DNA of 64,000 nucleotides from Tremella fuciformis (taxonomy: Eukaryota > Basidiomycota > Tremellomycetes > Tremellales > Tremellaceae): positions 992,001 to 1,056,000 of the forward strand of contig CP136491.1 in assembly GCA_032768795.1 (NCBI GenBank), written 5' to 3'. Position numbers and translations under genes: made by a program. Below are positions 1 through 64,000 of this stretch, in pieces. Every line of letters begins with the position of its first letter. Positions within the stretch are counted from its first letter, which is position 1. The notes beneath the pieces are model-generated. The model had not been told where the DNA came from, did no database searches, and was given only the letters and a program-made list of their open reading frames with translations.

Positions 1-590
1 GGTGGACGGGGATGCCTGCAAGTCATCGTAAGCGGTGTAGTCTGTTCACTAATTACCAGGGGCTTCCGCCTGGCTTTGTCGGAAATCAAGACCATCTTAT
101 TCGTAGTTTTGAGGGCATGCGAAATCTCTCAGAGCTCCGCGAAACCGGTATACGAGCGTGGACCAGGGTACGTCCACGGTACACCTGTTCGGTGTCTGAC
201 AGTCCAGGCTCAATGTCAATCGACCCGTTCCTCTCGACAAATCTGTCCAAGGCATCCCGCTAGTAATACGCCGATTGTGATTAAGACCAAGACCGAGCAA
301 GTGTACACAGTTGTGTGAATATGTATATCACTCTTGTCAGTCATCGGCGGATGACGGCAGAGCAAGCTGTGATTGGCGGCAAGTGTCGTTCAGCGCAGTT
401 CGGCGTCGGCGTTCCTCTGCTGAATGTTCCTTTAATCCCCGAGCGCCGAGCATGTTCGTCATTGTTTCAGAACGCTCGTGCCGAGTCCAATACGCGTCTT
501 TAATGTGCTGCCACCTTAAAAGGTGAAGCATGCATGGCCGCTTGAAAGGCTCGATCCTCTTTGATTGGCGACCTGCTTGGCAGTAGCGAT
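1..590. other. No recognisable gene; 5' flank of the P450 gene
   Basis: Only short overlapping open frames on both strands, none with a recognisable domain or a convincing splice pattern. The last part presumably holds the promoter of the P450 gene that starts at 591. I see no tRNA-like or repeat structure here. Confidence 0.4.
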
Positions 591-2671
591 ATGGCGTACT
601 CTCTTCTCCTCCTAGCATTATGGGTAGTGGTCAAGTCCACTGCAGTAGGACTGGTCGGTGCCATTGCGGTCCTGCTCACGTATATCAGCGTCCAATCTAC
701 CTACGCCTACTGGGCCTCCCGTGATCTTCGCCAACTATATGGTGAGTCACATTTGTGGCTCTGGTTCACAAAGCCGACAGATAGGTCCCCCATCAGACTC
801 GCTGCTCAAAGGCAATCTCGGCACAGTGCTCGGTGCGCCTGCCGATCGGTTCCAAAAGAACTGGACCGAGCTGTACGGCCCAACTTTCCGGTACACCGGC
901 TTCTTTTGTCGCCCACAGCTGTTCACCTCGGACCTGAAGGCCATCGCGCACATCTATGCACACGCAGATATCTTCGACCGGGCCGCTCAGTCGCGCCGAC
1001 TCTTCCGGACCCTCACGGGCACATCGCTGCTTGCAGTGGACGGCGAAGATCACCGGCGCATGAAGCGAGTGATGAGTCCTGCATTCGGTGCCCAAGCGAT
1101 CAAGGAGATGCTGCCTGTCTTTTACGCCAAAGCGGGTGCCCTTGTGGCGAAGCTCGAGCGGTTGGCGACTGTTGGTGAGGCTTCATCGGTCGAATTGAAC
1201 ATCTCGCCACTCGTGAGCCAGACGACAATGGATATCATTGGCAAGGCGGGCTTTGGACTTGATCTGAATGCCATGGAGGAGGGCAAGGAGCATGAGTTGC
1301 TGCGCGCGTGGAATCGCTTGACGGAAGGGAAACGCGTGCGGAATCTGGTCAATATACTGTCTTTCCTTGGCGTCCCGCACACCGAGTATCTCGTGGTGTG
1401 TCTTTCAATCAGCATGCCAGCATGAACTGATCCCAGTGGTCTGAGCAAGCCAGGCAGACACTCGACGCTTCCAACTCACTCTTCCGCATCGTTGGTGTGA
1501 GCTGTGCCTTCACCAGGGAAATGGCTGCAGGCTGACGTCCAGGATCTTGTCCGACGACGCAAAGCGGAAATTGCGGCAGAGTCAGTGGGCGAAATCCGGA
1601 AGTCTGACTTGGTCGGGCATGACCTCATGACCACTATGCGTGAGTGAGACATGGCCTGTGGGACTAGTGTAGATCACTCACTGCAGTTCGAGCCAACATG
1701 GCGAACGATCTTCGAAACGAACAACGCATGTCTGACGAGGAGGTCGTATCCCAGGTCCCGCTCTTCGTGAGGCGTCGTTGGACGTTGTGGGTAGCGCTGA
1801 TTTCCGGCTGCTCGCCGGTAATATTACCATGTCGTCTATCATCACTTGGTCACTCATCATGCTCGCCCAGTATTCAGGAGTACAGGCTCGCCTTCGGGAG
1901 GAGGTCGACGCCGTTGTAACCGAGCCTGACTTGCAAGTCGTTTCGCCACGTTTGCAACACGGAACCGAGCTGACGGACAGGGACACCCTGAACAGTCTCC
2001 CATACCTCGACGCATTCGTACATGAAATACTGCGAACCCACTCTCCCAACGGTCTGCAGCTGCGGGAAGTCTACGCAGACGCTACCGTCCCCCTCGGAGA
2101 TCCTGTACGAGGACGGAATGGCCGCCTACTCGAGACTCTTCGCCTGACCAAAGGCACCACCATCCTCGTCCGTGAGTGTCGGTTCGACCGGTCGTTGCTC
2201 GTGACCGAGATTGTGACTGATCCAAAGCCACCCTCTTGCTGAACACTAGCCCGGAGATCTGGGGTCCGGACGCGACCATCTTCAACCCTGAGCGTCACCT
2301 GGACCCGCATACCGCTGGTGTTGGCGAGAAATTCATTCGCACGCCTGGTCTTTGGGGAAACATTATGACCTTTGGCGGGGGACACCGTTCCTGCGTGTGA
2401 GTCGGGGTATGCCCACTAAGCATGACTGACGGTCCAAGTGGCTATCGTATGGCTCTGCTGGAGCTCAAAGCGGTGCTCTTCAAAGTTGTCCGAAACTGCG
2501 AGGTGTCTGAGACCAGCGCGCGGCCCGAATTTGAGAGAGGGACGGGGTGAGTCATCTGATGGTGAGGTGGATGGTGAGGCTTGCTGATGGACCAGACCCG
2601 GCATCAACGAGGCCCGAGCGAAGGACAAAAGCATCGAGGGAGTGCCACTTGTCATCCGAGTGCTGACATGA
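591..2671 (+). CDS. Cytochrome P450 monooxygenase, multi-exon
   Basis: Haem-thiolate monooxygenase, probably anchored in the endoplasmic reticulum by the N-terminal hydrophobic helix (MAYSLLLLALWVVV). Seen directly: a helix-C region (GEDHRRMKRVMSPAF), an I-helix version AGNITMS, the K-helix ExxR in HEILRTH, and the haem loop FGGGHRSC whose Cys is the axial haem ligand. The start at 591 gives the membrane anchor and joins in frame to exon 2 across intron 742-796. About six further introns follow (for example 1396-1436); the haem loop is cut by an intron directly after the Cys-Val codons. The stop is at 2669-2671. The order of motifs and overall size fit a complete fungal P450. The substrate cannot be inferred: no biosynthetic partner genes lie next to it. 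Exon borders between about 1480 and 1830 are the least certain. Confidence 0.88.
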
Positions 2672-3017
2672 TGCATGAGTCAATGTTGAAACGGACAACC
2701 TGAAACACGGACTGAATTTATCCGAACTGCGCAGATGACGCACTTGGATGGGAAGTCCGAGCGCCGACGGGAAAGGGGGGGTACACGCACCCTCCTTTCG
2801 TTTTGTTGTCTGTCTATTTCCCACTCTTCGGGTATACTCCAAGGAATGCGAGACATCACATCAGCGCGCCCCCCTTGCTTCTCTGCCCTCTTTCTCACTA
2901 ATGGCATAGCACACCCTGTCGCCCATCCCGCAGCACTTTTCATTCTTGACATCTCTCTTCATTCCTACCATTTCTCTCGTCGTGCTTCGTTGGACGCGAC
3001 AAAAGTCCGCTCTCGAT

Positions 3018-5063
3018 ATGCGGTCGCCCATTCCAGCTACGAGCCGTAGCAGGCGGATCCTTCTTCCCCTCTCTCTCCTTGTCAACATTGGCGTCATCCT
3101 CTCCCTGTCGATTCCCCATCACGCCGCCCCACCCACGACTGTAGCGGAAGCTTGGGGAATAATACGCCAAGCCCCAGAGACATTTGCCTCCCGTCTCTTC
3201 TACGACGCTTCCGGCGAGCACGAGCAACCCTTTGATGCCGTCGCACTCTCTCCGCATAATGACCTGGGACGGTGTGACATGTGCAAGGTAGCGCCCGAAC
3301 TGTGCGCGGAGGTCGGTGAGGTCAACATGGCCAAGGCCATCTCGTACTCAGGTGAGCAATGACCCCATGCTGCTTGCATAGCTGAAAGACATCCAGGCTC
3401 TAATAGCCGACTAAGACGCTTTCTGGCTAAGGCTCGTAACGGTGAAGCGTTTACCGTGGCGGTGGTAGGAGGTTCTGGTAGGTTGAACGAGGAACCTGTT
3501 GTGCCATCATAGAAACTGATTTATACAAGTATCGGCAGGACACGGGCTCTCTTTCGAGGATGGAGGACAACGACTCACACCGACCAACATGCACCGCGTG
3601 GTGTTCGATCATTTGACGACCCTGTTCCCCCAAAATGAGTGGGTCGTTGGGGAGAAGTCACAAGATGGCAAGAACGGCTTCGTCAACGGTGCGCAGGGTC
3701 AGTAAAGCCTAAGATCATGAGAGCAGTGCTCAGGTGCTGCGCAGGCGGGAAAGGAAGCAACTATTTCAGCATGTGTTTTGGCGAGCACATCCCTGAGGAG
3801 GCCGATTTGATCCTGCTGGAACTCTGTAAGTCATCCTCTGGATACATACGCCTGTGATGAGCGACACGCTCACAAGCAGCTATCAATGATGACTTGTGAG
3901 CGGCGCGGTGAACCGGGTTGTGCAGCTCTCAAAATTAGGCAAGTCGCCAATATCAAGCCTTACGAGTTGCTATTGCGAGGTTTGCTAGACCTGCCAAATC
4001 AGCCGGCGATCCTCAGCATGCAGTGAGTTCATGCTTAACATCTCGACTGACAGCTGACTCCTAGCATTTTCGCCTTGATGTTCAGCCAAATTGCTCTCGG
4101 TGGCGAGATGGTCAATCCCCAGTAAGCGTACTGCAAGCGAGTGCTGATTACCAGCAAGAGGGCCTCACTCAATATTACGACATACCGATTGTATCACTGC
4201 GCAATGTTATTCTGCACGATGCTCTGCACAACGTGACCCTGGTACAGGATCTGTTCCACCAGAAGGAGACTCCAATCGGCGAGTCGCTCGACGCTGTCGA
4301 CCTCCGCCATGTGAGCATTCATCTGTAGATTATTCGTCCGACTGCTGAGCTTGCAGCTGTCGGCCAAGGGCCATCGGCTGATGGGAGCGCTCGTCAACGC
4401 GTACATCGACTCGCAATTATGTCAAATGGGCCCGGAAGCAGGCCCGGACGATTATGCGATCGAGCCTCTTCCGCGAGTAAGCTTCTCTGTGTTCGATACG
4501 TGAAATGCGATGCTGAGTGCAGTTGCGCCTGATGCAGAAGTACGATACGGACTCGCAGACCCCTGAACTTCATCCCGATTGCTTCTCTACCGATGGCGCT
4601 GTCCACACGCTCGAACCGAAAGAGAACGGAGGATGGCGACCATGGAACTGGCAAGCAAAGAAATACCTGATCGCCGACATTCCAGGGGCATGGTTCACGG
4701 TTCCCTTTCACACTTCATTTGGTTCGGTCGAGCTCTACTACCTGCGATCCCGTGAATTCGGTCTCGGGAGTATTAGCTGTTGGGTGGACGACGAGAGATG
4801 GGATAGTAAGCGGGCCGATGGGTATTGGAATGTGGAATACAACATAGGGCAGTACGTGGGGAAATGTGCCCGTCAAATGGCAGCTGAGCCATACAGGAGT
4901 GTGACCGTTCGGAACGATCTTGCTTCAGGAGAGCACGAGCTGCACTGTGAGTTGTTGGAGGAGACAAAGGATCCGCAGGGCGGACATGAATTCCGGGTCA
5001 TTTCGGTGATGAGGTGCGTCGCCTGCAGCTGACGGACAACCAGCTCATGGAGATAGCATCTAA
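3018..5063 (+). CDS. SGNH-hydrolase-type surface protein, type II membrane anchor
   Basis: Predicted secreted or Golgi-lumen protein with an N-terminal signal anchor (residues about 13-34, ILLPLSLLVNIGVILSL) and an SGNH/GDSL-like fold. Visible blocks: VAVVGGS followed after an intron by SAGHG (block I nucleophile region), FVNGAQG (Gly/Asn block), LLELSIND, and DLRH followed by GHRLMGALVNAYI, giving the expected late Asp-x-x-His. Such proteins in basidiomycetes are often annotated as capsule-associated or O-acetyl esterase-like. The ATG at 3018 is used because the open frame before it has no ATG and this start gives the anchor. At least eight short introns; the last exon probably ends MSI-stop at 5063. 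The C-terminal part (WNWQAKKYLIADIPGAWFTV, split by no intron) is a beta-rich region of unknown role. Function on a specific glycan is inference only. Confidence 0.72.
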
Positions 5064-5551
5064 TGGGTGTTTCGGGGTCGGCGGGTAGCTTGATCTCCTG
5101 TGTATGCCGAATACTACTCTCCGGGAGTCTAGAGATAGAGACGTGGAATGCACATACTGACCAAACGAAACTGATCCGTCCAGCTTCTTGCAAGGCCATA
5201 AGAATGGTGCAACATGTAACTTTGCAAGAAGCCGGCCGGACTGAACTCCGCGCGTGAGAGCAGACACTGTCTTTTGTTGGCCAGCATACGAATGGATGGT
5301 GCGGACATGCAGAGCACAGACAGGACCTTGGGCGTCACATTCGTAGGCGGAGAACTCCGTGCGCATATTCCGCCAGGCGTCCCAAGGACGCACGGATCTA
5401 CCGAGCATACACTAGTCCAATGAACCTTGCTGCCCGTTCCTGACCTCGTGACCCTCCTTGGAACGCCGTAGCGACCTTTCAGTGAATCCATACTGTAACA
5501 ATCAGGCGCGCTGTACAAATGCCGCTGAGATTGACTAGCATGGAAGCGGAA

Positions 5552-5756
5552 TGTCACGGGGCCAGGCCGGTCGTCGACTGATGGGCCCTCTCACACGTGC
5601 TTCCTCTCTCTCTGTTGATCTGTCTCTGCTCTCCACAAGAAGGTGTACCCCACAGCCTCTTGTGCGTCAACAACATGGCTGCGCTGTTACTTTCTAACCA
5701 TTGGACTTGATACCACGGTGCTGAGAGCGGTATACAGGTGTGAGCTTGTATATATC
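5552..5756 (+). repeat. Partial, mutated copy of the TGTCACGGGG LTR-like repeat
   Basis: Direct repeat of the first about 200 bp of the unit that starts at 5757. Compared with that unit it differs mostly by C-to-T or G-to-A at CpG (for example CTCGTGCGTCGACAACACGG has become CTTGTGCGTCAACAACATGG). It is cut off where the next unit starts. Confidence 0.75.
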
Positions 5757-6140
5757 TGTCACGGGGCCAGGCCGGTCGTCGACTGATAGGCCCTCTCACA
5801 CGTGCTGTCTGTCGATCTGTCTCTGTCTTCCACGAGAAGGTGTGTCCTACAGCCTCTCGTGCGTCGACAACACGGCTGCGCCGTTACTTCCTATCCATGG
5901 GACTCAATACCACGGTGCTAAGGACGGTCTACGGGTGAGGACTTGTATATATATCACCCGTGCCCTCCTCTGCACCGCCTTGGGCTTTCTCCTTGAAACA
6001 CCATCGACGAGGCTCGAGCTCTAGAGTCGTCGAGGCTACTCGAGGATCGACGATAGGCTCACGTGTTTGACAGGCGTGCTGGGCTGGAACGAGGCTCGTA
6101 GGCGTGCTTTGGTGATCATGGAGGCGTGGCCGACGTGACA
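5757..6140 (+). repeat. LTR-like repeat unit, left arm of an inverted pair
   Basis: Begins TGTCACGGGGCCAGG and ends GACGTGACA, the TG...CA form of LTR ends. The interior carries a TATATATATC stretch and a CTCGAGCTCTAGAG palindrome. It is repeated in inverted orientation at 6270-6673, giving a foldback of nearly 400-bp arms. No coding capacity. Confidence 0.75.
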
Positions 6141-6269
6141 ATATCACCTGCACCATCCTCTGCACTCCCTCAGGCTTTCTCCTTGAAACACCATCAACAA
6201 GGCTCCTGCTTTAGAGTTGTTGGGGCCACTCGAGGCTTGTCAAAGGTATTCAAGCATTGACGAGGTGCT
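6141..6269. repeat. Spacer of the foldback with a decayed fragment of the same repeat
   Basis: Contains a third, more diverged copy of the middle of the unit (CTTTCTCCTTGAAACACCAT followed by CAACAAGGCTCCTGC), so the locus is a pile-up of one repeat family and not a simple hairpin. Confidence 0.6.
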
Positions 6270-6673
6270 TGTCACGTTGGCCACGCCTCCATGATCACCA
6301 AAGCACGCCTACGAGTCTCGTTCCAGCCCAGCACGCCTCTCAGACACGTGAGCCTATCGTCGATCCTTGAGTAGCCTTGACGACGCTCGAGTAGCCTCGA
6401 CGACTCTAGAGCTCGAGCCTTGTCGATGGTGTTTCAAGGAGAAAGCCCAAGGCGGTGCAGAGGAGGGCACGGGTGATATATATACAAGCCCTCACCCGTA
6501 GACCGTCCTTAGCACCGTGGTATTGAGTCCCATGGATAGAGAGTAACGGCGCAGCCGTGTTGTCGACACACGAGAGGCTGTAGGACACACCTTCTCGTGG
6601 AGGACAGAGATAGATCGACAGAGAGCACGTGTGAGAGGGCATATCAGTCGACGACCGGCCTGGCCCCGTGACA
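6270..6673 (-). repeat. LTR-like repeat unit, right arm of an inverted pair
   Basis: Reverse complement of 5757-6140, ending CCTGGCCCCGTGACA. It keeps most CpG sites, so it is younger or less mutated than the copies at 5552 and 9806. A further fragment in direct orientation follows at about 6674-6758 and ends CAACGTGACA. Confidence 0.75.
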
Positions 6674-6758
6674 GTGCTCCTGTGTCTGACAGGCGTGCTG
6701 GGCTGGGACAAAGGTCGTAGGTGTGCGTTGGTGATCATGGAGGAGTGGCCAACGTGAC

Positions 6759-7545
6759 AGTGGGGAAGGTGGCGTGATGAGGGCATTGAAAAGCTAGATC
6801 TACCAGTGATAGATGGAGAGCACATGATAGGGGACATTCTTCGATGACAAGCCAGGCCGTGTGCCAAATGACGTGTGAATACAATTATATTGGACATGCC
6901 ACAGTTCTATCTATGCAAGCCAAGCCAAGCCCAGCTTGGTTGTCAATCTGTTCAACATCTTATCACACCAGCACCTGCCATAAGAGGGGTGTTTTCATAC
7001 ACTCAAAGTAAATTCACATGTCCAGTGGGAATGTCCAGTCTGACTCCTCATGCATTTTGACTTGAAGGATAAAGAAGGCGCGACTCCATAGATAGGAGTA
7101 GGAGCTTGAATCTGGATGTGAAGCTCTATCCACTATTGGTATTGTGCATTATCATAGCGGGTTGATCTATCTTTGTTGGAGGAACGATTTTATCTGAGCA
7201 CACAGGATGTGAGAGAAGGCAGTGAAGGGAGGATAGATTGTATACCAATTTCTGCAAGGACGTTCCAGAAAATCAGGCTGATATTTGTATAAACTGCACA
7301 CCTCATACAAATTCACCCTTATGGGGCAAAGGAGTGATTTGGAATAGTTAACACTTGGCCCATGGTATCAAAATGGATACTAAGAATTAAGGGAGCAGGG
7401 TATCCCTGCCAGCTCGGCCTGACTTGGGTGTAAGCTATAAGAAGGCTGGCCTCATGCTGTTGTCCTTGCAGCACTGATCTTCATCAGCTCAATCCCAGTG
7501 TCATCACTACACAGCCTTGCGTTGACTCTCTTGAAAGTTGATACC
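6759..7545. other. CpG-poor intergenic stretch
   Basis: Lower GC and visibly fewer CG dinucleotides than the host genes on either side. Short open frames only. It belongs compositionally to the island that continues through the next gene. Confidence 0.5.
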
Positions 7546-9224
7546 ATGACTGCTAGCCATCACCAGGAAGGGACATCCCATTCTGAAAATGGAATTGGAC
7601 TTCCTGCTACCCTTGGTGAAGCTGAATTTTATGCTTCACTTTCTCGTGCCGATCAACGATGCTGGGCTCAGATTCCAGGCGAAAAAGATGGCAGCAGTTG
7701 GCAGATGGTCAAGAGAATTATGTATGCGTGGGACAAGTCATGGGAGCAAACCATTGAAGCCATTCTGACCTTATCTGGTCCATTGCTTGTAAGTCTGGCT
7801 CTTGATGGTCACAGGAAAACGTTGCATCGGTTGACATTCCAAGGAGCGCTCTGTGAGGAGCACTAATCTGAATGATGTGGTCCTGAAGAGCATAATGGCT
7901 GGGGCATTGGTTCCTAACAGTGAGTGCCAATTTTCTGCACCGCTCTGGGATGGAAAAGCTGCAAACTCTGGTTGTTTCTGACAGCGCCCGCAAAAAAAAG
8001 CATAGCTGAAAGATTAGGTACAAGTGATGTGCCCATCATCAGAGCTCTGGGTCCAGACAATAAAAGAGAGCTCTTCACAGCCGTCATCACACAATTCCGG
8101 CCAGGCATTGCTCGGCCAACGGGGAAAACAGTATGCATTGAGCGAGGCAGATCGCTTGTGGATGCTGAACTCTTTCTTGGAGTCCTGACCCTAGGTTAGT
8201 CACCAGTTGTTACCAGACTTTGACTGCAGGAACCAAGAACAAGGAGGTCTGCTGATGCTCAGATGCCGCAGGTGGACTTGTGGACAAGCTGGGAAGTGCT
8301 GAGGCGGCTGCCAAAGCTGAACTTGCAGAAGAGCTAGGTCTGACAAATGATCCTGAACTGAAGAAGAAGCTGGGTTTTACTGCCAACTTAGACCGCTACA
8401 TCCTGTCAAGAACTTCATCCCTTGTTTCTGACTCTACGTGAGATTCTTAGCCTAACACCTGTGAAAGCGCACAGCTTATACATGACAGGAAGGCTGACAA
8501 TCTGCATCAATGCTTCACGTCCTTCTATGAATACAATGGTCCAATAACAGATCTGGTAAAATTGGCAACACATGGCTCCAACCGCGAAAGGGTAAGTGTC
8601 ATATCAAGGTGGAGCATCTCACACAGTCTGATGAGACAGGATGAGCAGGGCTCGCTTCAGCAGGCCCACTTCTTTACAATTTCTGAGATGTGGAATGTAG
8701 TTGAAAGTGAGTGTATTTATGTTTTGAGGATGGCTGGTTGAGTTGCTTATCATCAAGCATTCAAGACAACACCACGCAGGGAGTTTCTGATTGGCAGTAG
8801 TGTCTACACTCTGGCTGAAAAGGCTTCTGTTTCTCTGAAAAGCTTCGCTCGAGCAGCCCACATCATGAAGAAAGCCCTGAAATCTCAACCTGTGACTCAA
8901 GTCAAGACCACAGATGAGATCAAAGCCGAGACCAAAGAGATCAAAGATGAGACCATATCTGAGATCAAAGTTGAGACCATAGATGAGATCAAAGCTGAGA
9001 CCAAAGAGAAGAAGATCAAAAAGGAGAGCGGAGTTGAGAGCAAAGGTGAGACTCTAGATAAGCCTATGAGTAAGACCAAGGATGCAATCAAAGAGCTCAC
9101 TCAAGACCCACTCATCAAGGAATGGTTCATCTGGGGCTTCCCTGCTACATGCACGGATGTCACAGCCACTGTGGATTTCACAGAGGATGGTGCTATAGTA
9201 GAGGGAACGGTCTCTTTCCTGTGA
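7546..9224 (+). CDS. Divergent Nudix-like protein with Lys/Glu repeat tail
   Basis: Spliced gene whose exons include an ADP-ribose-pyrophosphatase-like core: TAVITQFRPG, then AAGGLVDKLGSAEAAAKAEL directly followed by AEELGL, then SSLVSD where family members have a Ser-Pro-Gly-x-Ser-Asp loop. The 23-residue Nudix pattern G-x5-E-x7-R-E-U-x-E-E-x-G-U is nearly kept in spacing, with the three metal-binding Glu of the REUxEExGU part present, but the Arg is Ala and the first Glu is shifted, so activity is doubtful. Exons can be joined in phase (for example donor after 7919, acceptor before the APAKKSIAERLG segment). The C-terminus has about three copies of an EIKxET motif (8911-9005) and then a conserved-looking end. 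Codon use is CpG-poor, unlike its neighbours. No close family recognised; function unknown. Confidence 0.5.
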
Positions 9225-9353
9225 CTAGGCTTGTGACCTGCCTCACCTTTTTGTGGCTTGTGATTATTTGAGACCCATGTGCTTATGGAATTTCTGTGCA
9301 TCATTGTCTGCTTTTTTGTGTGACGGGATTCCTTCTACAGCAGCATTGCCAAG

Positions 9354-9805
9354 TGTCAGGGTGCTGCGCTCTCCCAATGGTAGAGGCCCTCTCGCACAAT
9401 ATCAGAGTCAGGAATAAAGGATAAAGGGGTAGAAACGAGGATGTCAAGGTAGGATCCTTGTCAAGGTTGGATCCTTGTCAAGGTTGGATCCTTGTCGAGG
9501 TTACAAGGTTGTCAAGGGAACAAGGTCGTCAATGATACAGCATGAGCGCGACTCAGCCCTACTGTGTGCCACGGAGAGAGTGCGATTGTCAATGGTGATC
9601 CATGGGACTCAATCAGAGAGTGCTGAAGAACTACGACGGGCGCCCGGGGCATCCTATATGACTCTGCGCCTGCCTCCCGTCGTCGCGCGTTCATTCAACG
9701 TCTACTCCCTTGTCGAGGTTCTCCAGCCCGAGGTAGGTCACGTGTTGGCCATGTGAGAGGTGTCGGTCACGTGCGTAGGTCGTTGAGGGCGTGGCCGTTG
9801 TGACA
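9354..9805 (-). repeat. Decayed solo LTR (same family as 63157-63591)
   Basis: Reverse-complement relative of the intact repeat at 63157-63591 over its whole length, from TGTCAGGG to GTTGTGACA. Most differences are TCG-to-TTG or CGA-to-CAA changes: the CTCGTCGAGG boxes of the intact copy read CTTGTCAAGG here. Flanking bases CCAAG and CCTAC are only a partial match, as expected for an old insertion. Confidence 0.8.
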
Positions 9806-10100
9806 CCTACAAACCCTTGTGCGTCAACAACATGGCTGCCCCACTATCCTTATCCATGGGACTCAATACCACTATGCCACAGACGGTCTGCAGGTGTGAG
9901 GGCTGTATATAGCACCTCATCTCCTTCTCGGCACTGCCTCAGGCTCCTCCTTGAACCACCATAGACAAGGCTTGAGCTCTAGAGTGCTTGAGGTTACTTG
10001 AAGCTTGTCAAAGGCACTCAAGCATTGACAATGTCATCACATCCTTGGACAAAGGTTGTAGGCAAGCGCTGGTAATCACAGAGGCGTTGCTGACGTGACA
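9806..10100 (+). repeat. Truncated copy of the TGTCACGGGG repeat
   Basis: Matches the distal part of the 5757-6140 unit (TGCGTCAACAACATGGCTG ... TGACGTGACA) with many CpG transitions. Its left end is replaced by the solo LTR at 9354-9805. Confidence 0.7.
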
Positions 10101-10602
10101 AGATTCTCCCCCAGTATGACAGAAACCATAAGTGTAATGTGGCTTGCGAGCTTTGGCAAGCGGGAATCTGTTGATTGAGTTGGAGGTCGCGTTCAGAAGG
10201 TCTACCTAGCTATGGAACGGCTTTCTACCTTTTCACCACAGAGTTTCTCTAGCCTATAATGCCGTAGTGGTGGCGGGGCACCTATCAACAGAATCGTCAA
10301 TTCACGTGACCCAGAGCTCGGGTCTTGGTGTGAATGGCCCTCTGGACAGAGACAGCGAGACGGTGCCAGCACAAATAGCCCGTTGCTATCATTGTGATCT
10401 CCACCCCATTGGAGAATAATGACGGTGCATTTGTGTTGTCGACGCATGCGAGGCTCTAGGAGACGCCTCCTCAACGCAGCATCAAAGAGTGCTGCCGTCA
10501 ATCACGAGCTGAATGATTTTCAGGAACGAGATCCGAATTACGCGCGACTGATTCGATTATTTCGGCTTTGATTGACGCGTAGCTTTGCACGAGTCCACAA
10601 AG
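10101..10602. other. Intergenic, upstream of the GT61 gene
   Basis: No supported gene. Short frames only; the promoter of the glycosyltransferase at 10603 is presumably here. Confidence 0.4.
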
Positions 10603-12724
10603 ATGGTATCGCGGACAACGACGCGCACGGCAGTGGTCTTGTTCGCGCTGGGCTTAGTGCTTTGCTCTCTTCTTCGTGCTTCGTCCGGGGTAAGCAACAA
10701 TGCAGATGCTGCCTCCAGTCTGCGAGTCCACAAAGCTCATAAGCAGAGCCCCGGACGACTCGCGACCCCTTGGTTGCGCTCGTCGCCGCCCGAACCATTC
10801 GCCCACCTCGATGCTTCACTGCCCGAGACGCGATGGGTGACCGGAGTGGCTGGCTTCAGCGAGTCTCCCTCCAGCAAAACCCTCCCAAGAGCTCTGCCCG
10901 TCTGTGAGACGAGCTGACCCGCACTACAGACTACTTCACGAACCTCTATTCGCGCAACGGTGTCTTCATCGTCGTCACCTCGGACCCAACACACCTTCCT
11001 GTACAAGGACCAGGATATATCATGTCCGGCCCGGTTTCAGAGGACAACAATGTCCCTGCTGCTGGGGAGGACCGGTGGATGATCTTGGATCCAGAGATGG
11101 CTCTGCACGTTTTGGGAGGTGTGGCAGTGCACAAGCGGGGCACTTCGGTAAGTCTCCTGACGTTCCATGAGGCAGAGGAGACTGAGCGTAGATGTGGTTC
11201 AATGACACGCCTGGCCAGAATTTGCCTAGTTTCCTAAACCTCTACTTTCACTGTGAGTAGGTTTCCTAATCTCAAAATTGATCACGCTGAGCAGCAGTCG
11301 GTGAGGCGAGCCACTTGGCGTGCAGAGCGGTGAAGAGCTTACTCGGCAGTTGTTGAGCTCTTCCTGGGCGGCTGGCGTGCCATTGCGGCCGCTGGCGAAC
11401 GAGATCTACCGGCACGTATCATGTTCCGGAGTGATGCAGACGACTGGGTGGGTCGACTCTTTTCGCGATACGGCCGACCACTGACGTGCAGAGAGACGAT
11501 GCTCAACAGACTGCCTGGTTTCAACAGGCTGTTCTTCCCAGTACAGCCATCGAGGAGCACTCGACCTATGTGGACCGGGCGGAGACATCTCTCACCTACC
11601 TGTTCGACAAGCTGGTCGTAGTGGACGTGAGTTGCCTTGTGTATATATATATATATCTCCCCCCCCCCCCCCCCCCCCCGGCCTTCTCTCTGCCTCTGCG
11701 TAAACCGGGGTGCCATCTAGGAGGCCGCGCTGCAGACGACGTTAACGTACAGCGCTGGGCTGCACATCGCCACGGACAAGAAACACAAGTGTGGAATAAA
11801 GCGACATGTGATCTGCCTCTTCTGCGAGTTCCGACCGACTGGTGGAAACCATTACGAGACTCGATGCGCCGGCTAGTTGTTGCTGACGGGTGCCACCTCT
11901 CTCGGTCCAAAAGCAACGCCCCGGTGGTCACGTATATCAGCAGGTTCGTGCTTTCTCTTGCGCGGACCCCACGGCTGACGGAAGACAATTGACGGGACGG
12001 CGCCTGGTCAGTTCGGACCATGATCGCCTTGTCGGTGCTCTCAAGCGGATGGACCGGGACGGATTGATAGAGTTTGAAGAGGCAAAGATGGAGACTATGA
12101 GCCGGACGCAGCAGGTAGGAGTACCGCATGGTCCTGCTTCTTCGAAAACAAACTGATATGCAGTTCTGTCTGGCGCTGCGAACAGATGTGTGTCTGTATT
12201 GAGATGACACATCAGCTGACAATAGATCATGCTTGGGGTTCATGGGACCGGGCTCAGTCACCAATTATGGATGAAGCCGAATTCCGGGGTGCTAGAGGTG
12301 GATCGGGCACTCACTATAGGCGCGGCTGACATGCAGATCATGAGAGAGCCCGGCTTTGTGCGGGTGAGCGAGGCTCTGAGGGGATTCGCAGAAGGACTGA
12401 TTTGACGCTCAGGACTACGCCTTGGTTGCCGAGCTCATGGGTCACGAGTACTACGCAGTCCATAACGACCACGTCTTTCCACCAAATCAGTCAGTGCTGA
12501 TCTCGGTCAAAATGTCAGTCCAGCTGAAGTGCAGATGGCGAAAGGCAGATGGCTCTACTGCCGAGCTCCCACCCGACTTCGACGGCTCGACCATACGTGT
12601 GAGCGGACATGACCTTGTGCACATGGCGCGACTGATTGAACAGGTCGATGCCGATTTCGTATCTGGACTTGTGAAGAAGATGGCGGGGGCGCGGAAGAAT
12701 GTAGTCGAGCCTAGGCTCGATTGA
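10603..12724 (+). CDS. GT61-family (DUF563) glycosyltransferase
   Basis: Golgi glycosyltransferase of the GT61 type, a family that includes xylosyl- and GlcNAc-transferases. Residues 8-30 (TAVVLFALGLVLCSLLRA) form a type II signal anchor. Later exons encode DRWMILDPE, MWFNDTPGQN, ELFLGGWRAIAAAGER, LFDKLVVVD, and VVTYISR followed by a Lys/Arg-rich sugar-nucleotide region. The hallmark near the C-terminus is MLGVHGTGLSHQLWM, matching the GxHGAGLTH motif of the family, followed by GVLEV. The ATG at 10603 gives the anchor; the stop is at 12722-12724. At least eight introns; one (about 11630-11720) holds a TA repeat and a run of 21 C. Some exon joins near 11310-11360 are unresolved, so a small error there is possible. 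Donor and acceptor sugars unknown. Confidence 0.78.
11643..11679. repeat. Simple repeat: (TA)n followed by 21 C
   Basis: TATATATATATATATCTC precedes an uninterrupted run of C at 11659-11679, inside an intron of the GT61 gene. Polypyrimidine-rich and close to the acceptor side; length likely varies between strains. Confidence 0.9.
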
Positions 12725-12868
12725 GCAAGATCCCCGTAGACGACATCCAGGACGCGCAATGCACATCACTGTAGCGCAACCTGTTCCAGGTCGTGTGCAG
12801 CATGTGATCCATGCGATCATGAAGAGACCCCACTAGCCTACAAATCGCCGTCAACCCCGTCCGGCGGT

Positions 12869-13554
12869 CTACTCGTCGGCCTCGACAACGACGGTCTGCA
12901 AGCCCTGACAATCAGCTCAGTCCCGGTAGAGGTTGTCTGGATGACCGACCTTGAAGCTGGTCACACCCTCCACAACGCTCGCGACGACGTAAAGCTTCTC
13001 CTTGGCGCCCTCATCGTCGTTTCGCTTCCGCTCCAGGCGCACACGCACACGTCGGGGAGGCGAGCGGATACCGCGAGCCCAGATAGCCTGGTTAAGTCCG
13101 GGGGAGATGCGGACGTCCTTGACGCCCATCTGCTTTTGCGCAAACTCGACGACGGCCTTGATGGCCTTGGGAGACTCTTGCCAATCAGCACTGCGACGAC
13201 AAGATTTCCCGATCCCTCCTTCTTCTCGTGCGCAGCGAATTGCGCCATCCCAAGACACCAAGCCATATGTCCCTTCCGATGTCCACTGTCCTCCGGGATC
13301 TGAGACATGAAAGAGCGAACACTCACTCTTTTTGAAGGAGAGGTCGTGTGTCCGCTTGTGCAGGTGGATGGTGTACTCCCGGGTCACGACATCGTGAAGG
13401 GCAGATCGGGTCTTGGGGGTCTAGACAGTCAGTCCTTGCTCTTGCTCGTCCTTTCCATCCCATTTGCCAAATGCTCCGTCTCAAGCTCCAATTTGCAACA
13501 CTACACGTCTGCGAGATAAATCGAGATCCAGCTGACCTTTGTGGGAGCCTGCAT
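12869..13554 (-). CDS. RPL31: 60S ribosomal protein eL31
   Basis: Cytosolic large-subunit protein near the exit tunnel. Four exons: MQAPTK (13554-13537), [20 protein letters not shown] ... SFKK, a long exon with [20 protein letters not shown] and [20 protein letters not shown], and a last exon [11 protein letters not shown] ending at 12869. All joins keep phase and the product, about 120 residues, has the normal length and ends of eL31. The second intron (about 13330-13190) is long for this genome. The gene converges with the GT61 gene (144 bp between stops). Confidence 0.95.
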
Positions 13555-13753
13555 GTCAGCATTGACGCCCTCTCGTGCAAGCCCTGCGCTCCTCGATCAC
13601 TCCCCACCGCCCGTTGTCGCCGAATCGACTTGTCCACTTCCTCATGAAGACAGAATGAGCCTCCTTGCTGCTCCTGCTCGATGTCGTCCTCTCAAAGTTT
13701 GTCTCCATGTCTGTGCAGAGCGTCCAGGGTACACACCGACTCACCATCTTGAC

Positions 13754-14160
13754 CTATGCTGCAGATGCTTGACGGATGGACCTCTCGTACACCTCGAATT
13801 CGTACTGAGAGCCAGGAATCAACTGAGTGCCTAGATATTGCCGGAATCCCCGAGGTGATGAACGCTGTGGCGGTGGGTTTGTGTCGGCCTTCCAGTCATG
13901 AGCGATTTTTATCTCCGACTCTCCCGTGAATTTCTCGTGGCGAGGGTGGAGGTTGTTCATCAAGGAACGTTGATCGTGTGAGCTTTCGCCACACACGTTT
14001 GTGACACCTTGTCCTGTGCGACCAGCCAGCTATGCATCTACCCACCCAACCTCCATCGTGGTCGCGTGACGGCCAATCCCAGCTCTCCAAAGAACACCCA
14101 AGCAGTGAGCTTCACAGCAGAGCAAAGGATGGTCTTGGGGCACAGAGCCCTTCCTAACAT
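13754..14160 (-). CDS. Small unknown protein, possibly mitochondrial
   Basis: Not recognised. A first exon starting at 14160 (MLGRALCPKTILCSAVKLTA) has the basic, uncharged-acid-free look of a mitochondrial presequence. After an intron with acceptor near 14010 the frame reads NNLHPRHEKFTGESEIKIAH and ends GSQYEFEVYERSIRQASAA at 13754. Product about 110 residues. It lies upstream of eL31 on the same strand, leaving about 200 bp for that gene's leader. The alternative that the frame continues into 13556-13747 would abut the eL31 ATG and is less likely. Confidence 0.4.
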
Positions 14161-14456
14161 GGTCGCCCGAGACTGACATCGCATCGCACCACGTCCTTTG
14201 TCGACTCCCGACTCCACCACGTATGCGAGTCCATCCATTCTATGCTCTCAGCTGGACATCAGCCCACCTCTTGACGAAGCGCACGAGCGCCTGGATCGCT
14301 TTCCCACCTGAATAGCCTTCCTAAGCTCCGCGGCGAGCCAAGGAACATACGCCGAGTCGGTCGCAATCGGACGACCGATAGGACGCACGTTTACCATCTG
14401 CGTGGGTGACACTGAGCAGAACCGGTTGACAGCCGCCCCGACCCCTCACACGAGCG

Positions 14457-15968
14457 ATGACCTTTCTCACCCCCGCTGCGCCATATCGCAATCCCCCTCA
14501 TCCTCCTGTGCATAACCCTCTACCGCTTTACGACGGAAACTCCCAATCCTCTGTTGCCGGACCGTCGCGCATACACCCCCCGCCTCTTGTCACACGCTCA
14601 TTCGACATGCCGCCGCCTCCTACGATCCCGGTACGACGCAAGCGCAAGACTAGCGCAGCAGAGCAAGACTACGAACCAACGACATTGGCTGCTGCCGCCT
14701 CGTCACCCTCCGAGCTAGACGCGGACGAAGAGGACGAGGACGCCGATGATTACCTACCAACATCAGCTGGTCCGTCCCGTCGTCCGAAAAAGTCAACGGC
14801 ATCCGCAAAGGGTGGGGGTAAATCTGCGGCAGGTACGACTGCCGGCGGCAGGCCTATGTCCCGCGAACAGCTCCGGAAAGCCAATCACAGCCTCATTGAG
14901 CGACGGCGTCGGGAGAAGATCAACTTTGCGCTCTCAGAGCTACGCGAGATGGTGCCCGGCTTGGGGGATACTGGCAAGGGTGGCGAGTTCAAGCTCGAAG
15001 TACTGGAACGGACCGTCCTGCACATGCGCGCGCTCAAGGCGAGGATCGGCGAACTGGAGAGTTCCGTGCAGAGTGGTTCTGGCTCCTCCAATGTCAGTGG
15101 CGCTGTGCGAAAGAAGGCCAGGCCGCATGAGCCCAAGGCAGAGAGGCACGACGTTGCAGTCATATCAGAGCGCCAACCCATATTATCATCCTCCACCACA
15201 CGCAAAAGCACGACCACCCCTCCCTCCCCCTCACTCTCGCCTGATCAATCTCAATCGGCGCCCCTGTCTCGGCATACCAGTGCGGACGCGCCTGCCATTG
15301 CTTCCGGTAGAGGCTCTCGAAACGGCACAGATTCGCCACAACAGCCTTCAATAGCCTCGCTTCTCTCTCACGCTCATCCGTCTCAACGCCCCTCTCCGGC
15401 CTCACAGCCTACTCGACCAGCAGCCCCGCCGCAAGCAGCGAACCCTACGCTCTACTTGCCGTTCCCCACCCCTTCGCCTACCTCGCCCTTCCTCACATAT
15501 CCCGGCTCGAACACATCTACAACAGCGACTTCGGTCACGGGGCCCCCAGAGCCATCGCCATTTCTCGCGCCGCTCCAACATTTCTCGCTGTTCGGCGGAG
15601 CGATCTCCCTTGATACGCCTACAAGTCCTGAGGTGAAAAAATCTCCTTCGGATCACGAGGGGACCGCCAAAATAGCCCCAGGCGAGAAGAAGGGCGACAT
15701 GCGTGCTGAGGAGGCCGCGAACTTGCTTCTTGCTTTTAGCTCCCCAGATGTCATGCGCCCAACAGGTGGTCTTGGCTTGGCGATGACGACTACCTCAAAT
15801 GGGTTCAGTGGAAAGGAGGAGAGACAGCGACGCATGACGCTGGAGACCGAGGACTTCACCCTCGACGGCGGAACGGCGAAAGTGACCAAAGGTTACGACG
15901 CCTTTTTAGGGCAAACGGAGGGCATGGTGGGGAAGACGGCGAGGGACATCTTGCGCATGTCGGATTAG
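14457..15968 (+). CDS. bHLH transcription factor
   Basis: Intron-less, 503 residues. A basic helix-loop-helix domain spans about residues 139-201: NHSLIERRRREKIN supplies the His144, Glu148 and Arg152 contacts typical of factors that bind the E-box CACGTG, then helix 1 (FALSELREMVPGL), a loop, and helix 2 (VLERTVLHMRALKARIGELE). A nuclear-localisation-like RRKRK lies at residues 60-64. An acidic stretch (DADEEDEDADDY, about 88-99) may be an activation region. The rest is Pro/Ser/Thr-rich and probably disordered. The C-terminus (GKTARDILRMSD) is also basidiomycete-like. Target genes unknown; relatives include Ino4/Cbf1/Pho4-like regulators. Single-exon structure is unusual in this intron-rich window. 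Confidence 0.9.
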   Translation: MTFLTPAAPYRNPPHPPVHNPLPLYDGNSQSSVAGPSRIHPPPLVTRSFDMPPPPTIPVRRKRKTSAAEQDYEPTTLAAAASSPSELDADEEDEDADDYLPTSAGPSRRPKKSTASAKGGGKSAAGTTAGGRPMSREQLRKANHSLIERRRREKINFALSELREMVPGLGDTGKGGEFKLEVLERTVLHMRALKARIGELESSVQSGSGSSNVSGAVRKKARPHEPKAERHDVAVISERQPILSSSTTRKSTTTPPSPSLSPDQSQSAPLSRHTSADAPAIASGRGSRNGTDSPQQPSIASLLSHAHPSQRPSPASQPTRPAAPPQAANPTLYLPFPTPSPTSPFLTYPGSNTSTTATSVTGPPEPSPFLAPLQHFSLFGGAISLDTPTSPEVKKSPSDHEGTAKIAPGEKKGDMRAEEAANLLLAFSSPDVMRPTGGLGLAMTTTSNGFSGKEERQRRMTLETEDFTLDGGTAKVTKGYDAFLGQTEGMVGKTARDILRMSD

Positions 15969-16338
15969 AATAGCGGGTTTGTAGGGTCAGTATGTGGGAA
16001 CGATGAAACAACCGATGTGAATTTGATCTGACCGCGTTGTTCGAGGGATCTGGTCGAAGTCGGGAGAACTTGATAGGTCGCTGGATGTGTTCTCGCGTGT
16101 CTCGTAGTCACAAAATCAGAGCCTTGCTCTCGGACCAGCTCCCGCACCCGAAAGTCCCGGCCATGAGTTTCCGTTACACCATGTGTGGGACTAATGTGTC
16201 CTCCGTGCACTGCAGAGCCCCGCCCGTGCAAGCGGCGATCGATGCAGAAATGGAAGGAAAATGAGTACACAACTGCCGTCCGCTGCTCCCTCCAGTCAGC
16301 GCCAGCTCCTCGCGTCCGTCTCGTCTCCTCGTGATCGT
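15969..16338. other. Intergenic between convergent bHLH and eS30 genes
   Basis: Only short frames; holds the 3' ends and terminators of both flanking genes. Nothing else seen. Confidence 0.5.
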
Positions 16339-16782
16339 CTAACCAGACTTTCCGGCGGGTTGCTGGTTCCTACATCGTCAGCGACTTCGCTCTTCAGCTG
16401 GCACGTGATACAGCAGAACAGAGGAGACGATTCAGATAGGAGCGAAAGACTATTGATGGAATGGTGTCGATCATGAAGGATCTGATTGAACTATGCTTGA
16501 TTTCGGTTGATCATCCGTGAAGGGGGCAGAGAAGGGGATAGTGGAAGATAGAGAGACTCCACGCACATCTTTCGCTTGCCTCCGGGGGTGAGAGTGACGT
16601 TGACGAAGCGGCGGTTGTACTGCATCCTCTTCTTGGCGCGACCCTTGGGGGTCTTCTTCTTCTCCTGCTTTTCGACTTTGGGGGTCTGTGGTTAAAACGC
16701 TGTCCCTTCTGCCTCGACAACGATCACTCACTTGCGACTTGACCTTACCGGCACGAGCGAGGGATCCGTGGACTTTACCCAT
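16339..16782 (-). CDS. RPS30: 40S ribosomal protein eS30
   Basis: Small-subunit protein, here encoded without a ubiquitin-like fusion. Exons: [17 protein letters not shown] (from 16782), [20 protein letters not shown] and [19 protein letters not shown], then a short last exon NQQPAGKSG that splices onto the final AT of the previous exon (acceptor TAG before GAACC near 16373) and stops at 16339. About 65 residues, normal for eS30. The start is divergent from prephenate dehydratase, with 367 bp of shared upstream DNA. Confidence 0.93.
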
Positions 16783-17149
16783 GGTGAATACTATGGAGTC
16801 AGCTGTGTGTCCGTCCACATTCTGTCCCTCGACCCCACATCTCCGCACTGGCGCCACCCTCGCCCTTCTGTCCACTCGTCTGGCGCTCTCGCAGTCGCTC
16901 GGGAATGAATCGGCGGGGCTCACGATATGTAGGGGCGGTCGGTCGAGTGAGAAAGGTGGCGATGGGCTCTTTGTCGACGACTTCAAATCGGCCATTTCGC
17001 GATCCTCCCACGCCCACCGGGATTATCCGGAAATTTCTCCACAAAGCGTGTGGCATAGACTTGGGCCGTTTTCCTCCACCCCAATGGTCCACTGGCGCGA
17101 CTCGAGGTCTTGGGTGTACATTTCATATCCATGCTATGAGACCAAGGCC

Positions 17150-18203
17150 ATGTCCGGCGATGACAGCGACGGAAGGGCGCCGAAGCGGCCAAAAAAGGCT
17201 GTTTCGGCAATCAAAGTCGCATATCTTGGCCCCGAAGGTACATATGGCCAACAAGCGGCTCAGGCTTTCCTGCCGATCTTGAGTCACTCCGACATTGAGC
17301 TTGTGCCCTGTGCGAGTATAGCAGGTCAGCTTGTTTACATCAGAAGAACGCATCGCTGAGGTCCAGAGGTATACAGCAGCCCTTCCGACTACCTGGTGAT
17401 GCCATTGCAAAACACTCTTCACGGCTCAGTCACGGAGACTATCGATTGTTTACTCTCCACCCTCAGCCCTCCGAGCCAAGCCACAAATGGACACATCGAA
17501 GCTGGGCCGTCGCGCTTACCTCGCATAATCAGGAGTACCGATCTCAAGATTTCACATTGTCTCGTGGTGAAGAAAGGGACCAGGCTGGAAGAGATTGGCT
17601 GGGTGCGCTCGCATGAACAGGTGGATGGCTTGCCTGTGTACCCACATGGAGCTGATCATCAGGCTCTGGGCCAATCCGCAAAGTTCCTCAGCAAGTATCT
17701 TCCAGCGGCAACACGGCATGCCTGGCCATCCACAGCCTCGGCGGCATTAAGCCTGCTGCAGTCCATCGCTGACGATCCGCCCGGAGTCGGCGCTGCCATA
17801 TGTTCCAGAGCCGTGTTGAGCTTGTATCCAGAGTTAGAGGTGTTACACGAGGGAACTCAAGAGGGCGACAGTCAGTATCATATGGCTGCTTTGTCTTAAC
17901 AGGACGGATCCTGATCGTCCAGACAACTACACACGCTTTATCCTTCTATCACATGAAATCGACTGCCGCACGGACGATGTCCCGACCCGTTCAATGTTCT
18001 ACGCCGTCGCGTCTGCGAATTCGCTCAATCATCTGATCAATTCATCTAAGCGAGTCATAGCGATACACGTACGGCCTTCTCACACAGGTGTGGACTCAGG
18101 ACGCTATCCTTTGTCCTACGTTGTGGAGGTGGAACCGAAAGAAGGGAAGGTAGTGATCATACATGTAGAGGGAGTCGCCTGTCTCGGGACTTGTGGTGAT
18201 TAG
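17150..18203 (+). CDS. PHA2: Prephenate dehydratase (phenylalanine synthesis)
   Basis: Converts prephenate to phenylpyruvate. Motifs in order: VAYLGPEGTYGQQAAQAF at the N-terminus, SDYLVMPLQNTLHGSVTET, VRSHEQ joined across an intron to ALGQSAKFL, and the catalytic Thr-Arg-Phe in NYTRFILL. The C-terminal part is a weak ACT-like regulatory domain (VRPS in place of ESRP), where Phe would bind. The ATG at 17150 opens MSGDDSDGR; an upstream frame lacks a better ATG. About four introns. The stop TAG at 18201-18203 overlaps by a few bases the predicted end of the convergent HSF-type gene. The last exon may contain another small intron. Confidence 0.88.
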
Positions 18204-19785
18204 AATGTGGGTGGCTGCAAAGATCAGCGCGTCACTCACGGACGATCTTTGCCATTTGTAGTCCGCTCCCTTGAGTGCCAAATGGGCCATTTGCATGGAC
18301 TTTGCATTGCCGCCATGTCTACAAGGTTGGCTTGAGACTACGATCATCGGGAAGCAAGTTGACCATCAACCCGTGTAGTACTCTCACCGCCACATGAGCG
18401 GAGACGTTTAGGTCTGAAATCCGTACGCGACCCTAGCACGTCAAGCGCCCGGATCTGGCGCCAGAAGGCCGCGTCGTCTCGTCGCAGGCCGGGCTTTTCG
18501 AGCAACAAACTCTGATCAGTTCCTTTGATTTATCTCAAAGCTGCGGGATACTCACGGACCCTTTGTGCAGTCCTGACGTCGGATCACTCTGACAAATCCG
18601 TAACTAGGCATGAGTGCTTTTCAGCCGCACAACACAGAAAGCACTCACTTCCCGAGCTGCTTATTAAACGATCGTCTTGCGGGTGAGAAGAACCTTTTCC
18701 AGATTTGGGAGAGAAACTGTTCAAGTCTCAATTCACCGTCGAACTACAGCTCTGCGCTTACGGTGTCCACGTTGATGATCTCGAACACCGTTTGGCTTCC
18801 AGTCTGCCATCGGATGGCGGTCACATGTTCCGGGCGATCGGACGCCAGAAGTCTATACCATCAGGGATCTGCAGTGTTTTGTTCGGTAGCTCGCTTACCC
18901 GCAGATGATGAAGTCGAACGTGTTCTTCTTGGCCAGAGGGTCGAACGCTTTCTCCCTCACCGACATCTGCGAGACAAGCGGGACAACTTTCCGTACGTTG
19001 GGCGGGTCCGTGATTGTTTTGCCACCATGAGGATGGGGACACACCGCCAGGTACTCGGCTGTCTTCGCGAAGCGCCTGAGCTTCTTGGTTTCAGTCTCAC
19101 TTGAGCTTCGCGCGCGTGCCGGGAGATTTTTCTGGACAGGCGCCCGGGTCATCGGCGCAAGACGAGAAGTCTTGCCTCGCCCCAGAGCTATTGGAGCATA
19201 CGCAACGAACAGGCTCTGGCTGACGGAGGATGAGCCGGGCCGGGTTGGCAAGTACTCGGAACCAGATTCGGAGTCACTTTCGGAGTCTCGCTGCGAATCA
19301 CTGTCCGTTGGTGGATCTTCGTCGCTGTATGCTTCGTCCTCGATCCAGACCTGCAGACCCTGGGCCTGCGGGTCACTCGCCTCGACTGGCGTGGTGCCTG
19401 AAGGGGCGTCTGAGTGCGACCAAGCGCCGCTGTCGTCGTCCTCGGCTTGGACATGCAGTACTGGCAGACCGTCAAAGCCTTCGACGCCGAGAGCCGAAGC
19501 ATCGTCATCGCTGATTGCATCGTGACCGAGATGGAATGCGTTCGTCGGTTGAACGACGAGGGGATTAATATGCGTAGGGCCCCTTGTTTGCCTGTTCGAG
19601 ACACCATCGGGATCCCCTAAGTAGGGTGGTTGCAGCGATTGGAGCAACGGGGTATCGCCAGGGAGGTAGAATACTGGAGCGGAGATGGTGTACGTTGGTC
19701 GAGCAGGCTCGTCGCAGGCTGACCTTATGCCGTACGGGGCGGCGAGAAGCAGTGCCAGGGGATCATCAGTGTGCCCCGTGTTCAT
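18200..19785 (-). CDS. HSF-type DNA-binding domain protein
   Basis: Probable transcription factor. A long first exon (ATG at 19785) is acidic and Ser-rich (DSDSQRDSESDSESGSE) and ends FDFIICG. Splicing joins LLASDRPEHVTAIRWQTGSQ and TVFEIINVDT, then FLSQIWKRFF, SFNKQLGNYGFVRVIRRQD, and further downstream FWRQIRALDVLGSRTDF. This reproduces the heat-shock-factor fold order: F-x-x-x-L, I-x-W...F-x-I, F...FF, then SFxRQLxxYGFxR, the recognition helix and wing. All joins keep phase (donor 18901 region to acceptor TATAG, then three more short introns). The DNA-binding domain sits in the middle or C-terminal part, not at the N-terminus. Likely end KWQRSSPPTF at 18200. Exons further upstream (to about 20608) are possible. 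Not a canonical Hsf1 or Skn7. Confidence 0.6.
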
Positions 19786-21670
19786 CCAGACGCCAATGCG
19801 CCGAGGATGTGCTGGGAATGTGGCGGCTGATTGTCACACAGGCCCAGCTTGAATTTCTAGAATAATGGCTGGACAAATGCGTGTCGTTCGGAATGAATAT
19901 CGCAAGATGAAAAGCGTCCCCAGATCACAGGGGATGCGAAGCGGCAGGCGAGAAAGGGCAAGGCCGAGGAGGACGAGGAAAAGGAGGACGAGGGCACGAA
20001 GTCTCCACCTTTATCCGACTACCGTATCCTATTTGTTGTCAGGAGGGCGACGTACGTTGCCAAATCCTGATTTGTATAGGGCGTGGAAACGTCCCGTGTG
20101 TCCATCGACCTCTGGTCTGCCGCCTGTCTGGCATGGGCCAAGTGTGCGCCGCTTGTCGAGGCTGTTTGCAAGATCGCGCCCTAGGAACGCGCATAGGGTG
20201 CTCGAAAGGAGCTTGGGAGATGCTTCTTTCCATCCAGGTGTCCCGGGCGAAAGGAAGTCGAAGACAGACATTATGTCGCCCGCCTCGTGTTTTTCTCTGG
20301 ACGACTGAGCGAAGTGCTAGGAGCGCCGCCTTGGCCGGGATACAACGCTAGTAAAGAACCTTGAGATTTGAGTAGTGCGGACTGGCTAAGCGGATCTGCG
20401 ATTTGGAACAATTCCGGATCTCCGAAGGCCGCTCACCAATCCCCCGCACTGGAGGGGCGTGGGTCCGTGCGCGCGTGCAACGGACGACAGACCGATTCTC
20501 GACTCGCCTGATGTATGCGTCCCACGGCACTGGATGGATTGATCGACAAGGAGGAAGCTCGCGTTCGCTGCCGAACAACACCCCAGCGGGCGGCGGTGGC
20601 CTCAACATGTCCGATTTCGCATATGCCCTGGCATGACGCGGATGGATCCCGCCGCGGCCCCATTCGGCCCACCATCATCTCGTGATCCCATCAGCCGAAA
20701 TACATCACGACTAGACAAAAAGGGGTACGGACGAACAAAAGATGATGACGCTGGCTCTTTGGCCGTCCTTTACCTTCGCCTCGAGGCAAGCCAGTCCCGA
20801 TAACACGCAGACACTTCTCCGGATGATCGGATCTTGACGAGGCGGACGGCGCAACACACGACTAGTGTTGCTTCTTTCGCATGGTCGAGGGCGAAATTTG
20901 CGATCGGATAGGGCACTGAACTTGCTTCGCTAAGGGTAGTCCAGGAAGGTGCTGGAAAGTGATCGTACTCGATTGTATCAGTGATTGGACCACTGGAAAG
21001 GTGAGGGACGGTCTCCGATCTCACGATTTAGACCGTCCGCCCTCACGATTTGTCAACAGAGGCTCGAAGGTGGAATATATACTCTGTCAGTCAGATCGCC
21101 CAGGATCAGCCAAAGTGCGCCTGTTCGTCACGAGACGGAGCTGACTGGATTGCCGTCGATTGTGGGGACCGTATCGGCAAGAGCTGGGGCCAGGCCTAGC
21201 CTACTTTCTTGCAATCATTCTGTGATATTTGCGCGGTCTCGCCTAGTCCGCATGAAGCCAATCCCGTGCTGATGCGCCGATATGTCACCGTCAGTCAACA
21301 TATGCGCGTCCATTTCACCCAAACTCCGTCGTCCCAATCGCCACTCCGCCACGATGGAATCTTTTTACATGCTTTGTGTACTGGGCTACTCAGGCTGTCA
21401 ACACCGACAGCGAAGGCGCATATGACACCGATGCCGTACTGTCGCATCGAAGCGATCTTCGAGCAGTCCACCTCAGAATATAGTTGTAGGGAGTGCGGGT
21501 CTTCGCAACTGTCTTTCCGAAGCCCATCCCATCGCCGAGACCTACTGAAGGAGGACATGTAAAGAGCATTATTCGGTGTCAGATCTTCGAGCATGCGTGA
21601 AATGAATACATGCCCATGTGTGCCATGTGCAGCTCGACTACTCGTACCGGAATCCCAGCGCCTCCTCTGC
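19786..21670. other. Region with unassigned minus-strand coding-like segments
   Basis: Several minus-strand stretches look coding but I cannot join them with confidence: about 20608-20440 (begins MLRPPPPAGVLFGSE, clean GTGAGC donor), about 20290-20055 (GDIMSVFDFLSPGTPGWKE ... KSGFGN with a GTACGT donor), and about 20980-20770 (PIANFALDHAKEATLVVC). They could be 5' exons of the HSF-type gene or one or two small genes. No domain recognised. Confidence 0.35.
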
Positions 21671-22448
21671 TTACTTCTTAGCAGAGGCGGCCTTGGCCTT
21701 GAGCACCCTCTTGACAATAGTCGCCTCCTCGATCAAGAAAGCGCGAGTGATGCTGGTTGGGAAACGGTGCAGAGGCAGTTGACAGGGTGAGACGTCGATG
21801 ATAACCGGGATGGGGGATGCGCAGAGGAGATGGGCGGTAGGGCAAAGGATCAAGAGGAGTCGCCTCAGCAGAGCTCTTTCATGGTTCACGATAGACTCAC
21901 CGCTGCTTGACGCAAGTAGCACATCGCGAACCGCCGTATGCCCGGTTGACAGTCTTTTGGCGCTTGGAAAGGGTAGCGTCTTGACATCAGTTCTCCCTCC
22001 GCTATTGCTCCCATCCGACCAGCTCACATTTGCGAGGGCGCAGGGCGGGAATGCCGGCGAGGTCACAGCCGCAGTCACCGCATTTGGGGTTCGACTGAAA
22101 AATCAGCGTCTCTAGCAGCCCTGCTTGATCGCTATCTCCGTTCAAACGACAAAACTCCTTCGCTCCTCCATTTCGACACAACGGCTCGCAAGCGGCCAGA
22201 CTCCGCTTCAAGCCATCTCCGTGCTGGTCTGACCGCAGGCGCTGCGAGCTCCCGGGTGTTCTCCGCATTCACGTACACCCAGACCTTCTGATCCTCGTCT
22301 TCCCCAAGCTCTGCCAGATATATCGACTCACAGCAAGCTTCTTGATGTGGTGGAGAACGAGCTTTCCACCCGGGGTCTTGACAACCCTCCGTCGGTTCGA
22401 AGTGGTGTTGTAGGGCTGTCTCTTGCGGAGAGTCACACGCTGAGCCAT
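21671..22448 (-). CDS. RPL34: 60S ribosomal protein eL34
   Basis: Large-subunit protein. First exon [20 protein letters not shown] ... LHHIKKLA (from 22448), then a zinc-ribbon exon [20 protein letters not shown], an exon with [21 protein letters not shown], and a last exon [20 protein letters not shown] ending at 21671. The four Cys of the ribbon are present. Introns are relatively long for the genome, as in the other ribosomal genes here. Confidence 0.94.
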
Positions 22449-22991
22449 CTTGTCGAGAGTCGAGTCGTAAAGAGACTTGAGCGTTGCTCATCCGCTCGAC
22501 CTCGACAAAACGCTCAGGGCAGGAGGGAGGAGCGGCGATATCGGGAATAACCCTCTATCGGTGACTGCAAGAGCTATGTGGCATCTTGGAAGGTTCCACT
22601 TTTCGACTTATCTCCGAAACCTGCGAGTCTTTCCATCCAAGGTGGGTTTTCGCAAGCGTGGAGTCGGGTTGTGTTCACTTCTCGTTTCTGGTGGAAAAGC
22701 GCAACAATGCTGGTAAGTCGCGAGCTCAATTCGGCTCACAACCTCTCATCCCCTACCTCCTGATGAGACATACTTCACAAACTATCAACTAGAAGGCTGT
22801 TGCCGAGCCTCCTGGCGCAGACGAGAATACTTCTCTGACACCACCCCTTCCCTGGCCCCCTCCCTCAGCGCTGAATAGGGCTTACACTCAGGCTGGTACG
22901 ATGCATAACATTCATGTCCTACCCAGTGTCACTACAACGTTAATATTCGGCTCGTTTCGTTGATGAAGGTACAACTAGCAGCACTGGCCAC
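22449..22991. other. Upstream of eL34 and downstream of the kinase gene
   Basis: No supported gene; only short frames. Should hold the eL34 promoter and the kinase 3' untranslated region. Confidence 0.45.
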
Positions 22992-25900
22992 CTACAAAGA
23001 CAGCGCTCTCGATCGGACAGTCCATCCTGCCGTTCTGCTATTACCCGACTCGAAACTAGGCAACGCGTTTCCAATGACAGCCTGTTCGAGCTGTTCGATC
23101 CCATGATTCAGATTCATTGGCTTGATGGTGTCCTCACTGCCTGCTCGCTCTCCATTGGAAATCTCCAACAAATGGCCATAACGCGTGTCAGGCGGATGAG
23201 GAGATTTGAACGTCCATCCCTTGAAGGCAAGACTACGTTTTAGCGTGTTCGGTCATCGTATGTATGTTTCTCACTTCTTCCTAATCTCGAGCAGGTTTGC
23301 CCCATGAGTTTTATCTCTCAGAAGAGGATCCTTCGTGGCATCCGCTGCCCCGCCGCCGGGTGGTGCAAGTGGCTAGGGTCAATGCGGTCCCCAAATCGTT
23401 AGGGGACTCTTACTTCGTCGGGAATGTCCTCATCAAAATGCCTTGTATCGTCCTCCGCTGCAAGATTTGGATGATACGGTGGTTTGGCAAGGTGCAGATC
23501 TGCTGCGTCAGAGCTATTGCCCGTGAAGATTATAGCAAGACCTACTGTTCCAATCAAGGCCGGCAAACCACGGATGCGCCTTGATCATCTCGGCGCCGTC
23601 TGATCCTAGCTCCATCACACTCTGTCGAGACAGGCTCGACAACCGACTGGTTCGCGCTGTTAGGATGGCTGATGCAGGGCTGGTGCCCAACCGGTCTTCT
23701 GGCTCACACAAGAGCTTCGCCATTAGATCGAGACAATCTACAGACAGACGAGGAGCAGGGGGGAACTTCAAATTGTTACGCCAGTTCAGGCTGAATGTCA
23801 GCTGCCACTGCATATTGCTGAAGCGAGCTTCACATCTTCTGGCGGGTTACGTGGCGCTGTTTGTCAGTGCCCGTTGCCATTCGCAAAACGACTTGCTCAC
23901 AGAGGTACTTGTGAACGGTGGGTAACCATATAGAGATTCGTACACTGCGAAATGAGCGATGCCGCGATTCACGTCGAAGCATTCCCACTGATGATACCTA
24001 AGGACCACCAATCACAAGTGAAGCCGTAGCCTTGACCGCGAATGACCTCAGGAGCTGCATTTTAGCTCATCTAACCTGACAAGCAACTGCAAGATCGCAC
24101 CCATGTAGGAGTTGGTACTGCATTGGGTAAGCACGGAATACACGGAGTGATAGCAGACTCACCCGCAAATGGAGTATGCCAGTCGTTTCCTGTTCTTGTC
24201 CCGCCAAGTCAGAACGCCTCTGCCTTCTTCAATCCACTCTCTGCCCATGATCCGCTCCACATCTTCCTTCCGCATCCGCTTCCCTCGGCCCACGGTCGGA
24301 TACTCCAAGTCGATACCATGTTTCTTCAAGAGGGCCATTCGCTGCTGTTCGTAGTAGCCAGTATCGTGCGCCCAATGCAGATCGGTCGCTAATCCGAAAT
24401 CCGACACGCGAATATGGCCGTCGGGCGTGAAGAGGAAATTGTCAGGCTTGATATCGCGGTGAATGTATCCTAGACGGTGGGTTTCTTCCAAGGCCAGTAT
24501 CATCTCGGCAATATAGAACCTTGTCATGCGTTCAGGAAAGGTGTCCCGCTCGACAAGAAGATTGAGGAGATCGCCGCCGCCCATAAACTCGAAGACGAGA
24601 TACAGGTAATCAGTATCTTGGAAGGCGTAGTATAGCTGGACGATCCAGGAATGAGAGGAGCTGGACGCTGTGGGAAGGAGCTGAGATGCAGCCGCGGCAA
24701 GTAGGTCCTTCTCTGCCTTCACATGTCCTTCCTGAGATTTGCGGAGCATGCTAGCTGTTAGCGTCAACTCTGTCAAGCCCAACATATACTCACTCCGCCT
24801 TGCGCAGCTGCTTCACTGCCACCAGCCTACCCGAAGTGCGCTCGCGAGCAATGCGAACTACACCAAATGCCCCGTGTCCGATGACCCTACCCATCTCGAA
24901 AGCCTTGACGTCGACTTTCCTCCTTCTTTCTCGCAGCATGCGATTCTCTTCCTGCGCCAGGTCTTGTCTGCGAATGTCCTTCTCAGCCTCACTCATGAAT
25001 CTGTTCTCGGGCATGGCAAAAGATGCCTCTAGTATTGCCAGTCGACGGGCGCGGTTGAGGACATAGTTGCCGGGGTGAGGGACTCGCGCTTGCCTGGCAG
25101 GGGGTTTGAGCAGCGCGTGGTAGAACTGCTCAAAGAACAGTCCTACCGATGCAGCGCGCTCCAGGGTCTCTAGTGAAGGTTTCACCACCCGGAATGGCAC
25201 GGTAGCTGACAACGTTGTCATGGGGGTCCTCGAATCTCTGCGTGTCACATCTTGGGCGGCATGGTCATGAGGCATGTGTCCCTCGGTGACTGCCTGTTCG
25301 GGCATGACAGAAAGCTCCTGAGCGATTGCTTGCAGTGTTCTCTCGCCGTGTCCATCCGCCGGCGGCTTGGACAGCCTCTTGGGTGGGGCGGACGGGCCGG
25401 GCTCTTTTTGGAGAGAGCTTGGGGCTGCTTTGAAGATCGGTCCGAAAGGATTCACCAAGGGGCTGCTTGGCGTCCTCAATCCCGAGGGCAGGCGCTCGAA
25501 GTAATTTGCCGTTTTCAGATTAGCAATGAGAGTCGGCGTAGATGCACCTGCACGAGTCTCTTGGGGAACTCTTGCCAGAGTGGTATTGACCGTCGAGTAG
25601 ATCGAAGAAGGTAGACCATTGACTACCCGCAGAGTCCCAGGAGGACTACAGCAGTCAGCCGGACTTTCTATGCCAGATGGTAGACTTACAATGCGTTCGG
25701 ATCCAGACCTACAGCTCGCGTTCGCGCGGTCGCTTCAATAACTGCCGCTACTGCACGAGCCTGTTGCTCTTGCGCGCGGGTCCTGATCAAATCGCGAATG
25801 GGATCTGCCCAGCTCGGATCTGGTTGTCAGCGTCGCATTGATTTTACACGCAAGCTCGCCTCCTAACTTATTGCCTACTCCCTCAATTGACCATCGTAGA

Positions 25901-26369
25901 AGCAGTTCAGTGGCTTCTTCATAAGTCGAGGCATGAAAGACATGCCTGTAATGATATGAGCCGTCAGCATCCCAAACAATCGCAACACTCACCGAAAATC
26001 CAGCGGCGGTCCTATGTCCTTCTTGTCGACTTTCCTCTTCTTCAGCGCCTCTTGACCCGCCCGACGCCCTTCTGGCAGCTCTCTTCCCCCCTTGAGTCCC
26101 CTTTCTCCGTGGACCACATCCTTGGGGGGCGTAGGCGGGGCGTCTGGATCGACGGTCGGCCGAGCACTCATTTCCTCATATCGTACAGCGATCAGATCGC
26201 TGTTCGTTGGCTGTAGAGGTTTCGGAGCCGTAGACGACGCCATCATTCTCGATGGGGTGGAAGCAATCAAGCTGAGAAAGTCATTCAAGCCGGAATGGGC
26301 TACATAAGACCTTGATGGTTTCATCTTCGCCCGACGCCAGAGCTTGCTCTTCTGCGCAGGCGTAAGCAT
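22992..26369 (-). CDS. NDR/LATS-family (Cbk1/Orb6-like) protein kinase
   Basis: AGC-type Ser/Thr kinase of the NDR group that controls polarity, morphogenesis or cytokinesis together with a Mob co-activator. Kinase exons: GRVIGHGAFGVVRIA (ATP loop), VAVKQLRK (Lys), HRDIKPDN (catalytic loop), VSDFGLATDL (DFG), APEVIRGQGYGF and DWWSLG. The subfamily insert before APE (EQQRMALLKKHGIDLEYPTV) and the N-terminal helical Mob-binding part (AEKDIRRQDLAQEENRMLRE) are present, and the C-tail ends AFKGWTFKSPHP, giving a hydrophobic-motif Thr. The tail was traced through two introns to a stop at 22992. N-terminal exons run to an ATG at 26369 (MLTPAQKSKLWRRAK) with a long Ser/Pro-rich region; the join near 25830 needs an intron I place only tentatively, so the first about 150 residues could belong to another gene. 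DFGLA instead of DFGLS and the long N-terminus mark it as divergent. Confidence 0.82.
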
Positions 26370-27217
26370 GGTGGATCGACATCAGGCAGGGTGGGCAATG
26401 GGCCAAGTCCGGGTCACTGGAAACAGGAGGGGTCAAGCATTGACATGCTTATTGTGATGAGAGGTCTGTGTACGCTTGACTCACCAGCTGAGACCTCGGC
26501 TTGATTCCTGGCAGAGCGTCCGAGTGGGGCAGGTGAGAGTTGACAACGACCAGACCTTCGACTGGGGGGATCCATAGCCTTGGGCTGCCTGCGTAGTAGT
26601 CTGCTTATCCTTCAAAGGTAGCAGACCGCTATTGATGTCGTTTCTCGCCACCGGTGGTCCACATGCATTTGTCAGTCGGTGATGGGACCATGTCATCATC
26701 GTCTGTGTGCTTCTCATCTAAAGGCACCAATCGAGTACGCACCGGACCTGTTTCGCAACTTTAAACTTCTAGACCCCCTCGTTTCATCTTTTGGCATCTG
26801 TCGGCACCTCCAGCCTGCCCTCTCACATTGGTCATTACCGGTCCTCATCCATGCAAACGTCACCATTGAGTAGCGCTCCTCCCGACGGCCAGCAGACCGA
26901 GAGCAGCACGGGCTTTTTGTTGAGTGCATCGGCCCGTTCGAACAGTGCTGGTCAAAGGTCAAGCTTCAAATTGAACGGCCAGTCGTGCCACCAGGAGACG
27001 ACCGCGTGTACGGCATGATTCCTGTTCCCATACAGTCTCGGTCCCGGTCGGCCTCACCCCGATGTGTGACCTTTTACCTGTATCTTCCGTTCAGAACTCG
27101 ACCAGTGAATCAAGTGCTGCAGCACGTTTGCGACCTGACTCACAGGTCCCGATGGCGATCACGATTACCCCTGACATCCTTTCTGCCGATACCGCAGCCG
27201 GTGTCAACGCTAAAGAC
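26370..27217. other. Left flank of the MULE, possible interrupted host frame
   Basis: Contains a Ser-rich plus-strand frame from ATG 26851 (MQTSPLSSAPPDGQQTESST) and, further on, ATG 27062 (MCDLLPVSSVQNSTSES) that is open to the MULE insertion site and stays open on the far side (49775-49864) when the MULE and one duplication copy are removed. Whether this is a real gene is unclear. Confidence 0.3.
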
Positions 27218-27226
27218 CGACCTGTG
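27218..27226. repeat. MULE target-site duplication, left copy
   Basis: CGACCTGTG, repeated exactly at 49766-49774 outside the right terminal inverted repeat. Nine bases is the usual duplication size for Mutator-like elements. Confidence 0.93.
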
Positions 27227-27268
27227 GACCCCGACTTGGCGCACCACCAAGTCTGCTAGCTGCACCAC
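27227..27268 (+). repeat. MULE left terminal inverted repeat
   Basis: 42 bp identical to the reverse complement of 49724-49765. Confidence 0.95.
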
Positions 27269-27594
27269 TTAGCGCGCCTATATTGGGATAAATTTGCTTC
27301 CGCTGGTGCCACAAAGAGTTAGGCGTGCCATCAGGACGCGTCAGTCAACCCTGCCTCCTTCAACCTTTCACATACCCTCTCACCATCGCCTCCATCGTTC
27401 ACCATCTCAACATCGTCCTACGGGTCTGGAACCCCCACCATCGTCTTCAGCGGGCCCGGCTGCCCTACCCCTGTCGTTCTCAGCGCTGGAAACGCCCTCG
27501 ACGTCGCTGCAGGTCAGTCTGATGGGTCCCCCCTTCCTTCCGTCTTGCAGCTCACGCGTCAGACTGCATTCTACCCCTATAACGCCTCACCGTC

Positions 27595-27800
27595 ATGTCT
27601 GGATCCCTTCCTATCGATCTCACTCTGCTCTCGGATGATTCGGATGATGATTCCGTCCAGTTTCTCGACATGTCGGGGTCTTATGAGTCGATGGTCAAAG
27701 TCGAACACCTTGTCCCCGCGACCCAGGACTTGCCTGGACGACATCGGTCTCCTTCACCGTTTCTACGCGATATACGCACTCTATCCCCCTCCCCCGGCCC
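27595..27800 (+). pseudogene. MULE transposase, segment 1 (N-terminus)
   Basis: ATG at 27595 (MSGSLPIDLTLLSDDSDDDS), an acidic Ser/Asp-rich leader ending SPSPGP. The frame is broken at 27800 by Copia-A. It continues at 37901 with codon phase kept (the last two bases of 27799-27800 join C37901 to give Pro). Confidence 0.85.
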
Positions 27801-28118
27801 CGACGGAAATAGGTAGTACGCTCACATGAGCTTGACTCAGCCTCGAGTAGCCTCGTCGAGGCACACACATCCTCGACGAGGTTGTGCCTCGACGAGGTTC
27901 ATCCTCGACGAGGCAGGGGAAGCTGCCACAACGATAACTCCGCATATAACGCCGACACCCTCGACGACCTTGTAGAATGCCGCCGCCTGTTGCCCTCCTC
28001 ATCACTCATAGCAAGTGCTGAGCGGGCAACAGGTAAGTCCGAATGCATCACTCATAGCAAGTGCTGAGCGGGCAACAGGTGACCGGAATCCCATTGCCTC
28101 AGAGCTAAGATTCCGTCG
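27801..28118 (+). repeat. Copia-A 5' LTR
   Basis: 318 bp. Contains repeated CTCGACGAGG/CTCGTCGAGG boxes (27853-27915), a 36-bp direct repeat ending GAGCGGGCAACAGG (28024-28033 and 28070-28079), and a CCTGTTGCCC at 27986 able to pair with either copy. Confidence 0.95.
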
Positions 28119-28128
28119 TGGTAACGTC
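28119..28128 (+). promoter_or_regulatory. Putative primer-binding site, Copia-A (same at 30435, Copia-B)
   Basis: TGGTAACGTC begins at the first base after the LTR; TGG would pair with the CCA end of a tRNA. The tRNA is not identified. Confidence 0.6.
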
Positions 28129-28215
28129 TCGTTCGACAAGTCGCGGTAGATAGAACGCGTCAACAAACTCGTCGACCTTGCCTACGCACCGCCAGCCTCG
28201 AAGTGGTCCTCCGTC

Positions 28216-30116
28216 ATGCCATCTGTGCAGACGGTGAAAGAGGAGCGCAAGCTCAACGGGCGCGACAACTACGCCCAGTGGGTGCGCGAGATTCGAGTCG
28301 TCCTCGGATCCGCCGGTCTCGTACCCCACATCACCAAGGACGCGTCAGCGATTCGGGCACTCGTCGAGGCTCGATATCCAGTGTCAAGTCCGGCGACAGC
28401 AGCCGAGACATCAAAGAGAGCAGTTGCTCTATACGAGCATGAGAAGGAGCAGTCCACCGCCCTCTCCACTCTCTACGGCAGTCTGACAGAGACTGTCCAA
28501 AACAAGCTTCCCTCGAACCTGATCGACTTCGAGAATCCTCAACCGAAGGGGCTCTACGATCATCTGGTCACCACATATGGGGCCGACAACGGATCTCGCC
28601 TAGCCGAATTATGGTCATCGATATTTGGCGAGACCATCCCAGAGAATGAGGACCCCGAACCTCATCTCACAGCTATCCGGTCGCAACTGGCCGAAATCAC
28701 CTCCTCCTCCATCACTTCCAAGCTCACCCTTGAGCAATTCGCCAACCAGATTGGCGCATACGCCGCCATCCGTCGCCTACCGTCCTCATACGGCCTCCTC
28801 GCATCGACCTTCTACTCAGGGACCTCGTCGAACAAGATCCACCTCGACGAGGTTATCGATAGGGTCGCCGATGAACATCGCAGACGTCAACAAAAGGGCG
28901 AGAGCGTAAACGAGATGGGGATGCTCAGCAAATCTCTGCAGAAACCGGCAAGCAAGAGATGCATCCACCATCCGGATCAGGGGAGGCACTCCACAGATGA
29001 GTGCTGGAAAGTGATTGGAGTGCCGAAGCACATCCAGGAGCAAAGGTCGGCCAGGGAAGCAGCCAAGGGAAGGAAGCAGGGAGGACAAGCGAAGAAGGCA
29101 AGAGAGCAGATGGAGTCAGGGGATGACTCATCGAGTGAGAACAAGAGAGGCTCGTCGAGGGAGACAAAGGAGGAAGGCTATTATGCGACGGAGATTGCAC
29201 TACACGCCAACGACAACCTCCCATCCACCTCCATCATCATCGACAGCGGTGCCACCAGTCCATTCATCAAGGACAAGCACCTTCTCTCACATCTCACCAA
29301 ACTCGACAAGGCCGTCAAGATCCAAATTGGAGACGGATCGATTGTCGAAGCTACACACTCCGGCCGCCTCACCTTCAACAACGTATGGTACAACAACGCC
29401 CTCTACGTTCCATCATTCTCGCACAACCTCCTCTCAACACAGCGCCTCGGTCCGTACACAGGGACACACTGGCGCTTCTCGAAGGACTCGGCTACATTGG
29501 TCGAGAAAGGGAAGGTCATCCTCCGGGGAAAGAAACTTGGCAACCTATGGGTTGTAGACGACACACCGGTACGCACCACCTCGCGCATTCACCGAGCACT
29601 TCAGGCAATAGAAAACACTGAAGCCGAAGACACTCGCCTCCTCACCTGGCACAAACGTCTAGGTCATTCGAACATGAGGAAGGTGTGGGAGCTCGGGAAA
29701 GAGGGGAAGCTAGGCGCAAAGTGGACAGGGTCATTTCGGAGAGTCGAATGCATGGATTGCCTGAAAGGGAAGGCAACGCGCTCGGCATCTCTACCTAACC
29801 CTCGTCGAGCCAGCAAGCCCCTCGTCGAGGTATCAGTCGATCTATGGGGACCAGCGACCGTCCAGTCGAGAGAAGGCTTCCAATACTTCCTCACCTGCTA
29901 TGACGACCACAGCAAATACGTGCAGGCCATACCACTCAAGAAGAAGTCGGATGCAGCCGAAGCACTGCAAGACTATATCAAGTTGGCAGAGAATCAGCTT
30001 GATCGAACAGTCAAGACCATCCGCTCAGACCAAGGAGGCGAATTCACGAGCAAGGAATTCAGCCACTGGTGCAAAAGCAAGGGAATTGAGCACACCCTTA
30101 CGCCGACCGACGCACA
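28216..30116 (+). pseudogene. Copia-A gag-pol, first part (gag, protease, start of integrase)
   Basis: ATG 28216 opens the same polyprotein as Copia-B: a gag-like domain (MPSVQTVKEERKLNGRDNYA), a His/Cys motif (KRCIHHPDQGRHSTDECW), protease IIDSGATSPF, integrase zinc motif (HKRLGHSN ... CMDCLKGK), and DLWGPA. Cut at codon DAH by Copia-B. With 35167-37558 it gives 4293 nt, exactly the length of the intact Copia-B frame and with no stop. Confidence 0.93.
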
Positions 30117-30434
30117 CGACGGAAATAGGTGGTACGCTCACATGAGCTTGACTCATCTTCGAGTAACCTCGTCGAGGCTACTCGATCCTCGACGAGGTTG
30201 TGCCTCGACGAGGTTCACCCTCGACGAGGCAGAGAAGCTGCCACCAACGATAACTCCGCTTATAACGCCGACACCCTCGACGACCTTGTAGAATGCCGCC
30301 GCCTGTTGCCCTCCTCATCACTCATAGCAAGTGCTGAGCGGGCAACAGGTAAGTCCGAATGCATCACTCATAGCAAGTGCTGAGCGGGCAACAGGTGACC
30401 GGAATCCCATTGCCTCAGAGCTAAGATTCCGTCG
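30117..30434 (+). repeat. Copia-B 5' LTR
   Basis: 318 bp, CGACGGAAAT ... GATTCCGTCG, matches 34844-35161. Confidence 0.95.
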
Positions 30435-30531
30435 TGGTAACGTCTCGTTCGACAAGTCGCGGTAGATAGAACGCGTCAACAAACTCGTCGACCTTGCCTA
30501 CGCACCGCCAGCCTCGAAGTGGTCCTCCGTC

Positions 30532-33500
30532 ATGCCATCTGTGCAGACGGTGAAAGAGGAGCGCAAGCTCAACGGGCGCGACAACTACGCCCAGTGGGTG
30601 CGCGAGATTCGAGTCGTCCTCGGATCCGCCGGTCTCGTACCCCACATCACCAAGGACGCGTCAGCGATTCGGGCACTCGTCGAGGCTCGATATCCAGTGT
30701 CAAGTCCGGCGACAGCAGCCGAGACATCAAAGAGAGCAGTTGCTCTATACGAGCATGAGAAGGAGCAGTCCACCGCCCTCTCCACTCTCTATGGCAGTCT
30801 GACAGAGACTGTCCAAAACAAGCTTCCCTCGAACCTGATCGACTTCGAGAATCCTCAACCGAAGGGGCTCTACGATCATCTGGTCACCACATATGGGGCC
30901 GACAACGGATCTCGCCTAGCCGAATTATGGTCATCGATATTTGGCGAGACCATCCCAGAGAATGAGGACCCCGAACCTCATCTCACAGCTATCCGGTCGC
31001 AACTGGCCGAAATCACCTCCTCCGCCATCACTTCCAAGCTCACCCTTGAGCAATTTGCCAACCAGATTGGCGCATACGCCGCCATCCGTCGCCTACCGTC
31101 CTCATACGGCCTCCTCGCATCGACCTTCTACTCAGGGACCTCGTCGAACAAGATCCACCTCGACGAGGTTATCGATAGGGTCGCCGATGAACATCGCAGA
31201 CGTCAACAAAAGGGCGAGAGCGTAAACGAGATGGGGATGCTCAGCAAATCCCTGCAGAAACCGGCAAGCAAGAGATGCATCCACCATCCGGATCAGGGGA
31301 GACACTCCACAGATGAGTGCTGGAAAGTGATTGGAGTGCCGAAGCACATCCAGGAGCAAAGGTCGGCCAGGGAAGCAGCCAAGGGAAGGAAGCAGGGAGG
31401 ACAAGCGAAGAAGGCAAGAGAGCAGATGGAGTCAGAGGATGACTCATCGAGTGAGAGCAAGAGAGGCTCGTCGAGGGAGACAAAGGAGGAAGGATATTAT
31501 GCGACGGAGATTGCACTACACGCCAACGACAACCTCCCATCCACCTCCATCATCATCGACAGCGGTGCCACCAGTCCATTCATCAAGGACAAGCACCTTC
31601 TCTCACATCTCACCAAACTCGACAAGGCCGTCAAGATCCAAATTGGAGACGGATCGATTGTCGAAGCTACACACTCCGGCCGCCTCACCTTCAACAACGT
31701 ATGGTACAACAACGCCCTCTACGTTCCATCATTCTCGCACAACCTCCTCTCAACACAGCGCCTCGGTCCGTACACAGGGACACACTGGCGCTTCTCGAAG
31801 GACTCGGCTACATTGGTCGAGAAAGGGAAGGTCATCCTCCGGGGAAAGAAACTTGGCAACCTATGGGTTGTAGACGACACACCGGTACGCACCACCTCGC
31901 GCATTCACCGAGCACTTCAGGCAATAGAAAACACTGAAGCCGAAGACACTCGCCTCCTCACCTGGCACAAACGCCTAGGTCACTCGAACATGAGGAAGGT
32001 GTGGGAGCTCGGGAAAGAGGGGAAGCTAGGCGCAAAGTGGACAGGGTCATTTCGGAGAGTCGAATGCATGGATTGCCTGAAAGGGAAGGCAACGCGCTCG
32101 GCATCTCTACCTAACCCTCGTCGAGCCAGCAAGCCCCTCGTCGAGGTATCAGTCGATCTATGGGGACCAGCAACCGTCCAGTCGAGAGAAGGCTTCCAAT
32201 ACTTCCTCACCTGCTATGACGACCACAGCAAATACGTGCAGGCCATACCACTCAAGAAGAAGTCGGATGCAGCCGAAGCACTGCAAGACTATATCAAGTT
32301 GGCAGAGAATCAGCTTGATCGAACAGTCAAGACCATCCGCTCAGACCAAGGAGGCGAGTTCACGAGCAAGGAATTCAGCCACTGGTGTAAAAGCAAGGGA
32401 ATTGAGCATACCCTCACGCCGACCGACGCACACAATCAAAACAGTCGAGTCGAGCGCGTCCATCTCACCATCCTCAATGACATCCGCACATGTCTCGCGG
32501 ACTCGAACCTGTCAAGTCAATTCTGGGTCGACGCATTACGATATGTAGTCTTCACCAGAAACAGGCTACCAGACTCCCAAGGAAAAATCCCTGTCGCTCT
32601 CTTTCGACCACATCACGACATTGACATACGATATGAAGGAATGCAGCCATTTGGCCAACACTGCATCTATCGAGTTGTGAGCCCCGCATCAAAGCTCGAC
32701 GAGCGGGGTCAATGCGGTCGACTGCTGGGATACACAGAAGGGAGCTGGGGCTACAAGGTGTTGACCCAAACCAACAGGGTCATCGCAAGTCGGGACGTTA
32801 CATTCATCACGGGCAAGAAGACAACGCCACGTTCAGATGAACCGCGACGGATTCTGGAGCCGCCTCAACCTGAACCTCGACAAGCATCGACGAGCCTCGA
32901 CGAGGATGACGATACATCAATCGAGCTGAACGAGATAGTCGAGGCAGGGGAGGCACCAGAAGAAGAGGAACAAAGGGAAGAGATGGACGACATACCTCCC
33001 CAAGCCGTGCCAAGGCAAGGGAGAGGCTGGGCCAACGAATACATTCGAGAGGATGCACCGAGCCCAGAACCGAACCCCGACGACGGACCAGAGGATCCAG
33101 ATCGTCGGCTAAACCAGCCCATAGAGGCCGATGCAGATGAACCAAGACGGTCCGGGAGACTAGCAGGTCAAGAGCCCAGTCATCACCCTCTGCACGACAT
33201 CGACATGGACTATAACCGAGTAGCCATCGAGCACGCGTTATCAGCCCAGTCACTCACCAACCCTCAGTCATACACCGAAGCTCGTCGAGCTGCAGACTGG
33301 GAGGAGTGGAACAGGGCCATGGACGAGGAGATGACAAAGATGGAGAAATACGGAGTGTGGGAGAAAGTCCCCAGAGAGAACCACCGCACCCTTACAGGCA
33401 AATGGGTCTTCACCCGCAAAATCGACGGGGACACGGGCAAAGCAAGCCAATACAAGGCTAGATTCGTCGTGAGAGGGTTCCAACAAGTCTCAGGACGGGA

Positions 33501-34824
33501 TTTCGACGAACTCTTTGCATCGGTCACCCACAAGTCTTCATTCCGCCTATTCCTCACCATCGTTAACTACCTCGACTGGGAATGCGACCAAATCGACATC
33601 ATCGGCGCATTCCTCAAGGCCAACATCGACAAGGACATCTTCATCGAGCCACCAGAAGGTAGCGACATCGCTGCCGATCACGTCCTGCACCTCCGGAAGT
33701 CATTATACGGTCTCCGACAATCACCGCACTTGTTCAACAAGCGCCTCGACGAGTTCCTACGGGAGCTAGGCTTCAAACCAACCCTAGCGGACCCATGCAT
33801 CTACTCGCTGCGACAAGGACACAAGCGGTGCATGATCTCAGTCCATGTTGACGACATGCTCATAGCCGGCAACGATCGATCAACAATCGACGAGATCAAG
33901 CGGAGGATCGACAAGGAACTTGAGTGCAAGGATCAAGGACCGGTCTCATACTTCCTCGGTATCAACATCTACCGAGACAGGCCAAACAAGAAGATGTACC
34001 TATCACAAGAGCACTACATCGAGGCAGTTCTTCAACGCTTCGGTGAAACCGGGAAAGCCTGCAAGACAATCTTGCCAGACGCAAAGCTCGTCGAGGCTAC
34101 GCCAAAGGAGGTCGAGGAGGCTCGAGACAAACCGTTTCCTGCACTCGCCGGGTCAATCCTCTATATCGCCACTATCACCCGACCCGACATCGCCTACGCA
34201 GCCTCACTGCTGTGTCGCTTCATAAGCAAATGGTCACTCGCGCATTGGAGGGCCGCAAAGCACCTACTGAGGTATCTTCGAGGAACCTCGGATCTTGCTC
34301 TCACCTTCGATGCTCATGGAGGGAGACGAGCACTGTTGGGATGGGCGGACGCAGACTGGGGTGGATGTCTCGATACACGCCGATCAACAACTGGCTATAT
34401 CTTCAACACCTACGGAGGCATCGTATCATGGAAAAGCAGGCGACAACCGACAGTCGCACTGTCAACGACACAGGCAGAGCTCCTTGCATCGACAGAAGCG
34501 GGCAAAGAGGCAATATGGCTCAGGCAACTATTGAACGACCTCGACCTAGGCATAGATGGAGCAGTGCCCATCTACAACGACAACAATGGGGCCATTCAAC
34601 TGGCCAAACATCAACACGGGTTCAAGTTGAACAAAGCATTCGACATGCGAGCCCAGTGGATACGAGAGCATCAAGCTGGTGGTCTGCTTGAGCTCAAATA
34701 CACACCAACGGACAGCAATCGAGCCGACATCCTGACCAAGACCCTTTCGGCCGAGAAGACAAGACAGCTCCGGCAGTTACTGGGATTGGAAAGACAAGGA
34801 GAAGGAGGGCAGATGAGTCAATAG
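30532..34824 (+). CDS. Copia-B gag-pol polyprotein
   Basis: Single frame of 1430 residues starting at the first ATG after the leader. Domains in order: gag-like N-terminus (about 1-250) with a His/Cys motif; aspartic protease IIDSGATSPF (about 343); integrase HHCC zinc motif and catalytic core (DLWGPA, DDHSKY, SDQGGEF, about 480-680); reverse transcriptase with WVFTRKIDGD, DIIGAFLKANID and the catalytic VHVDDMLIAGND (about 960-1115); RNase H with WADADWGGCLDTRRSTTGY and STTQAELLAST (about 1265-1310). Integrase before reverse transcriptase is the Ty1/copia order. All catalytic motifs are intact, so the element could be active. A Glu-rich linker lies between integrase and reverse transcriptase. 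Confidence 0.96.
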   Translation: MPSVQTVKEERKLNGRDNYAQWVREIRVVLGSAGLVPHITKDASAIRALVEARYPVSSPATAAETSKRAVALYEHEKEQSTALSTLYGSLTETVQNKLPSNLIDFENPQPKGLYDHLVTTYGADNGSRLAELWSSIFGETIPENEDPEPHLTAIRSQLAEITSSAITSKLTLEQFANQIGAYAAIRRLPSSYGLLASTFYSGTSSNKIHLDEVIDRVADEHRRRQQKGESVNEMGMLSKSLQKPASKRCIHHPDQGRHSTDECWKVIGVPKHIQEQRSAREAAKGRKQGGQAKKAREQMESEDDSSSESKRGSSRETKEEGYYATEIALHANDNLPSTSIIIDSGATSPFIKDKHLLSHLTKLDKAVKIQIGDGSIVEATHSGRLTFNNVWYNNALYVPSFSHNLLSTQRLGPYTGTHWRFSKDSATLVEKGKVILRGKKLGNLWVVDDTPVRTTSRIHRALQAIENTEAEDTRLLTWHKRLGHSNMRKVWELGKEGKLGAKWTGSFRRVECMDCLKGKATRSASLPNPRRASKPLVEVSVDLWGPATVQSREGFQYFLTCYDDHSKYVQAIPLKKKSDAAEALQDYIKLAENQLDRTVKTIRSDQGGEFTSKEFSHWCKSKGIEHTLTPTDAHNQNSRVERVHLTILNDIRTCLADSNLSSQFWVDALRYVVFTRNRLPDSQGKIPVALFRPHHDIDIRYEGMQPFGQHCIYRVVSPASKLDERGQCGRLLGYTEGSWGYKVLTQTNRVIASRDVTFITGKKTTPRSDEPRRILEPPQPEPRQASTSLDEDDDTSIELNEIVEAGEAPEEEEQREEMDDIPPQAVPRQGRGWANEYIREDAPSPEPNPDDGPEDPDRRLNQPIEADADEPRRSGRLAGQEPSHHPLHDIDMDYNRVAIEHALSAQSLTNPQSYTEARRAADWEEWNRAMDEEMTKMEKYGVWEKVPRENHRTLTGKWVFTRKIDGDTGKASQYKARFVVRGFQQVSGRDFDELFASVTHKSSFRLFLTIVNYLDWECDQIDIIGAFLKANIDKDIFIEPPEGSDIAADHVLHLRKSLYGLRQSPHLFNKRLDEFLRELGFKPTLADPCIYSLRQGHKRCMISVHVDDMLIAGNDRSTIDEIKRRIDKELECKDQGPVSYFLGINIYRDRPNKKMYLSQEHYIEAVLQRFGETGKACKTILPDAKLVEATPKEVEEARDKPFPALAGSILYIATITRPDIAYAASLLCRFISKWSLAHWRAAKHLLRYLRGTSDLALTFDAHGGRRALLGWADADWGGCLDTRRSTTGYIFNTYGGIVSWKSRRQPTVALSTTQAELLASTEAGKEAIWLRQLLNDLDLGIDGAVPIYNDNNGAIQLAKHQHGFKLNKAFDMRAQWIREHQAGGLLELKYTPTDSNRADILTKTLSAEKTRQLRQLLGLERQGEGGQMSQ

Positions 34825-34829
34825 ACATG

Positions 34830-34843
34830 CTCGCGAGGGGAGG
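34830..34843 (+). promoter_or_regulatory. Polypurine tract, Copia-B (same at 37564-37577, Copia-A)
   Basis: GCGAGGGGAGG immediately before the 3' LTR, the usual position for priming of plus-strand DNA. Confidence 0.75.
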
Positions 34844-35161
34844 CGACGGAAATAGGTGGTACGCTCACATGAGCTTGACTCATCTTCGAGTAACCTCGTC
34901 GAGGCTACTCGATCCTCGACGAGGTTGTGCCTCGACGAGGTTCACCCTCGACGAGGCAGAGAAGCTGCCACCAACGATAACTCCGCTTATAACGCCGACA
35001 CCCTCGACGACCTTGTAGAATGCCGCCGCCTGTTGCCCTCCTCATCACTCATAGCAAGTGCTGAGCGGGCAACAGGTAAGTCCGAATGCATCACTCATAG
35101 CAAGTGCTGAGCGGGCAACAGGTGACCGGAATCCCATTGCCTCAGAGCTAAGATTCCGTCG
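34844..35161 (+). repeat. Copia-B 3' LTR
   Basis: 318 bp; followed by the duplicated GCACA and the rest of Copia-A. Confidence 0.95.
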
Positions 35162-35166
35162 GCACA

Positions 35167-37558
35167 CAACCAAAACAGTCGAGTCGAGCGCGTCCATCTC
35201 ACCATCCTCAATGACATCCGGACATGTCTTGCGGACTCGAACTTGCCAACCCAGTTCTGGGTAGATGCACTGCGATATGTAGTCTTCACTCGGAACAGGC
35301 TACCAGGCTCCCACGCGAAAATCCCGATAACGCTCTTCCGACCAAACCACGACATCGACCTGCAGTACCAGGGGATGCAGCCATTCGGCCATCACTGCAT
35401 CTATCGAGTTGTGAACCCCGCATCGAAGCTCGACGAGCGGGGACAATGCGGTCGACTGCTGGGGTACACAGAAGGGAGCTGGGGCTACAAGGTGCTGACC
35501 CAATCCAACAGGGTCATCGCAAGCCGAGACGTCACATTCATCACGGGCAGGAAGACAACGCCCAGTTCAGATGAACCACGACAGACCCTGGAGCCGCCTC
35601 AACCTGGACCTCGACAACCATCGACGAGCCTCGACGAGGATGACGATACATCCATCGAGCTGAACGAGATAGTCGAGGCAGGGGAGGCACCAGAAGAAGA
35701 GGAACAAGGGGAAGAGATGGACGACATACCTCCCCAAGCCGTACCCAGGCAAGGAAGAGGCTGGGTCAATGAGTACATCCGAGAGGATGCACCGAGCCCG
35801 GAACCGAATCCCGACGACGGACCAGAGGATCCCGATCGTCGACTAAACGAGCTCACAGCGGCCGATGCAGATGAGCCAAGACGGTCGGGGAGACTAGCGG
35901 GCCAAGAACCTAGTCATCACCCTCTGCACGACATCGACATGGACTATAACCGAGTAGCCATAGAGCACGCGTTATCAGCCCAGTCACTCGACAACCCCCA
36001 GTCGTACACCGAAGCTCGTCGAGCCGCAGACTGGGAGGATTGGAAATCGGCCATGGACGAGGAGATGGGAAAGATGGAGAAGTACGGAGTGTGGGAGATG
36101 GTTCCCAAGGAGAATCACCGCACTCTTACAGGCAAATGGGTATTCACCCGCAAGATCGACGGGGACACAGGCAAAGCGAGTCAGCACAAGGCCAGATTCG
36201 TTGTGAGAGGATTTCAACAAGTCTCAGGACGAGACTTCGACGAACTCTTTGCTTCGGTCACCCACAAGTCATCATTCCGCCTGTTCCTCTCCATCGTCAA
36301 CTACCTCGACTGGGAATGCGACCAAATAGATATCATTGGAGCATTCCTCAAGGCCAACATCGACAAGGACATCTTCATCGAGCCACCAGAAGGCAGCGAC
36401 ATCGCCGCCGGACACGTTCTGCACCTCCGGAAATCACTATACGGTCTCCGACAATCACCGCACTTGTTCAACAAGCGCCTCGACGAGTTCCTACGGGAGC
36501 TAGGCTTCAAACCGACCCTAGCGGATCCATGCATCTACTCGCTGCGACAAGGACACAAGCGGTGCATGATCTCAGTCCACGTTGACGACATGCTCATAGC
36601 CGGCAACGATCGATCAACAATTGACGAGATCAAACGGAAGATCAACAAGGAACTCGAGTGCAAGGACCAAGGACCGGTCTCTTACTTCCTCGGTATCAAC
36701 ATCTACCGAGATAGGTCAAACAAGAAGATGTACCTGTCACAAGAGCACTACATCGAGGCAGTTCTTCAACGCTTCGGTGAACCCGGCAAAGCCTGCAAGA
36801 CAATCTTGCCTGACGCAAAGCTCGTCGAGGCTACGCCAAAGGAGGTCGACGAGGCTCGAGATAAACCATTTCCAGCACTCGCCGGGTCAATCCTCTATAT
36901 TGCCACGATCACCCGACCCGACATCGCCTACGCAGCATCACTGCTCTGTCGCTTCATCAGCAAATGGTCACTCGCACATTGGAGGGCCGCAAAGCACCTA
37001 TTAAGGTACCTGCGAGGAACATCAGATCTCGCACTCACCTTTGACGCACATGCAGGAAGAAGAGCACTGCTAGGCTGGGCAGACGCAGACTGGGGTGGAT
37101 GTCTCGACACACGTCGATCTACAACCGGCTACGTCTTCAATACATACGGGGGCATTGTGTCATGGAAAAGCAGGCGACAACCGACAGTCGCACTCTCGAC
37201 GACACAGGCCGAACTCCTAGCATCAACAGAAGCGGGCAAAGAGGCAATATGGCTCAGGCAATTATTGAACGACCTCGACCTCGGTATAGATGGGGCAGTG
37301 CCCATCTACAACGACAACAATGGAGCCATTCAACTGGCCAAACATCAACACGGGTTCAAGCTGAACAAAGCATTTGACATGCGAGCCCAGTGGATACGAG
37401 AGCATCAAGCTGGTGGACTGCTTGAGCTCAAATACACACCAACGGACAGCAACCGAGCCGACATCCTGACCAAGAACCTTTCGGCCGAGAAGACGAGACA
37501 GCTTCGGCAGCTACTGGGCTTGGGAAGACAAGGAGAAGCAGAGCAGCAGAGTCAATAG
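35167..37558 (+). pseudogene. Copia-A gag-pol, second part (integrase end, RT, RNase H)
   Basis: Resumes at NQNSRVERVHL and carries integrase C-part, reverse transcriptase (VHVDDMLIAG) and RNase H (WADADWGGCLD) to the stop at 37558. It differs from Copia-B at many more positions than the first part does, for example GSHAKIPITLFRPNH against DSQGKIPVALFRPHH. Confidence 0.93.
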
Positions 37559-37577
37559 ACATGCTCGCGAGGGGAGG

Positions 37578-37895
37578 CGACGGAAATAGGTAGTACGCTC
37601 ACATGAGCTTGACTCAGCCTCGAGTAGCCTCGTCGAGGCACACACATCCTCGACGAGGTTGTGCCTCGACGAGGTTCATCCTCGACGAGGCAGGGGAAGC
37701 TGCCACAACGATAACTCCGCATATAACGCCGACACCCTCGACGACCTTGTAGAATGCCGCCGCCTGTTGCCCTCCTCATCACTCATAGCAAGTGCTGAGC
37801 GGGCAACAGGTAAGTCCGAATGCATCACTCATAGCAAGTGCTGAGCGGGCAACAGGTGACCGGAATCCCATTGCCTCAGAGCTAAGATTCCGTCG
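37578..37895 (+). repeat. Copia-A 3' LTR
   Basis: 318 bp, reads identical to 27801-28118; followed by the duplicated GGCCC and MULE sequence. Confidence 0.95.
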
Positions 37896-37900
37896 GGCCC

Positions 37901-38402
37901 CTCCGAGGCCTTGTCGCTCGTCCCAGAGACACAGGAAGACGCCTGGGAACTTGCGGACGATGAGGACGACTTTGGGCCGGTCCGTCCGATCACAAACCTA
38001 GCTCACGCACGGATCATCGTCCCGCCTCAAGCCACCGAGGCTGCAGCCGTCTCTCTGCTCCGCCGGACTGCTCTGGAGCACGGCGTATGTGTCACGACTA
38101 AGGCCAGCCACCCAGCAAAGGGGATCCGCTACATGTGGTGTCATTCCTCGGGTCAACACCGCTCGGCCAAGCTTCCGCATGTCCAGAGACTGCGGACACG
38201 AGATGTCAGAACGCGAAAGACGGGATGCCCGTTCCGTGCGACCGTGAGGCGCACGGAAGACACGCACGGAACGCGATTCGTGGTCGAAATCACCTGCGAT
38301 CAGCACAATCACGAGCGGATCGATCCAGCCTTAATTGCCCATGTCCGGCGAGAGACGAGGACGCCCGAAGTAGCCTTGGCGATCGAGAGGCTAGTGGACA
38401 AG
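37901..38402 (+). pseudogene. MULE transposase, segment 2 (zinc-binding DNA domain)
   Basis: Continues the MULE frame with SEALSLVPETQEDAW. Contains TGCPFRATVRR and CDQHNHE, i.e. a C...C...HxH arrangement as in FAR1/WRKY-like domains found at the N-terminus of MULE transposases. Broken at 38402 (VDK) by the Ty3 element and resumes at 47315. Confidence 0.88.
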
Positions 38403-39174
38403 TGTCAGACCTGTACCCGGTGACCTGTATTAGATCCAACTAAAGCTCACCTAAATCAATCTATCGGTTCAAGCTGCTAACTATTAACGACTATTCGTAA
38501 CAGATAGTAACGAACAAGAGTAGAGTGGAACCAAGCTGGGTGAGGAGCGATCAAGACTCACTTCACTTATCTATCTCTCGTCACTGGTACGGTCGATTCT
38601 CTAAGTAGACGTTCTATCTAGAGGACTAGTTAACTAGATCGCTGAGGAACTTCCTCTGCGATCTTCCTTCTTAAGTATCTGCTGACTCTCGCCCGCTCTC
38701 ACTCTGATCCTTCTAGCATCGTCCTTCGTGGATCGTTCCATCGTTCTCCTAGTCGCTTCTACTCGTTCCCAATACTCTCTAGTATTCTCTCGTCGTCTCT
38801 CTTCTCTTCTATCGTCTTCTCTCCGCGCTGGCTTGCATCTAATCTCCTTGCGTGCCCGTCGTCGTCCTTATCGTCCTCGGTCTCCGCCCCGTGGCCCTGA
38901 CTGTGAGATAACTCTATCCTCCGTTATCGTGGACCTGACTCTTGTCCTTGCGTGCGTTCCTATCTCAACTCGGCCGATGGAAGACTGAGACGTATCCTTC
39001 TATCGTTCTCCAGGTTGTTCCAGCGCTTTCAAGAGCAAGTCGTAGTTATTCGTGACTAATAGTGACGGTTCTATCGTACTCACGTTCTTCGGTTCGTAGG
39101 ATCCTTTGGATGTTTCCGTCGGAAGTTGCCTCGTGGTAGTCTCGTGGTCAGGATGCCGTGTCGGTTTCCTGACA
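38403..39174 (-). repeat. Ty3 element LTR (3' LTR in the element's sense)
   Basis: 772 bp. Carries ACTATTCGT / TAACGAA motifs near both ends and TAACTAGATCGC at 38631-38642. Confidence 0.95.
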
Positions 39175-39485
39175 CTCCTCCCTCCTTTACATCATGAGTC
39201 CCTTCATGATAAGATTAGTCGCGACTGATTTTTATTTGTTCTTGATACCGCCTATCGGTTGTCGCTTATCGTCCCGTTGCCTAGCAACGACTTTCTACAT
39301 GTCGAGCATCTGCGAGTTGTCACCCTAGTTGCCTAGCAACCGCTCGCTCTTGCGCCTGCCTCATACTCGTTTTTACTCGTAACGCCGTTTTGCCGATAGA
39401 CGCCCGCAGGATACATAAGGGCGTGACTGCGCCCTCTCGTTGTTCGTTCGTACATCTACTTTTCTTGACCTTTGGCGTACCCCCT

Positions 39486-40845
39486 ATGGCCCGCTCTCGC
39501 GCATCCGCCCAACGACGTGTGAGTACTCGATCATGTTCGTGGCTATTACTGACCAAGAGCATAAGGGACGCTTCACGCGCAAGTCCACCTCGCCCGCTAT
39601 GACGCCCCTGCCTGAGTTGGACGAGTTGGCTCCGTCAAACGAAACCCGACAAGATCTCACCCAGATGGATGCGGACCCGAGTGAGTTACTACTACTCGCT
39701 CGTATTTGTCACTAATAGCAGATGAGACACCTGCCCTCCCCACTCTCTCGGATGGAGAAGGCGTCACCCAGCCTCTCGCCCCCGCCGATACCGTCTCAGC
39801 TCCCGCTGCTCTCGAACGTGCCCCCACTGCCCCTCTGAACACCGCCCAAGACAAGACTTCGTCGCCCGCCCCGGAGGTTGACAACAAATCCGAAGGTGTG
39901 TTTGTTTTCTTGTATTCGTGTGTATTCGTTCCTAATAGTTTCCAGATGGATCCGAGACTACTGATCCCGAGGGTAACGTCGATGAAGACCCTAGTAAGTC
40001 GTTCCTATTCGATTTTATCCGCAACTAATAGCAGCCTTCCTTCTTTCCTCCGATCCCCCCGCCATCGAAGACGAGCTGGACTCGTCGGAGACAGAGTCCG
40101 AACCCCCTCGCAAGAAGGGTTCCAAGGGGAAAGGGAAACAACGCGCCATTGTCGATACTCCTATTCGCGAGCTCGACGAGACCAAACCCATTCCGTCCAC
40201 TCCGGAATCAGTTGATCCCGACGAGATCCTGGCCATTGTGAGTAGTTTCTATTCGTTACGAATAGTAACTAATTGTAGGACTATGCCACGTTCATGTCAG
40301 CCGCCCACGCGAGTCAGACCCCGTCTAAGTTTGTTCCGAAGGCAAGTGATCTCGTACTGTTTGGGGTTAATAGTAACGAATAGTCCCACACTGTCGATGT
40401 CCCCCCGCCCTACAAACGGCCGTCCGAACTTAAGGCCGGTGAGGCGCCGCCCAAGCGTGCTGCTCGCGGCACGCGCCCACTTTCAAATGAGAAGTTCGCC
40501 GAACAGCAAAAATATCCGGTCTCGGTTCCACCGTGCCGAGGCTGTCTCAAGGCCAAGCTTGTTTGTCGAGTCAAGCCAGGCTCAATTCGCTGTGCTGTGT
40601 GCACTTCGGCATGTTCTTTCTCAGACCCCGCGCCTTATCTTCAGGTTTTACGAGAGCATTTCCTTTCCCTCAAGGAAGGTCTGAAGGGACTCGAACGCGC
40701 TCGATTGAATTCGTCTACCTCCGGGACAGTCACTATCCCTGCGGGCACTTTTGCGGACATACATTCGCGCATTTCCCAGATAGGTGAAGCCGAGGCAGCT
40801 GTTCGTACTTTGGAGTCGCTGAAGAGGAAGAATAGGGAAATGTAG
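39486..40845 (+). CDS. Antisense spliced gene in the chromovirus; Cys-cluster protein
   Basis: Seven exons join in phase: 39486-39516, 39558-39680, 39722-39895, 39946-39993, 40035-40237, 40279-40341, 40384-40845 (1104 nt, 367 residues). Introns are 41-50 nt; six are GT-AG and the sixth (40342-40383) starts GCAAGT, a GC-AG intron. Most end in TAATAG-type sequence. The protein starts MARSRASAQRQHKGRFTRKS, has an acidic Pro/Ser-rich middle (ETPALPTLSDGEG, DELDSSETESEPP), a basic KKGSKGKGKQR, then a cluster PPCRGCLKAKLVCRV... with Cys at 265, 268, 275, 284, 287 and 291 (CX2CX6CX8CX2CX3C), close to but not identical with fungal Zn2Cys6, and a helical C-terminus (LREHFLSLKEGLKGLERARL). Probably nuclear and DNA- or RNA-binding. 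It runs opposite to gag-pol, so splice sites are silent in genomic RNA, which would let introns survive transposition. No homologue recognised. Confidence 0.8.
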
Positions 40846-40912
40846 CATATAGTCATCTATCGTTGTACCTATGAAGTCCTCAATCGCACTGGGTGCTATT
40901 TGGGACTAATAG

Positions 40913-43900
40913 TTACTGACGACTTCTTAGATTATGCCTGTGCCCGGTCTCTTGCCTGACTGACTCTTGAGTTCGTTGTCGTTTGTTAGGTCGTATAGGC
41001 TCTTCTTTGTCGCTATTTGTCTTTATTCGTTTTGAATAGCTCCTATCTTTCTTGATTCCTCCGAATGTGTGACCAATGGGCTTGTCGGGGTGTCGCTCGT
41101 GGAATGTTCTTACAACCTCTGCCGCGTTTCTGACGTTCACCTCCGGCTCCCAGCCCACTTCATCGTCCCCGTAGCCTCTCCACTCCACTAGGTACTCGAC
41201 TTTCCCATTCCTTGTTCTTCTTGAGTCCAGAATCCTCTCGACTTCAAATTCAGCATCAGGCTCCACTATAGTTGGTAGTCCTTGTGGTTGCCCTTTTGGT
41301 CGTATTCGTTTGTCTTCGACGCTAATAACGTCCACAGGATGCAGTCTGGACACATGAAAAACATTGTGGATCTTGAGCGTCGCTGGTAACTTCAATTTCT
41401 TCGCGTGTGTTCCTATTGATTCTTCCACCTGGAAGGGTCCATCTCGCCTGTAGTCGAGTTTCTTGCTGGGTCGTTTCGTGTTAAGGCCCTCGAGGTCCAA
41501 CATGACATAGTCTCCGTCCTTGATTTCGACCTGCGGCTGGTGCTTCCTGTTGTAGTACTTCTCCATTTCCTTTCCTGCTCGTACATAGTTCTCCCTGCAG
41601 ATTGAGTGAACTTCGTTCATTGAGTTCGCACGTTGTCTTGCTTGCTGGTTGTCGACTTTATTCGGTTCTAATATTTCCTGAACCCATCTAGGATGAAATC
41701 CGTGTAGCGCATAGAACGGGGTCATTCCTATCGTATCGTGATGGGCGTTGTTGATGGCGAACTGGGCGAATGCCAACAACGGTGCCCAGTTGTCCTGGTC
41801 GAAGTTGGTGAAGATCCTCATGAATCCCTCTACCTTCTGGTTATGTCGCTCGGTTTGACCATCAGTCTGCGGCCTTCTTGCCGTACTGAGTGCCAATCGA
41901 ATGTCGAATTGCTCCGTTAGACTCCTCCAGAAGTCTGATACAAATTTACTTCCCCTGTCAGATACAATCGTGCTCGGCAGTCCGTATCTGGAGAAAACCG
42001 TATCGAATAGTAACGAACACATTTCGGGTGCGTTCAACTTTGTTACCGTGGGTATGAGCACTGTGTACTTTGTCAAGCGGTCGACCACTACTAGTATTGA
42101 ATTGAAGTTGTTTGAGACTGGCAGCTCTTCGATGAAGTCCATCGTGATGTCCTCGAACGGTAGGCGTGGAACTTCCAAGGTTCGTAGCTGACCTCTTGGT
42201 CTCTGGTTGAAAGGCTTGGTGCGCAGACAGGCTGTGCAGCTCGACACGTACTTGGTGACGTGCGCAGTGAGCCCAGGCCAGTAATAGTCCCGTTGAACCG
42301 CCTTCATAGTCCTTTTAACTCCTGGATGTCCTGCCAACGGAGTGTCGTGTCTTGAGTTTATGATCTTGAACCTCAAATCATCGTAGTCTGGGATATAGAT
42401 TTTGCCGTCGATGCGGATGAATCCTTGTTGGTCTATTTCGACTCTAGTATCGCTTGATAGTCGCAATTCGTTCCTAATATCTTCGAGCGGTTTCTGTGCG
42501 GCAATCCCTTCGATGACTTGCCTGCACTGCTCGTCCTTCATATACCCTTCCCTTACTCTGCTTCCATCGATGATCCAATCATACGTGTTCGGGTCTGCTG
42601 TACTGGGTGATTCGGTCGTTGTAACCCCATACATTTCAAGGGGTTCCTGGTCTTCGACGATTGAAGCTGTCTTCTTTGACTCTTCTAAGTTCGTCACTAT
42701 TTGGTCCAATTCGTTCTCAGCATCGATTGTCTCGATCACCTGTCGAACCTTTGAGTCCGTTTGGTAACTGTCACCGCCTCTTGTCCCTGCCAGGTCAGGT
42801 CGTCTCGACAGGGCGTCTGGTACCACGTTGCCCTTACCTGGGGTGTACACTATTCGTAGATCGAAGCGAGCCAGGATCTCTGCCCATCTGGCCTCCCTGT
42901 TTGATACCTGCTTCGGCATGGTATACCCTATCAAGGGCTGATGGTCGGTAACAAAGATTATTGGCCATTTGCTGCCCTCGAAATATGCTCGATGATGTTG
43001 TAAGCAATAAATAATTGCGAATAGTTCTTTCTCGGTGACAGTCCAGTTCTCCTCACTCGGTTTGAGCCTTGCTGAACCATAATGGATTGCCGTTCGCTTC
43101 ATGGTGTTGCGATCCACATGGTAGATCACATACCCAATGGCGAAGTCCGAGGCATCCGTGTGTACCTCTATCGGGAGCTCTGGATCGAAGTGCCCGAGAA
43201 TAGGCGGTGATGATAGGGCACCTTTCAGCGACTGAAATGCCTTGTCAGCCTCTTCGTTCCAAATAAACCTTGCTTTCTTCGACATCAACTTGTTGAGAGG
43301 TCTCGCAATTCCCGAGAAGTTGGGTACAAATCTTCGGTAGTAACTGAAAAGACCCACCGCAGATCGTAGTTCCTTCTGTGTAGTCGGGATAGGGAAGTTC
43401 CTAATAGTTTCTGTTAGTCCTTCGTCGGTTGCTATCCCCTCCGCAGACACCCTGTGTCCTAAGAATGTAATGCTGTCTTTCTCGAACTCGCATTTTGCTG
43501 CTTTTAGTCGAAGCTCCCATTGTCGTAGTATATCGAAGACTGTCTTGGTAAGAGCTCGAAGTTCTTCAACCGTTTTCGCGTAAATGAGAATGTCGTCGAT
43601 ATATACGTAGACACCTTTCCCTATTAGTTCCGAAAATATATCGTTCATAAAATGTTGGAACGTTGCGGGAGCCCCTTTTAGGCCATCCCTCATCACAGTG
43701 GACTCGAACATACCAAAGATAGTCCTGAACGCTGTCAGGTGTTCGTGTCCTTCAGCCATCCGCACCAGCTGATAGGCCCCTGCCAAATCCAGCTTCGTGT
43801 AGAACCGTGCGTCACGTAGATCTGCCAAGATCTGCGAGATTAATGGTAACGGATAGGCGCTATTTACTGTGGCTTCATTTAGCTTGCGATAGTCCACGAC

Positions 43901-45406
43901 TAGTCGTAAGCGTCCGTCTTTCTTCGGGACAAAGAACGCCGGCGATCCATAAGGTGATAACGAATGGTATATCTTTCCTTCCGCCTTCTCCTTTTCCAAG
44001 TATTCGTGTAAGGCGTTCTTTTCTTTCGGAGATAGTTGATAGAGAGGAGCAAGAGGCAGCTTACCTCCCTCCTTTAGTTCTATCCTGTGGTCGTACTGTC
44101 GATGTGGCGGCAGCGCTGCCGACCCACTCGGTTCTTCAAACAAGTCTTCCCATCCTTGGTAGGCCTCTGGAATCTTGCTTTCCTTTGCCGAAGACTGTTC
44201 TTTCTCGTTCAAGGTCGTGTACGAGTCGCTCTCACTGGCGGTTACTCCGTTCACCTCTACCCTTGTTTGGTCGTATTCTTTCTCCTCAAGTGCTATTCGT
44301 CCCCATTTGTTCCAAATAGTCACATCTTGCAAATCTTCGATTGCCGTCCAGTCCTCCGGATCGGTTCCGGCTTCATCCTTGCCGTATTTGTAATCGTCGT
44401 AGATTCCACTAGAATCATCGCTTGACTCATCATTCATCGTAGAAGGGTCACTGAGTACGGGAGTCCCGTCTTCCGTCCCAGCCCTTTCAAGAGGATCGTC
44501 CGCCATTGGCGCTTCTTCGTAGCTATTCGTTTCTGTTGCTCCTTCGCCATCGTTGCTTATTCCGGCCTCACCAGAACCTTCCTGGGTTACTGAGATCGGT
44601 CTCCATCGATTGCCGCTTTCCGCGATCTCGATGTTGTTGGGATAGGTCGTCCCGGACGCATAGGGCTTCCTGTAAGCCTTCCCTTTTCGTCTGTGTGGTT
44701 TTCTCACCACAGGAGTGCACGGGAACTCAGCCCATCCATGCCTCGCATCAATGGTTACTCCGTTCTCGGCCATCCACGGCCATCCCAATACAATGTCGGC
44801 CCCATTTAATTCTGTCACAAGCAATTTGACATCTATTGGGGGATATTCGGGATGAAGTTGGATGTTCGTGTCGATATAGGTGTGAACCAGACCAAACGCG
44901 CTTGTACGTCCATCAAACATTACTACGTGTTTGGGTCGTTCGATCACGGTGTGGTTTAAGGTCTGGGCTATCTCTGACCTCCAGTCGACAAAGCAGGAGC
45001 TGGCTCCAGTGTCGAACAGGATGTTGGAGAGATATCCTTGTCGGCAATATAAGGAAGGGAATCCGCACTGGAGCTTTGCCCGGCCGCCAGTTAGGAGTAC
45101 CCTCAATCGTAGATTCTCGGTCATGTTATCGTAGCATACAATTGATCTTTTTGGTAGTAGTTCGTCCCCAATAAATTCTGTTCCGTTATAATTCTCGAAT
45201 GCCGCACCTAGAGTGAGAGGTTTGTTTGAGCCCCGACTCCCTCTCAATTCGACGGGGCGCTTACTTTTGACTGTTGCGAGCTCGTAGAAGGGGTCGTGGT
45301 ACGCTGGTAGGTGTTCGTAGCATTGGAAGAGACCACCGTTCCTTGAGATCGCGTCGATTGCGAACAGTCCTTGGCCTGATGACCACTCTGTCCGCAGGAA
45401 AAGCAT
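40913..45406 (-). CDS. Ty3 chromovirus pol polyprotein
   Basis: 1497 residues from the first ATG of the frame (45406). Domains: protease LFDTGASSCF (about 128), reverse transcriptase with LVVDYRKLN, FTKLDLAGAYQ-like TKLDLAGAYQLVRM and the catalytic YVYIDDILIY, RNase H TDASDFAIGY, integrase HHCC zinc motif (HPGVKRTM ... CTACLRTK) and core (DFIEELP, VSDRGSKFVSDFW, ARRPQTDGQTER), then a chromodomain (FEVERILDSRRTRNGKVEYL with VEWRGYG) near residues 1380-1430. Integrase after reverse transcriptase plus chromodomain place it among fungal chromoviruses (Tf1/sushi-like). The frame overlaps gag by 163 nt in the -1 register; how it is expressed is not visible (a CAAAAGT stretch and a GTAAGC donor-like site lie in the overlap). 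Confidence 0.95.
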   Translation of the reverse strand: MLFLRTEWSSGQGLFAIDAISRNGGLFQCYEHLPAYHDPFYELATVKSKRPVELRGSRGSNKPLTLGAAFENYNGTEFIGDELLPKRSIVCYDNMTENLRLRVLLTGGRAKLQCGFPSLYCRQGYLSNILFDTGASSCFVDWRSEIAQTLNHTVIERPKHVVMFDGRTSAFGLVHTYIDTNIQLHPEYPPIDVKLLVTELNGADIVLGWPWMAENGVTIDARHGWAEFPCTPVVRKPHRRKGKAYRKPYASGTTYPNNIEIAESGNRWRPISVTQEGSGEAGISNDGEGATETNSYEEAPMADDPLERAGTEDGTPVLSDPSTMNDESSDDSSGIYDDYKYGKDEAGTDPEDWTAIEDLQDVTIWNKWGRIALEEKEYDQTRVEVNGVTASESDSYTTLNEKEQSSAKESKIPEAYQGWEDLFEEPSGSAALPPHRQYDHRIELKEGGKLPLAPLYQLSPKEKNALHEYLEKEKAEGKIYHSLSPYGSPAFFVPKKDGRLRLVVDYRKLNEATVNSAYPLPLISQILADLRDARFYTKLDLAGAYQLVRMAEGHEHLTAFRTIFGMFESTVMRDGLKGAPATFQHFMNDIFSELIGKGVYVYIDDILIYAKTVEELRALTKTVFDILRQWELRLKAAKCEFEKDSITFLGHRVSAEGIATDEGLTETIRNFPIPTTQKELRSAVGLFSYYRRFVPNFSGIARPLNKLMSKKARFIWNEEADKAFQSLKGALSSPPILGHFDPELPIEVHTDASDFAIGYVIYHVDRNTMKRTAIHYGSARLKPSEENWTVTEKELFAIIYCLQHHRAYFEGSKWPIIFVTDHQPLIGYTMPKQVSNREARWAEILARFDLRIVYTPGKGNVVPDALSRRPDLAGTRGGDSYQTDSKVRQVIETIDAENELDQIVTNLEESKKTASIVEDQEPLEMYGVTTTESPSTADPNTYDWIIDGSRVREGYMKDEQCRQVIEGIAAQKPLEDIRNELRLSSDTRVEIDQQGFIRIDGKIYIPDYDDLRFKIINSRHDTPLAGHPGVKRTMKAVQRDYYWPGLTAHVTKYVSSCTACLRTKPFNQRPRGQLRTLEVPRLPFEDITMDFIEELPVSNNFNSILVVVDRLTKYTVLIPTVTKLNAPEMCSLLFDTVFSRYGLPSTIVSDRGSKFVSDFWRSLTEQFDIRLALSTARRPQTDGQTERHNQKVEGFMRIFTNFDQDNWAPLLAFAQFAINNAHHDTIGMTPFYALHGFHPRWVQEILEPNKVDNQQARQRANSMNEVHSICRENYVRAGKEMEKYYNRKHQPQVEIKDGDYVMLDLEGLNTKRPSKKLDYRRDGPFQVEESIGTHAKKLKLPATLKIHNVFHVSRLHPVDVISVEDKRIRPKGQPQGLPTIVEPDAEFEVERILDSRRTRNGKVEYLVEWRGYGDDEVGWEPEVNVRNAAEVVRTFHERHPDKPIGHTFGGIKKDRSYSKRIKTNSDKEEPIRPNKRQRTQESVRQETGHRHNLRSRQ

Positions 45407-46488
45407 AAGCCCGAATCCCTTCGTCTCTGCTTCTCGAACTCACTCAGGCGTGGTCGCATACCCAGGCCCGCAAATGGGTTGCCATTCCATGGGGTGGTCG
45501 CACGCGGTGGCTGAGTGCTCTTGACTGTGCTGGTTTCTGATGAGCGGTTAAAACTGGTAACGGTTGGTCGCACTCGCCCACTATTCGTCTCTATTTGTCG
45601 TTGTTCGTGCCTCTCTGGGCGTCCTTGTTCGTTCTTCTTCTCTTGTTCCCGCTCGAACATGCGTTCATCAAGTCTCGTGATCACCGTGACAAAGTCGTTC
45701 CAGGTCTTAGGGATTTCCTCCACCTTGGTAGCGATGGCGTCCTTGAGAGAGGGCTTCAAGCCTTCCCTAGCCTTGGCGATGAGGACCGAATCGGGCCAAT
45801 CCAGCAATGATGATAACTGTTCGAACTCTGCAAAGTAATTCGTAACAGAAGACTTTTGTTGGATCGCTAATAGTTTCCGTTCGGCTGTATGAACTTCATC
45901 TGGATCTCCGTAGGTTCGTTTGATGTGTTTGATAAACAACCCGTAATCGTGAAGCCATCTAGGCTGATCGTCGACATCCTTAGCTAAGTGCGCCTCAATA
46001 GAGTGCAATGGCGCCTTCCTAAAGAACGATATCATATATCGGATCTTGGCATAGTCGGTGGCGTATCGGGCTGGTTGTAAGTCGAAGACCAGCTGACACT
46101 GCGTCAGGAATCCGGTGAGCTTGTTCCTTTCTCCTTGATACTCGTCCGGAGAGTTGACCTTTGGTTCCTTGTTGTTCGATTTGTTCGTATTAGTCTCGAA
46201 TTGGTTCACTCGATGCTCAGCCATCATCCTTTGATTCTGACTCAACAGCAATAGTGCCTCACCAATCTTATCGAGTTGGGTCCTGATCGAAGAGAGCCCA
46301 TCATCCTGGGTAGACTCCATCGTGTCTTCTTGAGCGCCTGGCTCGTACACGCCTGGCGTACCTTGGGCTCCTTCTCCTTCCTCCGTGGTAGTCCCAGTGG
46401 GAGGAGTGATCAGCTCATGCTCTGCGTCGGGATTGCCTGTCGCGCCTCGGTTCCTAAGGCCGTACCCGGTCGTAGGTGCAGAGGACAT
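45244..46488 (-). CDS. Ty3 chromovirus gag
   Basis: 414 residues, ATG at 46488, about 50 nt after the 5' LTR. A retrotransposon gag capsid region (FLTQCQLVFDLQP, FAEFEQLSSLLDW, SLKDAIATKV) is followed by a CCHC zinc knuckle CFSCGQSGHQAKDC for RNA binding. Ends inside the pol frame. Confidence 0.93.
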   Translation of the reverse strand: MSSAPTTGYGLRNRGATGNPDAEHELITPPTGTTTEEGEGAQGTPGVYEPGAQEDTMESTQDDGLSSIRTQLDKIGEALLLLSQNQRMMAEHRVNQFETNTNKSNNKEPKVNSPDEYQGERNKLTGFLTQCQLVFDLQPARYATDYAKIRYMISFFRKAPLHSIEAHLAKDVDDQPRWLHDYGLFIKHIKRTYGDPDEVHTAERKLLAIQQKSSVTNYFAEFEQLSSLLDWPDSVLIAKAREGLKPSLKDAIATKVEEIPKTWNDFVTVITRLDERMFEREQEKKNEQGRPERHEQRQIETNSGRVRPTVTSFNRSSETSTVKSTQPPRATTPWNGNPFAGLGMRPRLSEFEKQRRRDSGLCFSCGQSGHQAKDCSQSTRSQGTVVSSNATNTYQRTTTPSTSSQQSKVSAPSN

Positions 46489-46523
46489 GTCGTCTTGATT
46501 TGGTGGCTTGTCGAAGGATATGA

Positions 46524-46535
46524 GCGATCTAGTTA
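46524..46535 (-). promoter_or_regulatory. Putative self-priming site of the chromovirus
   Basis: Two bases after the 5' LTR the sense strand reads TAACTAGATCGC, the exact reverse complement of GCGATCTAGTTA in the sense LTR (46766-46777). A 5' end of genomic RNA folding onto this site would prime minus-strand DNA, as in Tf1. Confidence 0.55.
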
Positions 46536-46537
46536 TC

Positions 46538-47309
46538 TGTCAGACCTGTACCCGGTGACCTGTATTAGATCCAACTAAAGCTCACCTAAATCAATCTATC
46601 GGTTCAAGCTGCTAACTATTAACGACTATTCGTAACAGATAGTAACGAACAAGAGTAGAGTGGAACCAAGCTGGGTGAGGAGCGATCAAGACTCACTTCA
46701 CTTATCTATCTCTCGTCACTGGTACGGTCGATTCTCTAAGTAGACGTTCTATCTAGAGGACTAGTTAACTAGATCGCTGAGGAACTTCCTCTGCGATCTT
46801 CCTTCTTAAGTATCTGCTGACTCTCGCCCGCTCTCACTCTGATCCTTCTAGCATCGTCCTTCGTGGATCGTTCCATCGTTCTCCTAGTCGCTTCTACTCG
46901 TTCCCAATACTCTCTAGTATTCTCTCGTCGTCTCTCTTCTCTTCTATCGTCTTCTCTCCGCGCTGGCTTGCATCTAATCTCCTTGCGTGCCCGTCGTCGT
47001 CCTTATCGTCCTCGGTCTCCGCCCCGTGGCCCTGACTGTGAGATAACTCTATCCTCCGTTATCGTGGACCTGACTCTTGTCCTTGCGTGCGTTCCTATCT
47101 CAACTCGGCCGATGGAAGACTGAGACGTATCCTTCTATCGTTCTCCAGGTTGTTCCAGCGCTTTCAAGAGCAAGTCGTAGTTATTCGTGACTAATAGTGA
47201 CGGTTCTATCGTACTCACGTTCTTCGGTTCGTAGGATCCTTTGGATGTTTCCGTCGGAAGTTGCCTCGTGGTAGTCTCGTGGTCAGGATGCCGTGTCGGT
47301 TTCCTGACA
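46538..47309 (-). repeat. Ty3 element LTR (5' LTR in the element's sense)
   Basis: 772 bp, matches 38403-39174. Must hold the gag-pol promoter; ATACTTAAG on the sense strand lies about 30-40 nt before the predicted RNA start near 46778. Confidence 0.95.
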
Positions 47310-47314
47310 ACAAG

Positions 47315-49132
47315 CGAATGTCCAATGAGGACATCATCACCGCCTTGTCAGAGTCATTTCCCGAGGTCATACAGACCCCGAAAGACATCGCGAATTTCCG
47401 TGCGCGTTACCATCACCGCAGAATGGGCGGCCTATCAGCTACGCAGTATCTCGTAAATCGCCTGCGGGACGACAAGGAACTCTATCGTTGCTTCGCGAAC
47501 TCTGCTCGACAGACCGTCGGGTTCGCATACATGACACCGTCGTCCCGTGCGCTCTTTCATCGCTTCCCGACAGTGCTCTCTATCGATGACACCTACTCGA
47601 CAAACCAATACGGTTTGCCCTTGCTGCACATCACTGGGTTCACCTCCACCAACAAGACCTACACGGCGGCCGTCGTCGTCATCAGCCGCTCGACTAAAGA
47701 GTGGTATACCGAGGCTTTAGAGAGCTTTATTGCTCTGGCAGGGCGTCCCAAACGTTCCGTGCGCGTTATCCTCAAGGATCGTTGTCCCCGCATCGCCGCC
47801 GCCGCCAAGACGGTCTTTCCCGATGCGCAGCAGCTGCTCTGCATTTGGCACCTGCGAGAGAACGTAAAATCGAGTCTGGCTCGTTGGCGATGCTTCGACG
47901 ACGATCCCGAGGCCCGACAGGCCAAGTCAGCCTTCGGGACGATGTGGATGGACAAGGTGGTCCGTGCGAAGACCGAATCAGCCTTGCAGGCTGGGATGGC
48001 GGAAATGCGGGCCAAATACAGCGACCCAAAATTCAGCCACACCCTTCGCATGCTCGACGGCCTGCTCCTGTCGAAGACCCAATGGGCCCACGCATACACA
48101 AACCAGTTCTGCAACCTTGGGCAACATAGCAACTCGAGGAACGAGGGAGAACATTCAGCTCTGAAGCACAGCCTCAGAGAACCGTCGAGCGACATGTACG
48201 ATCTCATCATGGGCGTCCGAGCCTTTATGCAGCGGCAATTTCGAGATCTCAAGCAACAAGACGGCCATGAGCGGTCATACAGCCAAAAGCCCGACAAGAT
48301 GTTCGAGAACCTGAGCCGACAGTGGTCCGTGCATGCCTATAACCTCACCTACGCGCAGCTACGCAAGGCTAGCGCAGCCCAGAGGCAATCTACCGAGCTA
48401 GAACCGTGCACAGGACGGTTTACCGCCTCCATGGGTCTTCCGTGCGCACACCGCCTAAGAGAACTGCTCGAGGCCGGTCAGGTCTTATCTATCTCCGAAA
48501 TCCACATGCAGTGGAGGCTAGCTCAGCCCGGAGAATGGGAAACCCGTCTCAAAGACTCGATGTCCCAAACCGTCGTTCCCGCCAGCGGCGTGCGAGCGCT
48601 TGGGGACGACTTTGAGCCGCCACAACCGTCCGGTCTGTTACTGGACCCAAAGACAAACCTAGGGCTCCGTGCGCGTCGTAATGCAGCGTCGGCCGCACGG
48701 ATCCTCGCAGTTGTCCGCCCTGTGGCCACCAGAGGATCGATCTTGAACCCCATACCGCTTCCGGACACCCTGGAACGGCCAGGACAACCGTCGCAGTCTG
48801 GTCCCTCTCGAACACCGCTCAGCGGCCGCCTCCTGACCGAGTCAGAGAGGCTCAATGGGCTAGCTAAGCCCATCAATCCTCAATGCGAAGCGTGTCGCAA
48901 GCGTCACAAGGCCTCATACCAATGCTTAGCCCGTCGGACGGCCCTGCAGACCGAGCTGGAGGTGGCCAGGCGGCGTATCGCGACGGCAGAGCAGCGGGGT
49001 GAGCTAGAATTGGCTCGAGAGCGAGAGCAGGCCGCTAGCCAGGCTGGGACGTCGGCGACGATGCAGGGGCCGGTCCCGACGGGCAGAGTGACAGCGACAA
49101 CGGGTCATATGACGGTGAGCTCGCGATCATGA
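47315..49132 (+). pseudogene. MULE transposase, segment 3 (DDE catalytic domain and SWIM)
   Basis: Resumes at RMSNEDIITALSESF in frame with segment 2. Shows the MULE catalytic pattern: VLSIDDTYSTNQYGLPLLHI (first Asp), VILKDRCPRI...PDAQQLLCIWHLR (second Asp), and SNSRNEGEHSALK (Glu), then a SWIM-like zinc motif CTGRFTASMGLPCAHRL and a C-terminal QCEACRKRHKASYQC cluster with a helical tail. The stop at 49132 may be bypassed by an intron starting GTGAGC near 49113, leading to a Pro/Gln-rich tail (to 49577). Segments 1 to 3 add to 841 codons without a stop. Confidence 0.92.
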
Positions 49133-49723
49133 CTGCCCTGCTGATAGACAGCCCAATAGCTCCCGAGACGGCCTCTCACCCCTACCCAGCACCTTATATC
49201 CCGCCTGCAGCCTTCCACCATCCTCCCAGACGCAATTCTCGGGCCCAATGACTGTCTACGGGCTGTACACGGGGCCCACGTCGCTCTCCCAGCACCCAAC
49301 AGCCCTCCCGATAGCCCCGCCACCCGTCCAGCCGCCACCATCGACACAGGCGTCCTATGAGCCCGGAAATCGAGGCTTTACAGCGGAAAGGAACCTGCAG
49401 GACGTCAGGCACGGCTGCAGAGACGCCGGAATGACCTGGGGCGCATATAGGCCACTTGGGACGGACGGTCTGGCGGACAGGATGGGTGGAAGCTATCACC
49501 CATTTCCTCAGGCTACACCGCAGTCTCAGAGCTCTGGATGGTATGGGGAGGTAGCCAGAGGTCAGCAGATCATCTGAATGTGCTTGATCGCAATTCTTCA
49601 TGCATAGAATCATGCACAACTTGGAATTTTGAGTGACAGCGGTCAGGAAGGCGGGAGGTCGGCCCGTCGCACGCCTAACCACCTCCACGCGGAAGCAAAT
49701 TTGACTGTAAATAGGCGTCTATG
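49133..49723 (+). other. MULE 3' part, possible Pro-rich last exon
   Basis: An open frame 49248-49577 (YGLYTGPTSLSQHPTALPIA) could be a spliced C-terminal extension of the transposase or untranslated MULE sequence. Confidence 0.4.
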
Positions 49724-49765
49724 GTGGTGCAGCTAGCAGACTTGGTGGTGCGCCAAGTCGGGGTC
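49724..49765 (-). repeat. MULE right terminal inverted repeat
   Basis: 42 bp, reverse complement of 27227-27268; followed by CGACCTGTG (49766-49774). Confidence 0.95.
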
Positions 49766-49774
49766 CGACCTGTG

Positions 49775-50252
49775 GGCATATGCCTCGACGAGCGAGACAG
49801 AAGAAGCAGGGCCGTTTCTGGCTTCGGTCCGGAAAGCTCCGGCGGCAATCTGTCTCTGCCCTGAACCAACGCGTGCCCTTGGCCTCGACAAGCCGCACCA
49901 AAATTTGCTGCTTGTCCGTCAGTCATGGCCATTCCACTCCTTATCTCCATCACTGCTCAGGACGAGAAGCAACAGACGTGCACTCGCGGCCCGAATATCC
50001 GTACCCCGCGGGGAGAAGGGGCTTGACAATGGGCACAACGTCCGCGGTCTCGCCTGGCTTCCTTTGTCCAGGCCCCTAGGGAATGGACCGACGCGCGGTT
50101 TTTACCAACAAGGGATGTGTAGGCGGGCCGCGATGTTCAGATTTTATCGTGCTTCCCTCGGGTTGCTGTGATGGGCAGGGTGATGTATACTTTGACAGAG
50201 CCTTGTCGTCTTCCGACTGACACTCCTCCTCACTCGCTAGACCGTTTGCAGG
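49775..50252. other. Right flank of the MULE, upstream of the MFS gene
   Basis: No recognised gene. Frames that are open at 27226 remain open here after removal of the MULE (to 49864 in one frame, to 50171 in another), without a recognisable product. Confidence 0.35.
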
Positions 50253-52413
50253 ATGAAACAAGACGCCAGCGGATACTCGAGCCCCGACAGCAATGACAAG
50301 TCCATGATAACGACTCCGGGTGATGAGGGTATTGCAGCCCTCCTCGAGCGGCAAATCACTAATCAGTTACACGAGGTGGAGAAGATACTGCTTCCAATCT
50401 TGCGCGACGACCAAGCCAGGACTGAGCTGTCGAGCTCGCAGAAGCTCCTGTTAGCCATTTGCATGACCTGCACGACCACCATCACTGTAAGTACCCAGGC
50501 AGTCGACAGCAACCAGACTGATTATCAGGGAGCCACCAACTCTGCTTCCAACATCAACATACCCAGCGCTGCCGCCGACCTCGAGATTTCACAGCTTGCG
50601 GCTCAATGGGTGTGTTACAGGAGACACTTAGAAGCGGTGCCCGAACTGACGATAGATCGCATCTGCGTTCTCACTAGCGTGCGGATGGTAAGATCGTTAT
50701 GCTGAGGATGGTGAAGAACTTTGCTGAACAGTCAGTGGTCTGCTGTTTGCGGGCCGCCTGGCGGATGTCTTTGGACGTAAGAGGCTGTACCTTGTGGGCA
50801 TGGGAGTCTTTATTGTCTTCTCTATCATCTCGGCGGTAGTCAGAGTGGGTCACTGGCGGCTTATGAGAAGCAGACGTCATGCTTACCACCAGAACTTGAT
50901 CGGGATCTGTATCCTGCGAGCTATATCGGGACTCGGTGCCTCTATTGCCTTACCTGCGGCTTTCGGAATCGTTGGCACTACCTTGAGGCGAGAGCCTTGG
51001 CGCACCCGCACGTTCGCTGCTGTGGCCCTCGGCGGTCCCGTTGGGGCACTTCCTGGCATGCTCTTTGGAGCTCTGATTGCTCAAGCCGGACAGTGAATCC
51101 GGTCATCCTTTATGGCGCTCTCGCTCATCTGCAGGCGTACTTGGCAGTATCAGTTCTATATCTTCGGCGGCGCGGGCCTCGTGCCTGTTGTCCTGGGCTA
51201 CTTTGTCATTCCGTCCGACGAGCAAAAGCCGATAGCGGGCGAGTGGAAACGCATCGACTTCCTCGGTGGCGGATTGATCACTGGAGCGCTGGCCCTTTTG
51301 ATGTTCTCGATAACTCAGGGTGGACTGGTGACCAAGGGCTGGAGGGAGCCATGTGAGCTACAGTGGGCCGCTTCTTATGCCGTCGTTGACAGCTCAGACA
51401 TTCCCATCACCTTTTGCATCTCCATTCTACTTGTTGTGGCTTTCGGTCTCTGGCAGCGATACCTCACTCAGCACTCCTCCTTGCCGCCCGTCATCGACTT
51501 GCGCGTCTTCACTCGCCACGACTTCAAAGTCACCTATTTGCTTGTCTGCACCACAGCCGCCTACACAGCTATCGGCGTACGTCATCCGGGCCGGAGGAAG
51601 AGTGAAACTCATGTGCAGGGCTGGCAGTACATATCCGGCATCTGGTACCAGACCGTGAAAGGCGAGAAGCCTCTGATGAGCGCTTTGCACATCATCACAG
51701 CGCCTATAGTTGGCATGCTGGCTTGCATACTGGTCCCCCTATTGGCCCCCAAGATCCGCGCGCCGTGGCTGTTGGCCTTTGGTGGCTTTACCACCAGGTG
51801 CGCTTCGTTTGAGGGAACCCCTTGATTGGTGCTCAATGATGTAGTGCCGCGTGCTGGTTATACGCAGTTGAGCCCGAAGACCTGACCTATTGGGCAATGG
51901 AGTTCCCGGCCTGCATCTGCAACCCTTTCGGCGCAGACTTGTTTGTCTCCCCTATTCACGTTAGGCGAGACTGACCTCTCAGCACCGTGGGGATAGGCTC
52001 GATCCTGATCTCCAATTTGGTGACAAGGTGAGGCGTCATCGAGCTGCTAGAGGCTTTCTGACAAGCAGCGAGGAGCAGTCAATGGCTGGGGGTCTCTTCC
52101 AGACTGTTCTCCAGATATCCATCACTCTGGGGATCTGTATGTCGTCCTTGGTACAGACAGAAGTCTACAAGAGTACGGGGGACATCCGCCGCTCTGTGCA
52201 GATGGCGTATTGGATGCTCGCCGGTCTTGCATGGTTGGGTGAGCAGGGAAATTCCTGCATACACAGTAAACCTGACGTGAAGCCTTCATCCTGTCTCCCA
52301 TTTTGCTTCGAAGCGTCAAGCTCGCCCAAGATGCTGGCGATCACAAAGAAACCGAGGACGAGCTGTCGCGACAGACCTCGGCCGGCAATCAATTGGATGA
52401 GGAGAAGATCTAG
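50253..52413 (+). CDS. MFS multidrug/H+ antiporter-type transporter
   Basis: Plasma-membrane export protein of the major facilitator superfamily, drug:H+ type with about 14 helices, similar in layout to ATR1-like aminotriazole/boron exporters. Cytosolic N-terminus (MKQDASGYSSPDSND), first helix QKLLLAICMTCTTTIT, then the motif-A loop GRLADVFGRKRLYLVG, helix 4 ISGLGASIALPAAFGIVG, the motif-C-like FAAVALGGPVGALPGMLFGA, a central segment GGGLITGALALLMF and WRYL... to the last helices (AYWMLAGLAWLG). C-terminus hydrophilic (HKETEDELSRQTSAG), stop at 52411-52413. About eight introns. Substrate unknown. Confidence 0.85.
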
Positions 52414-52982
52414 CGGACAATATCTGACCATAACAATCATAGAGCTCGCCCTGGGCAAGTGCATAGACCATAACTTAGATCATAGAATTTCAGTCGGCCA
52501 GCCTGTTGTACATGCATCTTTTAGGTTTGGTGACGATCCAAACACCGCGTGGCCGCCCGTGCCTTGCGGATCAAACAATGATAATTGCCCTTTTGGGCGA
52601 AATCAAAGTCAATAAACGACGGAGCACTGGAAAGAGCAACCCGCATCTCTGCAAACACTCAGTTTCCTTTCCAATCTCCACTCCGCATGTCTCACTCATC
52701 TTGGCTATAATTGACGCAATACACTGTTCACGAACGTCCTCACGCTCCTTGCAATCCTCCCCTGTACCGCATCCATCGACGAAACCCTCCAAGCTCTTAC
52801 CTGTCCTGGCTATTCGATCTCATACGACCAAGGTACACTTGCTTTAAACGGACACTTTCCCCAATTCGAATATGCCCCTATACCGTCTCACGAATGTTTC
52901 TCTGTCAGGATCAACGCTAGCCTCATAACTCAGTCATCCGACCGACCTCACGTTACCCCCCGATACCCCCCTTTCCACTGTC
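52414..52982. other. Intergenic between the MFS gene and the Ser-rich gene
   Basis: Pyrimidine-rich stretches (CTCACTCATC, CCCTGTACC) typical of fungal promoters before the ATG at 52983. No gene seen. Confidence 0.45.
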
Positions 52983-55860
52983 ATGACCACAACGGCGGCA
53001 TCGCCCATGAGGGCGCGCAGGCACTCTCACTGCGGCTCCCCTATCCGCGCCCTGCAGCCGTCCAAATCTCAGTCCCTCAAGATCTTCACCGAACGTCATG
53101 CGCTCGAGTTTGCCCATTTGCATCAATTTGCAGACGACGCATCCCGGAAGGCCAAGCTGGAACAGGAAGCCGCGGCGTTGGAGGAAGCTCGGCGCGTGGG
53201 ACGCGAGAAGCGGCGCAGTCTAGCCATGTCCCTCTCGATCGCCCCAACGAGCTTCGCAGCTCCTGCTTCCGACAAAGAAAACGTAATACCGTCCGCGCCA
53301 ATCGATTCGGAAACGCAACCTTCCACCAAACCCCTCAGCCTGGTTGAACGTCGGCATGGCAAATCTGCCTCGCTTTCGATGGGTATTGTCACTTCGTCCA
53401 CCAAGCTCGAGACCTTGTCTCCCCGTCCACGGGAGAAAGGCAGGCCGTCCAGCCAGCTGTTGCCAGCTTCGACACATCTGGCCAGCCTATTCTCACCCCC
53501 TGCCAACTCTCGTGCTCTTTCGGACATGGGTCCTCGGTATGGTGGTTTGTCGGTGCTTGTCGAGTCTACATCGAACGAATCTTTGCCCGGGACGGTGGAG
53601 CGGCTCGCGGATAGCCCGCAGCAGACCCCAAAATCTTCATCATCTTCTGGCAAACGCTCGGGAAACACCTCGACGTACTCGTGGGCCACGGAATTCTCGG
53701 GTGAGACGAGTGAATTGCGGGCTGCTGCTCAATATTGCCGAAGATCCCTTGATGAGAGGCGAGATACGCCCACACCGACCAAAGTCGACTCGAGGCGCAA
53801 GCGCATAGTCGCTTTAGCCCATACTGTTCGGCAGCTAGAGGGGGTCGGGTCCCGCGAGCCCGAGAATCCAGCGTTCTACGACACCTTGCGCAAGGCTTGG
53901 AACAAATCTGTCGTCAACGGTGATCGAGAGGACTCTGCGAGTGACTGCAGTATACCGGAAACACCCGGTCTTCCTCAGACTCCGCAGCTCCAAGTCGACA
54001 CAACCCACCACCATGTTTCTTGGCTGCAAGATGCTCCACCCACCTTCGTCATGTCTCCTGATGCCGTTGACACTGATATCGACTTTGACTCCATCGGACC
54101 GTCGAGTAAAAAGTCGAGCAATATCTCCTCGAACAGGTTCTCGTATGCCAGTACGCTTCACGACCTAGCTCTGGACGGCGGCATACAGCAAGGGTCTCGC
54201 CTCATGACGGAGAAAGCTTGGTTGAGATCGTCTTCCCACAACCCGATGAAGGGATATGCGGACCACGAGATGCGACCCGTGCAACGCGCTTCCGTGCACG
54301 GTGACGTTGCCTCGACCTTGGATGAGTCCGATGGTGCGGACCAGCTGGAAGAATTGGAGGTGCTCGACGACGTGGAGGAATCCCAAGCCCACGAGCATCA
54401 GCTAAGGCATATGAACGGTTTTATCAAGCGCTCTCCCGCGGCCAGTTCTTTGTCCGATGCTCCTCCATCTGTGCCGTGGGGAGTTGCGCTTGGTGGACCC
54501 TGGGGCACAGACAAGGGTTTTCACAGCGGGGAGGGAGGGGCGAACAGCCAACAGCCACCACTATTCGTGGGTGCAGGAGCTGAAGAGGACACTACTTGTT
54601 ACTGATCTTCAGAACCACAAGCGCGCCTCCGCCAAGCTGCTTCCATCCCCGATCGGACCAGCAGCGAACGACCAAAACTCGGAGCACCTGCTTCTGGCCG
54701 GACGAAGCATGTCCAGCAGCGCTCAGCTGCAAGTCGCGAATTCAAGTTCGATGCCAACGAACAACGACACCGAAGTCTTAAGCGACTCTCCGTCCTCGAC
54801 CCCCTGCCGGCCGCAATCGATCCTCTCGAACATTGGTGGTCCCCTCCCTCCCCCTCTGCCGCTGGCGCACGAAGCGACAGAGGCCCCGACTTGTCCCCTA
54901 CCTCCCACACCGGCGGAGGATTTCTCTCGTTCATCGGTAATCTCATTGTCCCCATCTCTCCTTCTCGCCTCGCGAATCCCCCTTCCTCCGTCGCCACAAC
55001 AAGCCCCGATCGGGATCCCAGACACCAGGGTCGAACTCGACGAATCCGGTCGTACACGCCCTCTCTCGACTGTATCTCGGACAATGAGTCTGAAACGACG
55101 ACTGTCGGAGGGTGCTCGCCTCTCCCCAACCTTGGCAGAGGGCTTCCGCGTACGACCTCCTCCTATGCGGATGTCTTCCCTGCCTTCGCTCCAGTTCCCG
55201 ACACCGTTCCAACACTCATCTCCTCCGCCCAGTATAACCGTGACTTCGCCGACAACGTCGACTTTGGACATGGCGACGATTATGAGCATGCCCCTGGGTC
55301 TGACACTGAATCCATCGACGGCGGAGATGCGCATCAACACATTCGACTCAGGCCGCTTATCCTCCCAAGGCTCGTACGATTCTCCTCCATCCACCCCAGA
55401 TTGCGAGTCCCCGGCGCTTGACCGACCCTCGTCCCGCCTATCTTTCGCTCCTGGCGCTTCTGGTCGGGATACTGCACTTTTGAGCGTTCCACGAAGCGGC
55501 TATCGGCCTGCTAGCCGCATGTCCAGGCGTTCTTTCGCGCCAGACCCGCCGAAAGCGAAAGCACCCACGTACCCCCCTGTGCTCTTTTGGCTTGGTTTCA
55601 TTTGCCCCATTCTCTGGGTCGTGGCCGGGTGGATAGTCGTCCCGCACTGGGAAGATGAAGGTGTCGACATGGAGAAGGGCAGAAGCAAACGCATGAGCCG
55701 CGCACAGTTCATGCAGGCCAGGGACAAGAAGGTGATGATCAAAGGCACTCGGTGGGCATATCATCCCAACAATTGGGTCAAGCGGTCACGATTGGCGAGT
55801 GCTGTTGCCGGACTTGCTGCCATCATTGTCATTGTTGTCGCTGTGGTCCTGCTACATTGA
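52983..55860 (+). CDS. Large Ser/Pro-rich protein with C-terminal membrane hairpin
   Basis: Two exons, 52983-54566 and 54613-55860, joined in phase by a 46-bp intron (GTGGGT...TTCAG); 943 residues. Mostly disordered Ser/Pro/Thr-rich sequence with a helical part near the N-terminus (KLEQEAAALEEARRVGREKR) and an acidic one (DQLEELEVLDDVEESQ). At the end, PPVLFWLGFICPILWVVAGW forms one membrane segment and SAVAGLAAIIVIVVAVVLLH a second, with a basic loop between. The VLFWLGF...W(v)xxGW block resembles fungal 'serine-rich' membrane proteins of unknown role. Topology suggests a large cytosolic part tethered to a membrane, perhaps with cell-cycle phosphorylation sites (many Ser-Pro). No function assigned. 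Confidence 0.85.
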
Positions 55861-56379
55861 ACGAGTTCTCATGCGAGCGGACGGAGTACTACCAAATATT
55901 CACATATTGGGCTTTGAGATTCATACTATTCTGATGATATACCCCTTTGGGGCTGTTCAAGATGCATGTCATGACCTCGTGCACATGTACAGGTGCACGA
56001 ATCACTCAGCCCCGACTGCTGCCGCAATTTGTCATACGCCTTGTCGGCATGCGCTTTGTGCACCTGTATCAAGTGCTCCAAGACGGCCAGGGAAGTTTGC
56101 GCGATCAGCTTATTCCGCTCTACTAGGCTGAAGCTCTAAGCGCCCGAACCCCTTCGCGGCCTTACGCAGCAAGACCGACGTTCATACCGACGGGTCTGGA
56201 GAATGTACAGTACAATAGCGTCATCCGGGTCGGGCTCTACATTTATGAAAAGATTTTTCACTTGCTGTCTCCGCAGCGTTGACGATGCACTGGCAGGCCC
56301 GCTTGAAGAAGGGGAACCGGCAGGTTTGGGTGCATGCACATCATATACATTGTAAACAAGAGGCATAGTCATCCACGGC
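55861..56379. other. Intergenic, convergent 3' ends
   Basis: Short frames only; nothing recognised. Confidence 0.45.
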
Positions 56380-57593
56380 TCAATTAGAGGAGGCAATATC
56401 AATAACGCCCTCCCCTTCGTCCACTGGTGAGTCACCGGACGGTGATGAGGCCCCTGGCTGTATCTGTCCATCAAACTGGTCCTTGTACTCGGTGCAGATC
56501 TCGTCGCACGCCTTTGACAGAGCGAAGAGATCTGTAATCTGGTAAAAGGGGATCTGCGAATCTGAGGATCTAGACATGATAGTCATCATCCCCAAGCGAT
56601 AACGAGCGCATGCCTCGGTGACAGCCGCAAGCTTCGCAGCCGGACTATCGAACCCCAACTGCCGTAGCTCCTCGGCGTGGCGCTCGGACTGAGCTGCTGC
56701 AAGAATAGATTCCACCTCTTTGCCGCGAATTGTCCCCATTGTCACGCTCTTATAGTGAGCAAAAACGTCATCGGAGATATGTTGCTCATCGAATTGGGTG
56801 TCGTCAATCAGCTTGGTGTGTATGATGTGATCAACCTTGGGGTGAACCACTTGTTGCACGCCATCAATAAGGCTAACACATTCGGAGAGCTTGTCGATGA
56901 ACGTATCTTCGTATTCAAAGGCGGAACCTCGCACTGCTTGCCTCAACGACAATGCCATCGAGCCGAGATCAGCCGCCGGTACCAAGAAATTCGGTACAAT
57001 CGAAGCGCAAGCCGCGCACTTTTCAGAGCAGGTGTCGTGAGCAGATGGGTCGAATACGGACACCAGTAAGTCGCTGTCCGTCCACTCAGCGATCTTGCTG
57101 GCTAGGTTTTTGCGGATGGCTTCATATGCCCTGGTTGCCTCCTCTGAGGCGGTGTGCACACGTCTTCCTTCTCCGCACGCATCATCGTGAAGGACATTCC
57201 AAGTATTTCGTTTGAATGTCTGTTCACCAAAGTTGATGATCTTATCACGTTCTGAGTGAAGGGCTTCAATAAATGCTTTTCGTGAGTCTCGCCTGCCACT
57301 TCAGTCAGTTGTACTCACCAGATCTCCTAGCGGAGAGTTCGAACGCCGTAGCGTTTTTGGCTGTGTATCTTTGCAGCTGCTCGAGCGTTATGAGCGACGC
57401 GACAGGCGTCTGCCTAGTACTAATGTCAGCCAAAGATTACGAAGACGACAGTGACGTACGAGCTGCGTTGCTCTTCATCAACATCCGACGGGGCTCCAGG
57501 TAGCGCGAAAGATGCGCCTGTTTGGACGGTTGAATCAATGCCGCGCTTTGTAGCTTCGGACTTGGACTCTGAGCGAGTAGATCCGGAAGACAT
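56380..57593 (-). CDS. Unknown protein, about 360 residues
   Basis: Not recognised. Exons: MSSGSTRSESKSEATKRGID (from 57593) to EEQRSS, then TPVASLITLEQLQRYTAKNA to SARRS, then a long exon AFIEALHSERDKIINFGEQT to the stop at 56380. Both introns are short GT-AG and keep phase. The body is helical with a Cys-containing segment CSEKCAACASIVPNFLVP; the C-terminus is acidic and Ser-rich (SSPSGDSPVDEGEGVID). No signal peptide or membrane helix, so probably cytosolic or nuclear. Confidence 0.7.
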
Positions 57594-58212
57594 GAAGGTA
57601 CAAATGCTGCGGTACGATGTTAGAAGGGTTGAGTGCGTATGTTGCTGGGGTAGCGAGATTCCGCCTCGTTTGAGGATCCATATATATGTATGCGATCGCT
57701 TCAAGTGGTTGACAGCATCGCCTGTTGCTCATATCTTCTTCCTTTCCTGTATAGTGCATGTCTGGGCGTCGTGTCATTTGGTGGCGACACAAGTCAGGGA
57801 TTCGCATATTGCCGTTGCGATGTTTGAAAGGATGCTGCTGATGCAGTTTCAATATAGTTTCTTGGCGACAAGGAAATACGATATTGCCCGCATTAATTGC
57901 GCTGTCGTCGATGTCAACGCTGCCTCGGGTTTCGGATTGGATTGTGAGTAAGTCGGCGACGAAGAGTCATGCATGAGCTCGACAGAAATGTTCGGGCCAG
58001 AGGTCATCAAAGTCGTCAGATATTGCCGCTATCCATCTACAATATAAAGGGAGAACTAATTTCACCAAAAGCCGGTCTATTAGCGTTTTCAGGTAGTCGC
58101 ATTGTCGTTCTCGGGGTGGTTCGTGAAGAAGCTGAAAGAAAGGTGAAGAACGCAGCCATATGGCGCTTTCGGGACTTGGAGATGGCAAGCCATCAATTTC
58201 GAGTTGACCGCA
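57594..58212. other. Intergenic, no gene seen
   Basis: A plus-strand frame runs through 57451-57951 but it lies over the minus gene and its upstream region and has no recognisable content. Confidence 0.45.
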
Positions 58213-59666
58213 TCATAAAATGGCGTTGGTTGCGGCCAGCCATCCCCAGACGAGTGCGCCCGACATGATTGGGAGAGTCAGGTTGTCGTCCAGACCGGCG
58301 TCTAAACATGAGCGAGAGGGTGTCCGGCCCCGACGTGACTTACCTAGAGCCTCTGTGACGGCACCTCCAAGCCCAACCACTCCAGCCGTAACGAGCCAGC
58401 CAAACGAGCTTTCCACTACTTTCCATCTTCCACCAGAGCCTTGTGCCCAAAATCCCAGGCAAATGAGTGCCCCGGTGACGGTAGCAGCAAGGAACCCCGC
58501 AAGTGATTTGCGAGGTGCGAACTTGAGAAGCTTTACTCCGGGGAAGTGGGCGGGCAGAGGAGGTGTGTGTTTGCCCCAAAGTCGACCAAGCGTCGAGGCA
58601 GTGGTGTCGGACCACGACAAGCTGTACGTCAAATGCATTCGGATAGTTCCGAAAGATAACCCTCACGTGAGGATGGCGATGACGGCGACATCTCGCGGGT
58701 AGACGGACAGCACAAAGATTACGCCAATGAGATACCATATGACTCCATTGACTTTTTGCCTCTCTGACTCCCGCATGAGGAAGCCGAGCCAGGCTTCCCA
58801 TATCTCAGCAAAGGCAGGGAAGTGCAATCGGAAAAAGTCGGCTGTACCGATGGTCACGAGACCTGCGGAAAGAACGCTAATGAGAGGAGCGAGGGAGGGA
58901 GGGTCCAGGTGATTAAGAAGGAGAGTCAGGAACCCTAACAGAGTCAGCAAACATGGTCGATGGAGACACTCTGCATTGACGCACCTATTGAAGAATGCAA
59001 GGTCTTGCGAGGAATCTCCCAATCGACAGCTTTTGTAGGAGTCACACCAGGGCTTGGCTTGCGCTTGATGGAGCTGGACCTTCGCTTTCGAGTGACAGGT
59101 CTGTCTCCCATGGCCGTCGATGTGCTGGAAGCAGGGGGCGGTGGCCTGGCAGATGTACTGGCGGCCGGCATCTCTCCATCATCCGGTACGGTTTCCAGCG
59201 TGGGCAAGCCATTATATATGCTGTCGGTTTCCGAAGCCGAGAAAGGGCTTTTGCTTGAGCGCACTGATCGCGGTGTAGTTCCTGCTTTTCGACGCAAGGC
59301 CCCACCGTCCATGGAGAATGAATCTTGTGAGTCGACGCTACCTTCCCGCAGATATTTCTTCGGCTCATCGGTCAAAGGCAGCTTTCCATTCGCTCTCACG
59401 CCGTGGAGTCTAGGCGACATCTCAAAATCCATATCCGAGATCCCGTGTGGAATGTTCTCCTTGGATTCGGAAGACCGCGAGGAAGAGCGTTTGTGACCGG
59501 TGCCAAACGAGGACCGAGCTCGAATGCTGGGTCGCTGTGGAGGTGGTGACGCCGAAGCCGACAGCGAGGTACGCGAGATGACGGGCGATGGGGACCGGAT
59601 ACGTTCACGGCTTGGCGAATCGCGATACCGCATAGGCTGCGGTGTAATCGAGAGAGCTTGGGCCAT
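58213..59666 (-). CDS. DGK1: CTP-dependent diacylglycerol kinase, Dgk1-like
   Basis: ER/nuclear membrane enzyme that makes phosphatidate from diacylglycerol with CTP and opposes the Pah1 lipin phosphatase. ATG at 59666 (MAQALSITPQPMRYRDS); the first about 200 residues are basic and Ser-rich. After KTLHSSIG come the membrane segments LTLLLNHLDPPSLAPLISVL, the conserved TADFFRLHFPAFAEIWEAWL followed by GFLMRESE, NGVIWYLIGVIFVLSVYP, and LSWSDTTASTLGRLWGKHTP, the CTP-transferase signature region, then KSLAGFLAATVTGALICLGF and a last exon GLDDNLTLPIMSGALVWGWL. Four exons. The ATG at 59666 is the first in frame; a longer open frame upstream starts only with GTG. Confidence 0.88.
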
Positions 59667-59985
59667 TGGCAGGTCTGACCGGGGCGAGTGGTAAAAGGAG
59701 CGCGCTTGGAGTCCTTTGTCGCCCCAGCTGTTGTGTTCTTTGCCCAGTCGTCGAGACGGAATGATGAAGAACGACAGGCTGATGATGATGATGTCAAAAG
59801 GTCTGCACACGACTGTGTTTTTTCCACTGCTTCCCTACGCGGCCGATTAACGGAATCAAATTCCCAGGACCTGAACGCGTTGTCCAATTACGTTTCCGAA
59901 TTGCCGAGGATGTGGCGTTCTCATCCACGTGCTCTCTCAGTGAATTCACTTCTCCTTCCACTCGCATAGCGACTGTGGATAGAGG

Positions 59986-61100
59986 ATGGTGGGGATCAGT
60001 ACTGAGCGTGACGGCCCAGAGCAGGCCGAATCATCCGCCTCAGCAGCCGCTGCTGTCTTCAAGAGACTTCATCCTGAGCAGTATCTTTCGCGTTTCCTCT
60101 CGAAAGGGTACCGACCAGATGGACGCAAGCTTGGCGAGTCCAGGCAAGCGAGCATCAACACTGGTCAGTACCGGCCTGGCTTCTGAGAGCTTTCACTGAC
60201 AATGAAGGCTCGATATCGACATCCAATGGGTCTGCTCTTGTCAGAATAGGTGCTACGACTGTTGTATGTGGCGTCAAGGCAGAGATCGCAGAGCCCGAAG
60301 CATCCCGTCCAGACGAGGGCTACATCGGTGAGTATATATCGGAGAGTATATAGCAAAATCTGTTGGATCTGTCTGAGACCCAAGTACCCAACATCGATCT
60401 CCCTGCTCTGTGTTCGCCTAAATTCAAGCCTGGGCCACCGACGGACGAGGCGCAAGTACTATCGAACTGGCTCCACGAACTCCTCATATCGTCAGTGAAA
60501 GACCCAGTATCATTTCGTGATTGGATTCATGGCCAGATCTCGTGTGGTGGACCTCAAGAGCTTGTGTATCGTCCCCGGCAAAGCTGTTTGGGTCCTGTAC
60601 TTGGATGTGGTTTGCATCAATTTTGACGGCAACGCTTTCGACACCGCTGTTTTAGCCGTCATGGCGGCCTTGCGGGACAGTGAGCCATGCATTCACAGGA
60701 CAACGGAGTTGATCGGCAGCGAAACTACATGGTGTCCGCTATGTGGACGAGACTGGGCGTGCCGAGCTGCTGTCTGAGCACACATATAGTCTCAAGCTCG
60801 GGCGAATACCCCTCTCAGCTTCTTTCGGTATATTTAGATCGTTGGTCTTCTGTGACCTTCATGGACTGTTTACTTAACGTCAGCGCGGATATGCTTCCCG
60901 ATCCGACCGCTTTCGAAACGCCTCTGCTGGCCACCACAATCGCCATAGCGCTCGACGAGTTTTCGCAGGCTTGCTTGTTACGACAGGAAGGGTTAGGGGT
61001 AGCGGGGGAGAAATCGGTCGAACGAATCTTGACAGAGGCATGGGCTTCTGCAGAAGCTCGCATAGCACGCCTGCGCGAGGCTCTACAGAGGACCATATAG
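59986..61100 (+). CDS. RRP43: Exosome core subunit Rrp43 (RNase PH-like)
   Basis: Non-catalytic ring subunit of the nuclear and cytoplasmic RNA exosome. N-terminal FKRLHPEQYLSRFLSKGYRP followed by DGRKLGESRQASINTG is typical of the Rrp43/Rrp42 branch. Further exons: SALVRIGATTVVCGVKAEIA, PNIDLPALCSPKFKPGPPTD, WLHELLISS, LKSLCIVPGKAVWVLYLDVV, FDTAVLAVMAALRD, YVDETGRAELLSEHTYSLKL, and DPTAFETPLLATTIAIALDE. ATG 59986, stop 61098-61100, about six introns. Divergent from the Dgk1-like gene, with 319 bp between the two ATGs. Confidence 0.9.
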
Positions 61101-61192
61101 ACTGCTTCATTGTGCATTCAACGGACAGCAACCTATGTATGTAGCAAATAGGAGGGTGCCCCGAATTTCCCGCAAAGCCGGGGCTCCATGCG

Positions 61193-62505
61193 ATGACGAA
61201 AAGACAAAAGGTCACACTACCCATCCATTCATCTTGTATCGTGGACCACAGTCTGGACACGGCACTCTTCGCGCAGCTATCTGATGAGAAGGCGCTGATC
61301 CGCGAGCATCGCCTCTCCTACATCTTTACCAACCGTCAGCTTCGCAAACCCATCGCAGCCGTGTTCGTCACGCATGTCGCCAGGATGGCAAAGACACCGG
61401 CAAGACACATATGGGAAGTCCTCGAGGAGCGCGAGAATGCTCGCCGGCGTATCTCAATGCTCCAGCTACGGCAGGCCGCAGGGCCTGAGGGTATTTTCTA
61501 TTCGGTCAACAATTCGGTGAAGCATGGCAAACACAATCGTTACTCCAATGTCCTCGCCTATGATCGCACAGCGGTCAGAGTAGACGGCGAGTCATACTTG
61601 AATGCAAATGTGGTCTGCAACGGTCGAGGGAGGTGGTACGTTGCCGCACAGGTGAGAAAATCCCAGTGGCAAGGGGCGTGCTTCAAACTGATGCCGATGC
61701 AGGCGCCGCCGCCTCACGCGCAACATGCCTTTTTCAAGGCTATTTTCGACCGCTCTGCGTCTTCACATCCGGAATTGAGGAGGTTCATGGGCCAGATTCC
61801 GTCGATGAAGGGGAAAGAGAGAGCCGCTATCATCGTGCAGCTGACAAGCTGGGAGGAGAACGGCCGACTCAAAGCTGATCCATACTTGCCGTACGTCAAG
61901 CAAACTTATCTACATCGACCGGCGACTGACTACGAGCTGACTGACCAGAGATCTGGACAAAGAAAGGCAGGTCAAGTTTGAAGGCAGAACTCCGCTGCTA
62001 CTATCGGAGCAAAGTCAGACGCCGAAACCGGAACTCTGCGCCATTGTTCGGCGGCTTCAGCTCCGCCGGCAGGGAGACGAAGAGGTTATGTCACTCTGGC
62101 ATTACCACTATGAAGGGTGGCCAGACTTCGGTGTTCCAGCTGGAAACGATATACACGCCTTGCGGCGGTTGATTCAATCGGTGGAGGCGAAGAGGACCGA
62201 GCTTGGCGGGCAGGGGTGCGAAGTCTGGGTGCACTGGTGAGACGCTTGCCTGTTAACCCAGACAATGGGCTGACTTCAGCTCGGCCGGCGTGGGTCGGAC
62301 TGGCACTTTCATTGCTCTATCTACGCTTTTGGAGACAGTCGCGCGCGGTGGTCCGGAGAAAGGAATCTCCAGTCCACTGGGGCCATTGCCGAAGGAAGTT
62401 CAGGCCGACCGAATAGCCCAGACCGTGGACCATTTAAGAGAATGGCGGAACATGCTAGTGCAGCAGCGTCCTCAATTAGATTTGATTTACGCAATGGCGG
62501 GATGA
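61193..62505 (+). CDS. Protein tyrosine phosphatase
   Basis: Classical cysteine-based phosphatase. First exon MTKRQKVTLPIHSSCIVDHS. The domain shows KHNRYSNVLAYDRTAVRV, YLNANVV, YVAAQAPPPHAQHAF, IVQLTSWEENGRLKADPYLP, WHYHYEGWPDFGVP (WPD loop with the general acid Asp), and the catalytic loop VHCSAGVGRTGTF. The Cys codon itself is split by an intron (TG at about 62237, C after acceptor near 62280). The end is DLIYAMAG at 62505. About 390 residues with little outside the domain, like yeast Ptp1 or fission-yeast Pyp catalytic regions. It lies only 92 bp after Rrp43. Substrate unknown; MAP-kinase inactivation is the usual role of fungal members. Confidence 0.9.
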
Positions 62506-63156
62506 AGGTGCGACGATTTGCACTCGTTGAGAGATTGTCTTGGAAAACAGACCCTCCCACTACTGGCGTCGAAATAACAGCTACGACCATGCGATTTTGT
62601 CTAGTATCAAACCACCAGCCTATCACTAAGCAAGGGATGGAACTGGGCGATCAGGAATGGTCAGGTACTGGCCCAATAGGTCCGCCGCCTCCTGGTCTTC
62701 TCCCAATTGTTGCGCTCTGCAGACACATAGTTCACCCGCTCTGTCCTCTTGCCTGGCTTGCCAGCAAGACCAAGTCACTTGCCAAGTCCCCTTTGCCACT
62801 TCCTCCTCACCTCATCGTACTTGCCAAAAATCTCCTCGCCAAGCTCTTTGTCTTTCCGCTTGCTCAGCTCACACAAGCTGAACAAGCTCAGCAAACCCCT
62901 TGTTGACCGCCCGTCCTATGTGCCCTACGTGTTACACAACATTGAGAGCTATGCATTTGTCCATCCCTGCAGCTCTACGTATATGAGCCATCGCTCTGGC
63001 AGCCTGTACACGACTGCTCACACATGCTCTTATTGTCCTACTCTGCCTCCTACCCAAAGAGGCCATTCTCACACTGTAAGGTGTCCTTGGAGCCTATTGT
63101 TCAACACCAAGGGCCCGGACATAGAGGGCAGATGCTTTTACAAGATGTACTGTTCA
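62506..63156. other. Intergenic, repeat-adjacent, CpG-poor
   Basis: No gene seen. Contains imperfect local repeats of CTTGCCA and AAGCTC (62750-62895) and a drop in CpG towards the solo LTR. Confidence 0.4.
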
Positions 63157-63591
63157 TGTCACGACGGCCACGCCCTCGACGACCTACGCACGTGACCGAC
63201 ACCTCTCACGTGGCCGACACGTGACCTACCTCGGGCTGGAGAACCTCGACGAGGGAGTAGACGTTGGATGAACGCGCGACGACGGGAAGCAGGCGCAGAG
63301 TCATATAGGATGCCCCGGGCGCCCGTCGTAGTTCTTCAGCACTCTCTGATTGAGTCTCATGGATCACCATTGACGATCTCACTCTCTCCGTGGCACGCAG
63401 CGTGGCTGAGTCGCACTCACGCTGTATCCTCGACGACCTTGTTACCTCGACGACCTTGTAACCTCGACGAGGATCCAACCTCGACGAGGATCCTACCTCG
63501 ACATCCTCGTTTCTACCCCTTTATCCTTTATTCTTGACTCTGATATTGTGCGAGAGGGCCTCTGCCAACGGGAGAGCGCAGCATCGTGACA
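63157..63591 (+). repeat. Intact solo LTR, 435 bp
   Basis: Starts TGTCACGA and ends TCGTGACA, flanked by the exact 5-bp duplication GTTCA (63152-63156 and 63592-63596), so it is a complete solo LTR or LTR-type non-autonomous insert. Interior has several CCTCGACGAGG boxes (63429-63500). No coding capacity. Confidence 0.88.
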
Positions 63592-64000
63592 GTTCATGAC
63601 AAATTCAGTCAATCACATTTGCAAGCAGGCAGACATGGATTCATGGGGACTGTGACAGGTGATGACAAGAGACAGTCTCTAATGAGAAGAGCTGTAGGCA
63701 TTAACCAGGTCATTCTAAATGCACTACACCGTTTGTTGCTAGCTATCTTCCATTGTCACGATACCTCTCTGTTTCTGTCCAAGGACCCGTCACTGGGTGA
63801 CCGAGACTCTTCGACTTTGGCGAGGATGGGCGAGACTAGGGGAGAAGGGCGAGGGCAAGGGCTCGGAGGACTCGTAGAGTCTCAACGAGTGTCGACGAGG
63901 GTAGCCGAGGTTGGCTAGACAAGGCAAGACAAGGCAAGGTGAGCCGACAAGTGCTAGACCTTATGTAAAGGTTCAGGTCAGCTGTGTAGAGAAACAGCTT
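63592..64000. other. Window end, CpG-poor then CGA-rich non-coding DNA
   Basis: 63597-63780 is CpG-poor like the island at 6.8-9.3 kb. 63790-63920 is CGA-rich with GTCGACGAGG, likely another repeat cut by the window edge. A short tandem CAAGGCAAGA array lies near 63917-63940. Confidence 0.4.

Follow-up and report, generated by a model that had tools for sequence, protein, structure and literature searches.

We analysed a 64,000-nucleotide stretch of a Tremella fuciformis contig, hereafter called the window, to which all coordinates refer unless a contig handle (C1, C4, etc.) precedes them. It harbours a Ty3 chromovirus with gag and pol on the minus strand, made of the following parts:

38398-38402 and 47310-47314: 5-bp target duplication ACAAG, flanking both LTRs
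38403-39174, minus strand: 3′ LTR of the chromovirus, 772 bp, identical to the 5′ LTR, with TG...CA ends
40913-45406, minus strand: pol, 1497 aa, with RT, RNase H, integrase zinc binding, rve, SH3 and chromodomain
45244-46488, minus strand: gag, 414 aa, with Retrotrans_gag and CCHC zinc knuckle domains
46538-47309, minus strand: 5′ LTR, 772 bp, without mismatches to the 3′ LTR

As befits a Ty3 chromovirus, RT, RNase H, integrase and a C-terminal chromodomain are all found within one pol, and the element has two LTRs and a target duplication. It is a young element, since both 772-bp LTRs are identical.

According to the original prediction, a seven-exon gene runs opposite to gag-pol in the interval separating pol from the 3′ LTR. 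We kept the proposed exon lengths fixed, allowed GT or GC donors and tried every AG acceptor 40-109 nt away by script. A single solution with an open frame was obtained, consisting of 1104 nt (367 codons and a stop) at 39486-40845 of the plus strand, which bears out the seven-exon join; the coordinates of the exons, pol and LTR confirm the antisense placement. The splice sites of this unique open chain were compared among the copies described below. Its parts are:

39486-39516, plus strand: exon 1, with the start codon
39558-39680, plus strand: exon 2
39722-39895, plus strand: exon 3
39946-39993, plus strand: exon 4
40035-40237, plus strand: exon 5, with the basic stretch RKKGSKGKGKQR
40279-40341, plus strand: exon 6, followed by the GC-AG intron
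40384-40845, plus strand: exon 7, with the six-Cys cluster, the C-terminal part and the stop
40534-40614, plus strand: six-Cys cluster CRGCLKAKLVCRVKPGSIRCAVCTSAC, the sole match to the Cys pattern in the six frames of the window

The antisense gene and pol are tail to tail, with their ends 67 bp apart. The introns measure 41, 41, 50, 41, 41 and 42 nt from the first to the last; the first five are of the GT-AG type and the sixth is GC-AG. Among the ORFs listed for the unspliced minus strand at 38312-40913, none reaches 100 aa. A stretch of 54 nt covering an exon-intron boundary and the intron recurs with 63-70% identity at introns 2, 4 and 5 (39668-39721, 39981-40034 and 40225-40278), which perhaps reflects branch-site constraint or intron duplication.

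The predicted product harbours, in this order, a basic start, acidic stretches, a basic patch and the six-Cys cluster. The latter has the spacing C-X2-C-X6-C-X8-C-X2-C-X3-C, exactly as first proposed, and holds all six Cys residues of the 367-aa protein. The acidic stretches have net charges of -6, -3, -6 and -11 per 30 residues over residues 31-150, and the acidic middle of the original prediction is thus upheld by charge count. The helical end that it also proposed is seen as a helix-rich C-terminal end in a low-confidence model of exon 7 modelled alone (mean pLDDT 50.5, too low for a fold search). Motif and charge, on which this reading rests, make DNA binding by the product probable.

We searched the genome (28.1 Mb, 11 contigs) for other copies of the gene, which form family F1 together with that of the window. 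The region has 27 DNA matches, including the window's own, and exon 7 is encoded at 22 places (E ≤ 3.2e-89), only one of which contains a stop. Two short 5′ fragments (L047 and L048) and the window itself (L002) were left out of the comparison, in which 21 other copies were set against the window gene. Fifteen of the 21 are uninterrupted from start to stop and have every splice dinucleotide, and in 19 the splice dinucleotides are all identical to those of the window, establishing the conservation of exon frames on which the original prediction depended. The other six copies harbour premature stops (L036, L039), insertions (L043, L045), a truncation (L046) or a diverged first exon (L044). In a chromodomain search of the genome, for which 150 of 213 candidates were scored, 20 of the 21 F1 loci spanning a chromodomain had the cluster on the strand opposite to it, the remaining one having a stop in the cluster.

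As most F1 copies are nearly identical, selection must be judged from the diverged ones. Relative to the window gene (NG86), L044 has a dN of 0.125, a dS of 0.576 and a dN/dS ratio of 0.22, and L045 has values of 0.043, 0.181 and 0.24, respectively. We compared the synonymous counts with those of neutral shuffles, in which the same changes are reshuffled. None of 1000 shuffles reached the observed count for L044 or for L045, and 5 and 14 of 1000 did so for the closer copies L040 and L042. The dN/dS test between copies, proposed at the outset, thus gives ratios of 0.22-0.24 for the two most diverged F1 copies, indicating purifying selection. The other two same-strand frames and two of the three reverse frames are without synonymous excess. 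The third reverse frame has a smaller one (for L044, 85 synonymous changes versus 112 in the gene's frame, reached by 0 of 300 shuffles; likewise for L045), which we read as the shadow of shared third positions; the frame tests alone are also compatible with that frame. The pol dN/dS ratio is 0.066 for the same two diverged copies (two stops being left out in the C4 copy). The antisense gene thus evolves faster than pol, indicating that it is constrained, but less so than pol. Exon indels consist of +3 and -6 nt in L044 and of -6 nt at the same place in L045, the two deletions being perhaps one event; L045 also has a 1-nt insertion in intron 6. An apparent 5-nt insertion in exon 6 of L045 was rejected as an overlap of two pieces, which we read as the target duplication of a nested insertion.

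The exon 7 search also yielded two weak matches (E values of 0.0046 and 0.074), leading to a second family, F2, in which an antisense gene occupies the equivalent position. Over 490 aa, the integrase regions of F1 and F2 share 41% identity. In the two copies set out whole, the F2 gene has four exons of 22, 318 or 384, 65 and 363 nt (the last including the stop), separated by introns of 44-56 nt; L081 is open throughout, and exon 2 of L079 contains two stops. All five copies studied have an open cysteine exon, and in each of them the cluster lies opposite the chromodomain; two further partial F2 matches are outside this count. Nine of the ten pairs among the five copies have dN/dS ratios of 0.05-0.18 for this exon, with 0 of 1000 shuffles each, and the tenth pair is nearly identical and hence uninformative (ratio of 0.36, 420 of 1000 shuffles). 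The F2 product has an acidic region, a basic patch and a cluster in the same order as in F1, and all its six Cys residues are in the cluster.

A search with the F2 exon revealed a third family, F3, at 10 places with at least 91% identity, also with an antisense cysteine exon behind the chromodomain. The cluster lies opposite the chromodomain in all nine places examined of the ten, one of them by its translation. Selection is weaker and mixed in F3, with dN/dS ratios of 0.42, 0.27 and 0.22 for three pairs, and 43, 2 and 0 of 1000 shuffles, respectively. The hhalign probabilities are 94.6 for F1-F2, 97.6 for F2-F3 (101 columns, including the C-terminal part) and 74.6 for F1-F3. Across ten aligned rows, P-C-X2-C-X6-C-X-V-X-P-G, then C-X2-C-T and the last C are invariant; beyond the cluster, alignment of F1 with the other two families is difficult.

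Upstream of the F1 gene, we identified potential promoter features:

39276-39288 and 39328-39340, plus strand: two identical, palindrome-like 13-mers GTTGCCTAGCAAC, 52 bp (about five helical turns) apart
39411-39419, plus strand: TATA-like ATACATAAG, which precedes the ATG by 75 nt and has the same sequence in the diverged fragment L048

We take the 13-mers to match the X-box consensus of RFX proteins. Of 23 other F1 copies or fragments, 22 have both sites, and neither was found in the stretch of L044 that was compared. Dinucleotide shuffles of the window contain 0.16 such sites on average, and two or more in 2 of 100 shuffles. No such sites were found in 11 F2 or 4 F3 loci, the F3 stretches mostly stopping short of the upstream region. 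In the two F2 copies set out whole, a TATA-like box is located 120-121 nt before the ATG.

An integrase tree of 17 rows places the three carrier families, F1, F2 and F3, together on one side of a branch with support of 98/98. This branch was recovered with F4 (see below) added (97/98) and with the long A branch left out (100/98). Because the integrases of F1-F3 group on the tree, one acquisition in their common ancestor, followed by descent with the element, is the simplest history. We also inspected nine other chromodomain groups, which were formed by score and frame length and do not comprise the numerous groups of 49.5, 45.9 and 44.9 bits. Eight of the nine have no Cys pattern in the 1.2-1.5 kb beyond the chromodomain (12 loci), and in the ninth (L087) two matches to the pattern in low-complexity frames were set aside as chance. 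The locus called F4 (L098, C10:350050-351450; frame 862-1401, minus strand) has an antisense frame with a CX2CX6CX8CX2CX6C motif and a charged, helix-like end, 59 bp from the pol end. This frame matches PUT3 non-significantly (E about 1, third and fourth of 7 hits). We did not count F4 as the same gene, its hhalign probability to F1-F3 being only 18% and its integrase grouping with B and D (84/91, 89/89). The tree requires two trait changes if F4 is counted and one if it is not.

The Zn2Cys6 cluster of fungal transcription factors (PF00172) has the spacing CX2CX6CX5-12CX2CX6-8C. Like these clusters of the GAL4 and PUT3 type, F1-F3 have six Cys residues arranged as CX2CX6C and then CX2C, but their last spacing is 3 in F1 and 4 in F2 and F3, and only F4 and the locus L096 show the full PF00172 spacing. 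The PF00172 profile has no match to F1, F2, F3 or F4 at E ≤ 10; the best score, that of L096, is 8 bits against a cut-off of 21. A genome-wide Zn_clus search has no F1-F3 copy among the places listed. As both the last Cys spacing and the Pfam scans set the product apart from this family, we propose only that it may, by analogy, work like fungal zinc-cluster transcription factors.

Searches of Pfam, the PDB and a protein database yielded no credible relative of the product. In the protein database, nothing was found at E ≤ 1 with the full product (7998 candidates scored) or with an F1+F2 profile (4127 candidates). As a control, pol residues 1000-1497 matched 2227 proteins at E ≤ 1e-10. The best 120 of these reach 48-51% identity and mostly come from unnamed contigs, those with names including Kwoniella, a Tremellales sp., Tilletia and Ustilago, as well as Berkeleyomyces, Morchella, Haematococcus and frogs. 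Such elements are thus present in the database, whose gene calls may miss short exons. A match to SBDS_C (E 0.024 for 2 of 8 members; E 0.12) was rejected as below the cut-off, and the sole PDB match of the profile is an unrelated ATPase (E 0.15). In an IMG/VR scan, 19 stretches fit a pattern, none of which was confirmed. Similar clusters occur in this genome in long open frames at C1:2593202-2593723 (1763 aa), C8:43169-43585 (2023 aa), C4:59332-59580 (486 aa) and C4:350527-351000 (412 aa), which may belong to other elements or to the host; the 1763-aa and 2023-aa frames have no RVT_1 match among those listed, with 150 of 339 candidates scored.

A coding frame that is antisense, placed between pol and the 3′ LTR and conserved in most family copies, as it is here, is characteristic of the aORF-3R kind of gene, together with an antisense promoter and transcript of its own, for which the TATA-like box is a candidate element here. 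The original prediction considered that such an accessory gene would be new for this group. This is not supported, as the accessible parts of the literature describe antisense genes between pol and the 3′ LTR in the plant elements Retand, Grande, RIRE2 and PvRetro13 (PMC7264820, PMC11963269), and the antisense gene brtn in the fungal chromovirus Boty (PMC7264820, PMC4227169). According to the same partial sources, Boty-like elements combine a chromodomain with brtn (PMC4227169, PMC8365987), and the description of brtn in the Boty-like chromodomain Ty3 elements of Botrytis cinerea is credited to Zhao et al. 2011, Virology (via PMC7264820). The host of Boty is an ascomycete, and our comparison of brtn with the F1 gene is by description only. 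The plant aORF-3R genes differ by belonging to plant elements and by encoding TRP28 or SMC domains instead of a six-Cys cluster, in the parts of the articles available (PMC7264820, PMC11963269). The Retand-type TRP28 domain (PF04195) is absent from the Pfam matches of our antisense products, and Retand belongs to a non-chromovirus lineage, whereas F1 is a chromovirus. The word 'intron' does not appear in the accessible main text of either article on the plant genes (PMC7264820, PMC11963269), whereas the F1 gene has six. What is new here is an antisense gene with several exons and a cysteine cluster, by which a group of fungal chromoviruses is set apart, the antisense kind itself being already known. 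Among the best literature matches, with subscription journals thinly covered, there was no report of an antisense gene in a basidiomycete chromovirus or of a Zn2Cys6 protein in an LTR element.

We have very little doubt that a coding gene is present in this chromovirus lineage, its splicing being deduced from sequence. The possibility that an open exon chain was merely picked by eye from antisense DNA draws on the fact that the exons were chosen without tools and that short exons and introns leave freedom. It is refuted by the constraint in the spliced frame, the conservation of splice sites and the equivalent arrangement of the F2 and F3 genes, and we consider it negligible.

We moderately favour an accessory protein-coding gene of the chromovirus, with its own promoter and spliced by the host, whose product would be a nuclear nucleic-acid-binding regulator of its own element. 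Regulation of its own element is our best guess among accessory functions, with a roughly even prospect of being right. A promoter of its own, adjoining the 3′ LTR, would drive transcription of the antisense gene against the direction of gag-pol, and the host would splice the transcript into one mRNA. The sense genomic RNA would run through the gene, with the introns in the wrong orientation for splicing; as they would not be removed from it, they would survive each round of reverse transcription. The product would then act in the nucleus on the expression or integration of its own element. Both the regulator role and the antisense-intron argument of the original prediction thus appear plausible. 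HBZ of HTLV-1 is a nuclear regulator, a spliced bZIP protein, and the F1 product may work like this antisense regulator without being its relative. HBZ, which is named in the available part of PMC11963269, is antisense like the F1 gene but belongs to a retrovirus, and we claim no homology between them. If the proposed regulation is true, the element would represent an LTR retrotransposon with a spliced, self-encoded regulator, with a logic comparable to that of HBZ.

We put forward a more specific scenario only tentatively: a clade of fungal, probably basidiomycete, chromoviruses may have gained once, long ago, an intron-rich antisense zinc-cluster transcription factor with a host-responsive promoter (two RFX-type X-boxes in F1), which would switch its own element on or off. 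A different role for the conserved protein, as a nucleocapsid-like RNA chaperone, a nuclear import or integration-site tether or an anti-silencing factor, is somewhat unlikely. Both RNA and DNA are possible ligands of a six-Cys cluster with basic flanks, and the integrases of the carriers bear chromodomains, making chromatin targeting a natural theme. However, gag already has a CCHC zinc knuckle, and the CX2CX6C...CX2C layout is nearer to DNA-binding clusters than to knuckles.

Capture of a host transcription-factor gene by the element is improbable. The intron-rich structure is host-like, and similar clusters exist elsewhere in the genome (C4:350527, C1:2593202, C8:43169 and C4:59332). Yet the gene is common to three distant families, which cluster together in the integrase tree and each show selection, and no clear host homologue was found in this genome, searched exon by exon and with the four similar clusters left aside. 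Any capture must have been long ago, as the gene is shared by three distant families. Even less probable is that the antisense transcript itself is the effector, by RNA interference or by interference with sense transcription, its coding capacity being of little importance. The antisense RNA would overlap the genomic RNA throughout 39486-40845, making double-stranded RNA possible, and RNA-level roles are discussed for plant elements in the accessible part of PMC7264820. Nevertheless, F1, F2 and two of the three F3 pairs show purifying selection on amino acids, which argues against the transcript as the sole effector.

The usual view is that gag and pol suffice for an LTR retrotransposon. A six-intron gene whose frame is preserved by selection, and which has relatives in elements of approximately 41% integrase identity (F1 versus F2), indicates that an accessory function matters to this lineage. 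It also suggests that introns placed antisense can outlast reverse transcription, and it provides a tractable non-plant case for studying the role of antisense genes located between pol and the 3′ LTR.

Finally, we looked at the surroundings of the element and at its priming region. The frame directly beyond the 5′ LTR, on the right-hand side (47310-49132), harbours a MULE transposase domain (PF10551), and the left-hand frame at 37911-38402 has no match in a Pfam search. Because the MULE frame directly adjoins the 5′ LTR, the chromovirus seems to be nested inside a gene with a MULE transposase domain. The bases past the 5′ LTR (46515-46537, sense GATAACTAGATCGCT) show 13-nt complementarity to AGCGATCTAGTTA within the LTR, at position 532, the pattern expected of self-primed reverse transcription in chromoviruses of the Tf1/sushi type. 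Elsewhere in the window, the DNA of a frame at 30532-34824 (1430 aa) looks closely similar to that of an adjoining shorter frame at 35243-37558 (771 aa), and by reading the two look like tandem Copia-type elements.
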